This document shows, piece by piece, positions 1 through 64,000 of a DNA stretch of 64,000 nt; position 1 is the first letter of the stretch; the number at the start of each line of letters is the position of its first letter. The notes under the pieces are model-generated. The model did no database searches and was not told the origin of the DNA. It was given only the letters and a program-made list of their open reading frames with translations. A program made the translations under genes and the position numbers. This DNA is from an uncultured Gammaproteobacteria bacterium (GTDB lineage Bacteria > Pseudomonadota > Gammaproteobacteria > Pseudomonadales > Azotimanducaceae), in NCBI GenBank assembly GCA_913050035.1, contig CAJXAC010000002.1, forward strand, positions 1 to 64,000, given 5' to 3'.

Positions 1-139
1 CTCAGGTAGTCTCTGCACCTTCCGGCGGTGTACCGCCGGCTTGGCTCAGGGTTGCCTGCGTTCGATTACTCGTCCGTGAAGGTTTCCCTGAATTCATCCC
101 GTTCATCCCGACCCTTTCGATGTCGGGAGCACCATTTTG
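1..139 (-). ncRNA. Group I self-splicing intron in tRNA-Ile (5' part)
   Basis: The intron starts directly after the CAU anticodon. Reading down from 139: P1 can form between exon CAU and an intron GUG, with the usual U.G wobble at the splice site, extended inward by two pairs. P2 is TCCCGAC/GTCGGGA, capped by a GAAA tetraloop. The P element is AATTCAGGGAAACC (about 91-78) and the Q element is CAACCCTGAGCCAAG (about 56-42), giving a perfect TCAGGG/CCCTGA P4. P6 is a CCGGCGG/CCGCCGG hairpin with a TACA loop. The R element, GCAGAGACTA (about 17-8), is the guanosine-binding P7 strand. P8, the S element, P9 and the 3' splice site lie outside the window. Position and architecture match the ~205-nt Azoarcus tRNA-Ile(CAU) intron. 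No homing endonuclease ORF is visible in the part present. Confidence 0.9.
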
Positions 140-176
140 ATGAGTCCACTGCTCTAACCAACTGAGCTATAGGCCC
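1..176 (-). tRNA. tRNA-Ile(CAU), interrupted and cut by window edge
   Basis: Only the 5' exon (176 down to 140) lies in the window. Read on the minus strand it shows a GGGCCTA acceptor strand, TA, a GCTC/GAGC D-stem with an AGTTGGTTA loop, the 5' anticodon strand GTGGA and a loop ending in CTCAT. The anticodon is therefore CAT. The GACTCAT context resembles the tRNA-Ile2 that carries lysidine and reads AUA; an elongator tRNA-Met cannot be fully excluded without the 3' half. A group I intron follows directly after the anticodon, so this is a split gene and not a broken one. It lies 15 bp downstream of rpoD on the same strand, an order known in Pseudomonas-like genomes, with no terminator visible between them. 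Confidence 0.85.
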
Positions 177-191
177 AAATCATTGCAACGT

Positions 192-2042
192 TTAGGTGTT
201 GCGCCCTTTGCCGCCCTCCGACGTTTCGTCTAAGAAGCTGCGCAGGTGCTCCGAGCGGCTCGGATGCCTGAGCTTGCGTAATGCTTTCGCTTCTATCTGA
301 CGAATCCGTTCGCGGGTGACGTCAAACTGTTTACCCACCTCTTCCAAGGTGTGGTCTGTGTTCATATCGATACCAAAGCGCATTCGCAGCACCTTAGCTT
401 CTCGTGCGGTCAGACCGCCGAGCACATCTTTTGTTGCTTCGCGCAGACCTTCGCCGGTGGCCAGCTCAATAGGCGAACCAATTGTGCTGTCTTCTATGAA
501 GTCACCCAGGTGCGAATCTTCGTCATCGCCAATAGGTGTTTCCATGGAAATAGGCTCTTTAGCGATCTTCAGTACCCGTCGCACTTTGTCTTCGGGCATT
601 TCCATACGATCGCCGAGTTCTTCTGGCGTCGGCTCTCTGCCCATTTCCTGCAGCATTTGCCGGCTGACACGATTGAGCTTGTTAATGGTCTCAATCATAT
701 GCACTGGTATTCGGATTGTGCGCGCCTGGTCTGCGATAGACCGGGTAATGGCTTGGCGAATCCACCATGTGGCATAGGTTGAAAACTTATATCCGCGCCG
801 GTATTCGAATTTATCTACCGCCTTCATCAAGCCGATATTGCCTTCTTGAATCAGGTCTAGGAATTGCAGCCCGCGATTGGTGTATTTCTTCGCGATTGAA
901 ATTACCAAACGCAGGTTCGCCTCAACCATATCTTTTTTCGCGCGCCGGGCTTTCGCTTCACCCAGAGACATGCGTCGATTGATGTCTTTGATCTCGGTAA
1001 TGCTGAGTTCGGTAATCTTGCTCAAGGCTTTGAGCTTTTTCTGCGAACGCGCAATATCGTCGCGCTGATTCTCTAGCGGCGTGGAGAAATCTTTTTTCGC
1101 CTTCACCAGCTTGTTAATCCAAGTGGCGCTGATTTCGTTACCTACGTACTCCTTACGGAACACATCGCGGGGTACGCGTGCACGTCTAACCGCTGCGGTC
1201 ATAATCAGGCGTTCATGTCGGCGCACGATGCCTTGTGCTTCTCGGGCCAGTTCTACCATGTGGTCGAAGTGCTTCGGAACAAGCTTAAAGCAGCAGTACG
1301 CTTCGCTGAGCTTAACCGCTTGGGCTTCGGCCTCTTTGCTTTTAGCGCCCTTTTCTTCGACCAGTTTGTTGTACTTGTTGTACTGACGCTTCAACAACGA
1401 AAAGCGCTTTTTCGCCTCGACCGGATCGGGGCCTTTGTTTTCTTCTTCCTCGTCATCGTCATCCGCCTCTGGCTTTTTAACTCCATCAGCGCCCACCTGT
1501 GTAGCCGCGGGAACGTGATCCGTTGGGTCCAGATATCCCACTAGTAAATCTGCTAATTTGTCTTCTTTAACCACTTCGGCATAGGTTTCCAACAGATACT
1601 CAACTGTGCCCGGGTAGTAGGAAAGTGCGGTAAGTACGTCGCGAATACCTTCTTCAATGCGCTTTGCGATGGCAATTTCGCCCTCGCGGGTCAGCAGTTC
1701 TACCGTACCCATCTCACGCATGTACATGCGCACCGGATCCGTTGTGCGGCCGGCTTCAGTCTCTACTGCGGCCAATGCAGCAGCTGCTTCTTCTGCAGCC
1801 AGTTCGTCTGCTGTGTTCTCTTCGTTGGTGAGCAGGTCATCGGCGTCAGGCGCGGTTTCATACACCGTGATGCCCATGTCATTGATCATACGAATGATGT
1901 CTTCGATCTGCTCAGGGTCAGAAATGTCGTCTGGCAGGTGATCATTCACCTCGCCATAGGTTAAGAATCCTTGTTCTTTACCCTTGGCAATTAATTCTTT
2001 GAGTTTGGACTGCTGATCGGTTGTCGTGATTTGGTTGCTCAT
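192..2042 (-). CDS. rpoD: RNA polymerase primary sigma factor RpoD (sigma-70)
   Basis: This is the housekeeping sigma factor that directs RNA polymerase to -35/-10 promoters. The 616 residues have the full group 1 layout: region 1.1 at the N-terminus, region 1.2 at about 101-133, a non-conserved insert with an acidic run at 193-201, region 2 at about 375-445 (including the [15 protein letters not shown] core-binding and -10-melting stretch), region 3 at about 455-535 and region 4 at about 545-600 with the [19 protein letters not shown] helix-turn-helix for the -35 box. The ATG at 2042 is preceded by an AGAGGG ribosome site. It is the last protein gene of the rpsU-yqeY-dnaG-rpoD block and has an apparent promoter of its own in the 286-bp gap after dnaG. 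Confidence 0.98.
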
Positions 2043-2296
2043 AAGCCCTCTGCTTTTTCAGTCGTACTCGGCATCGTGTACCGCCGTTTACGACTACTTG
2101 TCTTTATCCGATAGGGTCTGGCGCTGGAGCTGACTGCTGGGGCTGTTTGAGCGACGTTATTTATGCGCTCCGATTGCAGCAGGCTCATCGCGTTTCGCTT
2201 AAACCGGTTCGTGATCATCCCGCTCGGCTAACTATTGTCGCGATGCGACTATCTGCCTGACCTTTTACCTTGGCAGCTTGCTTCGAGCGACCGCGG

Positions 2297-2305
2297 ATTA
2301 TATCA
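2297..2305 (-). promoter_or_regulatory. Candidate rpoD promoter, extended -10 TGATATAAT
   Basis: On the minus strand the dnaG-rpoD gap contains TGATATAAT, a perfect TGn extended -10 element with a consensus TATAAT hexamer. No good -35 box lies 16-18 bp upstream, as is typical of extended -10 promoters. Transcription would begin near 2290 and give rpoD a leader of about 250 nt. This would allow rpoD expression independent of rpsU and dnaG. It is inferred from motif only. Confidence 0.5.
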
Positions 2306-2328
2306 GCAGAATACGCGGGCACCAGCAT

Positions 2329-4101
2329 TCAAATGGGGAATTCCTCATCTGAATAATCGTCCGAATCAGTGGCTAATTCGTCGAATGGATCGAAGTCAGT
2401 GTCCACATCAGGCTGTTCTGGCGCTACTTGAGACGAGCTTGCGGCAACCCGAGCGCGAATTTCAGCAACTTGGGGCCGACCTTTGCGCCGTTTCAACATC
2501 CTTTCAATGCCCTCGAAAAAAGCCTTTTGTTGCCCCGCTGAATCCAGTAACGACTGACGTTGTGCTAACTGCTGAATGTCGTCAAATCCCGGCAAGCCTT
2601 GCCACCGCACCAATATCTCCTCGCTATCGGCTTCCGGGTGCTGCTGCACTAACTGCACTAGCACACCGAACACCCCGAGTTCGGCGGCATGCAGCTGTAG
2701 ATCTTGGCGTTGCTCATCACTCAACTCCTGCCACAGCGATGGCAATCTGAGCAGTATCTCAGCCATCCTTTGCGGCAGTTCCTGGGTTCGCTGTGCTTGC
2801 TGGGGATTCGGGCGCCTGAATGAAGGCTTGGAGCGCTGCAGCGGCTGCGCCATACCACCAAGGTCGCGCACTCGCGCCTGCACCAGATCACGCAACACAC
2901 CCGGAGTAATCTTTTCCACATAGGGGCTGGCAAGGCCAATAAATTTGGCGCGGCCATCCAGTGTGGCCAAGTCCAATCCGTCAGCCAATCGGCTTAACAA
3001 GAATTCTAAAGCGGGCACAGCGTTATCAATGAAGCCCTGAAACGCCGACTGGCCCTGGGTGCGTATCAGCGAATCTGGATCTTCGCCATCTGGGAGAAAA
3101 GCAAATTTAAGTTGTCTGTGTTCATTGAGTACCGGCAGCGCGCTTTCTAGCGCTCGCCAAGCGGCGCTGCGACCGGCTTTGTCGCCATCGAAGCAACACA
3201 CCACTCGATCGGCATACCGGTATAACTTTTTGAAGTGGGCCTCACCGGTGGCGGTACCTAAGGTCGCGACCGCATTAACAATGCCATTTTGCGCTAACGC
3301 CACGACATCCATGTAGCCTTCCACCACCAAAAGTTCTTCAATGTTACGCAGCGCTTTACGCGCCTCGTATAACCCATAGAGCTCCTGGGCCTTAAAAAAG
3401 ATCGGCGTTTCCGGCGAGTTGAGATATTTCGGACCGCCGTCTTGGGACAAGATACGTCCACCGAAGGCAATTACCCGACCTCGGGTATCGCGGATCGGAA
3501 ACATGATCCGATCACGGAACCGGTCATATACACGACCTTTGTCGTTCTTGGTCAGTAGTCCTGCCGTGAGCAGTTTTTCTTCGCTGATCCTTTCATTTGT
3601 TAATGCTTCGCCTACCCCATGCCATTCTGCGGGTGCGTAACCGATTCCAAAATCCCGGGCAATTTCCCCTGTGAGCCCGCGACCCTTGAGATAGTCCACT
3701 GCCGTAGAGGCGCCACGCAATTGGTTGCGATAGAAACGCTCCGCCTGTTCCAGAACGGTATATAGGTCCTCATCAACCTTCACCACTGGGCCCCGACCCT
3801 GCTCTCTGGGGACTTCCATGCCCATATCTCGAGCAAGCATTTCCACGGCTTCAACAAATTCTAAACGCTCGTACTTCATCAGGAAGGTCAGCACCGTGCC
3901 GCTCTCCTGACAACCAAAGCAATGAAAAAATTGTTTATCAGGGCTGACCGAAAAAGAGGGTGTTTTTTCGTCGTGGAACGGGCACAGGCCGGAGTAATTC
4001 TTGCCGGTTTTCTTTAACGTTACACGTTCATCAATGACACTAACGATGTCAGCTCGATCAATCAGGTCATTTATGAAGTGTTGGGGTATTCGGCCAGCCA
4101 A
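2329..4101 (-). CDS. dnaG: DNA primase DnaG
   Basis: This primase synthesises RNA primers at the replication fork with DnaB helicase. Numbered from a GTG at 4119, the N-terminal CHC2 zinc finger has ligands C46, H49, C67 and C70 (CPFHDEKTPSF ... FHCFGC). The central RNA polymerase fold has a Toprim domain with VVEGYMD and the acidic FDGD segment, and a C-terminal helicase-binding region follows. Homologues start MAGRIP/MAGLIP, and here the matching codon is a TTG at 4101 (LAGRIPQ). That start is preferred over the GTG at 4119, which adds six residues; neither has a strong ribosome site. It lies between yqeY and rpoD in the classic macromolecular-synthesis operon. Confidence 0.96.
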   Translation of the reverse strand: MAGRIPQHFINDLIDRADIVSVIDERVTLKKTGKNYSGLCPFHDEKTPSFSVSPDKQFFHCFGCQESGTVLTFLMKYERLEFVEAVEMLARDMGMEVPREQGRGPVVKVDEDLYTVLEQAERFYRNQLRGASTAVDYLKGRGLTGEIARDFGIGYAPAEWHGVGEALTNERISEEKLLTAGLLTKNDKGRVYDRFRDRIMFPIRDTRGRVIAFGGRILSQDGGPKYLNSPETPIFFKAQELYGLYEARKALRNIEELLVVEGYMDVVALAQNGIVNAVATLGTATGEAHFKKLYRYADRVVCCFDGDKAGRSAAWRALESALPVLNEHRQLKFAFLPDGEDPDSLIRTQGQSAFQGFIDNAVPALEFLLSRLADGLDLATLDGRAKFIGLASPYVEKITPGVLRDLVQARVRDLGGMAQPLQRSKPSFRRPNPQQAQRTQELPQRMAEILLRLPSLWQELSDEQRQDLQLHAAELGVFGVLVQLVQQHPEADSEEILVRWQGLPGFDDIQQLAQRQSLLDSAGQQKAFFEGIERMLKRRKGRPQVAEIRARVAASSSQVAPEQPDVDTDFDPFDELATDSDDYSDEEFPI

Positions 4102-4185
4102 GGTCTTCGCGCTTCGCACTAGAAAAACAACAGGCTACCACAAGCAATGGCCACCGCACTGCTAAATGGAATAATAATCCGAGCG

Positions 4186-4635
4186 CTAACCCGCCAATTG
4201 GGATTTAACTAGAGCGCTGGCACGCCCCATGTCGACTCGACCTTCGCCCTGAGCTTTCAGTAACCCCATGACCTTGCCCATATCTTGCATCCCGCTCGCG
4301 CCCGCCTGTGCGATGATGTCGGCAACAAATGCACTGAGCTCTTCCTCGTCCATCTGTTCCGGCAGGAATCCTTGAATTACAGAGATTTCGTAGGCTTCTA
4401 TGGCGGCAAGATCGTCTCTGCCCGCATCCTCATACTGGCTTTGAGCGTCTTGGCGTTGCTTCAACATTTTGTTGAGTATGGCAAAGATATCGTCATCACT
4501 GAGCTCTCGGCGCTCATCTACCTCTAGCCGTTTAACTTCCGCATTAACCATGCGCAGGGTTGCTACACGCTCTTTGTCGCGTGCACGCATTGCGTCTTTA
4601 GTGGATTGATTTAGGTGCTCTTTGAGTGCGGACAT
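4186..4635 (-). CDS. yqeY: YqeY / GatB-like domain protein
   Basis: This 149-residue protein matches the YqeY family: an N-terminal ALKEHLNQSTKDAMRARDK helix, a VNAEVKRLEVD segment, EISVIQGFLPEQM, and a C-terminal region (MGKVMGLLKAQGEGRVDMGRASALVK) like the tRNA-binding tail domain of the GatB subunit of Asp/Glu-tRNA amidotransferase. The family is thought to act on aminoacyl-tRNA or tRNA, but the exact role is not established. It sits between rpsU and dnaG on the same strand, as in Pseudomonas and many other gammaproteobacteria, and is probably co-transcribed with them. Confidence 0.92.
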   Translation of the reverse strand: MSALKEHLNQSTKDAMRARDKERVATLRMVNAEVKRLEVDERRELSDDDIFAILNKMLKQRQDAQSQYEDAGRDDLAAIEAYEISVIQGFLPEQMDEEELSAFVADIIAQAGASGMQDMGKVMGLLKAQGEGRVDMGRASALVKSQLAG

Positions 4636-4658
4636 GGTGCCGATAACGTGGGGAATGA

Positions 4659-4678
4659 GGCCGCTACAAAAAGCGGCC
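4659..4678 (-). other. RNA hairpin in rpsU-yqeY gap
   Basis: A perfect 7-bp stem, GGCCGCT/AGCGGCC, with a six-base A-rich loop (on the plus strand) lies 17 bp beyond the rpsU stop codon. On the minus strand there is no T-run after it, so it is not a complete intrinsic terminator. In E. coli a partial terminator between rpsU and dnaG lowers dnaG expression; this hairpin is placed to do something similar or to protect the rpsU 3' end. Confidence 0.4.
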
Positions 4679-4695
4679 GGGCATTATGCTGGACG

Positions 4696-4911
4696 CTAGT
4701 AGGCGCGATCGAACTTACGAGATTCGCGCTGAAGCTTCTTCATATGGCGCTTTACCGCAGCTGCAGCCTTACGCTTGCGCACTGCTGTTGGCTTCTCGTA
4801 GAACTCGCGACGGCGCACTTCGGAGAGTACCCCGGCTTTTTCGCATGAACGCTTGAAACGGCGCAGTGCGATATCAAATGGTTCGTTCTCTTTTACTCTT
4901 ACGTGAGGCAT
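4696..4911 (-). CDS. rpsU: 30S ribosomal protein S21
   Basis: This is a 71-residue ribosomal protein S21, a component of the 30S platform near the anti-Shine-Dalgarno region. The sequence begins [20 protein letters not shown] and continues with the basic [24 protein letters not shown] segment typical of the family. The frame is open further upstream (to 4938), but the family start and an AGAAG ribosome site place the start at the ATG at 4911. It is the first gene of the rpsU-yqeY-dnaG-rpoD operon and is preceded by a good sigma-70 promoter. Confidence 0.97.
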
Positions 4912-4961
4912 AAAACTTCTTTGTTCTTGTAGACACATGGATCTATTGATTGAGGGCGCGG

Positions 4962-4990
4962 ATTCTACACAGCGGCTCTGATGACAGCAA
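4962..4990 (-). promoter_or_regulatory. Sigma-70 promoter for rpsU operon
   Basis: On the minus strand a -35 box TTGCTG (4990-4985) and a -10 box TAGAAT (4967-4962) are separated by exactly 17 bp. The predicted start near 4955 would give rpsU a leader of about 45 nt. The placement directly upstream of the macromolecular-synthesis operon supports the call. Confidence 0.65.
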
Positions 4991-5076
4991 CCATGTTGCA
5001 GTTAATTTAATAGCCGTTAATTTGGCCTCAAGGACAGAAATTTCTTTGGTTTCGCGACGCGCCAGACAACGTTGGG

Positions 5077-5082
5077 TATGAT
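5077..5082 (+). promoter_or_regulatory. -10 box of tsaD, likely leaderless
   Basis: TATGAT ends exactly 6 nt before the tsaD ATG, so transcription would start at or next to the start codon. No ribosome site is visible. The -35 region is weak. Other genes in the window show the same spacing (amgK, nadE; srkA within 1 nt). Confidence 0.5.
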
Positions 5083-5088
5083 AGCGCC

Positions 5089-6132
5089 ATGCTCATCCTC
5101 GGTATTGAAACTTCCTGCGACGAAACCGGACTGGCGTTGTATGACACCGATAAAGGCCTGCTCGATCAGGTGCTGTACAGCCAAATCACTCTACATGCCG
5201 ACTACGGTGGCGTGGTGCCGGAGTTGGCGTCGCGAGACCACGTACGCAAGATTGCCCCACTGACGCAACAATTGCTCGACCAAACCGGTTGCACTCTGAA
5301 TGACCTCGACGGTGTGGCCTATACTGCCGGTCCAGGATTAATGGGCGCACTTTTAGTCGGTGCCAGCTATGCGCGCAGTCTCAGTTGGGCGCTGGACATT
5401 CCAGCGCTGGCCGTACACCACATGGAAGCTCACCTGTTGGCTCCGCTTCTGGCAGAACGAAAACCGCCTTTGCCCTTTGTTGCGCTACTGGTATCCGGTG
5501 GCCATACCCAGCTGGTACGCGTGGGCCAACTCGGCGAGTACGAATTACTCGGTGAGTCTGTTGATGACGCCGCTGGTGAGGCCTTCGACAAAACCGCCAA
5601 ACTGTTGGACTTCGACTATCCCGGAGGCCCCGCGGTGGCAAAAGCCGCAGCCCGGGCGGAGGCGCGTAACCAAAAGCTTGGGCTGGAATCGCGGTTTCGT
5701 TTTCCACGCCCTATGACTGACCGCCCAGGCCTAGATTTTAGTTTCAGCGGTTTGAAAACCTTTGCTCTTAACACTGTGCAACAGCATAGCCCGCTGTCCG
5801 ATGTGGATCGCGACGACATCGCCTTAGCGTTCGAAGAGGCAGCAGTGGACACGCTAGTTATCAAGTGCCGGCGCGCCATAAAGCAGGCCGGCGCACCACA
5901 TCTGGTAATTGCCGGCGGCGTCAGCGCTAACCAACGCCTACGGCGACAATTAGAGAACCAATTGGAAGGCGAGGTGTACTACGCACCACCACAGCTATGT
6001 ACCGATAATGGGGCTATGATCGCCTATGCTGGGGCTTTGCGTCTGCAGGCCCAGGGTGGCGACGCTGATTTAGCCATCAACACCCGCGCACGCTGGCCAC
6101 TTAACGAACTACCGGCCATCGCAAAGTCATGA
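5089..6132 (+). CDS. tsaD: tRNA N6-threonylcarbamoyladenosine transferase TsaD
   Basis: TsaD (formerly Gcp/YgjD) transfers the threonylcarbamoyl group to A37 of ANN-reading tRNAs, with TsaB and TsaE. The 347 residues start [19 protein letters not shown]. The HMEAH metal-binding motif gives H111 and H115. SGGHTQLV and the [13 protein letters not shown] phosphate-binding region are present, as is the late [12 protein letters not shown] metal-ligand motif. The gene is divergent from rpsU, the usual neighbour, and its stop overlaps folB by 4 bp. The promoter pattern suggests a leaderless transcript. Confidence 0.97.
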
Positions 6133-6479
6133 GCGATATTGTCTTTATAGAGCAGCTCGAGGTGCAGGCGATCCTTGGCATATTGCCCGAAGAGCGCACC
6201 ACCCCCCAGCGTGTTGTCATCGAACTGCAGTTAGAGACTGACAGTCGGCCCGCCGCTCAGAGCAAAAACATCGACGATACCCTGGACTATGCAGCACTTG
6301 CTGAACAGGTTCGCACGCTCACGGTGGCTGGCGAGTACTTGCTTATTGAGACATTGATCAACGACATCGCCGATCTTTGTTTACGCTTACCCTTGGCTCA
6401 AGCTGTGACCGTGCGCGTATGTAAGCCACAAGCGGTCAGCGACGCCTTAGTAGGCCTACAGATTTACCGCGCCAAATAA
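6129..6479 (+). CDS. folB: Dihydroneopterin aldolase FolB
   Basis: FolB converts dihydroneopterin to 6-hydroxymethyl-dihydropterin in folate synthesis. The 116 residues begin [23 protein letters not shown], with the typical [12 protein letters not shown] and [15 protein letters not shown] segments and the [10 protein letters not shown]-terminal strand. It overlaps tsaD by 4 bp (ATGA), implying translational coupling. Its 3' end overlaps the convergent cca gene by 16 bp. Confidence 0.95.
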
Positions 6480-7540
6480 TTCTGCAGCCAGGTCAGGCGA
6501 AGCTGATTTAGGGCCTCGCCATAGGCGCTACCGGCTAGGTTATGATCTGCAGGCAATTGAATATCGCGCAGACCCAAGCGAATGTCGTTAAACACCTCAT
6601 CACTCGGCCCAACGGTATCCAAGCCCAGCGCCTGCATAAGCCGCTGGCAGCGCGAACCGTCATGCAACACCTGTAGATCGATCAGCGCACCCAGCAACTC
6701 CAACGCTTGCCCAGCAGACCATGGATAAGAGCATAGAACATCGCCATATAAGAGCCGATCAGTCGCCAACTGCAGGTAATGTTTGGGAATACGCAACCGC
6801 TTAGCCAAGCGTTGCAGGTTCGCCATAGACCAGGGCAATAGCGCAAAGCGCTGCTCACTGGTGCCGCTGTCGAACTGGTGAGTAGTGGCGCTGGTTAATT
6901 CCTCGAGCCATGGCGTCAGGCCACCACACTCTGCCAGTACCTGAAACCAGCGTTGCGGCTGAGCAGCCCCCAAAGCTTTTGCAAATTCCTGCCAAACTCG
7001 TTCTGCCGACAGAGTTTCTAGCTCACCGGCAGCCGTCATGTTGCGCATCAGCGCCTGAGTCTCAGCGGCAACGGCAAAACCCGGCAGTTGCGCTGCAAAG
7101 CGCGCTACCCGGAACACCCGCAGTGGATCTTCAATAAAAGCCTCGGAGACATGCCGCAGCACTCGGTCATGCAAATCTTGCTGACCGTTATACGGATCAA
7201 TGAGGTGCCCTTCGCTCGTCTTAGCAATCGCGTTAATGGTCAAATCGCGCCGGCCCAAATCCTGTTCGAGGGTGACATCTGGACGAGCATCAACGACAAA
7301 ACCACGATGGCCTTGCCCGCGCTTGCGCTCGGTGCGCGCAAGGGCGTGCTCTTCTTTTGTTTGCGGATGTAAAAATACCGGGAAGTCTTTGCCCACGCGC
7401 ACAAAATCCAGGGCCAGCAATTGCTGTTCCGTGGCACCGACCACCACCCAATCTCGATCCGGACTGAGTCGACCCAGCAGTTCGTCGCGGACGGCTCCGC
7501 CAACCAAATAACACTGCAACTGCTCAATAGATGACGCCAT
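6464..7540 (-). CDS. cca: CCA-adding tRNA nucleotidyltransferase
   Basis: This enzyme adds or repairs the CCA end of tRNAs. At 358 residues it holds the nucleotidyltransferase head ([14 protein letters not shown], then [11 protein letters not shown] with the catalytic acidic pair), the [10 protein letters not shown] motif, and the [15 protein letters not shown] neck/body. It is shorter than the E. coli Cca (about 412 residues), and no HD phosphohydrolase motif is evident after residue 230. It is thus the compact form found in Pseudomonas-type genomes. The start abuts the stop of apaH. Confidence 0.93.
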
Positions 7541-8362
7541 CTATGCCGCCTGCAGCGCGGCCTGAGAAATAAGTTCGCCGGTTTCCAGACAATAGGCCGT
7601 TAGGGTGCGCCCCCAAACACAGCCGGTATCAAGGGCGATGGCATCGGCCACTCCGGTACGACCTTCCAATGCGGCCCAGTGACCAAAAAGAATTTTGCTA
7701 GATGGCCGCTCGGCGGGGAACCGATACCACGGCCGCAAACCTTCTGGCGCGCCGTCAAGCGCACCTTTATGGCTAAAGTTCATACTCTGGGAGCCATCGA
7801 GCAAGCGCATACGCGTGAAGAAATTAGTTATTGCCCGCAATCTGTCCATGCCCTGCAAATCCTCGCGCCACACCCCAGGCTCATTGCCATACATATGGCG
7901 GAAAAACTCGACATAAGAAATAGCGCCTTTGCCCTGCATGACACTTTCTACCTCCGCCGCGTACTTCAGCGCCTGTCGGTACGACCACATAGGTGGAATA
8001 CCCGCATGCACCAGCACATGTTGTTGGTCGGTAGAAACATGCAGTAGAGGTTGCTGACGAAGCCAATGGCCAAGCTCCTGTACATCATCTGCTTGCAGGA
8101 GTTCATCTAGGGTATCGGATCGATTTGGCGAATGGCCTCCAAACAAGATCGCCAAAAAGTGTAAGTCATGATTACCCAGAACTATGCGGCATTGATCCGC
8201 CATAGCATGTAGCCGACGGAGGACACTGAGCGAATCCGGGCCGCGATTAATCAAATCTCCGGCAAGCCAAAGTTGGTCCTCCTCACCAAACCCGATTTTC
8301 TCGAGCAGGGCTGCGAGTTCGCGATCACAACCTTGGATATCACCAACCGCGTAGGTAGCCAT
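7541..8362 (-). CDS. apaH: Diadenosine tetraphosphatase ApaH
   Basis: ApaH hydrolyses Ap4A symmetrically to two ADP and also decaps Np4-RNA. The 273 residues carry the metallophosphatase motifs: GDIQGC at the N-terminus, GDLINRGPDS and GNHDLHFL, and later VLVHAGIPPMW. It lies in the conserved apaG-apaH neighbourhood, directly upstream of cca on the same strand. Confidence 0.96.
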   Translation of the reverse strand: MATYAVGDIQGCDRELAALLEKIGFGEEDQLWLAGDLINRGPDSLSVLRRLHAMADQCRIVLGNHDLHFLAILFGGHSPNRSDTLDELLQADDVQELGHWLRQQPLLHVSTDQQHVLVHAGIPPMWSYRQALKYAAEVESVMQGKGAISYVEFFRHMYGNEPGVWREDLQGMDRLRAITNFFTRMRLLDGSQSMNFSHKGALDGAPEGLRPWYRFPAERPSSKILFGHWAALEGRTGVADAIALDTGCVWGRTLTAYCLETGELISQAALQAA

Positions 8363-8389
8363 CTGGTTTAATTCTCCACTACCACGAGC

Positions 8390-8797
8390 TCAGTGCACCA
8401 GTTCAGAGACCGCAAGACTGAACTGTGGGATTGCAACATCGAAATGTTCACCCGCATCGGTGACAAATTCGTAGTGTCCGCGCATAACGCCTACCGGCGT
8501 TTTTAATATGGCGCCACTGGTATAACGGAATCCCTGCCCCGGCTGGATCCGTGGCTGCTGACCTACAACACCAGGACCATGAACTTCTTCAAGCTCGCCC
8601 TGCCCGTCGGTTATGAACCAATGGCGGTTAAGCAGCTGGCTCGCCTCGCTGGCGTTATTTTCGATCGTAATGGTGTAGGCGAATACATAGCGTTGGGCCG
8701 TGGGGTCCGATTCCTGGGGCAAATAACGGGATTCTACCGTCACGCGCACGCCACCCTCGTCCATCTCTGCATCAGAGCCATCTGTTGTTTTACTCAT
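8390..8797 (-). CDS. apaG: ApaG protein
   Basis: ApaG is a small immunoglobulin-like fold protein of uncertain function, historically linked to cobalt and magnesium resistance. The 135 residues contain the family motifs YTITIENN, LLNRHWFITDGQG, VVGQQPRIQPGQGFRYTSG and GVMRGHYEF. The N-terminus carries about 15 extra residues rich in acidic and Ser/Thr residues. The ATG overlaps the rsmA stop by 4 bp, so the two are probably translationally coupled. Confidence 0.95.
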   Translation of the reverse strand: MSKTTDGSDAEMDEGGVRVTVESRYLPQESDPTAQRYVFAYTITIENNASEASQLLNRHWFITDGQGELEEVHGPGVVGQQPRIQPGQGFRYTSGAILKTPVGVMRGHYEFVTDAGEHFDVAIPQFSLAVSELVH

Positions 8798-9594
8798 AGC
8801 GATCCAATTCCTTCTGCGGCATGCTCATCCACCCATTGAGCGATCTCTACAAATTCGGCGACACCAACATCATCCGCACGCCACTGCGGCTCAGCCACGA
8901 CCACCGACCAATCAATGTTCAGCGTTTTCAGAGCATTCGACAAGCGCTTGCGGCGCGCCGAAAACGCCTGCCTCAGCACCCGGTCTAAGGTAGACAGTCG
9001 CGCCGGCAAATTTATTTGCGCCCGCGGCTGCATACGCACTACCGCAGAATCTACCTTGGGTGGCGGGCTGAAGCTGGAGGGAGAAACGTCAAACAAGCCT
9101 TCCACCTCGGCTAGCAGTTGCACCATAACGCTCAGTCGACCCCAGGCTTTAGTACTCGGTTGTGCACACATCCGCTCGGCCATTTCTTTTTGCAACATAA
9201 AATGCATGTCGCGAATGCTTCCGGGAGCGCTATGCGCATAGAGGATGAACTTGAGTATCAGTGGCGACGAAATGTTGTAGGGCAAATTACCTACCACCCG
9301 CCACTCGTTGGTTACCGGACCCAATAGCTCCTGCAGATCAACCTGCAAAATGTCGGTATTAATGATTTGCAAGGCTGAGAAGCGCTGCTGGAGTTCCGGC
9401 ACCAGATCTCGATCAATCTCGACGGCCGTGTAGTGGGTGCCTTCTGTTGTCGTCAAATATTCCGTTAGCGCACCTGTACCAGGACCGATTTCCAGTACTC
9501 GCTGCCCTGACTTCAAAGCCACCGCATCGGTAATACGCTGCAGCACCTGAGCGTCGTGTAGAAAGTGTTGGCCGAAGCGTTTACGCGCGCGCAT
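8794..9594 (-). CDS. rsmA: 16S rRNA dimethyladenosine transferase RsmA (KsgA)
   Basis: RsmA dimethylates A1518 and A1519 in helix 45 of 16S rRNA. The 266 residues start MRARKRFGQHFLHD, followed by the SAM-binding VLEIGPGTGALT, an acidic VEIDRD, and NLPYNISSPLI (the NLPY catalytic motif). The C-terminal domain has FSPPPKVDSAVV and FSARRKRLSNAL. It shares one base with the end of pdxA (TAATG), so translation is probably coupled. Confidence 0.97.
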   Translation of the reverse strand: MRARKRFGQHFLHDAQVLQRITDAVALKSGQRVLEIGPGTGALTEYLTTTEGTHYTAVEIDRDLVPELQQRFSALQIINTDILQVDLQELLGPVTNEWRVVGNLPYNISSPLILKFILYAHSAPGSIRDMHFMLQKEMAERMCAQPSTKAWGRLSVMVQLLAEVEGLFDVSPSSFSPPPKVDSAVVRMQPRAQINLPARLSTLDRVLRQAFSARRKRLSNALKTLNIDWSVVVAEPQWRADDVGVAEFVEIAQWVDEHAAEGIGSL

Positions 9595-10568
9595 TAAATC
9601 GAACGCTGCTGGGCGAGCTGTTGCGCGGTCACCAGCGCCTGAGCAAAACTACCGCTGTCAGCATTACCGCTTGCGGCTAAATCAAGGGCCGTACCATGGT
9701 CCACCGAGGTACGCACGAAGGGTAAACCCAACGTTACGTTAACGGCGCGACCAAAGCCTGCAAATTTCAATACCGGTAATCCCTGATCATGAAACATTGC
9801 CATTGTGGCGTCTGCCTGAGCCAAATACTTAGGCGTATACAGGGTATCCGCGGGCAATGGGCCGATCACGTTAATGCCGTCACGCCGGAGTGCCTTACAA
9901 ACGGGTTCAATTATCTCAATTTCCTCGCGACCCAGATGGCCGCCCTCGCCGGCGTGGGGGTTAAGCCCGGCCACTAAAATTGTCGGCTTGGACACTCCAA
10001 AGTCATGCACCAGCGCTGTATGTAAAATTCTTAACCGACGCTCCAATAACTCTTTATCCAGAGCGGTTGCAACTGCTGCCAACGGCAAATGTGTGGTCGC
10101 TAAAGCGACCTTTAAATTTTCGCTCATCAACAACATAACCACATCGTCTACAGCTGCGGCTTGGGCAAGATATTCAGTGTGGCCACTGAACGGCAGACCC
10201 GCGTCATTGATCACTGATTTCTGGATAGGGCCGGTCACCAGTGCTTGAAATGTTCCGCTCATGGCGCCGGCAATGGCGTGATCCAAGGCTGCCAATACCG
10301 CTGGGGCATGATCCGGATTAAGTTGGCCTGGTTGCGCCCTGCTCGGCAATGGTATGTGCACCACCTTGAGATCTCCTGGAGCGGCAGTTGAACGCTCGAG
10401 ATCATCTTGGATTTGCAGCGGTAAACCGAGCAACTGGGCGCGCTGGCGCAACATATCAGCGTCGGCGACTACCACCCAAGGCGTGGCGTCCTCTTTTTGG
10501 CTTTGAGCGTATTGAATTACCAGGTCAGGGCCAATGCCCGCTGGTTCACCTGGGGTGACGGCTAGCAC
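9594..10568 (-). CDS. pdxA: 4-hydroxythreonine-4-phosphate dehydrogenase PdxA
   Basis: PdxA oxidises 4-phosphohydroxy-L-threonine in the DXP-dependent pyridoxal phosphate pathway. The 324 residues begin LAVTPGEPAGIGPDL, with VTGPIQKSVINDAGLPFSGHTEYLA, GLNPHAGEGGHLGREE (metal-binding His) and FHDQGLPVLKF. It is placed between surA and rsmA as in E. coli and Pseudomonas, with 33 bp separating it from surA. Confidence 0.96.
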   Translation of the reverse strand: MLAVTPGEPAGIGPDLVIQYAQSQKEDATPWVVVADADMLRQRAQLLGLPLQIQDDLERSTAAPGDLKVVHIPLPSRAQPGQLNPDHAPAVLAALDHAIAGAMSGTFQALVTGPIQKSVINDAGLPFSGHTEYLAQAAAVDDVVMLLMSENLKVALATTHLPLAAVATALDKELLERRLRILHTALVHDFGVSKPTILVAGLNPHAGEGGHLGREEIEIIEPVCKALRRDGINVIGPLPADTLYTPKYLAQADATMAMFHDQGLPVLKFAGFGRAVNVTLGLPFVRTSVDHGTALDLAASGNADSGSFAQALVTAQQLAQQRSI

Positions 10569-10601
10569 AACGTCTACCCCAACCGACCAGAGAAATTGGC
10601 A

Positions 10602-11939
10602 TTAGGCATTCGGCAAACGAATTTCAACAAAGGCTTCATCGCGTAGCTCTTTCAGCCACTCTTGCCGCTCTTCTTCGAACCGTCTGTTGTGCAGCAACTC
10701 CAACGCCATATTACGCCGAGCTTCGTCACTCATGTCCTGTTCGCGGCGGCCCTCTACTAACAACACATGCCAGCCAAATTGACTAAGGAAAGGTTCACTG
10801 AACGCCCCTGCCTCTGTGCTTTGCATAACCTCAGCAAAGATCCCGACAAATTGATCCGCAGTTGACCAGCCCAGATCGCCGCCATTTAGAGCACTGCCTG
10901 GGTCCTCTGAAAACTCGGTAGCCAACTCAATAAAGTCGCTACCCTCCCCTAAGCGTCGGTGCAAATCTTGAATGATCGATTCCGCTTCACTGGGTGTTCT
11001 TATCTCTGATGGGCGCACCAAGATATGCCGCACCTTGGTTTGCTTAGACTTTTGTACACCAGCACCACGCTGCTCAAGCAGCTTGATAATGTGGATCGAG
11101 CTACCACTAAGGATTGGCTGGGCAATGTCTCCCACACTCATCTGCATCACTGGCTCTGCAAATATGCTGGGCAATTCGCCGGCTTTGCGCCATCCCATAT
11201 CGCCGCCTTCCAACGCCGAACTGGCCGAAGACTCTGTCATTGCCACAGGACCAAATTCGGCGCCGTCGCGCAGATTTGTCACGATATCGTTGGCTTTCTC
11301 TAACGCTTGCCGAACGACATCCTCGGAGGCGTTTTCGTCTGTTGTAATCATGATATGGCCGACACGGTATTCGTCGGAGAACAGTTGCCTGTAGTAAGGC
11401 GAGTTAAGCAACCCTTGTACATCTTGTTCGGTAATGGATATCCGCCGACCGACCAAGGCGCGCTGCAGGCGACTGACCAGCATTTCTTCGCGGATATCTT
11501 CGAGGAACTGGCGAAAGTTATTACCATCCGCAACCAAGGCTTGACGAAATTCATCTATGGTTTTGTTATTGTTCTGCGCAAACTGCGCAACCGCACGACT
11601 TAGCGTTTCATCATCAATGGTGATTCCACGACGCTCTGCTTCTTGACGCTGCAAGTTCTCCAGTATCAACCTCTCCATTATCTGGCTGACTAGGACGTCA
11701 TTAGGTGGAAGGCGCGTACCGCTTTCTTCACTGGAACGTCGTACCAGATCAACTCGGTCTAATAGCTCACTGGCGAGCACTACGTCGTCGTCCACTACTG
11801 CAACGATGCCGTCGAGCTTTTGATATTGGGCGGTGACAACGCCTGGCATGGATACAAAAGCCAGTGCGCACCCAATAAGTATGCAACGGGGCAGCTTCGC
11901 TGCTGGGACTAAATTTTCTAACAACTGTCTTGAGGACAT
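10602..11939 (-). CDS. surA: Periplasmic chaperone / peptidyl-prolyl isomerase SurA
   Basis: SurA escorts outer-membrane proteins such as LptD through the periplasm. The 445 residues comprise a hydrophobic signal segment (about 18-37, cleavage likely near VTAQ), an N-terminal chaperone module with LDGIVAVVDDDVVLASEL, and two parvulin domains (about 190-290, with YRVGHIMI, and 300-400, with VRHILVRPSE and GSALNGGDLGWS). It lies 113 bp downstream of lptD, its best known client, on the same strand. Confidence 0.96.
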   Translation of the reverse strand: MSSRQLLENLVPAAKLPRCILIGCALAFVSMPGVVTAQYQKLDGIVAVVDDDVVLASELLDRVDLVRRSSEESGTRLPPNDVLVSQIMERLILENLQRQEAERRGITIDDETLSRAVAQFAQNNNKTIDEFRQALVADGNNFRQFLEDIREEMLVSRLQRALVGRRISITEQDVQGLLNSPYYRQLFSDEYRVGHIMITTDENASEDVVRQALEKANDIVTNLRDGAEFGPVAMTESSASSALEGGDMGWRKAGELPSIFAEPVMQMSVGDIAQPILSGSSIHIIKLLEQRGAGVQKSKQTKVRHILVRPSEIRTPSEAESIIQDLHRRLGEGSDFIELATEFSEDPGSALNGGDLGWSTADQFVGIFAEVMQSTEAGAFSEPFLSQFGWHVLLVEGRREQDMSDEARRNMALELLHNRRFEEERQEWLKELRDEAFVEIRLPNA

Positions 11940-12052
11940 ACAGCCAACCTTTGGAATTGTAGTTTATGCAAGGCCATTATGAATTTTCGCGGTTTGCGCT
12001 CGAGGCCTAGTGTTGCGTAGTGTATCTCAGGCTGGGGTGACGGATACAGTAA

Positions 12053-14557
12053 TCAAAGCCCAGACGTAACGTGATCATAGCCTCGGACTCCGCGGCGTAA
12101 CATGGCATCGATATTCGACCCAAAACCGCCCAAACCTTTTAATGTCAGTTCTAGCGCTACGCCACTGTTGGTTCGCAATGAGTAGTCCGCATTACCCGCA
12201 ACACTGACAGGCAAGAAAGCGGAACTACGCAAAGCCCGGGTCAACACTAACCGACCACGAACGCAGCAATCGTCATATTGTACCCCCACGAAGCCCTCTA
12301 CGGTACGCGAGCGCTGCAAGTCATAGTGCCAGCGCGCCATCAGCGACAATCGTGTTGACGCAGGCCAAATGGTGGAAACTTCGATCTGCTCTACTGCTTC
12401 ATCAAAGTATTGGGCGGACGCCAAGCGCTTACGCGCGCCTAAAGTAACCATGCGCCGTTGATTAAGACGGTAATGTAAGGCAGCACCGAGCTCTTGCCAC
12501 TGTTCTGACTCGCTACTCCATATCTGGTGGCTGTCGAGCTGCCAACGTGAGCCAAAGCGCAAATTGAACTCACTAACCAGCGCCTCCGTGGAGACCGGCT
12601 GTCCTAACTCTCGAGTCTCGCGCAACCCAACACGGGCATTATCCAGATAAAAGATCTTGCCAAGACTGTAGCTCGCGTATTCTCGGCCATTTGCCCCGGA
12701 CAATAAGCGGCTGCTCAGCCCCAGGGTCACTTGGTTGGCATCACCGACTCGATCCAGGCCTACGAAACGCTCCTTACGAAACAGTTGGCTGTAGCTCAGG
12801 GGCATATTGGTCGTATCAAAGATCGGCAGCGCCGATTGATCAGCATAGCCCTGACGCAGGTACAGCACGCGAGGCTCTAACGTTTGCAACCAGTTGCGGC
12901 CAAGCCCCTGCAGGTAGCGCTCGAAATACAATCCAGCATCTACATTAAAGTAGCCGATTCCGCGAGTGGGTGACGCATCGGCCAGGGGTACTTGCAGCGG
13001 CCGTAAATCCTGCTCCAACGAATAGCTCGTGTACTTAAAGCCGCCGGTGCCGGTAAAAAAACCTGCAGGCCAACGTTTGCGATAAGAAATTTCAGGTTGC
13101 CAGTGCAGGCGCTCGCCATAGACACCTTGGGTCAAATCTTGCTGCTGCGGGGGTATTCCCAGAGGCGCAAAAAACTCATCGTTCGTTTGCTCAAAGCGTG
13201 CCCAACTACTTTGCATACGCAGTTGCCAATGCATCCCTAAAGCTTGCTGATAATCGAGATCCAGCTGCGGTGACCGGCTATAAGCGGGTAATGCCAGTTG
13301 ATCCAAACGTTGGAAGCTTTGATGCCAAAGCCGAGCCGTTAAGCCGCCGTGTTGATAGTGCATCTCAATTCGGCGCTGCAAATCTGCTGGGTTGGTCGAA
13401 TCAAAAGTACTGTTGCGCGATAAGTCGAAATCCATATTCAGATCACGCAGGTAATCCCGATCACTCAAGCGCGAGTAATCGGCATAAGTGCGCAGACGGC
13501 CTGTAGTGCCACTATGGCGCAGATTTACATACCAGCGATCTGCTGGAGTAAACGCTCCGAAACGCTCAATGCCACCAAATTGATCGTAACGACGACGACT
13601 CATAATGCCGTTATAAATCCCATCGTCAGCTAGCAACCCACCTTGTATCTGGGTCATTTGCTGCGACGTTAACCAACGGCCTTGAGCTGCAAAGCCGGCG
13701 CCGCGGTTGCTAATCCACTTAGGCTTTAGGGTGACGTCGACGTTCGGCGCGATATTTAGGTAATAAGGAACGCCTATACTGGCACCCTCTTCGTCGTCAT
13801 ATCCGACCGTTGGCACTAAGAAGCCACTCTGGCGCGCCGCCACAGACTCATCGTCACTGCCAAGCGGCAACTTCAAATAAGGCAAATAAATAAGTGGTAC
13901 CGATTTGACCCGTAACACCGCACCGCGGGTAGTAACATACTCAGAATTCGCTGCCACGGTGAGCTGTCGAGCACTTAACGACCAGCCATCGTCTGCCGGT
14001 GCACAGTAGGTAAATTCGCCATCATCAATGGATAACTGGCCTGCCGCATTGCGAGTTAATCGCTGTGCTTGCGCCCGCAAACCGCCCTTGACCAGCACGA
14101 GCTCCGCCTGGTCTATCTGCAGTTGCTGCACATCGGTTTGCCACTGGGCCTGACGCCCCTGCATGACCATACCCGGCAGTTCGAGTCGTAAACCCTGATT
14201 AAATGCAATCGTGTTACCTGCATCTATATCTACCGCCGGCGCACTGATCAGCATATCTTGCTGTTGGATTTCTACTGCACCAGAAAGCGCCATACGATCG
14301 TCCACAGCGCCCGATAGCTGATCCGCAGAAACGCGCAACTTGTTATCCAGCACCTCGCTGATTGCCCGCTGCGGCTGAACATAGGTTCCTGCACATGCGG
14401 TGCTGGACCTTTGCTCGCTGGGTACAAATAGTTCGCTCGCCAGCCCGTCTACTTGGCTACTCGGAGATGTGAGAACGTCTGCATTGGCACCAGTGGCATA
14501 TGCGAGCACAAAAATTTGCGCCCAAGCTCCGATGCGGTGGTAAGGGGAAGCGATCAT
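12053..14557 (-). CDS. lptD: LPS-assembly outer-membrane protein LptD
   Basis: LptD is the beta-barrel translocon that inserts lipopolysaccharide into the outer leaflet with the lipoprotein LptE. The 834 residues contain an N-terminal OstA-like periplasmic domain (about 70-200), then a long barrel rich in aromatic-ended strands. The four cysteines used for the disulfides of the family are present: one near 55 (STACAGTY), one near 184 (FTYCAP) and the vicinal pair near 764-765 (DDCCVRG). The signal region is short and atypical. The gene is divergent from amgK and heads the lptD-surA-pdxA-rsmA-apaG-apaH-cca series. Confidence 0.96.
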   Translation of the reverse strand: MIASPYHRIGAWAQIFVLAYATGANADVLTSPSSQVDGLASELFVPSEQRSSTACAGTYVQPQRAISEVLDNKLRVSADQLSGAVDDRMALSGAVEIQQQDMLISAPAVDIDAGNTIAFNQGLRLELPGMVMQGRQAQWQTDVQQLQIDQAELVLVKGGLRAQAQRLTRNAAGQLSIDDGEFTYCAPADDGWSLSARQLTVAANSEYVTTRGAVLRVKSVPLIYLPYLKLPLGSDDESVAARQSGFLVPTVGYDDEEGASIGVPYYLNIAPNVDVTLKPKWISNRGAGFAAQGRWLTSQQMTQIQGGLLADDGIYNGIMSRRRYDQFGGIERFGAFTPADRWYVNLRHSGTTGRLRTYADYSRLSDRDYLRDLNMDFDLSRNSTFDSTNPADLQRRIEMHYQHGGLTARLWHQSFQRLDQLALPAYSRSPQLDLDYQQALGMHWQLRMQSSWARFEQTNDEFFAPLGIPPQQQDLTQGVYGERLHWQPEISYRKRWPAGFFTGTGGFKYTSYSLEQDLRPLQVPLADASPTRGIGYFNVDAGLYFERYLQGLGRNWLQTLEPRVLYLRQGYADQSALPIFDTTNMPLSYSQLFRKERFVGLDRVGDANQVTLGLSSRLLSGANGREYASYSLGKIFYLDNARVGLRETRELGQPVSTEALVSEFNLRFGSRWQLDSHQIWSSESEQWQELGAALHYRLNQRRMVTLGARKRLASAQYFDEAVEQIEVSTIWPASTRLSLMARWHYDLQRSRTVEGFVGVQYDDCCVRGRLVLTRALRSSAFLPVSVAGNADYSLRTNSGVALELTLKGLGGFGSNIDAMLRRGVRGYDHVTSGL

Positions 14558-14660
14558 GGGGCGCAGTCTCGCCTAATCTATCCTGATTTAGCAATGGAAA
14601 GACATCACACCGGTGCAAAACCAAAAAACTTTATTATCTGCTATCTCGACAGCGGCCCTT

Positions 14661-14666
14661 TATAAT
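14661..14666 (+). promoter_or_regulatory. -10 box of amgK, likely leaderless
   Basis: A consensus TATAAT ends exactly 6 nt before the ATG at 14673. No ribosome site lies between them, so the transcript would start at or next to the start codon. This also argues against a GTG 60 bp upstream being the start of amgK. The -35 is not clear. Confidence 0.5.
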
Positions 14667-14672
14667 CGGCTC

Positions 14673-15674
14673 ATGCATGACCCATCTGCCTTATTTAATT
14701 GGTGCACCGAAGTCACTCAGGACTCTGACCTAGTCTTTAATCCGCTGGCGGTTGAGGCCAGCCATCGGCAGTTTTTTCGGCTGCACTCTAACACCAATCC
14801 AAATCGGCGCTGGGTCGCCATGGACAGCCCACCAGAGCTCGAGCACAACCATCAGTTTTTGATCCTGGCCAAGGTCTTTGCTGATCACGATATCCCCGTG
14901 CCGACCATTATCGATAAAGATATGGCGCGGGGTTTCATGCTTATGACCGATTTGGGGGATCTGGATCTTGCCCAGACCTATGCATCACCCGTCGAAGAGG
15001 CCGCGCTGCGCGCTGCAGTGGACACCTTAATTGAATTACAGGCAGTCCAGTCTCGGCACATACCGCCTTATGATGAGGCGCGCTTAACTATGGAATTCGA
15101 CCTGTTTGAAGAGTGGATGCTACGCCAACTGCTTGGCGACGCTGGCAACGATCTTGCCGCCAAATACGCAACGGCGCTGGCCCATACTAAGAACGCATGT
15201 ATCGCGGCCATGCTCGCGCAACCACAGGTTTGTGTGCATCGCGACTACCACTGCCGCAATCTGCTGTTTAATCAGGGACAAATCGGCGTTGTAGATTTCC
15301 AAGACGCTCTGGTTGGACCCGGCCTTTACGACATCGCATCACTATTGCGCGACTGCTATTACCAACATGCAGAACAGACTATTGATTATTGGCTGGATTA
15401 TTTTCTGTCACGCTCACCGCTCTTCAATACAAACGATTTCGCTGCAACAAAAAGCGCCTTTGACCACACAGCCATACAGCGACAGATAAAGGCGGTGGGT
15501 ATTTTTGCACGTCTGCATTTACGTGACGCTAAGAGCAGTCACCTGCGCTGGATTACGCCAGTTGTCCGCAGCTTAATTACCAGTACTGGCGCCTATAACG
15601 ATACCCAGGATTTACATCAACTGTTGGGCGAATTATTGCCGCGACTAGAGGACAATCTGGGAGCTATATCATGA
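14673..15674 (+). CDS. amgK: N-acetylmuramate / N-acetylglucosamine kinase AmgK
   Basis: AmgK phosphorylates the anomeric carbon of MurNAc or GlcNAc recovered from peptidoglycan, feeding MurU. The protein has an aminoglycoside-phosphotransferase fold with the VCVHRDYHCRNLLF catalytic loop and VVDFQDALVGPGLYDIASLLRDCY metal-binding segment. A GTG at 14613 would add 20 residues, but the ATG at 14673 fits homologues and lies directly behind a TATAAT box. It overlaps murU by 4 bp and is divergent from lptD, the arrangement known from Pseudomonas, where this route bypasses fosfomycin-sensitive UDP-MurNAc synthesis. Confidence 0.93.
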   Translation: MHDPSALFNWCTEVTQDSDLVFNPLAVEASHRQFFRLHSNTNPNRRWVAMDSPPELEHNHQFLILAKVFADHDIPVPTIIDKDMARGFMLMTDLGDLDLAQTYASPVEEAALRAAVDTLIELQAVQSRHIPPYDEARLTMEFDLFEEWMLRQLLGDAGNDLAAKYATALAHTKNACIAAMLAQPQVCVHRDYHCRNLLFNQGQIGVVDFQDALVGPGLYDIASLLRDCYYQHAEQTIDYWLDYFLSRSPLFNTNDFAATKSAFDHTAIQRQIKAVGIFARLHLRDAKSSHLRWITPVVRSLITSTGAYNDTQDLHQLLGELLPRLEDNLGAIS

Positions 15675-16339
15675 AAGCAATGATTCTTGCTGCCGGCATG
15701 GGGCGACGCCTAGCACCTTTAACGAATCAAACACCTAAACCCTTGTTACCAGTCGCCGGAGAACCCCTGCTGGTTAGACAAATCCGCCAACTCAGTCAGG
15801 CCGGCTATAACGACATTGTGATCAACCTGCATCATTTGGGTGTGCAAATTGAAACCACCCTAGGCGATGGCAGTGCCCTCGGGGTAAATATTAAGTACAG
15901 CCACGAGGATATGTTGTTAGACACTGGTGGCGGCATCGTTAAAGCGTTACCGATGCTCGGCAATACACCCTTTGTGGTACTCAACGGCGACATTCTTACG
16001 GACTTCAACTTTACTGATCTGCCGCCCGCTTTTACTGCTGACACACTCGGCCATCTGGTGGTTACCGGTAAGCCAGCGAGCCGCGATCATGGTGACTTCA
16101 ACGTCAGCAATCAGCGTATCACCGAGCGCGGCGACGATTGGGTGTACTGTGGTATCGCTGTCTTGGATCCAAAGCTTTTTGCAAATGCTCCGCAAGGTGC
16201 CTTTTCACTGCGAGACATTTACTTTTCGGCTATAGCAAAAAGCCAGCTAAGTGCCCAAATTCATGCTGGGCACTGGACCGATATTGGTGACTTGAATGAA
16301 TATGCTGCGGTCCGCGATAGCGGATTCGAGAAAAAATAA
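15671..16339 (+). CDS. murU: N-acetylmuramate alpha-1-phosphate uridylyltransferase MurU
   Basis: MurU converts MurNAc-1-phosphate and UTP to UDP-MurNAc in the cell-wall recycling bypass. The 222-residue nucleotidyltransferase starts MKAMILAAGMGRRLAPLTNQ, with TPKPLLPVAGEPLL, VVLNGDILTDF and WTDIGDL. The size, short C-terminus and ATGA overlap with amgK support MurU over the longer RmlA or GlmU families. Confidence 0.93.
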   Translation: MKAMILAAGMGRRLAPLTNQTPKPLLPVAGEPLLVRQIRQLSQAGYNDIVINLHHLGVQIETTLGDGSALGVNIKYSHEDMLLDTGGGIVKALPMLGNTPFVVLNGDILTDFNFTDLPPAFTADTLGHLVVTGKPASRDHGDFNVSNQRITERGDDWVYCGIAVLDPKLFANAPQGAFSLRDIYFSAIAKSQLSAQIHAGHWTDIGDLNEYAAVRDSGFEKK

Positions 16340-16397
16340 CCCGCTGCAGCCCAACCCTCGGTTACACTAGCGCTCTTCGCAACGGGTGCTCAAAACT

Positions 16398-17072
16398 ATG
16401 AATCACTGGATTTGTCCCTCTATCCTAGCCGCTGATTTTACTCGTCTTGGCGACGAAGTACGGGCGGTATTGGATGCCGGTGCCGACACTATTCACTTTG
16501 ATGTCATGGACAACCACTACGTACCTAATTTATCCATCGGACCACTGGTATTGAGTTCGCTGCGCAAAGCCGGCTTTGACGCCATTATCGATGTGCATTT
16601 GATGGTTAAACCGGTAGACCGATTAATCGGCGACTTTCTCGAAGCCGGCGCTGATTACATCACCATTCACCCAGAATCGACTGAGCATTTACATCGCAGC
16701 CTTACCCAGATTAGCGAGGGCGGCGCTAAAGCCGGCATCGTCTTTAATCCCGCAACGCCGCTGGATGTCCTGTCTGAGGTGATAGATCTCGTGGACTTAG
16801 TACTGATCATGTCCGTCAATCCAGGTTTTGGCGGTCAGTCCTTCATCCCAAGTAGCTTGGACAAACTACGTCAAGCCCGAGAGCTTATCGACGTCAGCGG
16901 GCGTGACATTCGGTTGCAAATAGACGGTGGTATCAAACCCACAAACATTGGCGATGCAGCTGCTGCAGGTGCCGACGCTTTCGTAGCGGGTACTGCAATC
17001 TTCGGCCAAAACGATTATGCCGAGGTCATCAGTGCGTTACGCACCAATATCGCCGCAGCCACCGACTCGTGA
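16398..17072 (+). CDS. rpe: Ribulose-phosphate 3-epimerase
   Basis: Rpe interconverts ribulose-5-phosphate and xylulose-5-phosphate. The TIM-barrel protein has [33 protein letters not shown] with metal-binding His and Asp, [24 protein letters not shown] and QIDGGI. The ATG at 16398 is chosen over a GTG at 16386 because homologues begin just before the CPSILAAD motif. It overlaps gph by 4 bp; rpe-gph followed by trpE is a common gammaproteobacterial order. Confidence 0.95.
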
Positions 17073-17731
17073 GCAAGGCGCGGTATAAGGCGTATCTATT
17101 CGACTTAGACGGCACCTTAGTAGACAGTGTACCGGACATTGACCACGCTCTAAATCACGCGCTGGCCACAGCAGACCTGCCACCGGTTGCACAGTCGCTG
17201 ACCCGTCATTGGATCGGTCACGGTTCCCGCACACTGATTAAGCAAGCGCTACAGCATCATCAGAAACCCGCAGATACGACCGCCATCGATCAACTCATAG
17301 GGCCTTTTCTCAGTCACTACAAGGCTAATATCGCAGTTCACAGCAAGATTTATCCGCAGGTACGCGAGACCCTAATCACTCTGCAAGAAGCTGGTAGCAA
17401 GTTAGCTGTGGTCACCAATAAACTTATGGAGTTAAGTGAACCCTTACTGCAGGACATCGGGCTGTATAACTTTTTTGATCTGATCGTGTGCGGCGATACC
17501 GCAGCCCTACCCAAACCTGCGGCGGACCCCATTGAGCTGTGCCTAGAGCACTTTAACCTTACGCCACAGCAGGTATTAATGGTCGGCGATTCAGAAACGG
17601 ATGTCCTTGCCGCCAAGGCAGCCAACGTGGATGTCGCTTGTGTGCGTGACGGATATAACCACGGTGTTGATGTAACGACCCTTGACCCCGACTTTGTTAT
17701 TGCAAGCTTTAACGAATTGCTTGTTCACTGA
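17069..17731 (+). CDS. gph: Phosphoglycolate phosphatase
   Basis: This HAD hydrolase removes phosphoglycolate, a product of DNA 3'-end repair. The 220 residues show the nucleophile motif [10 protein letters not shown], a helical cap of about 70 residues, VVTNK (motif II), a PKPAADP lysine (motif III) and VGDSETD (motif IV). The GTG start overlaps the rpe stop (GTGA). A strong terminator follows 25 bp after its stop codon. Confidence 0.92.
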
Positions 17732-17756
17732 AGCGAGGTCTCTTACTCCACATCCT

Positions 17757-17793
17757 AAAAAATGCGTGGTAGCCTTCGCCCACGCGATTTTTA
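17757..17793 (+). terminator. Intrinsic terminator after gph
   Basis: A GCGTGG/CCACGC stem is flanked by an A-run before it and a T-run (GATTTTTA) after it. It is positioned to end the amgK-murU-rpe-gph transcript and to insulate the trp operon. The flanking A-run means it could work in either direction. Confidence 0.75.
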
Positions 17794-17809
17794 AGCACCT
17801 GGAAAACAC

Positions 17810-17872
17810 ATGTTCGGCCGAATAAATCGAGCAAATAAGAGCGACCGCTCATTGGAGCGCTGGCGAAGCTGA
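17810..17872 (+). CDS. Candidate trp leader peptide (20 residues)
   Basis: A short ORF, ATG at 17810 and TGA at 17870, would encode MFGRINRANKSDRSLERWRS, with one Trp codon third from the end. It lies between the gph terminator and trpE and overlaps a set of mutually exclusive hairpins. Its ribosome site is weak (GGAA). Most enterobacterial trp leaders have two adjacent Trp codons, so a single one is a weakness of the call. There is no homology evidence. Confidence 0.35.
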   Translation: MFGRINRANKSDRSLERWRS

Positions 17873-17907
17873 TCATGCTTTCGCCCCAAACGTTCCGCTA
17901 AATTTTT
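17839..17907 (+). promoter_or_regulatory. Candidate transcription attenuator of trpE
   Basis: Three alternative pairings are visible. GAGC (17839-17842) pairs with GCTC (17847-17850). CGCTC (17846-17850) pairs with GAGCG (17855-17859) and would act as antiterminator. GGAGCG (17854-17859) with CGTTCC (17891-17896), stacked on GGCGAAGC (17862-17869) with GCTTTCGCC (17877-17885), forms a long hairpin followed by a five-T run (17903-17907), 15 bp before the trpE ATG. The only Trp codon of the leader ORF (17861-17863) lies in the terminator stem, so a ribosome stalled there would directly block that hairpin. Confidence 0.5.
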
Positions 17908-17922
17908 GCTTACAGGCCCACT

Positions 17923-19413
17923 ATGACTTCAACATCGCCCAGCTATCGACGCGTTCCGATTGTTCATGAAACCCTTGCGGATTTAGATACCCCACTATCG
18001 GTTTATCTGAAACTTGCCAACAGCCCATATTCCTATTTGCTGGAGTCGGCACAAAACGCCGGCGATGACGGCGAAAAGTGGGGACGTTATTCGATCATAG
18101 GCCTACCCGCCCGCACCATTATTAGGGTCATAGGTTCGCTGGTGGAGGTGATCCGCGACGGCGAAATTACTGAATCTATACAGACTGACGACCCGCTCAC
18201 ATTCATAGAGGAATTCCAAAAGCGCTTTGAGGTAGAAAATATTGAAGGTCTGCCCCGATTCTTCGGCGGCCTAGTGGGCTATTTCGGCTATGACACTGTG
18301 CGGTATGTGGAGCCACGACTGGCCAACAGTGCGCCCGAGGATACTCTCAATACCCCTGACATTATGTTAATGGTCAGCGAGGAAGTCGTTGTTTTTGACA
18401 ACATTCGGGGCCGCATGCAGCTGATCGGCCTGGTTGACCCGGATCAAGATGGTGCTGCCGAGGCTATGCAAAAACGTCTGCAACAACGAGCGGAGCAACT
18501 GCAGTTGCCAATCCAAGGTTTGACACAGGGCGGCGCCAACAAGCGTATAGAGGAAAGCGATTTTGTTTCCGAATTCGGCGAGGCGGCATTCCAAAGCGCA
18601 GTAGAGAAAATCCGCGAGTACACGCGCGCTGGGGATGTTATGCAGGTGGTCCTTGCTCAGCGCATGTCAATTCCATTCAAAGCGCCGGCGGTCAACCTGT
18701 ACCGAGCCTTACGCAGTCTCAATCCATCACCCTATATGTACTTTATGCATCTGGATGAGTTTCAGATCGTCAGTTCTTCGCCAGAAATCTTGGCGCGACT
18801 GGAAAACGGTGTAATTACCAACCGACCACTTGCAGGCACTCGCCGTCGCGGCCACGACCACGCTGAAGACCTTGCACTTGAAGCAGAACTCAAGGCAGAC
18901 CCTAAGGAAATTGCGGAACACCTGATGCTCATTGACCTTGGCCGCAACGACGTTGGTCGGGTCTCCGCCCCGGGCTCAGTGGAGGTCACCGAACAATTTG
19001 TGATCGAGCGTTATTCACATGTGATGCATTTATCGTCCAACGTAAATGGCACATTACAATCGGGCAAAACTGCCATGGATGTGTTGCGGGCAACTTTGCC
19101 GGTGGGCACCCTATCCGGCGCACCGAAGGTCAGAGCCATGGAAATTATCGACGAGTTGGAGCCAGTTAAACGTGGCATTTATGGTGGCGCGGTTGGCTAT
19201 CTATCTTGGAACGGCAATATGGACACGGCAATCGCCATTCGCACCGCCGTTATTAACAAAGGCAAACTGTATATCCAAGCAGGCGGCGGCATCGTACACG
19301 ATTCAGTACCCCGTCTGGAATGGAAAGAAAGCCTGAACAAAGGACGAGCAATTTTCCGCGCCGCGGCGCTGGCCGAAAACCAGCTCGTCGACCCAAACGA
19401 CGAGCCACGGTGA
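17923..19413 (+). CDS. trpE: Anthranilate synthase component I TrpE
   Basis: TrpE makes anthranilate from chorismate with ammonia delivered by TrpG. The 496 residues include the N-terminal feedback region ([22 protein letters not shown], a Trp-binding LLES motif) and the chorismate-binding domain with [39 protein letters not shown] and [18 protein letters not shown]. It is the first gene of trpE-trpG-trpD-trpC, 12 bp before trpG. The upstream leader looks like an attenuator. Confidence 0.97.
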
Positions 19414-19425
19414 GAGGAGCGTAAG

Positions 19426-20004
19426 ATGATTTTAATGATCGATAACTACGACTCTTTTACCTACAACATCGTGCAGTACTTGTTGGAGCTTGGCGCAGAC
19501 GTGGTGGTGCACCGCAATGATGAGATCGACCTCGACGGCATTACGGCCCTTAAACCTGAAAAAATTGTCATCTCACCCGGTCCGTGCACACCCAACGAGG
19601 CGGGTATTTCCATGCCGTGTATCGAACACTTTGCTGGAACGATTCCAATTCTTGGTATCTGCCTAGGCCATCAAAGCATTGGCCAAGTATTTGGCGGCCA
19701 GGTCGTTCGCGCCAAAGAGGTCATGCACGGTAAGACATCGCCCATCCATCACAATGCAGCCGGCGTCTTTCGTAATTTGGCAGGCCCTTTTACCGCCACT
19801 CGCTATCATTCATTAGTCGTAGAACAAAATTCCTTGCCCGAATGTTTGGAAGTTACCGCTTGGACAGAAGCAGACGGACAGATAGATGAAATCATGGGCT
19901 TACGCCATCGCGAGTTAGCCGTTGAAGGTGTGCAATTCCATCCAGAATCAATACTCAGCGAACATGGTCATGCGCTGCTGCAAAATTTCCTGCAAAGTGC
20001 CTGA
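19426..20004 (+). CDS. trpG: Anthranilate synthase component II TrpG
   Basis: This glutamine amidotransferase supplies ammonia to TrpE; in many proteobacteria the same subunit serves PabB (folate). The 192 residues carry [27 protein letters not shown], the nucleophile motif [10 protein letters not shown], and the [16 protein letters not shown] catalytic His-Glu. A GAGGAG ribosome site precedes the ATG at 19426. Confidence 0.96.
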
Positions 20005-20029
20005 GCATAAAAATTAGGGGACAGCATCT

Positions 20030-21082
20030 ATGGACATTCCTGCCGCGCTGCAGCATATCGTCGACGGTAAAGATCTGAGTCAAGCTCAGGCGACTCAGGT
20101 TTTTCATACCATCATGTCCGGCGCAGCTACGCCGGCCCAGATTGGTGCATTGCTGGCTGCCATGAGGGTCAAAGGCGAAACTGCCGAGGAAATAGCCGGT
20201 GCAGCGATGACCATGCGCGAGCTTTCAACCAAGGTCGAGGTGGATGTGCCGCACTTAGTAGATACCTGCGGCACCGGTGGCAGCGGCCTCAAGTTATTTA
20301 ATATTTCCACCGCTGCAGCATTCGTGGCAGCCGCAGCGGGCGCTCATGTTGCTAAACACGGCAATCGTAAAATGACCAGTTTTAGCGGCAGCGCGGATTT
20401 ATTGGAAGCCGCTGGAGTGAGTCTGGCGCTGAACCCAGAACAGATAGCCCGGTGCATTAGCGAGGTCGGGGTTGGCTTTTTGTTCGCTCAGGCGCATCAC
20501 AGTGCAATGCGATTTGCCGGTCCAGTGCGTCAGGAGATCGGCATTCGTACGCTAATGAATGTTCTTGGCCCGATGACGAACCCAGCCGGAGCAACACGTC
20601 AGGTCATCGGTGTATTTAGTCCTCAATGGCAACACAAGATGGCAGAGGTGCTCATGCTCTTAGGCACTCGCCATGCCATGATTGTGCACAGTGATGGGCT
20701 TGATGAAATTCGTCTAGATGCTGATACCACAGTGGTGGAGTTGCAGGATGGAGCGATTACCACCTATACCATTACACCAAGCGATTTGCCCATATCCACC
20801 CATAGTCCTGCAGCTATAGAGGCGCTAAAGGCTCAATCCAGCGAGCAAAGTCTACAACTGGTGCGCCAAGGGCTAGAGGACGAAAGCTCGGCGGCAGCTG
20901 ATATTGTCAGCTTAAACGCAGGCGCTGCAATTTACGTTTCTGGTGTTGCAAACACACTCGCGGACGGCGTCGTTATGGCCAAGGATGCCATCGCTACTGG
21001 ACTCGCACGCGAGCGGCTGCGAGAACTTGCCGCAACCAGCAGTCTCATGGCTGAGCAAAACGGCGAATCAGACCCGACATGA
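20030..21082 (+). CDS. trpD: Anthranilate phosphoribosyltransferase TrpD
   Basis: TrpD joins anthranilate to PRPP. The 350 residues carry the PRPP-binding DTCGTGGSGLKLFNIST motif, KHGNRKMTSFSGSADLLEAAGV, FAQAHHSAMR, RTLMNVLGPMTNPA and the acidic GLDEIRLDADT segment. It lies 25 bp after trpG and overlaps trpC by 4 bp. Confidence 0.97.
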   Translation: MDIPAALQHIVDGKDLSQAQATQVFHTIMSGAATPAQIGALLAAMRVKGETAEEIAGAAMTMRELSTKVEVDVPHLVDTCGTGGSGLKLFNISTAAAFVAAAAGAHVAKHGNRKMTSFSGSADLLEAAGVSLALNPEQIARCISEVGVGFLFAQAHHSAMRFAGPVRQEIGIRTLMNVLGPMTNPAGATRQVIGVFSPQWQHKMAEVLMLLGTRHAMIVHSDGLDEIRLDADTTVVELQDGAITTYTITPSDLPISTHSPAAIEALKAQSSEQSLQLVRQGLEDESSAAADIVSLNAGAAIYVSGVANTLADGVVMAKDAIATGLARERLRELAATSSLMAEQNGESDPT

Positions 21083-21867
21083 ATAACATCCTCGAACAAA
21101 TACTCGCGACCAAACGTCAAGAAGTTACCAACCGCCGCACCTTGGTGCCGGAACAAAAGCTCCTCGACGACATTACGGGCGCGCATACTCCATTGGGCTT
21201 TGTTAGCGCTTTGTACCAGCGCGCCAATCAACAAAAACCAGGGGTTATTGCTGAAATCAAAAAAGCTTCGCCCAGCAAAGGCGTTATTCGGAAAGACTTC
21301 GACCCTGTTGCTATTGCGACCAGTTATGCGGCTGCAAACGCAACCTGCCTATCGATACTAACCGATGAGCAGTATTTTCAGGGGCACGACGACTACCTGC
21401 GTGATGTACGCCGAGCAGTTTCGCTGCCATTGCTGCGTAAAGACTTCACCATTGATGCGTATCAAGTGTATGAGGCCCGGGCCATGGGCGCAGATTGCAT
21501 CTTGCTCATTGTCAGTGCGCTGACATCAGAGCAACTGCATGACCTTTATGCTCTAGCGCAATCACTGGGCTTAGACGTTTTGATCGAAGTACACGACGCT
21601 GACGAGTTAGCCACGGCCTTGACCTTGCAGCCAGGGTTAATTGGCATCAATAACCGGAATCTGAAAACCTTTGAAACCGACTTAAATAACACCATTGATT
21701 TATTGAACGATATTCCGCCGGACATCGTTGTTGTTACAGAGAGCGGGATTAGCACCACGGACGACATCAATCGTATGCAGGCACATGACGTGCATTGTTT
21801 TTTGGTCGGCGAGGCGTTTATGCGTGCGGCTGACCCGGGCGATGCCCTGGCAAAACTATTCGGCTAA
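21079..21867 (+). CDS. trpC: Indole-3-glycerol phosphate synthase TrpC
   Basis: TrpC closes the indole ring from CdRP. This is the single-function form of 262 residues, not fused to TrpF. It has VIAEIKKASPSKGVIRKDFDP, LSILTDEQYFQG, LLRKDFTIDAYQVYEARAMGAD, IGINNRNLKTF and TESGI motifs. The ATG overlaps trpD. It faces the vfr-like gene with only 7 bp between the stop codons. Confidence 0.97.
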   Translation: MNNILEQILATKRQEVTNRRTLVPEQKLLDDITGAHTPLGFVSALYQRANQQKPGVIAEIKKASPSKGVIRKDFDPVAIATSYAAANATCLSILTDEQYFQGHDDYLRDVRRAVSLPLLRKDFTIDAYQVYEARAMGADCILLIVSALTSEQLHDLYALAQSLGLDVLIEVHDADELATALTLQPGLIGINNRNLKTFETDLNNTIDLLNDIPPDIVVVTESGISTTDDINRMQAHDVHCFLVGEAFMRAADPGDALAKLFG

Positions 21868-21874
21868 AACTCTG

Positions 21875-22777
21875 TCAACGCGTGCCGTGCACAACCATGG
21901 TTTTGCCACGAACCGTAATTAAACCCTCCGAAGACAACGCCCTAATTGCACGGCCGGCCATTTCTCTAGAGCAACCAACAATGTTGCCGATCTCGAGCCG
22001 CGTTACCTTAATCTGCATGCCTTGAGGATGGGTTACTGCATCCGGTTGTTTCGATAGTTCCATAAGCGTGCGGGCGACCCTGCCCGTTACGTCCAAAAAT
22101 GCCAGATCACTGACTTTCTGTGTGGTGCGGACAAGCCGATTGGCCATCTGCGTTGCTACTGCAAAAACCAAGTCCGGATACTGCTGTGACAGCGCTCTAA
22201 ACCTCGCATAAGACAACTCTGCCACCTCGCAGCAACATTTAGCCTTTACCCCGGCACTGCGCTGCCGGCTCTTTAAAAACATTGGTAACTCACCAAAAAA
22301 TTCGCCAGCGCTAAGGTAATCTAAAATAATTTCTCTGCCGGCGGCGCCATCAATGTGCACTGACACCATGCCGCGCAACAACAAAAACACTGAGTCGCAA
22401 TTTTCCCCGCCAAAGATAATGGTGCTACGCGGCTGGAATTTACGTAGATTTGCCGCTGCGATAAAAGCTCGAAGATGAGGCTCTTCCGGCTCATACCGTT
22501 CACCCGGGATTATTTGCGCATAGCTTTCCTGTTCTGGATCAAATTCAGCTATACCGTCATCGCAGCTAATCAATTGGTCGAACAAATGTCCGCCATATTC
22601 GGATTGCTGGCCTTTCAGTGCCTGCAGCATATGGGTTGATTCCATAACTGCCGCGGCATCCCAGGCCAGCGCAATATCATTGGATTGAGGCAACGAATCT
22701 TCGACATTCAACGGATCTGCATCGGCTAACAAATGCACGGATTCGCGCTGAGAACTTCGGCTACTGTTTGGATTCAT
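21875..22777 (-). CDS. vfr: Vfr/CRP-type cAMP receptor protein with N-terminal extension
   Basis: Residues from about 101 onward align with Pseudomonas Vfr and E. coli CRP. The cAMP pocket has GE (162-163 in FFGELPMF), RS (173-174) and TT (218-219). The DLAFLDVTGRVARTL hinge follows, then a helix-turn-helix (about 260-282) with VGCSREMAGR, retaining the Arg-Glu contacts of CRP. The first ~95 residues have no counterpart in Vfr or CRP; they are acidic and polar, and carry no motif I recognise. An AGGTG ribosome site precedes the ATG at 22777, so the extension appears to be translated. The trpC-vfr neighbourhood matches Pseudomonas. Confidence 0.88.
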   Translation of the reverse strand: MNPNSSRSSQRESVHLLADADPLNVEDSLPQSNDIALAWDAAAVMESTHMLQALKGQQSEYGGHLFDQLISCDDGIAEFDPEQESYAQIIPGERYEPEEPHLRAFIAAANLRKFQPRSTIIFGGENCDSVFLLLRGMVSVHIDGAAGREIILDYLSAGEFFGELPMFLKSRQRSAGVKAKCCCEVAELSYARFRALSQQYPDLVFAVATQMANRLVRTTQKVSDLAFLDVTGRVARTLMELSKQPDAVTHPQGMQIKVTRLEIGNIVGCSREMAGRAIRALSSEGLITVRGKTMVVHGTR

Positions 22778-22906
22778 CGAACCACACCTGCACCACTTTT
22801 TCGACTGCCATGCTAGCTGCGCTTAGCAAATCAGGTAGGGGGCGTTAAGACGAACGGTAGTAAATAGCTCCTAGACGGTGGCATACATACCCTTAAAGAC
22901 GATGCG

Positions 22907-23557
22907 CTAGATTCTATAGCTGCTCTTTGTCATCAGCTTCGCTGCCAAGCTCATACCGCGCTTGACCATTGCTGAGAATTCTTCGCCACCCATTTCCAAA
23001 GCGTGGGCGCCATGGCGTGCTTCGTCAGCACGCATAGCCTGCAAAATCACGCGGGTCTTGGCATCATTTTGCGGAATTGAATCTAAGTGCTCATTCAAAT
23101 GCTCTACCACCTGAGCTTCGGTAGCTTCGACAAAACCGAGGCTAACTCGGTCACCAAGCAGCCCCGCTCCAGCACCCAGCACAAACGATGCACCGTAAAA
23201 TAACGGATCTAATACGCTGGGTTTGGCATCTAGTTCCTCAAGACGCTGGGCACACCAATTCAAATGATCTTGCTCTTCGGCAGCCGCATCCAGCAACGAG
23301 CGCTGGGCAATCGGGTCACGCGCCGTCATAGCCTGACCCTCGTACAACGCCTGGGCACAGACCTCACCAGTATGGTTTACCCGCATCAAGCCGCCCACAT
23401 GGCGCTTTTCGACATCGCTCAGTTCCGCATCTTGAATTTGCTTTGCAGGATTTTCGCGCTGGGCAGCACGGCCCCCGGTTAACGTTTTAAGTGCTCGATC
23501 GAACCCGCTAATCAGTTGATCCACCGGATCGCTAGGATTTCTTTGTGCACTGTTCAT
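22907..23557 (-). CDS. coq7: 3-demethoxyubiquinol 3-hydroxylase Coq7
   Basis: Coq7 is a membrane-associated di-iron hydroxylase in ubiquinone synthesis. The 216 residues contain MRVNHTGEVCAQALYEGQA, AAEEQDHLNWC, FVEATEAQVVEHLNEHL and RADEARHGAHALE, which together supply the E-ExxH iron ligands twice. It lies 29 bp downstream of purD, same strand. Its presence indicates aerobic ubiquinone synthesis by Coq7 rather than UbiF. Confidence 0.95.
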   Translation of the reverse strand: MNSAQRNPSDPVDQLISGFDRALKTLTGGRAAQRENPAKQIQDAELSDVEKRHVGGLMRVNHTGEVCAQALYEGQAMTARDPIAQRSLLDAAAEEQDHLNWCAQRLEELDAKPSVLDPLFYGASFVLGAGAGLLGDRVSLGFVEATEAQVVEHLNEHLDSIPQNDAKTRVILQAMRADEARHGAHALEMGGEEFSAMVKRGMSLAAKLMTKSSYRI

Positions 23558-23586
23558 TATCTTTCCAAAATATCAAACAACGTCTG

Positions 23587-24864
23587 CTACTGCCGATCGA
23601 TGGCCCGATACCCAATATCCTTGCGGAAGTAGCGATTACGCCAGCCGATTAAATCTAGCCGTTCATAGGCCCGCGCCTGAGCGAGTGCCACATCCTCACC
23701 TAAGCCAACAACACACAGCACCCGGCCCCCTGCGGTTACGATCTCTGATTGTTGTTCACGGGTACCGGCATGAAAAACTTTTGTGTCCGCCAACTCTTTA
23801 TCCAGACCTGTGATTACATCACCACTCTCATACGATCCTGGGTAACCGCCAGCAGCCATAACAACACCCAGTGCTACACGCTGATCAAATTGCAACTGCG
23901 CATCAGCGAGCTTGCCCGCTACCGCAGCCTGACAAGCCTGCAACAAATCGGATTGTAAGCGCATCATCACCGGCTGAGCTTCAGGATCACCAAAGCGGCA
24001 ATTAAATTCAATGACCTTGGGCCTACCTTCATCATCGATCATTAGGCCAGCATATAAAAACCCGGTATACGGTGCGCCATCTTTCGCCATACCCGCCAAA
24101 GTTGGCTCAATGACTTCTCGCATAACCGCCGCATGGACTTGCCGAGTCACTACCGGGGCTGGAGAGTATGCGCCCATGCCACCTGTGTTTGGACCTTTAT
24201 CGCCATCATCCCGGGCTTTATGGTCTTGTGAGGAAGCAAACGGAATTGCGTGTACACCATCACAAAGACAGATAAAGCTGGCTTCTTCGCCCGCTAAGAA
24301 TTCCTCGACAACTACTTTATGGCCAGCCTCGCCAAATACATTACCCGCTAGCATATCGCGTACCGCCGCCAAAGCTTGCGACTCGTCAGTGGCGACCACC
24401 ACGCCCTTACCGGCGGCGAGCCCATCGGCCTTGATAACGATAGGCGCCCCTTGAGCGCGCACATATTCACTGGCTTCGTTTACATCAGTGAATGTCGCGT
24501 GAGCTGCCGTGGGAATACCGTGGCGCTGCAGAAAGTCTTTACTGAAGGCCTTCGAGCCTTCTAGCTGAGCTGCAGCCCTACTAGGCCCAAAGCAGGGCAG
24601 CCCTGCCGCCGTAAAGTCATCGACTATGCCCGCGACTAAGGGCAACTCGGGCCCAACTAAGGTGAAATCTACAGCTTCGCGCTGGGCCAACGCCAACAGA
24701 CCCGCGCAATCGTCTGCCGCAACATCCACGTTACGTAAGCCCGGCTCGATGGCGGTTCCAGCATTACCTGGCGCAACCAACACTTCATTGACTCCGGCGC
24801 TTTGCCGCAGCTTCCAAGCCAACGCGTGTTCGCGACCACCGCTGCCGATTACCAGTATTTTCAT
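23587..24864 (-). CDS. purD: Phosphoribosylamine-glycine ligase PurD
   Basis: PurD (GARS) couples phosphoribosylamine with glycine in purine synthesis, using ATP. The ATP-grasp protein of 425 residues begins MKILVIGSGGREHALAWKL and has GPSRAAAQLEGSKAFSKDFL, IKADGLAAGKGVVVA, DHKARDDGDKGPNTGGMGAYSPAP and EFNCRFGDPEAQPVM. It lies 41 bp after purH, the usual purHD order. Confidence 0.97.
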   Translation of the reverse strand: MKILVIGSGGREHALAWKLRQSAGVNEVLVAPGNAGTAIEPGLRNVDVAADDCAGLLALAQREAVDFTLVGPELPLVAGIVDDFTAAGLPCFGPSRAAAQLEGSKAFSKDFLQRHGIPTAAHATFTDVNEASEYVRAQGAPIVIKADGLAAGKGVVVATDESQALAAVRDMLAGNVFGEAGHKVVVEEFLAGEEASFICLCDGVHAIPFASSQDHKARDDGDKGPNTGGMGAYSPAPVVTRQVHAAVMREVIEPTLAGMAKDGAPYTGFLYAGLMIDDEGRPKVIEFNCRFGDPEAQPVMMRLQSDLLQACQAAVAGKLADAQLQFDQRVALGVVMAAGGYPGSYESGDVITGLDKELADTKVFHAGTREQQSEIVTAGGRVLCVVGLGEDVALAQARAYERLDLIGWRNRYFRKDIGYRAIDRQ

Positions 24865-24905
24865 CTATTCATCCAGTATGTTTACGGCACCCATGCACCG
24901 CACTA

Positions 24906-26465
24906 TTAATGGCGGAAATGCCGAATGCCTGTGAAAACCATTGCCAGACCGTGTTCATCTGCAGCGGCAATCACTTCTTCGTCGCGCATAGATCCGCCCG
25001 GTTGAATGACTGCACTTATACCAGCCTCTGCTGCAGCATCTACGCCGTCCCTAAACGGAAAAAATGCATCAGACGCCATCACCGCACCTGGCACACTCAG
25101 CCCCTCTTCTGCTGCTTTTAATCCCGCGATCTTCGCGCTGATGACCCGACTCATTTGGCCTGCGCCAACACCGATGGTTTGCGCATCCCGCGCATAAACA
25201 ATTGCATTAGATTTAGTGAACCACGCCACCTTCCATGCGAAGTGCAGATCTGCCAGTTGCGCAGCTGTCGGCTGAAGTTTAGTGACTACCCGAAGGGCCG
25301 CATCATCAAGACAGGTCTCGTCTGCATCCTGTAGCAACAAGCCTCCTCCGACCCGTTTAAATTCCATGCCACGCCCGGCACCACCACGTTCACCACAACT
25401 CAGCAGCCGCACATTTTTCTTCTGCCGGGCGACGCCAACCGCCTCAGAATCAACCGTGGGCGCAATTACGACCTCAACAAACTGTCGCTCAAGGATCAGG
25501 CCCAGCAGTTTTGCATCCAGTGGACGGTTGAAAGCTATGATGCCTCCAAATGCCGATGTGGGATCCGTGGCAAAGGCTTTTTCGTATGCTTCAAGGAGGT
25601 CGCCGCCTAGGCCTACGCCGCATGGATTTGCGTGTTTAACAATCACACAGGCGGGCTCCTCGAATACGGCAACGCACTCTAATGCAGCATCAGTATCCGC
25701 AATGTTGTTATACGACAGCGCCTTACCTTGCAGCTGGGTATAACCCGCAATCGTACCCTCTGGATTCGGAGTAAGGCCGGCACCACCTATCTCACGATAA
25801 AAGCCTGCGCGCTGATGCGGATTTTCGCCATAACGCATGTCATCTATCTTTTCGAACGTTAGGGTCAATGAATCCGGTAGTGGCTCCTCTGCCCCAAGAT
25901 ATCCAGCTACCGTTGCGTCGTACTGAGCGGTATGGCGGAATGCCTTAAGCGCAAATTGGCGCCGCATCGTCTGATCTACTCCATCTTCACTCAGCGCACG
26001 CAAAACCTCAGAGTAATCGTTAGGGCTTACCACCACCAAAACGTCGGCATGGTTTTTTGCTGCAGCTCGAACCATTGTTGGTCCACCAATATCAATATTC
26101 TCGATCGCCATTGCATCCGTGCAATCTTGCCGAGCAATTGTCGCGGCAAAGGGATATAGGTTAACTACCACTAAATCGATGAGGTCTATGGACTGAGCCG
26201 CGAGCACTGCGTCATCAATGCCACGCCGCGCGAGGATGCCGCCGTGTATTTTCGGGTGCAGGGTTTTTACCCGCCCATCCATTATTTCCGGCGATCCGGT
26301 ATGCTCTGATACCTCGGTGACTTTTATGCCAGCCTCAAGCAATGTGTTGTAGGTTCCACCCGTCGACAAAATTTCAACATCAGCGTCAGCCAACGCTTGG
26401 GCAAAGTCGGTTACTCCAGTTTTATCTGAAACGCTGATCAACGCTCTGCGAATCTGCAGTGCCAT
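24906..26465 (-). CDS. purH: AICAR formyltransferase / IMP cyclohydrolase PurH
   Basis: This bifunctional enzyme does the last two steps of IMP synthesis. The 519 residues contain the N-terminal cyclohydrolase ([36 protein letters not shown]) and the C-terminal transformylase ([25 protein letters not shown] with the catalytic Lys-His, [19 protein letters not shown] and [20 protein letters not shown]). A strong AGGAGA ribosome site precedes the ATG. Only 9 bp separate it from dusB; fis, usually found between the two, is absent. Confidence 0.97.
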
Positions 26466-26474
26466 GTGGATCTC

Positions 26475-27503
26475 CTAGCAAGAGAGTGAATTTACCGCCA
26501 ACGGGGGCTTCGCCTTTACCCGTTGTTGCTGTTCTAAAATCGTCGCCTCGGTTAACGCGCTAAGCCAAGCTACCTGTGCAAAGGCAGTATCGAGTCGCAT
26601 GAACTCAGGGACTAATGCGGCGGCATCTAATCGCTGCAGGTATGCCTGTATATGTTTACGCGCAATCCGCACACCTTGCTGGAGGCCATAAAACCTGTGC
26701 ATATGGTCCAGATGCTCACACATAATGTGTAAACGCTGGGCCAAGGTCGGCGTGCCAGCACCTGCTAACTCTTGAAAAATCCATGGCTGCCCGATGGCAC
26801 CACGCCCAATCATAATGCCGTCTGCGCCACTCTGTTCCAGTGCCTGCACCGCGCTTTGCGCATCGTCGATATCACCGTTGGCCAACACCGGGATGGACAA
26901 ATCCCTGCTTGCTTCGGCGACCGCCGCGAAGCGCACCGCCCCGGCAAATTTACAGGCGCGGCTGCGACCATGCATAACCACCATACGTGCACCCGCTTGC
27001 TCGGCAGCACGCACTGCCGCCGCACCTATTCGGTCATCGACAACTAACCCAGTCCGAGTTTTTATCGTGACCGGAACAGCAACCGCTGTCGCGACGGTCT
27101 CAACAATAGCGGCCACTCGATCAAGGTCCCCAAGCAATGCTGAGCCTGCAGCTCGACGACACACCTTTTTTGCCGGACAACCAAAATTGATGTCGATTAA
27201 CTCGGCCCCTTCATCAACCAGACGGCGCGCAGTTTCCGCCATGACCGCAGGCTCATTGCCGGCCATTTGCACCGCAGTCGGCGCCGCACAGGGCAAGGCC
27301 TCTCGGCGCAGCTGACTTTTTTGGGTATGCCAAAGGTCCAACTTGGACGCAACCATTTCGCTAACCATATGCCCGACACCAAACCGCCACGCCAAGGTGC
27401 GGAACGGCACATCGGTCAATCCAGCCATAGGCGCCAATGCAATACGGTTACGCAACTGCATGGATTCAAGGCTTAACGGAGAATGAAGGCTTGACTGGCT
27501 CAT
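26475..27503 (-). CDS. dusB: tRNA-dihydrouridine synthase DusB
   Basis: DusB reduces uridine to dihydrouridine in the tRNA D-loop (U17 in E. coli), using FMN and NADPH. The 342 residues have ALAPMAGLTDVPFRTLAW, ELIDINFGCPAKKVCRRAAGSALL with the catalytic Cys, IKTRTG, MVVMHGRSRACKFAG, NGDIDD and MIGRGAIGQPWIF. It heads dusB-purH-purD-coq7, since a clear terminator lies just upstream at 27513-27540. In most gammaproteobacteria dusB is followed by fis. Confidence 0.95.
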   Translation of the reverse strand: MSQSSLHSPLSLESMQLRNRIALAPMAGLTDVPFRTLAWRFGVGHMVSEMVASKLDLWHTQKSQLRREALPCAAPTAVQMAGNEPAVMAETARRLVDEGAELIDINFGCPAKKVCRRAAGSALLGDLDRVAAIVETVATAVAVPVTIKTRTGLVVDDRIGAAAVRAAEQAGARMVVMHGRSRACKFAGAVRFAAVAEASRDLSIPVLANGDIDDAQSAVQALEQSGADGIMIGRGAIGQPWIFQELAGAGTPTLAQRLHIMCEHLDHMHRFYGLQQGVRIARKHIQAYLQRLDAAALVPEFMRLDTAFAQVAWLSALTEATILEQQQRVKAKPPLAVNSLSC

Positions 27504-27512
27504 ATTAAGGGC

Positions 27513-27540
27513 AAAAAAACAGGGCGGTATGATACCGCCC
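27513..27540 (-). terminator. Intrinsic terminator between VOC gene and dusB
   Basis: On the minus strand a GGGCGGTAT/ATACCGCCC inverted repeat (nearly perfect, very short loop) is followed after TG by seven T residues. It ends the aroQ/accB-prmA-VOC transcription unit and separates it from dusB-purH-purD. Confidence 0.85.
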
Positions 27541-27570
27541 TCGTTTGCAAACCAACAGCCGCGACTGGGG

Positions 27571-27942
27571 TTACATTTTCATTTCGTAAAAACACAATTT
27601 ATTACCGTCTGGGTCACGCACATAGGCGCCGTAAAAAACGGGCAGTCGCTCCCCTGGCGCGCCTTCATCTGTAGCACCCAGCTCTATTGCCTTGGCATAC
27701 AGCTTATCGACACCGGCGCGGTCCCCACCCGGAATCGCAATCATGTTACCGTTACCATGATGGGGAGTTTGTTCATCGTAGGGAATACAAACAGCCAACA
27801 TTGGAGCGCCAGGACCGGTGCCGTAAAACTTAATGCGATCCTGGCCAAACAATTGCTTCGCACCTACCTCGGCAAGCAGTCCGTCGTAAAAGCTGCAGGC
27901 GTTATCCATGTCACTGACACCGATAGTGATATACCCAATCAT
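27571..27942 (-). CDS. VOC-family (glyoxalase-like) protein
   Basis: This 123-residue protein has the vicinal oxygen chelate fold of glyoxalase I, extradiol dioxygenases and resistance proteins. It shows IGYITIGVSDMDNACSFYDGLL at the N-terminus and FYGAYVRDPDGNKLCFYEM at the C-terminus, with a Glu at the usual metal-ligand site. It resembles the short single-domain 'glyoxalase/bleomycin resistance' group whose substrates are mostly unknown. It lies between prmA and dusB, an uncommon place, and is the last gene before a terminator. Confidence 0.85.
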   Translation of the reverse strand: MIGYITIGVSDMDNACSFYDGLLAEVGAKQLFGQDRIKFYGTGPGAPMLAVCIPYDEQTPHHGNGNMIAIPGGDRAGVDKLYAKAIELGATDEGAPGERLPVFYGAYVRDPDGNKLCFYEMKM

Positions 27943-27964
27943 TTCGTCTCCCTATTACTACAGT

Positions 27965-28864
27965 TTATGAATTTTTTGTGCCAATCAAGCACGCCCAGTC
28001 ATCTTCGATCACCGGCTTAACAAAATCAATCAGCGGATAAGCTTCGATTACGCTGTTCACCTGTTGCGGCAAAATGCCCGACAACACGACCTGACCGCCA
28101 GGCTGCAATAGTGCACAAAAGTGCTCGGCCAATTGCTGCAACGGCCCAGCCAGAATGTTTGCCGCGATCACGTCAAAGGGCACGATGTCTGATTCGATTT
28201 GTCGATGCCAATCTTGTAGGTTAAAGACTTGCAGTTGATCGCTGCTTACGGCGTTAAATTGTGCATTTTCATTAGTCGCCAACACCGCTTGATCATCGTG
28301 GTCTACACCAACAGCAGTGGCTCCGAGCAGCGCTGCCGCGATAGCAAGAATTCCCGAGCCACAGCCGAAGTCGAGCATCCGCTGACCTGGCCGAAGAGAT
28401 TCGGCCAGATACGACAAACACATCCGTGTAGTGGGATGACTGCCACTACCAAACGCTAACCCGGGCTCTAAGTAGAGACAGGCAATGTTCTCTGGTCGTG
28501 GATCCGCTGCACGGGCTTTTGGTAACAACCACAGACGATCTGCAAAGCGCTGGTCAATAGCATGCTGATGCAGAGCGGCTTGCCAATCTTGCTCTGCAAT
28601 GAAATCAAATTCGCAATGCTCGTGAAGCTGCGGATCCAACTGTCGTAACCCAACACCGAGTTCCGCAACATCCAGATCAAGATGAAAGAATGCTTTGACC
28701 CGCACCAACTGCCAGATCGGCGTGGCGCCCGGATCCGGTTCTAGCACCACCTCATCCGCTAAGCTTTCCAACACCACCGCTACCGCACCATGGTCGGTTA
28801 ACAGTTTCTCGGCCTGTGCTACTTGGTCAGACTGCAAGTGCCAGCGCAGTTGAATCCAACTCAC
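27965..28864 (-). CDS. prmA: Ribosomal protein L11 methyltransferase PrmA
   Basis: PrmA trimethylates ribosomal protein L11. The 299 residues have an N-terminal L11-recognition domain beginning MSWIQLRWHL, then LEPGLAFGSGSHPTTRMCLSYL, the SAM motif MLDFGCGSGILAIAAALLGA, VGVDHDDQAV and VIAANILAGPL. The GTG start overlaps the accB stop codon. In Pseudomonas accC lies between accB and prmA; here the two are fused end to end in an operon without it. Confidence 0.95.
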   Translation of the reverse strand: MSWIQLRWHLQSDQVAQAEKLLTDHGAVAVVLESLADEVVLEPDPGATPIWQLVRVKAFFHLDLDVAELGVGLRQLDPQLHEHCEFDFIAEQDWQAALHQHAIDQRFADRLWLLPKARAADPRPENIACLYLEPGLAFGSGSHPTTRMCLSYLAESLRPGQRMLDFGCGSGILAIAAALLGATAVGVDHDDQAVLATNENAQFNAVSSDQLQVFNLQDWHRQIESDIVPFDVIAANILAGPLQQLAEHFCALLQPGGQVVLSGILPQQVNSVIEAYPLIDFVKPVIEDDWACLIGTKNS

Positions 28865-29283
28865 GAAAGTTCAAATAGTCGGTCGCCAGTGCTTATCGGC
28901 TCCCCATCAGCGCCAAGAATGGCAACAACCACACCCTCCACAGGCGTCTTGATCTCATGCATCATCTTCATGCTTTCGATAATGCACAGCACTTCGCCAG
29001 CCTGAACAGTATCGCCCACCCGCACGAAAGGCTCTGCGTCAGGATTGGGCGCTTGATAAAAGGTGCCAGCCATGGGTGCAGGAACCCATGTTGTCTTAGC
29101 ACTCGGTCGCGGTGCTGCGGGTGACAGGGCCGGTGTCTGCGTAACTGTTACAGCACCACTTGGCATGGCGCTAGGCCGAGCCAAGGCGATACGGACGGAT
29201 TCGTCACCACTGGTCACTTCCAGTTCAGCCAACCCCGCTTCTTCTGCAAGCTCGATGAGTTTTTTTACTTTGCGCAAGTCCAT
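28861..29283 (-). CDS. accB: Biotin carboxyl carrier protein of acetyl-CoA carboxylase AccB
   Basis: AccB carries biotin between biotin carboxylase (AccC) and carboxyltransferase (AccAD) in the first step of fatty-acid synthesis. The 140 residues have an N-terminal MDLRKVKKLIELAEEAGL helix, an Ala/Pro-rich linker (about 40-63) and the biotinyl domain with ESMKMMHEI; the biotinylated lysine is K106. Its stop overlaps the prmA start. accC, which almost always follows directly, is not here and not elsewhere in the window. Confidence 0.96.
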   Translation of the reverse strand: MDLRKVKKLIELAEEAGLAELEVTSGDESVRIALARPSAMPSGAVTVTQTPALSPAAPRPSAKTTWVPAPMAGTFYQAPNPDAEPFVRVGDTVQAGEVLCIIESMKMMHEIKTPVEGVVVAILGADGEPISTGDRLFELS

Positions 29284-29287
29284 CTAA

Positions 29288-29749
29288 CTAACCCTCCCGA
29301 TTCTGCAAAATCGATAATGCTGCACTGAGGGCGAGTTCGTATCCCTGGGCACCCAAACCAACAATCACCCCTTCAGCAATATCGCTGAAATACGATCTGT
29401 GCCGAAATTCTTCGCGCTGATGGATATTCGACAAATGCACCTCAATCAATGGCACCCCAACGCCAAGGAAGGCATCGCGTAACGCGATACTGGTGTGGGT
29501 AAATGCCCCGGGATTGATCAAAATAAAATCTACCCCGCCAGCGGCAGTCCCTTGCACCGCATCAACTAATTCATGTTCAGCGTTACTCTGCAGGGTGGAC
29601 AGTTCAGCACCGGCCGCTCGCGCTTGCTCAGTCAAGGCTTGCTCAATCTGCGCTAACGTTTGTTGCCCATAAACATCGGGCTCCCGTGTGCCCAGCAAAT
29701 TAAGATTTGGTCCGTTCAGCAGTAATAATCGATAGGGTTGTTCTGACAT
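29288..29749 (-). CDS. aroQ: 3-dehydroquinate dehydratase, type II
   Basis: AroQ dehydrates 3-dehydroquinate in the shikimate pathway. The core has [21 protein letters not shown] with the catalytic Tyr, [32 protein letters not shown] and [21 protein letters not shown]. The ATG at 29749 is preferred; a GTG at 29761 would add four residues. The 84 bp upstream are AT-rich with a GATAAT -10-like box at 29790-29785, so a promoter for aroQ-accB-prmA is likely there. Confidence 0.95.
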
Positions 29750-29833
29750 AAGAAATCTCACACGAAATTTTTGATTTACCCGAAATTATCGCACATATGT
29801 TAATTTTAACGGCATTTTAACAGATGTTATATT

Positions 29834-31768
29834 CTATTTTCCGGCATTTTGCGCCAAAATCGCCTGTAGATGTGGCACAAGTTGTTGTTCGGATACCTCA
29901 CCCTGAAGCCTAAGTTCTTCGATTTCGCTGCCATCTTTCCGAAAAAATACCAAACTGGGCGGCCCAAAGAGGCCATAGTGGTTGAGTAGCTCTCGGTCTA
30001 TCGCATCATTACGTGTTACATCTGCTCGCAGTAGTTCAAAGCGCCCAAGTAACGGCGCCACCGCAGCGCTGGGAAAAACTTGCTCCTCCATCACTTTGCA
30101 CGAGATACACCAATCCGCATAGAGGTCTAACAATACCGGCGTCTGGCTGCCGCGCGCGGCCTGCTGAACATCGGCAAGACTTTTCACTGCCCGCCACTGC
30201 AAAATCTGCTCATTTTTGCCAGCTTGGGCCATATCGGAACCAAAGCCGCCAAGCGGCTTCAATGGGTCCGTGTTGCCCAAACCCGCGCCGACAACACACA
30301 TCACGCCCCAAACGAGAGCGAGGATGCCCACCACCTGAAGCCCTCCTTGCCCCTGTTGTCGCTCTGAGAAAACCAAGGCTCCGAGAAATACCCCGCACCC
30401 AATAAGTAATGCACCCCACAATAGCAGCACCAGAGGTGCAGGCAGCAAGCGCGCCAACAGCCAGATAGCTACCGCGAGCAAGCCAACGCCGAAAGCAGCT
30501 TTCACCAAATCCATCCAGCCACCAGCCCTTGGCAACCAATGCCCGCCAGTACCACCGACTATCATTAATGGCACCCCCATGCCGAGCGCCAAAGTAAATA
30601 ACGCGCTGCCGCCTAACACTACATCGCCGGTATTCGACAAATAAATCAAAGCGCCCGCGAGCGGTGGCGTAATGCACGGCGAGACCACAAGACTAGACAA
30701 AGCACCCATGACAAAGACCGAGCGGTGGCTACTGCCAGAGGCCACCTGAGCTTGTTGCGCCCGCGCACGATCATCCAGCCACTGCTGCACCGCCTGGGGC
30801 AACGCAAGCTCATAGAAACCGAACATTGCGCCGGCAAGCAAGGTGAAAATCAGTGCCGATATGATTAGCACCGCTGGCGACTGCAGCTTTGCTTGCAGAT
30901 TCAGCTCAGCACCAAACAGACCCACCAATAATCCGACAGCGGCAAATGTCACAGCCATGCCCAGGACATAGGCTGCTGATAACGATAGGGCGCGCCGTTT
31001 TGCCAGATCCTTGCCCTGGCCGACAATAATGCTCGAAAGAATCGGTAGCATGGGAAACACACAGGGTGTGAAGGTCAGCCCGACACCTGCAACAAAGAAC
31101 ACTGCCAAGATGGTGATTAAGCTCGCATTCGCGAGGACGTCCGCTAACGCTCGATCTTCACCGATGACCTGAGTCGTGTTAGCCGATGCTGCCGACTCAG
31201 TAACCCCATAGCTGGGCAGCAGACGTCCGCCGGTATAGATAAATTGCCTTTGCTCCGGGGGATAGCAAAGCCCACGCTCAGCGCAACCTTGATACATCAC
31301 CACCAACTGAGCGCCCTCGTCGAGGCGTGTTTCGGATAACGTCAGCTCGGCAAATTGATAGTAAACCTCAACATCACCAAAAAATTCGTCGAACTTTTCT
31401 TGGCCCGACGGAATTTGCAGTTGATCTATCTTTACGCCATCAACGCGCACCGAAAATTGATGGCGGTAAAGGTAATAATCAGGAGCGACGTCCCATGTGA
31501 TTCGTGCTGCTCCCGAATCTGCGAGCTCTGCGCGTATAGCGAAGGCGTCATCAACAGGCAAGAACGCTGGTTCTTGAAAAGGCTGAGCAGGTGGGCGCGT
31601 AAAGTCCTCGGCGGCGACAGAAAAAGTGGCAAGACAGGACGCTGTGAGAACAAGCAACAACGGGAAAAACCGTTGCCCCGAAACGGCGCTACTGCACCCC
31701 CTGCGCTTTGCGCCGTTGCGTGCATTCAGACTCAACAGCCCATTAACCCGCTCGCGAAAAAAAACCAT
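29834..31768 (-). CDS. dsbD: Thiol:disulfide interchange protein DsbD
   Basis: DsbD moves reducing power from cytoplasmic thioredoxin to periplasmic DsbC, DsbG and cytochrome c maturation. The 644 residues show a signal region (about 34-52), an N-terminal immunoglobulin-like domain with the reactive pair in QGCAERGLCYPP, a transmembrane domain of eight hydrophobic helices with TPCVFPMLPI and SPCITPPLAGAL cysteines, and a C-terminal thioredoxin domain with DLYADWCISCK. It precedes aroQ on the same strand, as in many Pseudomonas genomes. Confidence 0.95.
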   Translation of the reverse strand: MVFFRERVNGLLSLNARNGAKRRGCSSAVSGQRFFPLLLVLTASCLATFSVAAEDFTRPPAQPFQEPAFLPVDDAFAIRAELADSGAARITWDVAPDYYLYRHQFSVRVDGVKIDQLQIPSGQEKFDEFFGDVEVYYQFAELTLSETRLDEGAQLVVMYQGCAERGLCYPPEQRQFIYTGGRLLPSYGVTESAASANTTQVIGEDRALADVLANASLITILAVFFVAGVGLTFTPCVFPMLPILSSIIVGQGKDLAKRRALSLSAAYVLGMAVTFAAVGLLVGLFGAELNLQAKLQSPAVLIISALIFTLLAGAMFGFYELALPQAVQQWLDDRARAQQAQVASGSSHRSVFVMGALSSLVVSPCITPPLAGALIYLSNTGDVVLGGSALFTLALGMGVPLMIVGGTGGHWLPRAGGWMDLVKAAFGVGLLAVAIWLLARLLPAPLVLLLWGALLIGCGVFLGALVFSERQQGQGGLQVVGILALVWGVMCVVGAGLGNTDPLKPLGGFGSDMAQAGKNEQILQWRAVKSLADVQQAARGSQTPVLLDLYADWCISCKVMEEQVFPSAAVAPLLGRFELLRADVTRNDAIDRELLNHYGLFGPPSLVFFRKDGSEIEELRLQGEVSEQQLVPHLQAILAQNAGK

Positions 31769-31839
31769 ATGAATTACATTCCCGATTTAACCGAGCGCCG
31801 CAACAACCGCTTGCTGAATCATTCGCTCACAACACGCCC

Positions 31840-32538
31840 ATGATAAAAGTACCAAGGATTCACTACCACCAAGGATTAACGCTGTTAATTAAGACAGCGC
31901 TAACCACCATACTTTGTTTAATGATCATGAGTTGCACAACAGCTCCCCAGGCGCCGGTGAAAAAGGTGCTTACTACAGAGCAACAAAGTCGTCTGGTGAA
32001 TTTGGAATACGCTGCTTTGGACGCACTGGAACGCTTGCACTTCAGCAGGCCTTATGCCGACAGTGCGGAACAAATATTTAGCCAAATGCTGACGCTCGAC
32101 CCTAACAATAAAGAGGCGCAACGCGGCATCGAACAAATTGTTGAGCATCATATTGACGTTGCCTTGAAGGCGTTAGCAGGTCGCCAACAGGCGTCCGCTG
32201 AGCGTGCATTGGCTCATGCACGCCGCCTAGATCCCCAACATCCTTCTATCGCACCAACAGAAAATCAGCTGAACTTACTTGCAAATTCGAAATTCGTCCG
32301 CATTGACCTACCTAGAGGCGACGTACGACAAGCAACAAAGGCTACTAAAGAGCAACTGCAGCGCTTGCAAGCACAGCTGGATGCAAACTTAAGGTGTCGC
32401 TTTAGCATAGCGGTCAGCAGCGACGATCAAGGAAGATTTGTCTACCAGCTGCTTAAAGAACGTCTTCAACACGCATTAACGATGAGCGCAGCTATTATAA
32501 TTTCAAGCCCCAATCGGGTGGAGGGCACATGTTTCTGA
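31840..32538 (+). CDS. Lipoprotein with TPR-like helical region
   Basis: The 232-residue product begins with a basic segment, a hydrophobic helix (about 14-30) and a lipobox LMIMSC with Cys32, so it is probably a lipoprotein. The mature part carries repeated helices resembling tetratricopeptide units (DSAEQIFSQMLTLDPNNKEAQRGIEQI and ASAERALAHARRLDPQHPSI), then a short C-terminal domain rich in Arg and Gln. I do not recognise the specific family. It is divergent from dsbD and overlaps the next gene by 10 bp. Confidence 0.7.
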   Translation: MIKVPRIHYHQGLTLLIKTALTTILCLMIMSCTTAPQAPVKKVLTTEQQSRLVNLEYAALDALERLHFSRPYADSAEQIFSQMLTLDPNNKEAQRGIEQIVEHHIDVALKALAGRQQASAERALAHARRLDPQHPSIAPTENQLNLLANSKFVRIDLPRGDVRQATKATKEQLQRLQAQLDANLRCRFSIAVSSDDQGRFVYQLLKERLQHALTMSAAIIISSPNRVEGTCF

Positions 32539-32990
32539 CACGATTTCGGGCCCTAATTAGCGCTACATGTATCTGCGTCTCGATGGTGGGGATGATCGGA
32601 TGCACGCCGTCCACACAAAACCCAGCAACCTACGATGTGAGCAATGCCAGCATTCGTACGCCGGTGCCTGGGCGTACGGTTACTGCAGGCTACTTTGATT
32701 TCAAGAACAACAGCGATGTAAGCGTGACGATTGTTGGTGTTAGTGGCGATGTTGCCGCAAGCATCGAAATGCATACCATCAAAAAAATCGACGATCAGAT
32801 GCGTATGCGACCACTGCCTGAGATTAGCGTTGCGCCCGGCACGGTGGTCAATTTTGCCAGCGGCGGCAATCATCTGATGTTGTTCGATGTACAACTGGGT
32901 AATAGCCCCAGTGTTCTGAAAATTGAACTGGCCAACGGTGTTATCGTCGAGGCGCCGTTCCAGCACACTCAACTGATCGACTCGGATTAA
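32529..32990 (+). CDS. PCu(A)C-type periplasmic copper chaperone
   Basis: This family binds Cu(I) in the periplasm and helps load the CuA site of cytochrome c oxidase. The full ligand signature H-x10-M-x21-H-x-M is present, from EMHTIKKIDDQMRM to GGNHLML. The N-terminus has a hydrophobic segment ending in a lipobox-like MIGC (Cys25), so the protein may be a lipoprotein. The length of 153 residues fits. It is not next to SCO or cytochrome oxidase genes here, and sits between a helical lipoprotein and a DUF2333 gene. Confidence 0.88.
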   Translation: MFLTRFRALISATCICVSMVGMIGCTPSTQNPATYDVSNASIRTPVPGRTVTAGYFDFKNNSDVSVTIVGVSGDVAASIEMHTIKKIDDQMRMRPLPEISVAPGTVVNFASGGNHLMLFDVQLGNSPSVLKIELANGVIVEAPFQHTQLIDSD

Positions 32991-33001
32991 CGAATAACGC
33001 T

Positions 33002-34063
33002 ATGCAATGGAAATTTTGGCAACGAGGCACGACCAATACCGATGACATCATGGACAAGCCTATTGAGCCATCCGCTACGGGGACATTGCTGCGCAGAGTG
33101 GGCGGGGTTGTAACCGGATTAATCATTCTCACTGGCGCGATCGGCTGGTGGTGGGATAATGAACCAAGCAATTTTGATGTCCGCGCCAAGGCTCTAGAGC
33201 ATGCTACCAGTGCTAATCAGCAAGTAGTCACGGGCTACATCACCACCACCGCAGTTATTGAGCTGGCAGACACGCTGCTGAGCAAGCGCGGCGGCTATCT
33301 GTCTAATGATCTGCTACCGCCTGGCGTATGGATGGACAATATTCCAGAGTGGGAATTCGGCACTCTGACCTTACTGCGCGACACTGCCCGGGTTTACCGT
33401 AATGACTTTTCGCGCTCGCAGAGTCAATCAACAGAGGACCCGGATCTGGCAGAGGCAGAAGCTAAGTTCTTTTTTGACAACAACTCATGGCTGCTGCCAC
33501 AAACCGAGGATCAATACCGCGAAGGCATTGAATATTTTCAGGCATACCGAAATCGCTTAGCAAACCCGCTTGAGGCGAACGCACAGTTCTATGCCCGTGC
33601 CGACAATCTGCAACAGTGGCTTGCAGCGGTGGAAACGCGCTTAGGCAGCCTGTCGCAGAGACTTTCTGCCAGCGTTGGCAAACGCCAGCTGAACACTGAT
33701 CTCGCCGGCGATAGCGCAGCCAGCCAGGCAACTCTGAGTCCTCAAGAGCAGGTGGTAAAAACGCCATGGCTGCAGATCGATAATGTCTTTTACGAGGCGC
33801 GTGGTTTTACCTATGGTCTCATTCATATGTTGCACGCGGTCGACCACGATTTTGCCGACGTCCTAGACAAAAAGAACGCCCGGGTTTCGCTAAAACAAAT
33901 TATTCGCGAGTTGGAACCGGCGCAAGAAACCCTCTGGAGCCCGCTGGTTCTCAACGGCGACGGCTTCGGCCCGCTGGCTAATCATTCATTGGTTATGGCA
34001 TCGCATATTTCACGCGCAAATGCCGCGATCATTGATCTAAGGACGCTGCTGACCCAGGGCTAA
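33002..34063 (+). CDS. DUF2333 family membrane-anchored protein
   Basis: The 353-residue protein has a cytoplasmic N-terminus of about 30 residues, one transmembrane helix (VGGVVTGLIILTGAIGWWW, about 33-51) and a long extracytoplasmic domain. TLLSKRGGYLSNDLLPPGVWMDNIPEWEFG and the following LRDTAR and KFFFDNNSWLLPQTEDQYREGIEYF stretches match the DUF2333 family common in Pseudomonas and relatives. Its function is unknown. It follows the copper chaperone by 11 bp and is probably in the same operon. Confidence 0.82.
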   Translation: MQWKFWQRGTTNTDDIMDKPIEPSATGTLLRRVGGVVTGLIILTGAIGWWWDNEPSNFDVRAKALEHATSANQQVVTGYITTTAVIELADTLLSKRGGYLSNDLLPPGVWMDNIPEWEFGTLTLLRDTARVYRNDFSRSQSQSTEDPDLAEAEAKFFFDNNSWLLPQTEDQYREGIEYFQAYRNRLANPLEANAQFYARADNLQQWLAAVETRLGSLSQRLSASVGKRQLNTDLAGDSAASQATLSPQEQVVKTPWLQIDNVFYEARGFTYGLIHMLHAVDHDFADVLDKKNARVSLKQIIRELEPAQETLWSPLVLNGDGFGPLANHSLVMASHISRANAAIIDLRTLLTQG

Positions 34064-34239
34064 AACCGCCGCTTAGTCGGATCTGCAGGCCCATATTTTC
34101 GCCGCAATGTGTCTGGTAACCAGCCGTGACGCTGGTATCATACGCGCCGCAGACTTGCAGGGGGCTGGTTCTGGTTATTCAGAGCACCACATTTCTATGT
34201 CCTCTTGCAGACCGATACACCAATCTGTTGGGGACTTAA

Positions 34240-36270
34240 ATGACTGATCTCTTGATATGGCCGCCATTACTTGGCGTACTCGGCATGGTTGTGGCCGTGA
34301 TTATTTATATGATCGTGCGCAGCTACGACCCGGGCTCGGAGGCCCTTCAGAAAATCGCAAACGCTATTCATGAAGGCGCCATGGTTTTCATGAAGAGAGA
34401 ATATACGCAGCTGGCAATTTTCGCGGCGGTACTCATGGTCGCTATTTACTTTTCGCTTGGGTCGTCTACCGCCATAGCTTTCCTCGCGGGCGCACTGTCT
34501 TCAGCCTGCGCGGGTTGGTTTGGTATGTACACTGCTACCCAGGCCAATGTCAGAACGACTAATGCGGCGCATACTGATGGGCAAGCCAGCGCGCTCTCAG
34601 TTGCCTTCTTCGGCGGCTCTATCATGGGACTCGCAGTGGCGTCACTTGGCCTTATCGGATTGGGTTCTGTCTATTATTTCTTCGGTGGAGATCCTGAAAC
34701 GGCGCATCACATCCATGGATTTGGTATGGGAGGATCTGTGGTTGCCCTATTCTCTCGAGTGGGCGGCGGCATTTACACAAAAAGCGCAGACGTTGGTGCT
34801 GATTTAGTTGGCAAACTTGAGCAGGGAATCCCTGAGGACGACCCAAGAAACCCCGGCGTGATCGCGGATAACGTAGGCGATAATGTCGGCGACGTAGCGG
34901 GGATGGGATCTGATATCTTCGAGTCATACGTAGGCTCTATGATTGCGACTATTGCCATAGCGTCTACGCTCGCAGTGGCGTCGATATCTGCTCTGGCACC
35001 CGACATGAGTGAGGCAGACGGTAGGTCGACTCTGATGTTCTTACCGCTGGCGCTCGCTTCCACTGGTTTAATTTGTTCTATCCTTGGCATTGGTGCCGTT
35101 CGTGCGATGTCTACCTTTGAACCAGCAAAGGCCCTTAGATTTGGCATGATTGGAACCACCATTCTTTTCATGGCAGCGGCCTATGTCCTAGTGCATATGG
35201 TTGGTTTAACCACCAACATTTGGTACGCAGTCCTGTTTGGAGCAGCCGGTGGAATTTTAATAGGGCTAATAACCGAGTACTACACGGCGTCAACTCCTGT
35301 GGTTAACATCGCTGAATCAGGCAAAACAGGGCCTGCGACGGTTATGATCACTGGCTTATCAGTTGGCATGCAGTCGGTCGTCGGACCGCTTCTCGTTATC
35401 TGTGCAATCATCTGGGTTTCTACTGACATGGCTGGATTATATGGAGTCGGCGTTGCCGCAGTGGGACTCCTAGCCACCGTAGGTATGACCATGGCTGTGG
35501 ATGCTTATGGACCCGTAGCAGATAACGCTGGCGGTATAGCTGAAATGGGTGGCTTGGGAGAAGAAACCAGAGCCATCACTGATTCTCTTGACGAACTGGG
35601 TAATACCACAGCGGCTATGGGCAAAGGGTTTGCCATCGGTGCGGCTGCACTCGCAGCACTGGCAATCATTGCAGCGTTCGTCGAGGTACTGACCTTGGAA
35701 AGAGGCGGCGATTTTGTCCTGCACATTGGTGATCCAAATGTTCTCATTGGCCTATTTATTGGTGGCTTGGTCCCATTCTTGATTGCCAGCATTACCATGA
35801 CAGCGGTGGGCGATGCCGCTATGGATATGATCGAAGAAATCAGAAGGCAGTTCCGCGAAATCCCCGGCCTAATGGAGGGAACCGCAGAACCAGATAACGC
35901 CAAATGTGTAGACATCGCGACGGCCGCGGCATTGAAGCGAATGCTTTTGCCCGGAGTAATCGCCGTGGCTGTTCCACCCGTAGTCGGTTTTACGTTGGGC
36001 GCAGAGGCTCTCGGAGGAACTCTTGGGGGTGGATTGATCGGGTGCGTTCTGCTCGCTCTTACCATGGCCAACGCAGGTGGCGCTTGGGACAACGCTAAAA
36101 AATACGTAGAGAAAGGCAATCTGGGCGGCAAAGGATCTGATGTCCATGCCGCAGCAGTTGTCGGCGACACCGTAGGCGACCCCTTCAAGGATACCTCTGG
36201 CCCATCAATGAATATTCTCATCAACGTGATGGCGATTGTTAGCTTGGTGATTGCGCCACTGTTGGCCTAG
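34240..36270 (+). CDS. hppA: Membrane-bound ion-translocating pyrophosphatase
   Basis: This enzyme pumps H+ or Na+ with energy from PPi hydrolysis. The 676 residues form about 16 membrane helices with the catalytic loops [54 protein letters not shown] and [32 protein letters not shown] has Ala and Gly at the two sites that are Lys and Thr in K+-independent enzymes, so a K+-dependent type is predicted. The Glu in DIFESYVGS is where Na+-pumping and some H+-pumping members have it, so the ion is undecided. A TGGTATCAT extended -10 (34133-34141) and a GGGGAC ribosome site precede it. Of 14 Arg codons, 9 are AGA or AGG, unlike tsaD (0 of 20). Confidence 0.96.
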
Positions 36271-36284
36271 GATTTTCCAAGCTT

Positions 36285-36314
36285 AAAAAAAGGGGGCCTT
36301 GGCCCCCTTTTTAT
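36285..36314. terminator. Bidirectional terminator between hppA and pfp
   Basis: GGGGGCC/GGCCCCC with a two-base TT spacer is flanked by seven A residues on one side and a T-run on the other. It terminates the convergent hppA and pfp transcripts. Confidence 0.9.
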
Positions 36315-36345
36315 TTGCGGTAACTGATGTAACTACGTCCTGCCG

Positions 36346-37605
36346 CTACCACTGCTTCGGCAACTTCTTGGCCACCCGCTGTTGCTTCAGCCGAACATAT
36401 TCTGGCACTCCATTTTTATACCTGGGGTAGTCTTCTCCCGCGATCAACGGTCGCAAATAACGCATCGCGCGAGCGGTTATATCAAAGCCATCTTTGCTGA
36501 TGTAACTCTTCGGCATAAATCGCTCTACGTTCGCAACTTTTGACAATTTAGCTTCGCCAATTTTCCAGCGATAAGGGGAATCATTGGTACGCACAATAGT
36601 AGGCATAACCGCCGTCTTGCCTGCCACGGCCAATTTGACCGCCGCGCGACCCAAGGCATAGGCTTGCTCTACATCCGTCGCAGAAGCGATATGTCGCGCA
36701 GAGCGCTGTAAGTAGTCCGCGACCGCCCAATGATTTTTAAATCCCAGCTTAGCCGTCACCAAATTGGCTATCACAGGCGCCACACCACCCAATTGGGCAT
36801 GACCAAAGGCGTCCTTAGCCGCACCGGACTCACCAACAAACTTGCCGTCGGCAAATCTCACGCCCTCGGAAACCACAACTACGCAAAAACCTTTTTCCGC
36901 CACAGTGGCTTTTACCCGGCGCAAAAATTGCTGCCGATTAAAGGGTACTTCGGGCAGCAAAATAATATGTGGCGGGTCTCCTGCTTGGTCACGCGCTAGC
37001 GCACCCGCTGCAGCGATCCAACCCGCATGTCGCCCCATCACTTCCAGCACGAATACCTTGGTCGATGTTGCACACATCGACTCAATATCTAGGGCGGCCT
37101 CCTTTGTCGATACCGCAACATATTTGGCAACCGAGCCAAAACCAGGGCAACAGTCCGTTACCGGCAGGTCGTTGTCCACTGTCTTTGGCACCCCAATACA
37201 CTGCAGCGGGTAGCCCAAGCGCGCACCGAGCTGTGACACTTTATTTGCTGTGTCCTGAGAATCGCCACCGCCGTTGTAAAAGAAGTAACGAATATTGTGC
37301 GCTTGGAATACTTCGATTAGGCGATGGTACTCACGTGGGTCCTCTGCATAAGGCTTGAGTTTATAGCGACACGAGCCAAAGGCCCCACCCGGGGTGCTAC
37401 GCAGGCCCGCAATGGCGCGTTTGCTTTCTTTAGAAGCGTCAATCAGTTCCTCATTCAACGCTCCTACAATACCATTGGCACCGACCAAGACTTTGCCAAT
37501 CACATCTTTATGCTCAGCAGCGGTTTGTAATACGCCACAGGCTGTCGCATTAATAACAGCGGTAACGCCACCAGATTGGGCATAAAAGGCATTCGCCTTG
37601 ACCAT
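36346..37605 (-). CDS. pfp: Pyrophosphate-dependent 6-phosphofructokinase
   Basis: This enzyme reversibly phosphorylates fructose-6-phosphate with PPi. YNGGGDSQDT has Asp where ATP enzymes have the second Gly of GGDGS, and PKTVDNDLPVTD has Lys where ATP enzymes have Gly; both mark PPi use. The EVMGRHAGWIAAAGAL substrate motif is present. The true start is the ATG at 37605 behind a strong AAGGAG site, giving about 419 residues; the open frame runs on to 37677. It is convergent with hppA across a shared terminator. Both enzymes depend on PPi, an association known from methanotrophs. Confidence 0.94.
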   Translation of the reverse strand: MVKANAFYAQSGGVTAVINATACGVLQTAAEHKDVIGKVLVGANGIVGALNEELIDASKESKRAIAGLRSTPGGAFGSCRYKLKPYAEDPREYHRLIEVFQAHNIRYFFYNGGGDSQDTANKVSQLGARLGYPLQCIGVPKTVDNDLPVTDCCPGFGSVAKYVAVSTKEAALDIESMCATSTKVFVLEVMGRHAGWIAAAGALARDQAGDPPHIILLPEVPFNRQQFLRRVKATVAEKGFCVVVVSEGVRFADGKFVGESGAAKDAFGHAQLGGVAPVIANLVTAKLGFKNHWAVADYLQRSARHIASATDVEQAYALGRAAVKLAVAGKTAVMPTIVRTNDSPYRWKIGEAKLSKVANVERFMPKSYISKDGFDITARAMRYLRPLIAGEDYPRYKNGVPEYVRLKQQRVAKKLPKQW

Positions 37606-37703
37606 ATTATTCTCCTTCAAGCAGCGTTGATTCGCTGAGGGCAGAATTGTCTGCGATTCCGTAAACTTGTGCGACAATTTCTGCCCGGTTTAGGCGTATC
37701 TTC

Positions 37704-39119
37704 ATGAGCAAACATCTCTATTTTCTCGGCATCGGCGGCACTCTCATGGGCAGCCTTGCACAGCTCGCGAAGCAAATGGGATACGAGGTCAGCGGCAGCG
37801 ATGGCGCTATATATCCACCCATGTCAGACCAACTCGCCCAAGCCAGCATTCGCGCCTTTGAGGGCTTCGACCCGGCCCAGCTCGATCCACCACCGGACCA
37901 GATCATTATTGGCAATGCTGGTCTCCCCAGAGGTCATGCTGCTGTTGAATATATTCTTGAACGCAACCTCAGCTACACTTCCGGTGCCGAATGGTTAGGC
38001 AGTACCGTACTACGCGATCGCTGGGTACTCGCGGTTGCTGGCACTCATGGCAAAACCACCACTGCAAGTATGCTCGCCTGGATTCTAGACCAAGCCGGTC
38101 TTAATCCTGGTTACCTAATTGGTGGCGCTCCCAATAATTTCGAACAATCCGCTCGACTTGGCAATGGCCCCTTTTTCGTCGTTGAAGCAGACGAATACGA
38201 CACCAGCTATTTTGATCGTCGTTCAAAGTTTGTGCATTACCGCCCGCGAACGTTAATCGTGAACAATCTCGAGTACGATCACGCGGACATATTCCCTGAC
38301 ATCGGTGCGATTCAAGCGCAGTTTCATCTGCTCCTCAGAACTGTTCCCCAGGGCGGCTTGGTGGTCGCGCCCAGTGATGATGAAAGGGTAAATGACGTGC
38401 TGCATCAGGGTTGCTGGACTCCGATTGCTAGAGTCGGCAACAAGGCACCGCGCAAGCCTGTAGATCACGATAACGGCGATTTATGGTCGGCCACCCAAAG
38501 TGCAACAGGTCCTGGAAAATTCGAGGTACTGCTGAACGATGTCAGCCAAGGCATGATCGAATGGTCTTTGAAGGGTGGCCACAACCACAGTAATGCGATT
38601 AATGCGATTGCCGCCGCGCGTCATGCCGGAGTGCCTACCGACGTATCCATAGGCGCCTTAAATAGTTTCAGCGGTGTTAAACGTCGCATGGAAATCATTT
38701 TTGAGGACACTAATACAGTCATTTATGACGACTTTGCCCATCATCCAACTGCAATCCGTACGACTCTGCAGGGGCTTCGCGATAACGCAAGCTCAGACGA
38801 GATCATCGCCATTATCGAGCCGCGAACCCACACCATGTCCCTTGGCACCCTGCAAGCCGATCTGACCACCTGCTGTGCTGCCGCCGACCGCGTCATCTGG
38901 TTTCGCGGCAGCAATATCAAATGGGATCTACAACAAGTCGCTGCCGACTGTGTGGTCGCAGCCAAGGTCGAGGACAATACCGACCAGCTAATCGATAATT
39001 TGTTGCAGTTGCCAAATCTCGAGGGCGGACGCAAACGCCATCTCGTGATCATGAGCAATGGTGCCTTTGACAGTATTTATAGCAAAATCGTTACGAGTTT
39101 TACGGCTCGCAGCCAGTAA
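37704..39119 (+). CDS. mpl: UDP-MurNAc:tripeptide ligase Mpl
   Basis: Mpl reattaches the recovered L-Ala-D-Glu-mesoDAP tripeptide to UDP-MurNAc in murein recycling. The 471 residues begin with a Rossmann-like LYFLGIGGTLMGSLAQL. The ATP loop is GTHGKTTT (about 113-120), followed by EADEYDTSYFDRRSKFVHY (typical of Mpl rather than MurC), NNLEYDHADIF, KGGHNHSNAINAIAAA and DDFAHHPTAI. It complements amgK and murU in this window, giving recycling routes for both the sugar and the peptide. Confidence 0.95.
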   Translation: MSKHLYFLGIGGTLMGSLAQLAKQMGYEVSGSDGAIYPPMSDQLAQASIRAFEGFDPAQLDPPPDQIIIGNAGLPRGHAAVEYILERNLSYTSGAEWLGSTVLRDRWVLAVAGTHGKTTTASMLAWILDQAGLNPGYLIGGAPNNFEQSARLGNGPFFVVEADEYDTSYFDRRSKFVHYRPRTLIVNNLEYDHADIFPDIGAIQAQFHLLLRTVPQGGLVVAPSDDERVNDVLHQGCWTPIARVGNKAPRKPVDHDNGDLWSATQSATGPGKFEVLLNDVSQGMIEWSLKGGHNHSNAINAIAAARHAGVPTDVSIGALNSFSGVKRRMEIIFEDTNTVIYDDFAHHPTAIRTTLQGLRDNASSDEIIAIIEPRTHTMSLGTLQADLTTCCAAADRVIWFRGSNIKWDLQQVAADCVVAAKVEDNTDQLIDNLLQLPNLEGGRKRHLVIMSNGAFDSIYSKIVTSFTARSQ

Positions 39120-39151
39120 CGGCCATACAACACTTTAAAGGGGGTCTATTC

Positions 39152-39931
39152 GTGTTAAATGAAAAACGCATTGTGATTACCGGCGCGGGCAGCGGCATCG
39201 GCCGCGCCACCAGCATTCTTGCTGCTGGCTATGGTGCAAAGATTGTGTGTGTCGACCTCAACGACAGTGTTAATTCAACTGTTGAAGAAATCATGCACAA
39301 CGGCGGCACTGCCATAGCAGTGCGAGCAGACGCCAGTGATGAGACTGCCGTGGCAGACTTCATTACACAATGTGTGACCCACTATGGAGGTATCGACGGC
39401 ATTTACGCCAACGCTGGGGTATCTGGAGGACGCAAGACGCTGACCGAATTAACCGTAGAAGACTGGCAACGCACCCTAGCTGTGAATACCGTTGGCGTGT
39501 TCCTGGCGATCAAGCACAGCGTGCCGCATTTCGTGAACCAGGGACACGGCGCGATAGTCTGCACCGCGTCAGTTGCTGGCCTGCGCGCAAATGCAGGCGG
39601 CGTGGATTATTCTGCCAGCAAAGCCGGGGTTATCAGCATCGTTCAGACCACTGCATATCAACTCTACGGTACTGGCGTAAGAATAAACGCCATCTGCCCA
39701 GGTCTTATTGAAACCGGCATGACTAAGCCCACATTCGATCTCGCACGAGAACGTGGCAAAGAAGACCGAATTGGTCAAATCAATCCTGCAAAACGCTATG
39801 GCCAGCCCAGTGAAATCAGCGAAGCTGCGTGCTTTTTACTGAGTGACCGCGCGTCTTATGTCAATGGCCAAGCGCTGCCTGTTGATGGTGGTTTGTCCGC
39901 TTCCCATCCCTGGGTCTTTCCGAGAACTTAA
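39152..39931 (+). CDS. SDR-family oxidoreductase
   Basis: The 259-residue protein is a classical short-chain dehydrogenase: the cofactor loop TGAGSGIGRAT, an acidic VCVDLND end of strand beta-2 suggesting NAD preference, NAGVSGG, a catalytic Ser in CTASVAG, and DYSASKAGV with the Tyr-Lys pair. The C-terminal NGQALPVDGGL is typical. The GTG start follows a GGGG ribosome site. Its substrate is not determinable. It lies 32 bp after mpl and is convergent with the acyl-CoA dehydrogenase, overlapping by 4 bp. Confidence 0.9.
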   Translation: MLNEKRIVITGAGSGIGRATSILAAGYGAKIVCVDLNDSVNSTVEEIMHNGGTAIAVRADASDETAVADFITQCVTHYGGIDGIYANAGVSGGRKTLTELTVEDWQRTLAVNTVGVFLAIKHSVPHFVNQGHGAIVCTASVAGLRANAGGVDYSASKAGVISIVQTTAYQLYGTGVRINAICPGLIETGMTKPTFDLARERGKEDRIGQINPAKRYGQPSEISEAACFLLSDRASYVNGQALPVDGGLSASHPWVFPRT

Positions 39932-41661
39932 AACAACGCCTCTGGCATCGCCATAACCGCAGTAGACTCTGCCTCGATGCTTTGCTCCAGACCCAAGGTC
40001 TGGGGCAACAGCCGGGCAAAAAAGTATCGGGCGGTTGCGCGTTTGGCATCCCCAAATTCATTCTGCGGCGCACAACTGGCCATACGCGCCCACATCCAGG
40101 CGCATAGCGTAAGGCCAACGAAATCCAAAAAATCTACAGAGACCGCTCCCGGTAGGTTGGGATCCTGCTTAGTTCGCGCGACTAACGATTGAGTTACCGC
40201 TTCTAAGCGCTGGCAAACGTCGGCTAACGGCTCCACAAACTCAGGCGCTACCGCAGTGGCGGTGATGTCGCTGAGCAGATCCTGTAGCGTGTTGCCACCA
40301 TCGCGGACGATCTTGCGACCCACTAAATCAATCGCCTGAACACCATTCGCGCCTTCATAAATCTGACCGATCCGCGCATCGCGGACGATCTGCTCCATAC
40401 CCCACTCTTTGATGTAACCGTGGCCACCAAGTACCTGCTGGCCAAGCACAGCACAATCCAAGCCGCGGTCAGTCAAAAAGGCTTTAACCACCGGTGTGAG
40501 CAGCTGTCCAATACGCCCCGCCCGCTGATCGCCAGCATACTTCTCCAGATCCAATTGCATGCCAACGTATAAGCCCATAGCACGACAACCCTCTGCATAC
40601 GCGCGTTGGGTCAGCAACATGCGCCTGACGTCCGGGTGCACTAATAACGAGTCCGCCACCGCATCTGGGCTCTGCGGCCCGCTGGGCGCACGCCCCTGCA
40701 GACGCTCCCGCGCGTAATTGGCAGAATGCTGATAGGCCAATTGTGCAGCACCGAGTCCCTGCAAACCGACGCTCAGCCGCTCGTAGTTCATCATCGTAAA
40801 CATGGCCGCAAGACCCTGATTTTCTTCGCCGAGCAAAAACCCTTTGGCGCCATCGTAGTTGATCACTGAAGTGGCACTGCCCTTTATGCCCATTTTGTGT
40901 TCCAACGAACCACTGGACCAACCATTGCGCGCGCCAAGGCTGCCATCGTCGTTCGGCAGGTACTTCGGTACGATAAACAATGATATTCCCTTACTGCCAA
41001 CTGGCGCGTCCGGCAATCTTGCAAGGGTCAAATGCACGATATTTTCCGCCATATCGTGCTCACCGCTGGTAATAAAAATTTTCTGCCCAGTAATGGCATA
41101 GCTGCCATCGCTTTGCACCTCGGCCTTGGTGCGCATGATCCCAAGGTCAGTGCCGGCATGTGACTCAGTCAACGCCATAGCACCGGTCCACTCACCAGAA
41201 TACAACTTCGGCAGATATACGCTCTTTTGCTCGGACGAGCCGTGGGCGTCGATACATAAGCATGTCCCCACAGTAAGCGTGCCGTACAAATAGAGGCTAC
41301 TGTTCGCCGACCAAAACATTTCTTCTACCAAGCAACCAAGGCTTTTTGGCATTCCCTGGCCACCAAACTGAGGATTGCCAGATAGGCCCAGCCAGCCGCC
41401 TTGGGCCAGCTCAGCAAAAGCCGCAGCAAAGCCGGTAGGGGTAGTAACTTCACCGTCCTGCCACTGACAGCCCTCTGCATCGCCAGACTGATTTAGCGGC
41501 GCCATTACTTCAGCTGCAACACGCCCACCCTCGGCAACAATTGCTTTGACCACGTCTGGCGACAAATCAGCAAACGCTTCTATCTTGCTCCAAGAGCTTT
41601 GCACGTCAAAAACATCATCCAGCAAGAACTCAATGTCCTGCTGCTGTACTTGGTATTCCAC
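39928..41661 (-). CDS. Acyl-CoA dehydrogenase, large DmdC/FadE-like form
   Basis: This 577-residue flavoenzyme introduces a double bond into acyl-CoA. It starts with the extra N-terminal helix of the long acyl-CoA dehydrogenases (MEYQVQQQDIEFLLDDVFD), followed by the core: ALTESHAGTDLGIMRTKAE, GQKIFITSGEHD, MNYERLSVGLQGLGAAQ and the catalytic IYEGANGVQAIDLVGRKI. A C-terminal extension of about 120 residues is typical of the group that includes 3-methylmercaptopropionyl-CoA dehydrogenase (DmdC) and several Pseudomonas FadE proteins. The substrate cannot be assigned; neighbours give no DMSP genes. Confidence 0.9.
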   Translation of the reverse strand: MEYQVQQQDIEFLLDDVFDVQSSWSKIEAFADLSPDVVKAIVAEGGRVAAEVMAPLNQSGDAEGCQWQDGEVTTPTGFAAAFAELAQGGWLGLSGNPQFGGQGMPKSLGCLVEEMFWSANSSLYLYGTLTVGTCLCIDAHGSSEQKSVYLPKLYSGEWTGAMALTESHAGTDLGIMRTKAEVQSDGSYAITGQKIFITSGEHDMAENIVHLTLARLPDAPVGSKGISLFIVPKYLPNDDGSLGARNGWSSGSLEHKMGIKGSATSVINYDGAKGFLLGEENQGLAAMFTMMNYERLSVGLQGLGAAQLAYQHSANYARERLQGRAPSGPQSPDAVADSLLVHPDVRRMLLTQRAYAEGCRAMGLYVGMQLDLEKYAGDQRAGRIGQLLTPVVKAFLTDRGLDCAVLGQQVLGGHGYIKEWGMEQIVRDARIGQIYEGANGVQAIDLVGRKIVRDGGNTLQDLLSDITATAVAPEFVEPLADVCQRLEAVTQSLVARTKQDPNLPGAVSVDFLDFVGLTLCAWMWARMASCAPQNEFGDAKRATARYFFARLLPQTLGLEQSIEAESTAVMAMPEALF

Positions 41662-41918
41662 AGATTTTCCTTGTTCGCCTGAATCGCCCTATTGCGATCG
41701 AAGTAGCCGTTCGCTCGAGCGCGAAATTCTAACCATAGCACGCGGGCTGTTCTAATTTTATGCGCGCCAGATTGACCATGTCTAATTGTGGTGGATGTTT
41801 CGGCTATTTATCTGGGTATGGCTCACCCTTTTTTCAGCTATGGCCTCATTGTATGAGGCCCGCGCTCATTTAGCCTTTCCGCGCCTACCGAGCATGAAAC
41901 GCGAGCCTCCAAATACCC

Positions 41919-42671
41919 ATGCGTAAAAGCGATATTAAGTGCGCTGCTCGTTTAGCGATTGACTGTGTCGTTGGCGACGTCTGCGTGCTATGCCAATTGC
42001 CATTACCCCCCCATCAATGGCACGACCCATTACGTCTAAACAGCCATATGTGTCCCTATTGCAGAACTGCCGTGGCGCTGAATCCCAATTCCTGCCAGCA
42101 CTGCGCGCTGCCTTTGCCTGATGGTCAGCACATCTGCGGACGCTGCATTACAACGCCTCTTGCCGATAGAGCCTTAGCCCCGGTACTGCACCAACACTGC
42201 GGCGCCTATTTAGTTCATCAGTTAAAATTCCATCGCGGCGAACGCGAGGCACTGGCGTTGGCAAGCTTTCTGCTCACTGCTGTTCACCAGCGCTACCCCA
42301 ATACAAACGCTCTGCCAGATCTTCTTATTCCGGTGCCCATAGCACCTTGGACCCAATTGCGGCGTGGCTACAACCCCTCTGAATGGTTAGCGCGCACCTT
42401 GCATAAACAGCTTAACGTTGCTGTCGCTAACGATCTGTTAACGCGCAAGGTTGGGCCGTCCCAACGCACGCTGACACGACATCAACGTCTGCGCTTGGCG
42501 ACAAACACTTTCACCCTAAAACGCAAGGTCGCGCCTAGGGTGCTAGATTTCCGGCATGTTGCCATTATTGACGATGTGCTCACTACTGGCGCCACCGTAG
42601 CGGTACTCGCGGGTACCCTGCGGCGAGCCGGCGCTGTGCGGGTAGACGTCTGGTGCGCAACGCGCGCCTAA
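41919..42671 (+). CDS. comF: ComF family phosphoribosyltransferase-like protein
   Basis: ComF proteins are linked to natural transformation and DNA uptake. The 250 residues have a Cys-rich N-terminal zinc-ribbon region (CVLCQ, CPYCRTAV, CQHCALPLP, CGRC) and a phosphoribosyltransferase fold with LIPVPIAPWTQLRRGYNPSEWLA and the PRPP-loop-like VAIIDDVLTTGATVAVLA. In many gammaproteobacteria it is next to bioB, which is not present. A GGCCTCA/TGAGGCC hairpin (41842-41860) lies upstream in the 257-bp gap. Confidence 0.9.
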   Translation: MRKSDIKCAARLAIDCVVGDVCVLCQLPLPPHQWHDPLRLNSHMCPYCRTAVALNPNSCQHCALPLPDGQHICGRCITTPLADRALAPVLHQHCGAYLVHQLKFHRGEREALALASFLLTAVHQRYPNTNALPDLLIPVPIAPWTQLRRGYNPSEWLARTLHKQLNVAVANDLLTRKVGPSQRTLTRHQRLRLATNTFTLKRKVAPRVLDFRHVAIIDDVLTTGATVAVLAGTLRRAGAVRVDVWCATRA

Positions 42672-42702
42672 CGGCAGATCTGACCCAATAGTTAGATGCT
42701 GC

Positions 42703-42708
42703 TACAGT
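42703..42708 (+). promoter_or_regulatory. -10-like box ahead of srkA
   Basis: TACAGT lies 5 nt before the ATG at 42714, repeating the near-leaderless geometry of tsaD, amgK and nadE. The hexamer is less close to consensus than the others. It would favour the ATG at 42714 over the in-frame ATG at 42696. Confidence 0.3.
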
Positions 42709-42713
42709 GCGGT

Positions 42714-43709
42714 ATGCAGCAATCAGCAACGACACCATACGAAAGCCTTACCCCAGATGCCATTCTCGATGCCCTAGAAAGTATCGGCCTACAACCCAAT
42801 GGCAGCTTGCTGGCGCTCAACAGCTATGAAAACCGGGTCTATCAGGCAGGGTTGGAAGATCAGAGCTTTGTTATTGTTAAATTCTATAGACCCCAGCGCT
42901 GGAGTGATGCGGCTATCGCCGAGGAGCACGACTTCACACAGCAGTTGGCAGATGCCGAATTGTCCGTTGTAAACCCTATGGCCATAGGAGCAACAGCTAC
43001 CCCGCCCCGCACTGTGTTTAAGCATCTTGAATTCCGCTTTGCTGTGTTCCCACGTCAGGGTGGGCATCCCCCCAACCTCGAGAATCTGGATGACCTCGAA
43101 GTCCTCAGCCGGACCATCGCGCGTATGCATGCGGTGGGTGCGCAACAGCCGTTTCAGCACCGACCGCAAATAAACGCACAGCGTTTCGGCCACGATAGCC
43201 GCGACTTTCTGCTTGCAAACAACTTTTTACCCGCTGAGATGGAATCAGCATATGCATCCGTAAGCGAGCACCTGCTGCAACGTATTGACCCCTTAATGAC
43301 TGACGCGCCAAATATTCGCATCCATGGCGACTGTCACATGGGTAACATTTTGTGGCGGGATGAAATTCCTCATTTCGTCGACTTTGACGACTGCATGATG
43401 GGGCCACCAATTCAGGATCTGTGGATGCTCCTGAGCGGCGAGCGCCACGACCAAACCGCGCAACTGGCAACCATTCTCGATGCCTATAACGACTTTTATC
43501 CCTTCGCCGTGAATACGCTGAATTTAATTGAGCCACTGCGCACACTGCGCATCATGCATCACGCAGCCTGGATTGCCCGGCGCTGGAACGACCCCGCCTT
43601 TCCGCCAGCGTTTCCGACCTTCGACAGCGTCAATTATTGGTCTAAGCACGTTTTGGAATTACGCGAGCAACTCGCCTTATTGGACGAACCGCCATTAACC
43701 TATCTATAG
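42714..43709 (+). CDS. srkA: Stress response kinase A (SrkA/YihE)
   Basis: SrkA is a protein kinase of the choline-kinase-like fold that counters stress-induced death in E. coli. The core motifs are LNSYENRVYQAG, FYRPQRWSDAAIAEEHDF, IRIHGDCHMGNILWRD (catalytic loop) and HFVDFDDCMMGPPIQDLWML, with the late YIHE-type RIMHHAAWIARRW. The start is set at the ATG at 42714 behind a -10-like box; an ATG at 42696 would add six residues. The usual dsbA partner is not adjacent. Confidence 0.9.
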   Translation: MQQSATTPYESLTPDAILDALESIGLQPNGSLLALNSYENRVYQAGLEDQSFVIVKFYRPQRWSDAAIAEEHDFTQQLADAELSVVNPMAIGATATPPRTVFKHLEFRFAVFPRQGGHPPNLENLDDLEVLSRTIARMHAVGAQQPFQHRPQINAQRFGHDSRDFLLANNFLPAEMESAYASVSEHLLQRIDPLMTDAPNIRIHGDCHMGNILWRDEIPHFVDFDDCMMGPPIQDLWMLLSGERHDQTAQLATILDAYNDFYPFAVNTLNLIEPLRTLRIMHHAAWIARRWNDPAFPPAFPTFDSVNYWSKHVLELREQLALLDEPPLTYL

Positions 43710-43741
43710 CTTTAGGCAGCGTGCCCTGCCAGCATCAGCGA

Positions 43742-44896
43742 CTAACCATCAAGACCGAGTTCGCGACGATTAACGCAGATGTTTGCGTATTGCTGTAATA
43801 GGAATGTACGCTCGGAATCAGCACAGTTACTTAACTGGGACTGCAGAATATTCATCGCTTTTGAACCCGCCGAGTTCTCGGAGACCCGACCCGCCAATAC
43901 TGAATCGGCATAGCGGTTAGTGGAAAATACTCGAATGCCCCCGACGATGGCCTGATCTAAGCGCTGAACGAGATCCTCAACGTTATTGCAATCATCACCG
44001 ATCGGCCCGTTGAAATGTACATGCACCCGGCCTTTTTCACCCACCAACCCTTGAATCATGCTGTTTAGATCTTCTTGTTCGCCCTTTGCGTAGTGCCCAA
44101 CGCGATCAATTGCAGCCAACTCACGCGCTTTTGCCGGTCCACAAGGATCGATTTCGTAAGACAAAGATACCGGCACTAGCGCGCCGTTATTTAACAGACT
44201 GGCCATGGGATCGGGTTGTTTGCGATAGGCCAGTAATAACATTTTTAACAGTGCCGGATCCGTGCGATCAAAGCCATCTTTCGCTCGACCCTGGCGTTGC
44301 GCGATCCAAACCGAGACATGTTCCTGCAGACTATGGCGGATGTACTGGCTTGTGCGTGTCATGGCGCGATAACCCGCACGAGCACTGGCTAAATCTCGCT
44401 CGACGACGAAACTTTTGTTCAACCGCATCAGGTCCGCAGCTAAAGGGTTGTTGAGCAGATTGTCGCCTACCGCCATCCGGCAGGTTTCGTTACCCGCCCG
44501 CAGTATGAGCAGATTGATCAAACTCGAGTCCATGACGATATCGCGATGATTCGAGATAAAGAGGTATTGCCGAGTCGGATCCAAATGCTCCAAGCCGGAA
44601 ACCGTCAGGGCATCTGTGGAATTGTCTACCAGCTGCTCAAAATATTTTGAGACCAGCCGCTGAACATCGTCGACGTTGCGCAGATTGCGCACGCTGAACT
44701 GCAACACCAACTTGGTCAGCCACGGGGCAAAAAAACGCTGTGCCAGGAAAGTTGGTAAAACCAAATGCTTGGCCGCCGCGGCAAGCTGCGACGACCGACT
44801 GATCCGCGCCAACACCTCGGGAACTTCGCGGTCCCGATACGGCCGGATTGGATCAAAGTCCATCACGTCTATCTTTTGCGTCGAGGTGGTCGCCAT
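43742..44896 (-). CDS. PlsC/PlsB-type glycerolipid acyltransferase
   Basis: The 384-residue protein carries the acyltransferase block I as ISNHRDIVMDSSLINL (NHxxxxD in the form NHRDIVMD), a block II-like LNKSFVVERDLAS, and WIAQRQGRAKDGFDRTDPALLK, close to the block III stretch of glycerol-3-phosphate acyltransferases. It is much shorter than PlsB (about 800 residues) and resembles the cytoplasmic '1-acyl-glycerol-3-phosphate acyltransferase' group of marine gammaproteobacteria. An AGGAACCC ribosome site precedes the ATG. Exact substrate uncertain. Confidence 0.8.
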   Translation of the reverse strand: MATTSTQKIDVMDFDPIRPYRDREVPEVLARISRSSQLAAAAKHLVLPTFLAQRFFAPWLTKLVLQFSVRNLRNVDDVQRLVSKYFEQLVDNSTDALTVSGLEHLDPTRQYLFISNHRDIVMDSSLINLLILRAGNETCRMAVGDNLLNNPLAADLMRLNKSFVVERDLASARAGYRAMTRTSQYIRHSLQEHVSVWIAQRQGRAKDGFDRTDPALLKMLLLAYRKQPDPMASLLNNGALVPVSLSYEIDPCGPAKARELAAIDRVGHYAKGEQEDLNSMIQGLVGEKGRVHVHFNGPIGDDCNNVEDLVQRLDQAIVGGIRVFSTNRYADSVLAGRVSENSAGSKAMNILQSQLSNCADSERTFLLQQYANICVNRRELGLDG

Positions 44897-44915
44897 GGGT
44901 TCCTAGAACCTTTTG

Positions 44916-45722
44916 CTAAAGCACTAGCGTACCACTCATTGCGGCGGTAACCCCCACCCAGATACCCATAACTAGGATCAACCAGAACGCTGCTCGTTTT
45001 AACGCTGCGTCGCTGACCGGTGGTGCAAGTACATGGCCAAGCCATGTGCCCACCAACACCACAGGCAGGGCCAGTAGGGCAACACCCAGTACCGCTTCAG
45101 TGAGTTCGCCGCGCCAACCGACCATCACCGTACGGGAACTGGTGACCAGCAAAAAACTCGCGAGCAGTGTGGCTCTAATTACGTTTAGCGGCAGCGGCTG
45201 ACTGAAGCCGAAAAGCCCAAGCACAGGGCCACTGGCAGAAAACATACCCCCGAGGGTGCCGCCACACAATCCAGTGAGCCAGGCCACCCAGGATGGCGAG
45301 ACACGCTGTAAAGGTTTTGGTTTGAGCAACATCCCCAGTGCACCTAGGGTCAAAAAAACACCCAAGCAGAGCTCTAATAGCCAGCGCGCATTGGCGCCAA
45401 GTTGATCGAGAAAATACAGCCCCAGCACAAGGGCTGGCAGTTGTCCTGCTGCGAGCCAGCAAAAAAGGCGCCAATGCACGTATTGACTCTGTCCCCACAA
45501 CGATAGTGCAGAGTTAGTAAGACTAAGAATACTCACCACCGCAGCCAAGGTTTCAATTTCGAGCAACCGCAGCCCACCGGCTACCGCAACAATAAGCATG
45601 CCCATCGCAAATCCAGCGACCGCCTGGATATAGCTACCAAGCAGAGTGATCAGCAAGAAAATAATAAGAGCAGGAACGTCCACGGACCCATTGTGCCACA
45701 GCTGCCGGCAAGCAACGCTCAC
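44916..45722 (-). CDS. TauE/SafE-family sulfite/anion exporter
   Basis: The 268-residue protein is an integral membrane protein with about eight hydrophobic helices. It begins PALIIFLLITLLGSYIQAVAGFAMGMLIVA, and the second half repeats the pattern with WLTGLCGGTLGGMFSASGPVL, the two-fold GG motif of the TauE/SafE family. These proteins export sulfite, sulfoacetate or other organosulfur anions. The start is uncertain: a GTG at 45722 is used, but a GTG at 45683 would also leave the full membrane domain. Confidence 0.85.
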   Translation of the reverse strand: MSVACRQLWHNGSVDVPALIIFLLITLLGSYIQAVAGFAMGMLIVAVAGGLRLLEIETLAAVVSILSLTNSALSLWGQSQYVHWRLFCWLAAGQLPALVLGLYFLDQLGANARWLLELCLGVFLTLGALGMLLKPKPLQRVSPSWVAWLTGLCGGTLGGMFSASGPVLGLFGFSQPLPLNVIRATLLASFLLVTSSRTVMVGWRGELTEAVLGVALLALPVVLVGTWLGHVLAPPVSDAALKRAAFWLILVMGIWVGVTAAMSGTLVL

Positions 45723-45781
45723 ACACCCACCACACTCGGTCTGCTATCGTCGACGTGAACTGCTATTGGATTAAGCACAAC

Positions 45782-46558
45782 ATGGATTTTTCTCTTACAG
45801 ACAAAACGGCCCTTGTGACAGGCAGCTATCGCGGGACGGGCTTCGCGATTGCTAAGACTCTGATAGCCGAGGGGGCTAAGGTATTAGTGCATGGAATAAC
45901 TGCCGAGCAAGCCGCCGCCGCTGTAGCCGAGTTAAATGGCGGCATACCGGTGGCCGGAGACATCAGCGACCCTGCAGGCTGCCAAAATTTGCTCGAAGCC
46001 TGTGCCGGGCAGTCAATCCAAATTCTTATCAACAACTACGGCGGTGCTGACCAAAGCACCTGGTTAGACAGCAATGCTAATGATTGGCACAGCGCTTTTG
46101 AGAAAAACGTATTGTCTGCGCAGCGGTTAACCCAGGCTTTGCTACCCAGTCTGTTGGCAAGCCCGTGGGCACGCATCATCAACATAGGCACGGTTGGCTC
46201 TACTCGGCCTAATTCGCGAATGCCTGCCTACTACGCGGCCAAGGGCGCCTTAGCAACTATGACTATGAGTCTGGCAAAAGAGGTTGCCGGCAGCGCCATC
46301 CGCGTGAATCTCGTGTCACCCGGCATCATCCTGACCCCAGAGGTCAAAGCCGCTTATATCAAACGAGGCCAAGCTAAGGGTTGGGGCGATGACTGGTCGG
46401 AGATCGAGGCTAAGGTGGCTGCAGACATTCCCACTCGACGTATTACTCGACGTGACGAAGTCGCAGCTCTGGTTGCTTTCTTGTGCAGCGAACAGAGCAA
46501 TGCTATTCACGGCCAAAATTTGCGCATCGATGGCGGCCAGTTGGACATTTTGACATGA
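45782..46558 (+). CDS. SDR-family oxidoreductase
   Basis: A short-chain dehydrogenase resembling 3-oxoacyl-ACP reductases. It has TGSYRGTGFAIAK in place of the usual TGxxxGIG loop, INNYGGAD, a catalytic Ser region IINIGTVGSTRP, YYAAKGALATM with the Tyr-Lys pair, and INLVSPGI-like IRVNLVSPGIILTP. The ATG at 45782 matches homologues; a GTG at 45755 would add nine residues and lies just behind a TGCTATCGT -10-like box. The stop overlaps the next start (ATGA), so a three-gene operon is likely. Confidence 0.9.
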   Translation: MDFSLTDKTALVTGSYRGTGFAIAKTLIAEGAKVLVHGITAEQAAAAVAELNGGIPVAGDISDPAGCQNLLEACAGQSIQILINNYGGADQSTWLDSNANDWHSAFEKNVLSAQRLTQALLPSLLASPWARIINIGTVGSTRPNSRMPAYYAAKGALATMTMSLAKEVAGSAIRVNLVSPGIILTPEVKAAYIKRGQAKGWGDDWSEIEAKVAADIPTRRITRRDEVAALVAFLCSEQSNAIHGQNLRIDGGQLDILT

Positions 46559-46914
46559 CCGCGCTGCCCGAGAGATTCATTGGCGTGGCGCTAACGCTGG
46601 GCAGTATCTTTGTCATTGACCTAAATCAGATGACCCCTGTGCATCAGCTTTGGTTGCCTCTGCTGCTGGCAGCGGGCGCCTATTTTATGACTCAGTCGCT
46701 GATGGCGGTCGCCATCGCCTGCGGCACTTTGGCCTATATTCACATCAATACTGCATCGCCGTTTTGGGTTGAATCCACAGCCTATCCAATCATCGTTTTG
46801 CTCAGTGTCGCGGTGATCATGGTGACGCTGATGAGACGTTTTCGCCAACGTATTGCAGCCACCCATGAAGCCCGCTGGGCAGCACGTCGCGACGCAAATA
46901 AAGACAATCCGTGA
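46555..46914 (+). CDS. Small integral membrane protein
   Basis: A 119-residue protein with three or four hydrophobic segments (about 7-22, 32-48, 50-64 and 75-92), followed by a short Arg-rich tail (MRRFRQRIAATHEARWAARRD). I do not recognise the family. The start at 46555 overlaps the SDR stop codon in an ATGA junction. Its own end overlaps the following HAD gene by 4 bp, so the three are probably translated in series. Confidence 0.7.
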   Translation: MTALPERFIGVALTLGSIFVIDLNQMTPVHQLWLPLLLAAGAYFMTQSLMAVAIACGTLAYIHINTASPFWVESTAYPIIVLLSVAVIMVTLMRRFRQRIAATHEARWAARRDANKDNP

Positions 46915-47570
46915 TAAGCCTTGAGTCCATCGATGCGGTGTTATTCGACTTCGATGGCACGCTGGCGCCAAACCTAGACTTAGCAGACATGCGCCGACAA
47001 GTTGTTGGGCTGACAGTGGCAGCGGGTGTTCCGGAGGATATTTACACCGGTTTGTACATTGTGGAAGTTATCGAAGCCGGCGCTGCATGGCTGACCACAC
47101 AAAGTAGCGCAGACGCAGCTCTTTACCGACAGAGAGCACATCAGCTGATTCTAGACATAGAACTAGACGCAGCGCGCTCGACGCAGGTCTTCCCGGGCAT
47201 CAAAGATATGCTCACCCAGTTGCGCAGCTGTGACATCAAAATTGGCATTGTCACCCGCAATTGCAGGGCCGCTATCGAGACAATTTTTCCTGATCGGGAG
47301 CAGTTCGTGGATGCCCTTCATGCGCGCGATGATGTGGTTCATTTGAAACCTGACCCACGTCACCTATTAGCTAATCTGCAGGCCTTAAAAGCACGCCCAG
47401 ACAGTAGCATTATGGTGGGAGATGGTGCGCTGGATATGCAGGCGGGCAAGGCATTAAACATGCACTGTATTGGCGTGCTTACCGGCAGCAATGACTTTGC
47501 CACACTGCAAAAGGCTGGAGCAAACCAGGTACTGACCGACTGTATTTCCCTGCACGAGATATTGAGTTAA
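46911..47570 (+). CDS. HAD-superfamily phosphatase
   Basis: The 219-residue protein has all HAD motifs: VLFDFDGTLAPN (nucleophile), GIVTRN (motif II), HLKPDPRHL (Lys) and MVGDGALDMQAGK (acidic pair). It resembles the phosphoglycolate-phosphatase-like subfamily with an alpha-helical cap. It is a second such enzyme in the window besides gph and differs clearly from it. The GTG start overlaps the preceding gene. Substrate unknown. Confidence 0.87.
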   Translation: MISLESIDAVLFDFDGTLAPNLDLADMRRQVVGLTVAAGVPEDIYTGLYIVEVIEAGAAWLTTQSSADAALYRQRAHQLILDIELDAARSTQVFPGIKDMLTQLRSCDIKIGIVTRNCRAAIETIFPDREQFVDALHARDDVVHLKPDPRHLLANLQALKARPDSSIMVGDGALDMQAGKALNMHCIGVLTGSNDFATLQKAGANQVLTDCISLHEILS

Positions 47571-47630
47571 CGCATTGGCTTTCAAGCGTTCTAGCGGCAA
47601 ACTAGAGCTAGGCTGCACGGAGATTGCGTT

Positions 47631-47924
47631 ATGGAAACGGGAACCCTGGTTCGAAACGAACTCGCCCCACTGCTGGATCGACTTATCGTGCAGCTAGAAG
47701 ACGAAGGCCAATTGACCTATCGAGCACACTTTACCCGAATTCGTACCCGCCTCATCCGCGCTCATAGCGATTGGGAACTCGCAAGCCCCATCATCGATTT
47801 ATCCGCCGCCAATGCTATGGGCTTCGAGTTTTCCAATACCGCCGACGCTCTGGTGACCCGAATCTTGAGCAAATCAATGGGACTAATTCGTCAGATTAAC
47901 GGCATCGACCAAATCCGCCACTGA
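47631..47924 (+). CDS. Hypothetical protein, 97 residues
   Basis: A short, mostly helical, charged protein with no membrane segment or signal. It has a METGTLVRNELAPLLDRLIVQL start and a C-terminal ALVTRILSKSMGLIRQINGI. A GGAG ribosome site precedes the ATG. I do not recognise it. It directly abuts the MOSC gene on the same strand (the next start codon follows its stop without a gap), so the two are probably co-expressed. Confidence 0.6.
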   Translation: METGTLVRNELAPLLDRLIVQLEDEGQLTYRAHFTRIRTRLIRAHSDWELASPIIDLSAANAMGFEFSNTADALVTRILSKSMGLIRQINGIDQIRH

Positions 47925-47930
47925 GTGACT

Positions 47931-48815
47931 ATGCAAGCAACAATACATTCCCTCTATCGCTATCCCATCAAAAGCATGGGTGGGGATACCCTCAATAGCA
48001 CTGCCTTAACTGCCAAGGGTATTCCAGGCGACCGCTGCTGGACCGTAAAGGATGAAGAACGGGGTGGGATTAAAGGCGGTAAAAGATTTCCCCAACTCAT
48101 GGACATGCACGCAGCGCTAGAGCATGAACCCGATGCGTTAACACCATCGCCACCGGTTGCAATAAGACTCCCAGATCAAAGTAGTACTCATTCAAAAGAT
48201 CCCAACGTAAATCAGGCCCTTTCTGCGGCAATCGGTTCACCAGTGAGTCTTTGGCCGCTGCTGCCAGCGGATCAGCTCGAGCATTACAAGCGTCCGCCAA
48301 ATCCAGAAAATTTCGATCAAATGGCGTACTTTCGCGAGTTGTTTGCACGTGCAGAGGACGAGCCGCTGCCAGATCTATCGACGTTTCCTAAAGAATTGTT
48401 CATTTATGAATCTTCCCCGGGAACTTACTTTGACGCATTTCCGCTACTGATCATGACCACGGCATCCTTGCAGGCAATGGCTGCAGCGAGTACTGAAAGC
48501 AACTTCGATGTGCGGCGCTTTCGACCAAATATCGTGCTCGATACTGATGCCAACGGTTTTGTCGAAAACGAATGGGTGGGCAAACGTTTGCAGCTTGGTA
48601 GCGCTGTGCTAATCATCAATGCCATCTGCCCGCGTTGCGTTATGACCACTCATGGCTTTGCAGATTTACCCAAGGACCCAAAGGTCATGCGCCATCTAGT
48701 GCAGCAAAACGACGGCAACTTAGGGGTTTACGCGAGTGTTGAAAAGCCAGGTAACATCAAGCTAGGCGATAACATTGAATGGCTGCCCTCGGACTCGTCT
48801 GCAACAGCAGGTTAA
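47931..48815 (+). CDS. MOSC-domain protein (YcbX/mARC-like)
   Basis: The protein carries the N-terminal MOSC beta-barrel (SLYRYPIKSMGGDTL, GDRCWTVKDEE) and the C-terminal MOSC domain with RRFRPNIVLD, INAICPRCVMTTHGF and the conserved Cys expected to ligate molybdenum cofactor sulfur. Related proteins (E. coli YcbX, mitochondrial mARC) reduce N-hydroxylated compounds; no ferredoxin domain is attached here. The ATG at 47931 is preferred over a GTG at 47925. Confidence 0.87.
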   Translation: MQATIHSLYRYPIKSMGGDTLNSTALTAKGIPGDRCWTVKDEERGGIKGGKRFPQLMDMHAALEHEPDALTPSPPVAIRLPDQSSTHSKDPNVNQALSAAIGSPVSLWPLLPADQLEHYKRPPNPENFDQMAYFRELFARAEDEPLPDLSTFPKELFIYESSPGTYFDAFPLLIMTTASLQAMAAASTESNFDVRRFRPNIVLDTDANGFVENEWVGKRLQLGSAVLIINAICPRCVMTTHGFADLPKDPKVMRHLVQQNDGNLGVYASVEKPGNIKLGDNIEWLPSDSSATAG

Positions 48816-48838
48816 ACAGGCCCTCTTCACTACTGCAC

Positions 48839-48862
48839 AAAAAAAGGGGCACTGGGTGCCCC
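48839..48862 (-). terminator. Intrinsic terminator after acyl-CoA dehydrogenase pair
   Basis: A GGGGCAC/GTGCCCC stem with a three-base loop is followed on the minus strand by a seven-T run. It ends the minus-strand acyl-CoA dehydrogenase transcript and separates it from the convergent MOSC gene. Confidence 0.85.
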
Positions 48863-48911
48863 TTCCGATTCATCTACCGAGCGCCGATGGCGCCAGAATA
48901 GTCTGCGTCTA

Positions 48912-50123
48912 TCAATTGCTGCCCGTCGGGACCTCGGTAAACGGCATGCCTTTGTCCATACGCGGCTCCTGAGGCATTCCCAATACCCGCTCTGCAATGA
49001 TGTTGGCCATGATCTCATCGGTACCACCGGCGATTCGTCCACCTGGCGCGCCCATGTATGTCAGCTGCAGCATGCCCGCTTCTTTGGACAACTTTTCATC
49101 CCAGATTGCTCCGCTCATTTCCAACAGGTCCATACAAAATGACGCCATTTCCTGAGTCTTTGGTGCACCTACAAGTTTACCAATAGAGTTTTCTGGTCCT
49201 GGGATTTCGCCCCGTGACATAGCAGTCATGGAGCGGTAACCGGTGAACCGCAAACCCGATTCCTGCACATACCAGTTGGCTAGCTTGGCGCGGACCGCGC
49301 TGTCGGCAATTGCCGGCTTATCATCGATCATAACTTCGTTAGCAATGCGATAAGCCATTTCGACATTAACGCCAGCGCCGCCACCGCCAATGGCTGCTCG
49401 CTCATTCATCAGCGTAGTCAGCGCCACTTGCCAGCCCTGCCCTACCTCACCAAGGCGCTGACTGTCCGGAATACGCACGTCGGTGAAATACACCTCGTTG
49501 AAGTTGGCGCCACCGGTCAACTGCTTGATTGGCTTGATCTCCACACCGGGAGACTTCATGTCTAAGAAGAAGTAGCTCAGTCCCTTATGCTTTGGCACAT
49601 TGGGGTCAGTGCGCACAACCAAAATTCCATAATCAGAATAGTGCGCCCCAGAGGTCCAGATTTTTTGCCCGTTGATAACCCAATCGTCACCATCACGTTC
49701 CGCCTTAGTACGCAGAGCCGCGAGATCCGATCCACCCGCGGGTTCGGAGAATAATTGGCACCAAATTTCTTCGCCGCTGGCGAGTTTAGGCAGATACCGT
49801 GCGTGGTGCTCGGCCTGACCCCAAGTCATCAATGTCGGTGCTGCCATCCCCTGTCCAATAACAAAGAAGCCTGCTGGAACATTGTATTTGGCCTCTTCTT
49901 GATTCCAAATCACCTGCTCAATCGCGCTGGCGCCGCGTCCACCGAACTCCTTGTCCCAGCGAATGCACGCCCATCCCGCGTCGTATTTGCGCTTTTGCCA
50001 TAACTTCGCTGCAGCAAGTTCGTCTAAGCCGGCAAGTTCGTCTTTACTCGGTACGTTGTCTTTTAACCATGCCGCGGCCTCGGCGCGAAACGCTGCTTCG
50101 TCTTTTGAGTCATTAAAATCCAT
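48912..50123 (-). CDS. Acyl-CoA dehydrogenase (subunit of a likely pair)
   Basis: The 403-residue flavoprotein has a typical fold: QLFSEPAGGSDLAALRTKAE, GQKIWTSGAHYSDYGILVVRTD, NEVYFTDVRIP, MNERAAIGGGGAG, and a C-terminal GGRIAGGTDEIMANIIAERVLGMPQEPR. This resembles the FadE-type enzymes that act on steroid, bile-acid or branched substrates and often work with a second, adjacent subunit. It is 46 bp downstream of another acyl-CoA dehydrogenase on the same strand, which supports a heteromeric enzyme. Substrate not assignable. Confidence 0.9.
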   Translation of the reverse strand: MDFNDSKDEAAFRAEAAAWLKDNVPSKDELAGLDELAAAKLWQKRKYDAGWACIRWDKEFGGRGASAIEQVIWNQEEAKYNVPAGFFVIGQGMAAPTLMTWGQAEHHARYLPKLASGEEIWCQLFSEPAGGSDLAALRTKAERDGDDWVINGQKIWTSGAHYSDYGILVVRTDPNVPKHKGLSYFFLDMKSPGVEIKPIKQLTGGANFNEVYFTDVRIPDSQRLGEVGQGWQVALTTLMNERAAIGGGGAGVNVEMAYRIANEVMIDDKPAIADSAVRAKLANWYVQESGLRFTGYRSMTAMSRGEIPGPENSIGKLVGAPKTQEMASFCMDLLEMSGAIWDEKLSKEAGMLQLTYMGAPGGRIAGGTDEIMANIIAERVLGMPQEPRMDKGMPFTEVPTGSN

Positions 50124-50169
50124 TATATTCGTCCTTAAATTATCTCTTTCGCTGAGTGATACGCGCGCT

Positions 50170-51288
50170 CTACGCAGCGTTGGTCTGTTCGTAGGCTGTG
50201 ATCAACTTGTCCTGCCAGTAGCCTTCGCTACCTATGTTGACGCTGAGCAATTTCGCCCGGCGATAATAAAACTGACAATCGAATTCCCAGGTAAAGCCCA
50301 TGCCGCCATGGGTTTGAACATTTTCTTCCGCGGCGTGCACCGCCGCCTGGATAGCACCTACCCGAGCGGTCGCTGCCGCCAGCGCCAGTTCAGCACTGCC
50401 GCTGTCCAGCGCCCACGCGCCGTAGTAACAGTTGCTGCGCGCCAGCGTATTCTTCACATACATGCCGGCAAGCTTGTGTTTGATCGCCTGATAGGACGCG
50501 ATCGAGCGGCCAAAGGCATAACGGCCCATGGCGTAATCGCGTGCTTGCTCAAGTGCTGCATCAGCCAGGCCTACCTGTTCCCAAGCAAACAGGACCGCTG
50601 CTCGATCGAGCAAACTTTCCATTGCTGTCCATCCGGACCCTTCGCCGCCCAGCAATTCAGACTGAGCATTAGCAAACTCAATGGCTGCATGACCGCGCGT
50701 GAAGTCCAGCGTACGCACCGCTTCTCGGCTTACGCCAGCTTGATCCAGTTCAACCAGGTGCAAGCTCGCCCCATCGCCTTGATCGCTAGCGGCGACGACA
50801 ACAGCAAAGTTCGCAATACCGCCATCTGCGACAGGTATTTTACGACCTGTGACGGCGCCACCAGAAGCAGAAGTCTTAAGATTGCTGGCCGCGGGCCGGC
50901 CATTGCCTTCGGCCAAGGCAAAGGTGCCGATGGCCTCGCCACTGGCCAGCATTGGCAGCCACTTTTCTTTCTGCTCTTGGCTACCCAGCATCAGCAGCGC
51001 TTCAGTAGCCAGATAAACCGAAGAACTGAAGGGAATCGGTGCTGCCGCACGGCCCAATTCCTCAGCAATGACTACTAATTCGAGGTAAGACAGTCCGAGA
51101 CCGCCAAATTCTTCTGGAATCACCGTTGCGGTCCAACCCATCTCCACGACCTTTTGCCACAACTCTGCATCGTATTCAGCGTCGCCATCCAATACTTTAC
51201 GGACTGCGGCGGGCGGACAGTTGTCCGCCAAAAACCCGCGCGCCTGTTCACGCAGAAGCTCTTGTTCGTCAGAAAATTCAAAATCCAT
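50170..51288 (-). CDS. Acyl-CoA dehydrogenase, partner subunit
   Basis: The protein starts MDFEFSDEQELLREQARGF (ATG at 51288 behind GGAAGG) and has about 372 residues; the frame runs further upstream but without homology. It keeps the N-terminal helical and middle beta domains (PEEFGGLGLSYLELVVIAEELGRA) and the QTHGGMGFTWEFDCQFYYRRAK segment. The flavin-contact region ESxxGTD seen in its neighbour is replaced by LAEGNGRPAASN. It may be a divergent partner of the dehydrogenase downstream, as in the alpha2beta2 enzymes of steroid degradation. Confidence 0.87.
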   Translation of the reverse strand: MDFEFSDEQELLREQARGFLADNCPPAAVRKVLDGDAEYDAELWQKVVEMGWTATVIPEEFGGLGLSYLELVVIAEELGRAAAPIPFSSSVYLATEALLMLGSQEQKEKWLPMLASGEAIGTFALAEGNGRPAASNLKTSASGGAVTGRKIPVADGGIANFAVVVAASDQGDGASLHLVELDQAGVSREAVRTLDFTRGHAAIEFANAQSELLGGEGSGWTAMESLLDRAAVLFAWEQVGLADAALEQARDYAMGRYAFGRSIASYQAIKHKLAGMYVKNTLARSNCYYGAWALDSGSAELALAAATARVGAIQAAVHAAEENVQTHGGMGFTWEFDCQFYYRRAKLLSVNIGSEGYWQDKLITAYEQTNAA

Positions 51289-51541
51289 AATCGCCTTCCC
51301 CAATGTTGTTTTCGCTGACTTAGCCTCGCGCCAGTCCCTCAAGCGAACGACGGAATATAACAGAGCCTCGAGAGCTTTGACTATGCGCGCGATCAGCATC
51401 TGAGTGCTTGTCTCAATTACATCGCACATCTCATGAATATGGCCGTGACCACCACTAGAACGCAGTCAACTGTAGGACGCGGCATTCTTCGATGGAAATA
51501 AATTTACTTGGGTTGCCGTTTTTATCTGCGTCTAATCTCTC

Positions 51542-51547
51542 TAGAAT
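51542..51547 (+). promoter_or_regulatory. -10 box of nadE, likely leaderless
   Basis: TAGAAT ends exactly 6 nt before the nadE ATG, with no ribosome site in between. This is the same geometry as tsaD and amgK. The -35 region is not clear. Confidence 0.45.
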
Positions 51548-51553
51548 CGCGAC

Positions 51554-53509
51554 ATGCATTCGCCAGACTTCAGCACCCATGGTTTTTTACGCGTCGCCGC
51601 AGCCACCCCTGTGGTCAGCATCGCTGATCCGATGGCAAACGCCGAAGCAATACTCATAGAACTGCAAGACCTGGCACAACAACACGTAGCCATCGCTGTT
51701 TTTCCGGAACTCTGCCTCAGCGGCTATTCCGCAGAAGACCTGTTCTTTACCGAGAATTTACTCGGCGATTGCCGCAAGGCTCTAGCACTACTGGTTAAGC
51801 GCTCTGATCTACCCCTATGCGCTGTGGGCATTCCATGGCGTCTAGCCGATGGCCGGCTACTGAACTGCGCCGCACTTATCGGCAACGGCAAAGTGTTGGG
51901 TATGGTGCCTAAATCCGTGCAGCCGAATTATGGTGAGTTTTACGATCAGCGGTGGTTCGTATCAGGCCATGGGATCAACGAAACAGAGGTTACTGCTGAC
52001 CTTGGCAGCTTTCAGATACGCCGCGATCAACTATTTAACGTAGGCGGCCATTTGGTTGGCGTAGAGATTTGCGAAGACTTGTGGGCACCAATCAATCCGG
52101 GCAGCTTGGCGGCTCTGGCTGGCGCCCAAGTGATTCTTAATCTCTCGGCCAGTAACGAGCTCATCAGCAAAGCCGACTATCGCCGCGAATTAGTGCGCAT
52201 GACCAGCGCCAAGAATTTGTGCGGCTATGTCTATGCAAGCGCCGGGGCCAACGAATCCAGCAAAGACCTGGTATTCGGCGGTCATCGAATGATCGCCGAA
52301 GCCGGCCAGCTAATCGCAGACAGCGAGCGCTTTAGCTTGCAGGCAGCCACGCTGATAGCAGAAATTGATACCCAATGGTTGCAACATGACCGTGCCCAGA
52401 ACACGACCTTTGCTCAAGCAGAGCGGCCCAGTGCCTATCGCATCGCTTCTGGCGCTGATACTTTGCCGCCATTACCGCAACTGCAACGCGAGTACCCAAG
52501 ACAACCCTTTGTGCCGGCAGATGAGCATGAACTAGAGGCTCGGGCAGCGGAGATTATGCAAATTCAAGCCACTGGATTAGCGCGCCGCTTGCAGGCTGCG
52601 CGCAGCAGCACGCTGGTGATCGGCTTGTCTGGCGGTCTCGACTCAACGCTTGCATTTCTCGTGGCGGTAGACGCCCTGCACAAGCTCAACCTAGATATGG
52701 GCCGCTTGCATGCCATCACCATGCCGGGGCCTGGCACAAGCACGGGCACCTTGAGTAATGCCCAAGATTTGGCCGCAACCGCAGGCGCTAAGTTTTTGGA
52801 GGTGCCCATTCATGCTGCGGTCGAGCAACACCTTGCCGACCTACGTCACGAGGGTGACTTCGATGTGGTATTCGAAAATGCTCAGGCGCGGGAGCGCACC
52901 CAAATTTTGTTTAATTATGCCAACAAAGAAAGTGGCATAGTCGTTGGGACCGGCGACCTCAGTGAATTAGCACTAGGCTGGTGCACCTTCAATGCAGACC
53001 ATATGGCGAACTACAACGTCAACGCCAGTGTGCCAAAAACCTTAATTGCTTACTTAGTGCGCTGGTACGCCCAGCATCGAGCGTCGGCACACTCTGAATT
53101 AGCTGACGTTCTAAACAGGGTGTTGGATACTCCGATCAGCCCCGAGCTGGTTCCCCCTCAGGATGATGAAATCAGCCAATTGACGGAATCGATAGTTGGT
53201 CCTTACGAGCTGCACGACTTTTTCCTGTTTCACTTTCTGCGCCACGGCAGCCGGCCAAAGAAGATTTTCGATCTTGCACAACGCAGTTTTGCTGGGGTTT
53301 ATAACGAGGGCGAAATTAGCCATTGGCTACGACAATTTTTTCAACGCTTCATAAGCCAGCAATTCAAACGCTCGACCCTACCGCCTGGGCCAAAGGTTGG
53401 CAGCGTTAGTCTTTCGCCTCGTGGCGATTGGCGTATGCCCGACGAAGCCACGGCCAAGGCATGGCTCGATGAAATCGACCAAATCCAATCCAATGAGACC
53501 AATGTATGA
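51554..53509 (+). CDS. nadE: Glutamine-dependent NAD+ synthetase
   Basis: NadE amidates nicotinic acid adenine dinucleotide to NAD+. The 651-residue protein fuses an N-terminal nitrilase-type glutaminase (FPELCLSGYSAEDLF with Glu, VPKSVQPNYGEFYDQRWF with Lys, and VGVEICEDLWAP with Cys) to an ammonia-dependent synthetase domain (GLSGGLDSTLAF, about 357-368; GTGDLSELALGWCTF; NVNASVPKTLI). The long glutamine-using form suits organisms that do not rely on free ammonia. It overlaps the next gene by 4 bp. Confidence 0.96.
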   Translation: MHSPDFSTHGFLRVAAATPVVSIADPMANAEAILIELQDLAQQHVAIAVFPELCLSGYSAEDLFFTENLLGDCRKALALLVKRSDLPLCAVGIPWRLADGRLLNCAALIGNGKVLGMVPKSVQPNYGEFYDQRWFVSGHGINETEVTADLGSFQIRRDQLFNVGGHLVGVEICEDLWAPINPGSLAALAGAQVILNLSASNELISKADYRRELVRMTSAKNLCGYVYASAGANESSKDLVFGGHRMIAEAGQLIADSERFSLQAATLIAEIDTQWLQHDRAQNTTFAQAERPSAYRIASGADTLPPLPQLQREYPRQPFVPADEHELEARAAEIMQIQATGLARRLQAARSSTLVIGLSGGLDSTLAFLVAVDALHKLNLDMGRLHAITMPGPGTSTGTLSNAQDLAATAGAKFLEVPIHAAVEQHLADLRHEGDFDVVFENAQARERTQILFNYANKESGIVVGTGDLSELALGWCTFNADHMANYNVNASVPKTLIAYLVRWYAQHRASAHSELADVLNRVLDTPISPELVPPQDDEISQLTESIVGPYELHDFFLFHFLRHGSRPKKIFDLAQRSFAGVYNEGEISHWLRQFFQRFISQQFKRSTLPPGPKVGSVSLSPRGDWRMPDEATAKAWLDEIDQIQSNETNV

Positions 53510-54426
53510 GATTCCAGCTGCTGTTATTTCTATCCTGCTTTCTCGCAGCGCCCGCAGCCTTTAGCGACAGCGCGCACTGCGGCGACGAGGGTATCTGGAT
53601 CGAAATTCTCGGTGCAGGCAGCGGCGAACTTTCCGATGGCCAAGGCCCACCGAGTTTTCTAGTCTGGCAAGACAATGTCGCACGCTTGCTTATCGACACC
53701 GGTTCTGGCTCCTCTGTCGGATTTGATCGTTCCGGCGCAGACATTAACGATATAGAGGTAATTGCCCTCACCCAACTCCATGCAGACAATAGCGTCGATC
53801 TACCAGCCTATCTTGCCGGTGCATTAGCCGCAGACCGCAGCAGCACCCTGACCATCCTTGGTCCCGACAGCAATACAGATGAATTCGTCGACACCGAAAC
53901 ATTCGTCCAACGCCTAATCGGTAATCAGGGCGCGTTCTCCCATCTGTCCGGCTTATTACGACCATCCGCTCCGGACGGTTTCCGGGTGAAAGTAAGCAAT
54001 GTCCCCGCTGTCGGCTCTCGCAAGTGGTCACGCTACCGAAGCGCAAATGTTCGGTTGATGGCTGTGCCCGTGCAGCACAGTAATGTTCCTACCATCGCCT
54101 GGCGGGTGGAAATAGGCGACCAAGTGGCTGTCTTTGCAGGGGACTTCAATAACGACAAAAACATTATCGGCACATTTGCAGCCGACGCAGATGCTCTTGT
54201 TGCGAGTCATGCGATCCCAGAAGTCAGTCGCGGCGCCCTGAGAGATGCCTTTGCGCTGCCCTCGGAACTGGGCAAAGTTGCCGCTGCAGCTGATGCTCGT
54301 ATGCTGATCCTCGCCCATCGCACCAATCGCACACGCGGCCGCGAGAGCCTAAGTCGTGCGGCCATCGAAGAGTCTTACAACGGCAGCGTGCTGTTCGCTA
54401 ATGACGGCGAATGCTGGGGCCTCTAG
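53506..54426 (+). CDS. Metallo-beta-lactamase-fold protein, altered metal site
   Basis: The 306-residue product has a signal peptide (about 1-20) and an MBL fold resembling RNase Z/arylsulfatase-type proteins (WIEILGAGSGELSDGQGPPSFLV, LLIDTGSGSS). The usual THxHxDH signature is TQLHADN here, so the first and last motif histidines are Gln90 and Asn95; His92 and Asp94 remain. Further candidates, VFAGDFN, LVASHAIP and LILAHRTNR, are present. Metal binding may be reduced or different. It overlaps nadE (ATGA) and is convergent with the amidohydrolase gene. Confidence 0.82.
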   Translation: MRFQLLLFLSCFLAAPAAFSDSAHCGDEGIWIEILGAGSGELSDGQGPPSFLVWQDNVARLLIDTGSGSSVGFDRSGADINDIEVIALTQLHADNSVDLPAYLAGALAADRSSTLTILGPDSNTDEFVDTETFVQRLIGNQGAFSHLSGLLRPSAPDGFRVKVSNVPAVGSRKWSRYRSANVRLMAVPVQHSNVPTIAWRVEIGDQVAVFAGDFNNDKNIIGTFAADADALVASHAIPEVSRGALRDAFALPSELGKVAAAADARMLILAHRTNRTRGRESLSRAAIEESYNGSVLFANDGECWGL

Positions 54427-55727
54427 GGTGCCCCGGCGTGAAGGTAATCTATAGCTAATTGGGTCATGGCCTGCACTGCTGGCGCGAACGCAGCTTCATC
54501 GACATAGAAAAACGGCGAGTGATTAGGAATCGCTTGGGCAGCGCTCAGTTCTGGTGGCCGTCCACCGATAAAGAAGAAAAATCCGGGCACCTGCTCTTGA
54601 TAAAAAGAAAAGTCCTCCGCTCCAGTCACGCGGGGTGATTCAAAAACTGACTGCTCGCCATATATCCGCTCTAGCGTCGGCACCATCTGTCGGGTCAACA
54701 ACGGATCGTTAAACGTAACCGGCACTCCGGGGTCAATCTCCACCGTGGCAACTGCCCCCATTCCTGTCGCAGTTTGCTCAGCGATGGCGCGGATCTTTTT
54801 GTGAATAGAACTGCGCACCCCGGCATCAAATGTACGAATCGTGCCACTCAGTGTGGCCGTTTCTGGGACGATATTGTTACGCACACCAGCGGTAAAGGAG
54901 CCTACAGTAACCACGGCTGGGTGCTGGGTGATATCAATCTGCCTACTGACGATGGTTTGTAAGCTGTTAATGATCTGTGCGCCTACCACAATAGGATCAA
55001 CGCCGGCCCAAGGACGCGCGCCGTGGGTTTGCTTGCCTTGTATCTGAACATCAAAACGCTGGGCACTGGCCATAAAACCAAGGGATCGATAACTTGCTGT
55101 GCCGACCTCACCGCCTTGGGAGATATGTAAACCCATGACCGCGTCGACATCAGGGTTTTTCAATACGCCCTCAGCGATCATGAGTTTCGCACCACCCTCC
55201 TCACCCTTGGGAGCACCTTCTTCAGCCGGTTGGAAGATAAATTTCACCGTACCTGGAAGCCGGTCACGCATACCAGCAAGAATTTCTGCTGCACCCATGA
55301 GAATGGCCATGTGGGTGTCATGGCCACACGCATGCATAACACCCACCTCGCGCCCTTCGTATTCACTGCGCTGAATCGAGGCATAGGGCAGGCCAGTCCT
55401 TTCGACCACAGGTAAACCGTCCATATCTGCTCGGAGCGCTACTACGGGTCCGGGTAAGCCGCCTTTCAGCAGGCCAACTACGCCAGTCTTAGCCACCCCA
55501 GTTGTAACCTCCATACCCAGATCACGTAGATGTTCGGCAATAACCTTGGCGGTGCGAAACTCTCTATTCGACAGTTCAGCATGCTCATGGAAATCTCGAC
55601 GCCAACTGATAACGTCGTCAATCACGGCATCAACTTCGCGCTTAATCTCTGTATTCGCAATAGCAGTTGCGCTTGAGAGTGAAAGCCAGGCCGCTATCAC
55701 AGCAACCATTAAGCCAAGGAATTTCAT
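54423..55727 (-). CDS. M20-family amidohydrolase, exported
   Basis: The protein begins with a signal peptide (MKFLGLMVAVIAAWLSLSSATAIA, cleavage near ANT), then an M20D metallopeptidase/amidohydrolase: WRRDFHEHAELSNREF, ALRADMDGLPV, HACGHDTHMAILMGAAEIL, FQPAEEG and GAEDFSFYQ supply the di-metal ligands. Relatives hydrolyse N-acyl amino acids, hippurate or IAA conjugates. The ATG at 55727 with GGAG spacing is preferred over a GTG at 55733. An exported version suggests periplasmic scavenging of acylated amino acids. Confidence 0.9.
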   Translation of the reverse strand: MKFLGLMVAVIAAWLSLSSATAIANTEIKREVDAVIDDVISWRRDFHEHAELSNREFRTAKVIAEHLRDLGMEVTTGVAKTGVVGLLKGGLPGPVVALRADMDGLPVVERTGLPYASIQRSEYEGREVGVMHACGHDTHMAILMGAAEILAGMRDRLPGTVKFIFQPAEEGAPKGEEGGAKLMIAEGVLKNPDVDAVMGLHISQGGEVGTASYRSLGFMASAQRFDVQIQGKQTHGARPWAGVDPIVVGAQIINSLQTIVSRQIDITQHPAVVTVGSFTAGVRNNIVPETATLSGTIRTFDAGVRSSIHKKIRAIAEQTATGMGAVATVEIDPGVPVTFNDPLLTRQMVPTLERIYGEQSVFESPRVTGAEDFSFYQEQVPGFFFFIGGRPPELSAAQAIPNHSPFFYVDEAAFAPAVQAMTQLAIDYLHAGAP

Positions 55728-56028
55728 AGCCACACTCCGTAAATGATCTCTGGGCCTTCAGTTTTAAACTGCACCACTCCGCACCCGCTTGATTAGTTAA
55801 CTTTTGATAAACATATAACGCCGACGGGATTATGGATCTTTAATCCCAGATAACCCGATCACTGCGAAGCGTCGGCTTTGCAATCGACGGAAAAGCTAAA
55901 ATATGAAGGTAAATCTCGTAGGTTCGCAGTCGTGTGCTAGAGCTTAGCACCAGCGCGGGCGCTTCCCCTAGATCAAATTGAATAGTCAACTTTTTGCTAA
56001 CTTTAGTAGCTGGAGGGGCTTTGAGCCT
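55728..56028. other. Noncoding gap with inverted repeats
   Basis: This ~300-bp gap lies between the amidohydrolase gene start and the stop of the next minus-strand gene. No convincing ORF or RNA gene is seen. It contains inverted repeats GGGATT/AATCCC (55826-55831 and 55842-55847) and GTGCTA/TAGCAC (55934-55939 and 55945-55950). The latter has operator-like spacing. The promoter of the amidohydrolase gene should lie in the left part. Confidence 0.5.
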
Positions 56029-56346
56029 TTAACTTCCTTGATAGCCCAGCCGTTGCTGCATCTCGGCTTCAAACTCGGGGAAGTAACGCGCTATGTCCGG
56101 AAGGTCAAAGGTCTTGAGTATCGCCGTATTCGGTTCGCGCTCCAGGAGAAACTGAAACGCATTCAACAATACCCATTCATGGGTCGTAGTCGCGCCACAT
56201 AATTTGCGGTAATAGGCCTGAGACATATGTACGCGATGCACGGTCTCGTCGGTAATGTTGATCTCACCACGCTGTAACTCGCTGCTTACCCGCTGCCCGA
56301 CCACCACTTCATAGACATCTGCCTCAACCATATTCACACTGATCAT
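56029..56346 (-). CDS. Hypothetical protein, 105 residues
   Basis: The likely start is the ATG at 56346, preceded by GAGAGG; the open frame beyond it overlaps the divergent thioesterase gene and looks fortuitous. The product is soluble and mixed alpha/beta with many Glu residues, no signal peptide and no motif I recognise (for example VYEVVVGQRVSSELQRGEI, DLPDIARYFPEFEAEMQQRL). It is divergent from the thioesterase gene with 36 bp between them. Confidence 0.55.
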   Translation of the reverse strand: MISVNMVEADVYEVVVGQRVSSELQRGEINITDETVHRVHMSQAYYRKLCGATTTHEWVLLNAFQFLLEREPNTAILKTFDLPDIARYFPEFEAEMQQRLGYQGS

Positions 56347-56382
56347 GGTGTCTAACCTCTCCAACGCTCGCGAGCCAAAACT

Positions 56383-56838
56383 ATGACCGAACTCCACGAC
56401 CTTTGTACAGATTTGCAGGCCATCTGGTACCAACAAATTCCACTGTCCAAAGCCATGGACATGCGCATTGTGGACTTTGCTGATAATACGCTGACTTGCT
56501 GCGCCAGTTTGGCACCTAACGTTAATGTACATGGCACCGCTTTCGCCGGCAGTCTATATGCCGTTCAGGCTCTAACCGGCTGGGGCATGATGCATTTACA
56601 GCTGCAGTTGCACGAGCTTGATGCATCCATTGTTATTGCCAACGGCCAGATTGATTACGCTAAACCCGTGGCCGAGGAAATTGTCGTGAGTTGTTCTTTT
56701 GCCGGCCAAGAGGCGGCAATGGACAATCTGCAAAAATCCGGCAAAGGGCGTTTTCAACTCACTAGCAAAGTGCAGCTCAGTGACGGCTCGAGCGCTGGAA
56801 GTTTCTCCGGCCTTTACGCGGTGCGCCTTAACCGATGA
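56383..56838 (+). CDS. YiiD-type thioesterase-domain protein
   Basis: The 151-residue protein matches the C-terminal domain of YiiD, a hot-dog-fold thioesterase family. PLSKAMDMRIVDFADNTLTCCASLAPNVNVHGTAFAGSLYAVQALTGWGMMHL contains the conserved N-x-H-x-T-x-F-A-G-S signature, and IANGQIDYAKPVAEEI follows. The N-terminal GNAT domain of YiiD is absent. Substrate unknown. Its 3' end overlaps the convergent ferric-reductase-like gene by 25 bp. Confidence 0.85.
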   Translation: MTELHDLCTDLQAIWYQQIPLSKAMDMRIVDFADNTLTCCASLAPNVNVHGTAFAGSLYAVQALTGWGMMHLQLQLHELDASIVIANGQIDYAKPVAEEIVVSCSFAGQEAAMDNLQKSGKGRFQLTSKVQLSDGSSAGSFSGLYAVRLNR

Positions 56839-57431
56839 CGTAGTGCAACCACCACTCTGAGCATGAACGCCAGCACCCCCGCTGCGGTCAAAGCGACATA
56901 GGTCGGATCGCCAGCAGTCAGAGCAATGCCGATAAAAGCTTGCATGAAGACCAACCACAGATAGTGCATACCGAATCGATGCAGCCGCGACCACCAGCGC
57001 CCTAAACGTTGCTGCGCAGCTCGATTACTAGTCAAGGCCATGACCCAAATACATAGGTAGGCAAAGCCACCAAAGATCGCTGTAACGGCTTCCAGCACGG
57101 CTTCGGTTAGCGCAAATAACGCGACAATGTAGGCAAAGTGCACTGTATGCACGAGTGCGGCCGTGAGACCAAGGTAACGCCGGTTTACCATCAACCATCG
57201 CCCTCTGCCCGTGAGCTTGTGCCATGGACGTGCAACATACGCCAGTAGCAACGCGATAAACGCAAGTCGCGCACTGACACGTAAGGCATAACCCAGTTCA
57301 TCAGCTTGGCTGCCGTCCGGACCTAGCCACAACGGGACCATCGTCAGTATCCCGCTGGTGAAGACAATCCACCAACCGTTGAATATGGCTAGATTACCCG
57401 TCTCTGTTGCTTGTGCTGGCCTCAGCCCCAT
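56814..57431 (-). CDS. Ferric-reductase-like transmembrane protein (MsrQ-like)
   Basis: A 205-residue membrane protein with about six hydrophobic helices. ALVHTVHFAYIVALF and RLHRFGMHYLWLVFMQAFIG supply paired His residues at the positions of heme b ligands in MsrQ/YedZ and ferric-reductase domains. LGRWWSRLHRFGMHYLW is close to the MsrQ motif. No MsrP-type molybdoenzyme gene is adjacent, so the electron partner is unknown. It overlaps the TonB-like gene upstream by 38 bp. Confidence 0.8.
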   Translation of the reverse strand: MGLRPAQATETGNLAIFNGWWIVFTSGILTMVPLWLGPDGSQADELGYALRVSARLAFIALLLAYVARPWHKLTGRGRWLMVNRRYLGLTAALVHTVHFAYIVALFALTEAVLEAVTAIFGGFAYLCIWVMALTSNRAAQQRLGRWWSRLHRFGMHYLWLVFMQAFIGIALTAGDPTYVALTAAGVLAFMLRVVVALRHRLRRTA

Positions 57432-57774
57432 CTTTCTCGTCCGCAGATAATTTAAAGATCAGCGTGCTGACTTGCCCTTCCGCTAGGACCGGCGTGCCGC
57501 TACGCTGCATGGGCAAAAATTGCCAATCGCGCACAGCCGCTATAGCCGCATTATCAAATACACCCGCCGGTTCGGAATTGATCACACGCACGTTATCTAC
57601 ATTACCGCTAGCCGTTACGTCGTAGGCAAGAGTAACGAAACCCTCAAGGCGCTGAACCCGCGCAGATTGCGGATAAACCGGACCTTCGGCCACAAACAGC
57701 ATAGGCGGGCGGTTGGGTGTTGCACAGCCAAATAGACCGAACCACAACAGGAAAGGCCCTAAACACTTATGCAC
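57394..57774 (-). CDS. Lipoprotein with a stand-alone TonB C-terminal domain
   Basis: The N-terminus MHKCLGPFLLWFGLFGCATP is a lipoprotein signal with lipobox LFGC. The remaining ~105 residues match the TonB C-terminal domain: PVYPQSARVQRLEGFVTLAYDVTASGNVDNVRVINSEPAGVFDNAAIAAVRDWQF. The proline-rich spacer and membrane helix of a true TonB are missing, so classical energy transfer from ExbBD is unlikely. It starts immediately after the PhyH stop codon and overlaps the next gene by 38 bp. Confidence 0.82.
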   Translation of the reverse strand: MHKCLGPFLLWFGLFGCATPNRPPMLFVAEGPVYPQSARVQRLEGFVTLAYDVTASGNVDNVRVINSEPAGVFDNAAIAAVRDWQFLPMQRSGTPVLAEGQVSTLIFKLSADEKDGAEASTSNRDG

Positions 57775-58560
57775 CTAGGTCACCAAAAATTGCCGCTGTG
57801 GATCATTTGCTGGTTGCGGTGCACCACCACGAGGATGAATCATCGCGCCATCCGGCGCATATTGCAGAATATAGGTCTTACGGATGCCTTGGGTGAGATT
57901 CGGGCCTGTACGGTGGGGTGTCAGGCTTGAGAAAACCGCCACCGAACCCGCTTTCACCTCCAGTGGCAGGGCATCTTGTGGATGCTCGGCCAAACACTGA
58001 AACCCAATGGAGGTCCAGTCATGATGCAGTGTGCCGTTGATGTGCTGACCAGGTGCTATCCATGGACAGCCGTTGTCTATTGTCGCGTCGGTAAGTGCGA
58101 TCCAACATGTCAAATACTGCTGCGGCTGCACATAGTTGTAGCCATTATCTTGGTGCCATGGAAAATCTTCTCGCGTGCCTGGTCGCTTATATACCAACTG
58201 ATCCCAGTACAAACGCACCTCAGGGCCGATCAGATCTTGCACCAGATCGCGCATCACCGGATGCTGCGCAAAACGACGGGCTTGCTCTGAAACCATTACC
58301 GCGTGCGCCCGAAAAACGATTTCATCGGGTCGAGCGATGGTCGGCTGATTCGGATCTATGTCCTGTAAATCCGCATTACTCTGCGCCTCCAGAGGGTCTA
58401 GCTCTGCCAACAAATCCGCAACCTCTGTCGGTGAGAATGCATCTGGCAACACAAAGCCACCGATTTCAGCGTAGGCGTCCGCCTGCTCTTGAGTTAAATA
58501 ACGCAGCGGTCCAGGCGCTCTCTGCCAAGAAAATTCTTGGTTTAATGGATGCAACTTCAT
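57775..58560 (-). CDS. Phytanoyl-CoA dioxygenase (PhyH) family protein
   Basis: A 2-oxoglutarate/Fe(II) oxygenase of 261 residues. The iron ligands are visible as H136-x-D138 in FPWHQDNGYNY and H216 in SSLTPHRTGPN, with Arg227 placed to bind 2-oxoglutarate. The family hydroxylates diverse substrates including phytanoyl-CoA, ectoine and secondary metabolites; the substrate here is not evident. The gene abuts the TonB-like lipoprotein gene. Confidence 0.88.
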   Translation of the reverse strand: MKLHPLNQEFSWQRAPGPLRYLTQEQADAYAEIGGFVLPDAFSPTEVADLLAELDPLEAQSNADLQDIDPNQPTIARPDEIVFRAHAVMVSEQARRFAQHPVMRDLVQDLIGPEVRLYWDQLVYKRPGTREDFPWHQDNGYNYVQPQQYLTCWIALTDATIDNGCPWIAPGQHINGTLHHDWTSIGFQCLAEHPQDALPLEVKAGSVAVFSSLTPHRTGPNLTQGIRKTYILQYAPDGAMIHPRGGAPQPANDPQRQFLVT

Positions 58561-58586
58561 GTTTTAAGCATGACACTAGGGCGGCA

Positions 58587-58592
58587 TATAAT
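58587..58592 (+). promoter_or_regulatory. -10 box for DUF2970 gene
   Basis: A consensus TATAAT lies 34 bp upstream of the ATG at 58627 and downstream of the divergent PhyH start. No strong -35 box is visible at the right distance. This is probably the promoter of the small membrane-protein gene. Confidence 0.4.
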
Positions 58593-58626
58593 CCAACAAC
58601 GACAGGAAAACGACTGGCGCTGCAAC

Positions 58627-58878
58627 ATGGACGAATCAGACCAATCTTCAAGCCAGGAACCTGAGCAGGAAAACGAAAAGTTACCGCCGCTAACTTTTTT
58701 ACAAATGCTCGGTAGCACTTTTTCTGCAGCATTCGGCGTGCAATCCCAGCGCAACCGCGAGCGCGACTTCAGCCGCGGCAAAGCGGGGCACTTTATCCTG
58801 ATGGGTATCGGTTTTACTGCCGCCTTCGTGATAACTATCGTGCTGGTCGTAAAACTGGTTTTAGCGCAGCTGACCTGA
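58627..58878 (+). CDS. DUF2970 family small membrane protein
   Basis: The 83-residue product has an acidic N-terminus, then LTFLQMLGSTFSAAFGVQSQRNRERDFSRGKAGHFILMGIGFTAAFVITIVLVV, matching the DUF2970 family (SvlaAafGVqs-type core followed by one membrane helix). Function is unknown; the family is widespread in gammaproteobacteria. The ATG at 58627 is chosen from the family start, although the frame is open from 58549. It overlaps the convergent kinase gene by 18 bp. Confidence 0.82.
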   Translation: MDESDQSSSQEPEQENEKLPPLTFLQMLGSTFSAAFGVQSQRNRERDFSRGKAGHFILMGIGFTAAFVITIVLVVKLVLAQLT

Positions 58879-59928
58879 CTTAACATGTTCGGATAGTTGC
58901 GCTAGCGCACATTCAAACAGCTGCGCCCGCAGCCCATTAAATTGCTGCAGCAGGGTAAATTGCTCAGCCGCTCGGTGCAGATTTTCACCGCGCTGGGAAA
59001 CTCGAAAATACTCGTCACCACGCAGGTGGTCGATTAGGAACCGCACGCCAAGAGTGAATGCGATATACGCAGGTGCGATGCTCATTTGTTGAGCTGTTAT
59101 TTGGGCCGTTTGCCCGAAAATTCCACGACCGCAACTGAAACCTTTTACACAGGCTTGGAATAGCTCTAGTTCCACGCTGCCATGACTAAACGCGACCGAG
59201 CGTACTAGGTCGCCAAAGTCCCAAGCCCAATGCCCGGGACCCACGGTATCTAAATCTATCACCGCTAGCGCCTGATCTTTATCGTCGTGAAATAGCACAT
59301 TATTTATTTTACAGTCGCCATGAATGAACCCGCGCGACGGACCAAGTGCCGTAACCAAATCCAGATTAGCCTCAATAACTGCGGCTAGATCGGCCGGTAC
59401 TACGTCAGTTGAGCTTGCTTGCACGCACCGTCGATAACTTTCTATATAGCCGGACAATTCCAAAAAGCCGGGAATAGGCGGTCGCCAAGAGTGCGGTTGA
59501 AAGCCGGCTAAACTGCGCTGAAACGAACCAAACGCATGGGCCGCAGACTCCACTTGCTGCAAATTTTTAAACGGATCTAGTACGCGGCTACGCTCTATAT
59601 ATCGCCAAGCGCGCCAAGTTTGGTGACCGACCGAATGTAAAATACTCCCAAGCCTAGTAGGCAGAGCATCGGCAACAACAAAGGCGTTTGTGTATTCACG
59701 ATCCCCAGCAAGATGCTGAAGCAGCACAGGCATTTGCTGAGCCATCTGCTGCACATCTGCAAATACTGTTTGATTCACCAACTGCAATACGAACCGTTCG
59801 TCGGTTTTTGCTACTTGGGCTAAAAAGGTCTGATGTATATGGCCATCACCCAGGGGGCTGATCTCCGTCTCACCCCACCAGGCCGAAGCTGCTTGCGCTG
59901 CCAGTTTAGTGCCCGCCTTTAAACTCAC
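58861..59928 (-). CDS. N-acetylhexosamine kinase-like phosphotransferase
   Basis: The 355-residue protein has the aminoglycoside-phosphotransferase fold and resembles N-acetylhexosamine 1-kinases (NahK): FVLQLVNQTVFADV, then the catalytic GFIHGDCKINNVLFHDD and AVIDLDTVGPGHWAWDFGDLVRS, close to the HxDxKxNN and VIDLDT motifs of that group. It overlaps the upstream GH20 hexosaminidase gene by 4 bp, so GlcNAc or GalNAc released by that enzyme is the likely substrate. This is the second sugar kinase of the fold in the window after AmgK. Confidence 0.83.
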   Translation of the reverse strand: MSLKAGTKLAAQAASAWWGETEISPLGDGHIHQTFLAQVAKTDERFVLQLVNQTVFADVQQMAQQMPVLLQHLAGDREYTNAFVVADALPTRLGSILHSVGHQTWRAWRYIERSRVLDPFKNLQQVESAAHAFGSFQRSLAGFQPHSWRPPIPGFLELSGYIESYRRCVQASSTDVVPADLAAVIEANLDLVTALGPSRGFIHGDCKINNVLFHDDKDQALAVIDLDTVGPGHWAWDFGDLVRSVAFSHGSVELELFQACVKGFSCGRGIFGQTAQITAQQMSIAPAYIAFTLGVRFLIDHLRGDEYFRVSQRGENLHRAAEQFTLLQQFNGLRAQLFECALAQLSEHVKSGQLR

Positions 59929-61874
59929 TGCGCTTCCGTCAACCAGTTGATCAAATGCGGAATCAGCGCTGGTATGTACTCACCGTGGGGCTGATAACGT
60001 TCTTCAAGCACCGATATCACTTGATCTTTGGCTCGCCGACCTGCCGTCGCATCCTGGGTTAGTTGCAGTGCGTCCCAGGTCGCCGTTAACGCAGTTACCA
60101 CATCTTCATCAATCCCCGACCACGACTGCGCGAGGGCACGGTCACATTTTTCCGTTAGCTCTTGCAGGTTCGCCTCACGCACTAAGTTTCTGGCACTTAA
60201 GCTTTCCGGTGCCAAATAATCTACTACTCGATTAAGCGGCGTGTGCACTTGATACGGTCTGGCCTGGGGCATTTCGCTCCCTTGTAACCGAGCTTGCATG
60301 GCTTGAGTTCCCAGTAACCGGCTGTACCACTTGGTCGGCTCGAGCCAACGCACAACTTCAATTTGAAGAGCGCTTAAACCCAGGTCCTGCAGACACTGGC
60401 TTTGGTGCGCGTCCCATGATAATTCTGGAAATTCCAGCAGCGTCGACAACCTTCGATAAAAATCTACCGAGTCACGGCAATCTGCTGACGACCACAACCT
60501 CTCGGCTATGGCAGGAAGACGACCCCACAATCGCATGGGCAGCGTTGGGCCATCTACGAGTTCGGCCCACAAACACGCCTCGCCTCCGAGCACCTTGGCC
60601 GCTGGTTCATGGTCAAGCTCAATCGCGCCAGCGCGCCATTGATGGGTCCAGCTGAGGGCTGGGGCAATATGCCGAAGACGCCGATCCTCAGCCAACGCAT
60701 TCTCCATAGCCAGCCAGCTTTGCTGAGGCGCTTGTGGATCGAACTGATAATGAATGTCTGCAGGGAAGTGCAGATCTAAGTAATAGGGGGCTGAAACAAT
60801 ACACGATCGTGCTACCGCTAACGCTCGATCGCGGGTCGTGGCACCACGCCAATTCTGTACCACGCACTCAGGCATCTGCTCATGCAACACTTCATCCCAA
60901 CCGATAATCTGCTTATCCAGTGATGCCAGTATTTGCTGTACGCAGTGGAGGAAGTAATTCTGTAACCCGCGCTCATCCTCTAAACCATGCTCAACGATAA
61001 ACGCCTGCACCGCCTCCGAGCGCTGCCACCACTTTGGATTAACCTCGTCACCTCCAACGTGAACATATTGATCTGGGAACACTTCTGCGATTTCTGCGAA
61101 CAGACTGGCTAAGGCGGCATATACCTCTTCGCGAGTGGGGTCCAAACAACCAGGATGAACGCCAAAACGCTGGCTGGGATATGCCTTCTCACTGCCCCAT
61201 TGCGGATAGGCCAATAACCAATGCGTCACATGTCCAGGAACATCCAACTCTGGAATCAATCGAATACCGCGATCAGCCGCATACGCCACTAACTCGGCAA
61301 GCTGCTCCATGGTGTAGTGCTCATCACTCACCAGCTTCGGCCATATCCGACTGCCAAAACGAAACCCCTGGTCGTCAGACAAATGCAGATGCAGCACATT
61401 GAGCTTTAACAGCTGCAGGCCATCCACCACCTGATACAACTGGGCCAGCGGAATGAAATGCCTTGTTACATCCAACATGCAGCCGCGCCAGGAAAATCGC
61501 GGGCTGTCATTGATATGTAAACCATTAGGCAACCCGCTAGTCGACGTCAGCTGTCGAAGGGTGGTTATACCGTGCAAAGCACCCCAGGTAGTGTTGGCTT
61601 TGAGCAAGACCTGTTCAGACGCGACACGCAATTCATAGTGCTCGTCCATATCAAATTGGGGCGCGTTGACGACATCGCTATCATCAATCTGAATCGCAAC
61701 CGAACCGCACTGCAGCCCGCCTAGGATACGTGCAGCGTAAGCCTCAACGCGCGCATCAGCATCGCCAACCCAGCTAATCTTAGTCGCAACCCGAGGCAGC
61801 ACCGGAGCGCCCCGCCCGACCACTTCACGAGGCTTGGGCAACAAGTTTTCAGTTGTTTCTTCAGCGCTACTCAT
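59925..61874 (-). CDS. Beta-N-acetylhexosaminidase, GH20
   Basis: The 649-residue enzyme removes terminal GlcNAc or GalNAc from oligosaccharides by substrate-assisted catalysis. It has an N-terminal GH20b-like domain (LKANTTWGALHGITTLRQL), then the TIM barrel with DVTRHFIPL, LHLHLSDDQGFRF, PELDVPGHV and the catalytic Asp276-Glu277 in VHVGGDEVNPKWW. No signal peptide is present, so it probably acts in the cytoplasm on imported disaccharides. A C-terminal helical extension of about 120 residues follows the barrel. Confidence 0.93.
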   Translation of the reverse strand: MSSAEETTENLLPKPREVVGRGAPVLPRVATKISWVGDADARVEAYAARILGGLQCGSVAIQIDDSDVVNAPQFDMDEHYELRVASEQVLLKANTTWGALHGITTLRQLTSTSGLPNGLHINDSPRFSWRGCMLDVTRHFIPLAQLYQVVDGLQLLKLNVLHLHLSDDQGFRFGSRIWPKLVSDEHYTMEQLAELVAYAADRGIRLIPELDVPGHVTHWLLAYPQWGSEKAYPSQRFGVHPGCLDPTREEVYAALASLFAEIAEVFPDQYVHVGGDEVNPKWWQRSEAVQAFIVEHGLEDERGLQNYFLHCVQQILASLDKQIIGWDEVLHEQMPECVVQNWRGATTRDRALAVARSCIVSAPYYLDLHFPADIHYQFDPQAPQQSWLAMENALAEDRRLRHIAPALSWTHQWRAGAIELDHEPAAKVLGGEACLWAELVDGPTLPMRLWGRLPAIAERLWSSADCRDSVDFYRRLSTLLEFPELSWDAHQSQCLQDLGLSALQIEVVRWLEPTKWYSRLLGTQAMQARLQGSEMPQARPYQVHTPLNRVVDYLAPESLSARNLVREANLQELTEKCDRALAQSWSGIDEDVVTALTATWDALQLTQDATAGRRAKDQVISVLEERYQPHGEYIPALIPHLINWLTEAQ

Positions 61875-62046
61875 ATTACGACTCGAGCGAATACCGAACT
61901 TTGAAATTTAACTTATCCAGAGTAAGTAGAGTAGTTAGTTTGCGAATCGAGACTTGTGGCTACCCTTCCGATTGGGAGTTTCGTGCATCGCCGTGGTCAC
62001 GTAATATGCGCACCGCGCGCCTAACTTAAGATCAGGAACCAAAACT

Positions 62047-62634
62047 TTGGACATCAAACAACGCATGCAAGCAGTGCTACGCGCTGAAGCAGACGCTATT
62101 CGTGGCATCAATATCAGCAACGATTTCATAACCACGGTGGAGGTCATGCTGAACTGTAAAGGCAAAATTTTAACCACCGGCATAGGTAAGGCGGGCCACA
62201 TTGCGAAAAAATTCGCGGCAACCCTATGCTCAACCGCAACGCCTGCTGACTTTATTCACCCTGCCGAGGCCGCCCATGGCGACTTGGGCTTGGTTGGCGT
62301 AAATGACGTGATGATTGCATTCTCAACGAGCGGCAAGAGTCGCGAAGTCATTGAAATTCTTGAGATGTCGCGGCATCTGGGCGTCACCACTATTATCGGC
62401 GTTACATCGCACCCAGATTCCGAACTCCGCGACTACTCAGATCTGGTCTTGGACATGGGTATTATCACCGAACCCTGCCCGCTGGGCCTTACGCCAAGCG
62501 CGTCCATGGCTGTGATGTTGGCAATCAGTGATGCCATAGCGTTGGCATTGATGGAGCAGAAAGGCGTGACCCGAGAAGACTATGGCCTACGTCATCACGG
62601 CGGCTACTTGGGAACGGCTGCGAGAAAAAACTAG
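62047..62634 (+). CDS. KdsD/GutQ-type sugar isomerase, SIS domain only
   Basis: The 195 residues align with the SIS domain of arabinose-5-phosphate isomerase: ILTTGIGKAGHIAKKFAATLCSTATPADFIHPAEAAHGDLGLV, STSGKSREVIEIL, ITEPCPLGLTPSASMAVMLAISDAIALALM. KdsD makes A5P for Kdo of lipopolysaccharide. The two C-terminal CBS domains of E. coli KdsD (328 residues) are absent, as in short A5P isomerases. The start is a TTG at 62047 behind an AGGAA site. It stands apart from the usual lpt/kds operon, so another sugar-phosphate substrate is possible. Confidence 0.85.
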   Translation: MDIKQRMQAVLRAEADAIRGINISNDFITTVEVMLNCKGKILTTGIGKAGHIAKKFAATLCSTATPADFIHPAEAAHGDLGLVGVNDVMIAFSTSGKSREVIEILEMSRHLGVTTIIGVTSHPDSELRDYSDLVLDMGIITEPCPLGLTPSASMAVMLAISDAIALALMEQKGVTREDYGLRHHGGYLGTAARKN

Positions 62635-62645
62635 CCGTCGCGCCT

Positions 62646-63032
62646 TTATTCCGGAAAAAACTCCAGCGTGAATCCGCCGGTTGGCACAGCCGTAAATCCT
62701 AGTACGCGGAAAAACTTCTCGGACTCTCTATGTCTGGTCCTCAATCCACGGCCACTCTTGCTTTCAGCGACCCCCATGGCATGGCCGGCCATCCAGCGCC
62801 CAACGCCCTGCCGACGAAATTCCGGCAACACGCTAATCCAATTCAGATCAAAGTAGCCTTGTCGCTCAATCGGGCTGAGTAAGGCATAACCTGCAACGAT
62901 TTGTTCGTTGATTCTAGCGATTCGCAGCAGGTCCGCTTCGTTTCCATATGCCTTGTGCAGCTCAGCCAAAACTTTGGGTAGGTCCGCCTCATCCGCTCGA
63001 AACATTTCTATTTGCCGGTGATTTATCGCCAT
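62646..63032 (-). CDS. GNAT-family N-acetyltransferase
   Basis: A 128-residue GNAT-fold protein. NWISVLPEFRRQGVGRWMAGHAMG contains the acetyl-CoA-binding (R/Q)xxGx(G/A) motif, and the C-terminal SEKFFRVLGFTAVPTGGFTLEFFPE is a typical end of the fold. The substrate is unknown. It overlaps the upstream gene by 10 bp. Confidence 0.85.
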   Translation of the reverse strand: MAINHRQIEMFRADEADLPKVLAELHKAYGNEADLLRIARINEQIVAGYALLSPIERQGYFDLNWISVLPEFRRQGVGRWMAGHAMGVAESKSGRGLRTRHRESEKFFRVLGFTAVPTGGFTLEFFPE

Positions 63033-63463
63033 ATCCCAACAAACTTCTTAAGTACAATATCCAGCCACGATGTTACCGACTTGGACGGCTGTCCATATAA
63101 ATCACGCACTAGAACAGTCGCCATGCATTGATAGTTCTCCCAATTGTCTTTGAGCTGCCAGCTGTCTTCACCAAAAAGTTCGCAATAACAATCAGCGTAA
63201 GTGGGCAATACCCGACGGGCAAAAGCTTGACCCGCAGGACTCAGATGTCGCTCCTCTAATTCCGCACCAAGAGCAACAAACAGAGCGCTTACCGGCCCTT
63301 CCTGAAGCCGACACCGAACTACCGTATCCCGATGCATTTGCTCGACATCTGGGCTCAGCAATTGATGCTGCAAACAAAATGCAGTGAAAAACCCCAAAGG
63401 GATACAGGCTTGGCTCAGATCACCAGCATCAGGGAGATAGCTGTCGACGCTGGCAAGACGCAT
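63023..63463 (-). CDS. Hypothetical protein, ~146 residues
   Basis: A helical protein with several Cys residues and no signal peptide or recognised motif (SVDSYLPDAGDLSQACIPLGFF at the start, LKKFVGIWR at the end). Start options are the ATG at 63463, which shares a base with the preceding stop (TGATG), and a GTG at 63499 with a GGGGG ribosome site. The ATG is chosen for the coupling geometry. It lies between a SnoaL-like gene and the GNAT gene, with small overlaps on both sides. Confidence 0.6.
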   Translation of the reverse strand: MRLASVDSYLPDAGDLSQACIPLGFFTAFCLQHQLLSPDVEQMHRDTVVRCRLQEGPVSALFVALGAELEERHLSPAGQAFARRVLPTYADCYCELFGEDSWQLKDNWENYQCMATVLVRDLYGQPSKSVTSWLDIVLKKFVGIWR

Positions 63464-63960
63464 CAGGGTGCAAAACTCGAACGCGCACGAATTCCCCACT
63501 GCCCCCTGGCATTTCGTTGCAAAATGTAAAGTGAATCAAAACTCGCCTGTGGGTTTTGCTCGGCGTCGTAGCGGGTGAATTGCACCGCTATATGCACCTT
63601 GTTTGGACCCACCTGAATCACCTCGAGACGATCCCAAGCGCTACGCTGCCAATTGTAATTTCGGGCAAATGCTTGGAAATCCATTTGCGCGACAAATTCT
63701 TCGCGCGACGGATGCACTACCACACCGCCGCTGCTAATACGCACATGCGGAAACAATAAGGTCTGGGCCCAACGATCAGGATCTTGCGCGTTAAAAGTCA
63801 ACATGAATTCGCGCATTACCTCCGACGCCTCGGCAATTGCATTTCTTTGTGCTGGCGTCAGCGCTCCTAGATCAGCACTAATCCGCATGTCGGGCTGCGC
63901 CATTGCAGTGGAACACGACAGACTAACAAGCAATAGCAAGCCCGCACCGCGTATTTGCAT
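63463..63960 (-). CDS. Exported SnoaL/NTF2-like protein
   Basis: The 165-residue product has a clear signal peptide (MQIRGAGLLLLVSLSCSTAMA, cleaved near AQP) and a SnoaL/NTF2-type cone fold: a helical start (AIAEASEVMREFMLTFNAQDPDRWAQ), then HVRISSGGVVVHPSREEF, and strands ending in DSLYILQRNARGQWGIRARS. The family covers many small-molecule binding or isomerase roles, so no function is given. Confidence 0.75.
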   Translation of the reverse strand: MQIRGAGLLLLVSLSCSTAMAQPDMRISADLGALTPAQRNAIAEASEVMREFMLTFNAQDPDRWAQTLLFPHVRISSGGVVVHPSREEFVAQMDFQAFARNYNWQRSAWDRLEVIQVGPNKVHIAVQFTRYDAEQNPQASFDSLYILQRNARGQWGIRARSSFAP

Positions 63961-64000
63961 TACTCTGTACTCCTTGTAATCTTTTGGTTGACGGTCTTGG

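What the first reader, a model, noticed from the sequence alone, without database searches (positions are those of the whole stretch)
1..176. Group I intron splitting tRNA-Ile(CAU) next to rpoD
The sequence shows a tRNA 5' half ending at a CAU anticodon followed at once by group I core elements: P1 CAU/GUG, P2 with a GAAA loop, P/Q pairing TCAGGG/CCCTGA, a P6 hairpin and the GCAGAGACTA R element. The Azoarcus tRNA-Ile(CAU) intron is known to sit at the same place. If this is the only tRNA-Ile2 gene, AUA decoding in the cell depends on self-splicing. The RNA may also be co-transcribed with rpoD, since only 15 bp separate them.
Basis: partly seen in the sequence, partly recalled or inferred. Interest (0 to 1): 0.8.

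Follow-up and report, generated by a model that had tools for sequence, protein, structure and literature searches.

The report
Group I intron in tRNA-Ile gene
A marine bacterium's gene for the transfer RNA that likely reads the codon AUA is interrupted just after its anticodon by a group I intron, an RNA predicted to cut itself out, and relatives in many other bacteria and some phages carry the same kind of intron, most of those examined with an extra arm, predicted to fold as a hairpin, that the textbook Azoarcus-type version lacks.

Summary
Bases 176-140 (minus strand) are the 5' half of tRNA-Ile(CAU), ending at the anticodon; 139-1 are the 5' part of a group I intron (RF00028, E 5.4e-7, 32.9 bits, under the gathering score of 50 because cut at its 3' end). 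Base 1 is the contig end; the 3' part was not found elsewhere in the draft genome. Three relatives, 97-99% identical over these bases, have the whole intron (80-84 bits). Joining the exons of one gives, 77 of 77 bases, the uninterrupted tRNA of 12 intronless family members. Intron-bearing (44 of 195) and intronless (102 of 195) genomes do not overlap. The kind is known (Azoarcus tRNA-Ile). What seems new is a lineage with a conserved, covarying extra helix, P7.1, between P7 and P3: it prevails in Gammaproteobacteria, whereas introns without it, where class is known, were betaproteobacterial. Introns with such an arm also sit in tRNA genes of MAGs labelled as other phyla and of a Klebsiella jumbo phage. 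Self-splicing is inferred, not shown.

The parts
140..176 (-). first 37 bases of tRNA-Ile(CAU), through the last base of the anticodon CAU (142-140)
   Evidence: sequence; the same 37 bases followed directly by AATC form an uninterrupted tRNA in intronless relatives
1..139 (-). 5' part of a group I intron, cut by the contig end at base 1
   Evidence: RF00028 match 151-1, E 5.4e-7, 32.9 bits, truncated 3'; full-length in G002, G004, G034
130..133 (-). internal guide sequence GGUG, pairing as P1 with exon CAU and intron base 1 (U.G at the splice site)
   Evidence: 276 of 276 cells paired in 69 related introns, no variation
106..128 (-). P2 hairpin with GAAA loop
   Evidence: basal 4 pairs 93.5% paired against 64.2% in shuffles in 69 relatives
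95..101 (-). P3 5' strand CGGGAUG (partner CGUCCCG lies beyond base 1)
   Evidence: 99.4% of cells paired in 69 relatives, hardly variable, so not above shuffles
86..91 (-). P4 5' strand UCAGGG
46..51 (-). P4 3' strand CCCUGA
22..39 (-). P6a hairpin CCGGCGG/CCGCCGG
   Evidence: 99.6% paired against 82.8% in shuffles, 72 double changes in 69 relatives
7..19 (-). conserved GGUGCAGAGACUA; its last five bases GACUA (11-7) are the 5' strand of P7, the guanosine site
   Evidence: P7 345 of 345 cells paired in 69 relatives, invariant
1..6 (-). start of the P7.1 arm: CCUG (6-3) and first two bases of P7.1a
   Evidence: P7.1 pairing types and P7.1a covariation in relatives
192..2042 (-). rpoD, upstream neighbour on the same strand, 15 bp from the tRNA
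   Evidence: NF004208, 856.6 bits

Best explanation
The contig ends inside a tRNA-Ile(CAU) gene downstream of rpoD that is interrupted directly after its anticodon by sequence matching a group I intron, which is predicted to splice itself out and so make what is likely the cell's only tRNA for the codon AUA. Shown by sequence: the 5' boundary, P1 with a U.G pair, P2, P4, P6 and the P7 5' strand in the window; P3', P8, P7', P9, P9.0, the terminal G and the 3' exon in close relatives; exact empty sites in intronless relatives. Inferred: guanosine attacks after the anticodon's U, the freed 5' exon attacks after the terminal G, and the joined tRNA then receives lysidine from TilS, whose gene is present. 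Also inferred: the P7.1 arm, which lies where the P7.1/P7.2 extension of group IA2 introns lies, braces the P3-P7-P8 side of the ribozyme. The lineage is partly inherited with the chromosome, with repeated gain or loss.
For: RF00028 in the window and at 80.5-84.0 bits in the three closest relatives; 13 of 15 chosen loci reach the gathering score. Of 164 loci matching the 5' part (some of them duplicates), 148 gave a readable 3' end and all 148 introns end in G (the regex asked for the exon, not for the G). Exon joining gives the 77-base tRNA of 12 intronless relatives. No genome was seen with both forms: 44 with the intron, 102 without, of 195. Helices covary in 69 introns: P2 base 93, P6a 72, P7.1a 61, P9 101, P9.0 32, P8 12 double changes, each above every one of 200 shuffles in fraction paired. 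P7.1 occurs in six pairing types: CCUG/CAGG, GCGG/CCGC, GUGG/CCAC, CUGG/CCAG, CCCG/CGGG, GGUG/CACC. TilS N-domain at 158.3 bits in the own genome. AUA is 151 of 995 Ile codons in 54 long window ORFs and is in 46 of them. The uninterrupted form is 81.8% identical over 77 bases to genes annotated tRNA-Ile in E. coli (3 of the 5 rows listed).
Against: The own intron is incomplete and the own 3' half was not found. Window score below gathering. No RNA data. P1, P3, P5 base, P6, P7 and, within the 69, P7.1 hardly vary and say nothing by covariation. Neither draft shows any tRNA-Ile at all besides the interrupted one, not even the usual GAU type, so their tRNA lists are incomplete and a second tRNA-Ile2 could be missing. 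That the tRNA is Ile and not Met rests on resemblance: ARAGORN labels the uninterrupted form Met(CAU), as it does the other CAU tRNAs here, and 2 of the 5 best E. coli rows are labelled tRNA-Lys. Shuffles do not allow for relatedness.
Confidence: 0.93

Rival explanations
1. The intron is real but no longer splices alone: it is kept by a host protein or is decayed in this genome, the tRNA being supplied otherwise.
For: Own copy not seen in full; splicing untested; genome 91.67% complete.
Against: The visible 176 bases are 97-99% identical to complete copies, whose catalytic elements are intact. No other tRNA for AUA was seen in G004 and AUA is in common use.
Confidence: 0.05
2. A chimeric or damaged contig end joins a tRNA 5' half to unrelated sequence.
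For: The feature lies at the contig end.
Against: The same arrangement in 43 of 194 other relatives, with rpoD upstream in the same orientation in 103 of the 113 loci that hold an RpoD match.
Confidence: 0.01
3. The intron is removed by a protein, like bulge-helix-bulge tRNA introns of archaea.
For: It sits near the canonical tRNA intron position.
Against: Group I core with P1 to P9, terminal G, RF00028 over the gathering score in relatives.
Confidence: 0.01

Closest known systems
Group I intron of Azoarcus sp. BH72 pre-tRNA-Ile (IC3) and betaproteobacterial relatives without P7.1 (type A here)
   Same: Same gene and the same site after CAU; small, without room for a homing endonuclease; P1 with CAU/GUG; GNRA loops on P2 and P9 (Azoarcus itself recalled and from passages of PMC3984707 and PMC4498298; type A read in 18 distinct introns)
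   Different: Type A runs from P7 straight into the P3 3' strand; the window's type has the P7.1/P7.1a arm there. Type A introns are 202-224 nt, type B 228-372 nt.
Group IA2 introns such as T4 td
   Same: An arm between P7 and P3 (P7.1/P7.2 in td; passages of PMC4498298)
   Different: Gene and host differ; common descent of the arm was not tested.
tRNA-Ile2 introns noted in Acidovorax and Burkholderia by the tRNAscan-SE 2.0 authors (PMC8450103, passages)
   Same: Group I intron in tRNA-Ile2 that makes gene finders miss the tRNA
   Different: That passage names betaproteobacteria; the window's lineage is gammaproteobacterial and has P7.1.
Cyanobacterial and plastid tRNA-Leu(UAA) IC3 introns
   Same: Core sequence around P4-P6 and the P7 5' strand looks closer to the window's than Azoarcus does (recalled, not fetched or tested)
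   Different: Different tRNA; no P7.1 as recalled.

Membership tests
Group I intron | Match to the RF00028 covariance model over its gathering score | tested here: inconclusive
   Window 32.9 bits against 50, truncated; close relatives 80.5-84.0; 13 of 15 loci over the cut-off, L027 and L062 not
Group I intron | P3-P7 pseudoknot core with P4-P6 and P8 | tested here: met
   In 69 relatives: P3 99.4%, P4 100%, P6 100%, P7 100%, P8 98.6% of cells paired; in the window only the 5' strands of P3 and P7 are visible
Group I intron | U.G at the 5' splice site and terminal G of the intron | tested here: met
   P1 276 of 276 cells; 148 of 148 readable 3' ends are G, 16 of 164 loci not readable; the window's own 3' end is not visible
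Group I intron | Guanosine-dependent self-splicing | not testable with these tools
   Needs bench work
tRNA-Ile(CAU) intron of the Azoarcus kind (subgroup IC3) | Same insertion site in tRNA-Ile(CAU) | tested here: met
   CAT|intron|AATC in type A and type B loci
tRNA-Ile(CAU) intron of the Azoarcus kind (subgroup IC3) | No extension between P7 and P3 | tested here: not met
   P7.1/P7.1a arm in the window's type; PMC4498298 (passages) names this extension as what sets td apart from the Azoarcus and Synechococcus ribozymes
Mobile group I intron | Encodes a homing endonuclease | tested here: inconclusive
   The 139 distinct introns with readable ends are 202-372 nt, too short for one; the complete copies of the closest relatives are 262-263 nt; the 3' part of the window's own copy is unseen

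The most novel reading that the evidence does not exclude
The P7.1-bearing introns are a separate, so far unnamed structural subgroup of group I introns specialised on one site, the anticodon loop of tRNA-Ile2, and tRNA-carrying phages ferry them between bacterial phyla; in their hosts every AUA codon is read by a tRNA that a ribozyme makes.
Probability: 0.3. Interest if true: 0.68.

Novelty: new variant of a known kind. Interest (0 to 1): 0.5.

Why it matters
If it splices, an apparently essential, single-copy tRNA depends on a ribozyme in many uncultured gammaproteobacteria, and tRNA finders miss it or mislabel it (ARAGORN: nothing in the window; with introns allowed, tRNA-Gln in 25 and tRNA-Arg in 1 of 30 loci). 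Lineages with and without P7.1 at one identical site make the role of that extension testable. Copies in phage tRNA genes offer a route for spread and stand against a 2014 review's statement that phage introns seen until then all sat in protein-coding genes.

Tried and rejected
Whole-window Rfam at gathering threshold and RF00028 over the own genome found nothing, because the match is cut. Search for a second copy or the 3' half in the own genome: none. A mistyped pattern for intronless genes gave 0 of 195 and means nothing; the right one is. P8 was wrongly indexed (37.0% paired, no better than shuffles) and recounted. L064 (Shewanella), L325 and L327 are chance matches inside other sequence and were left out; L064 is among the 164 loci, unread. 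In alignment A1 (71 rows) I gave L081 wrong coordinates and L066 too long a stretch; both were dropped, leaving 69 rows, chosen from 93 non-redundant type B introns of up to 290 nt. The RpoD tree used 54 of 84 family loci: 26 gave no RpoD match in the stretch held, 4 were too divergent; genomes with neither form resolved are not on it. Plasmids: 7 records, all matching the 37-base exon only. A strictly vertical history was rejected: 9 changes on the RpoD tree (3 forced by well-supported branches; shuffled mean 17.8, 0 of 500 shuffles as low), and intron and RpoD distances correlate only at 0.50 over 67 loci.

Full report
WHAT IS IN THE WINDOW. On the minus strand, bases 176-140 read as the first 37 bases of tRNA-Ile(CAU) and stop at the anticodon; from 139 to 1 follows a group I intron up to its P7 5' strand and the first six bases of a P7.1 arm. 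Rfam's group I model matches 151-1 with E 5.4e-7 but 32.9 bits, under the gathering score of 50, and marks the match as cut at its 3' end. The window is G000:C2:1-64000 of a contig of 84,812 bases, so base 1 is the end of the contig in a draft genome of 120 contigs, 91.67% complete. The upstream gene is rpoD, 2042-192, on the same strand, 15 bp away.

COMPLETE COPIES. The 176 bases match with intron in 44 of 195 genomes, own included, all 44 in the window's family (120 of the 195); diverged introns in the other 75 could be missed. G002 and G004 are 99% and G034 97% identical. In these the intron (262, 262 and 263 nt) runs on through P3', P8, P7' and P9 to ...AATGTG and the tRNA resumes with AATCCATTGGTCCCAGG...CCACCA. 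They score 83.7, 84.0 and 80.5 bits; of 15 loci that I chose for the test, 13 reach the gathering score, L027 (45.8) and L062 (45.5) do not. Joining the exons of G004's copy gives 77 bases identical to the uninterrupted tRNA-Ile(CAU) of 12 loci from 12 intronless family members; 40 of 40 intronless loci fetched with that aim show an unbroken site.

WHICH tRNA, AND IS IT THE ONLY COPY. ARAGORN labels the uninterrupted form Met(CAU), as it labels the other CAU tRNAs here. It is 81.8% identical over 77 bases to genes annotated tRNA-Ile in E. coli in 3 of the 5 rows listed; the other 2, at 83.1%, are labelled tRNA-Lys. The two other CAU tRNAs of G004 and of the own genome look by eye like initiator and elongator Met. 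A pattern for uninterrupted tRNA-Ile(CAU) is found in 102 of 195 genomes, none of them among the 44. 49 genomes show neither by these two tests; of 14 such cases fetched (six in the family) were read as uninterrupted, 6 stayed unresolved. G004 (98% complete, 6% contaminated) has 36 tRNA matches; no tRNA-Ile(CAU) or (UAU) is seen besides the interrupted one, but neither is the GAU type, so the list has gaps. The own genome's 24 matches give the same picture. TilS, which makes lysidine on this tRNA, is present. AUA is 7.95 per 1000 codons in 54 window ORFs of 150 codons or more, taken mechanically, and rpoD itself holds three.

ANATOMY. In 69 introns of the window's type (71 rows aligned, two dropped; 139 distinct introns were held) fraction paired and shuffled mean are: P2 base 93.5/64.2, P6a 99.6/82.8, P7.1a 99.7/87.5, P9 91.8/61.3, P9.0 98.6/79.9, P8 98.6/94.5. 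P1, P3, P4, P5 base, P6, P7 and P7.1 are nearly invariant there and give little or no covariation; P3 is not above its shuffles (99.4 against 99.5). The loop of P9 is GAAA in 67 of 69; that of P2 is a GNRA loop in at least 61 of 69. Of 164 loci with the 5' part, 148 gave a 3' end and all 148 end in G before AATC; the other 16 were cut by contig or locus ends, did not fit my exon pattern, or (L064) were chance.

THE P7.1 ARM. Between P7 and P3 the window's type has CCUG, a covarying hairpin (P7.1a), a bulge of the form U-R-A-U-N-A in 66 of 69, and CAGG. In the 69 CCUG/CAGG is fixed. Over 140 distinct cores that include viral contigs and one phage, but leave out type A by the length asked for, other pairs occur: GCGG/CCGC 5, GUGG/CCAC 3, CUGG/CCAG 2, CCCG/CGGG 1, GGUG/CACC 1; 121 are CCUG/CAGG by the search and 6 of the 7 unclassified ones by eye; L047 has GGAC/GUCC without the bulge. 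Of the 139 distinct introns with readable ends, 119 are of this type (B), 18 lack the arm (A), two have GCGG/CCGC. Of the 18 of type A, 17 are named Betaproteobacteria and one only Proteobacteria; of 69 type B records with a class 68 are Gammaproteobacteria and one is a MAG labelled Actinomycetes, 20 more have no class. The arm is not absent from Betaproteobacteria: Azonexus L066 and Burkholderiales L047 have it. The known comparison is PMC4498298 (passages): the td IA2 ribozyme resembles the Azoarcus and Synechococcus IC3 ribozymes except for P7.1/P7.2 between P7 and P3. The window's type thus seems to join an IC3-like core with an arm at that place. I found no paper that describes this for tRNA introns (open-licence library only; I saw listings, and passages of seven papers).

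SPREAD. In 370 class members drawn evenly, at least 90% complete, 17 (own included) carry the pattern. On a RpoD tree of 54 family members the trait needs 9 changes (3 forced by well-supported branches; 17.8 in shuffles), and the window's own clade of 20 genomes on that tree all carry it. Intron and RpoD distances over 67 loci correlate at 0.50, 500 permutations reach at most 0.13. So the intron looks stable in the window's clade and gained or lost repeatedly elsewhere. An RpoD match lies in 113 of 164 loci (some duplicates), in the same orientation upstream of the tRNA in 103, at 19 to 4,615 bases from the end of the match, and in opposite orientation in 10.

PHAGES. Of 18 viral contigs with the pattern, 16 look tRNA-like with an intron (several are near-copies of each other) and two are chance; of 12 of these 16 tested, 8 reach the RF00028 gathering score. 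Both types occur among them, with and without P7.1. Klebsiella phage Muenster, whose record annotates nothing under the match, has a complete tRNA with CAU anticodon split at the same site by an intron scoring 104.1 bits. PMC3984707 (2014, passages) states that all phage introns seen to date sit in protein-coding genes. Whether phage tRNA introns have been reported since I did not search. That phages carry the introns between hosts is inference.

KNOWN AND NEW. Group I introns in tRNA-Ile2 are known from Azoarcus and were noted in Acidovorax and Burkholderia (PMC8450103, passages); a 2014 review names cyanobacteria and a few alpha- and betaproteobacteria as hosts of bacterial tRNA introns (PMC4033280, passages). 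New here, as far as these calls show: the gammaproteobacterial breadth, the P7.1 arm and its covariation, and phage copies. Function, self-splicing, is inferred throughout.

Noticed in passing
L332 (Klebsiella phage Muenster) 1483-1793: Unannotated tRNA-Ile(CAU)-like gene split by a group I intron of 104.1 bits (1523-1753); phages KP13-7, RCIP0023 and phiKp_21 give the same 70.6% match.
   Followed up: partly
L331 (Acinetobacter phage AM101) 1001-1744: A tRNA-Ile(CAU)-like gene interrupted at the same anticodon site by 666 bp holding an endonuclease gene, with no group I intron at Rfam's gathering score; phage AbTZA1 (L333) has the site empty. An endonuclease aimed at this site would be a possible mover of the introns.
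   Followed up: partly
   Followed up: no
L117, L081, L150, L098: Similar introns in contigs labelled Cytophagales, Opitutia, Fibrobacterales and Actinomycetes; the labels were not checked against neighbouring genes.
   Followed up: no
L163 (G092), L165 (G006), L176 (G114): About 20-40 extra bases between the splice site and the guide sequence, lengthening the loop of P1.
   Followed up: no
L028, L050, L059, L075: An additional variable segment between P9 and the 3' splice site in some introns, in L028 self-complementary.
   Followed up: no
L247-L250 (G117, G046, G100, G078): The RpoD match near the interrupted tRNA is in opposite orientation and only 50-57% identical, unlike other family members.
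   Followed up: no
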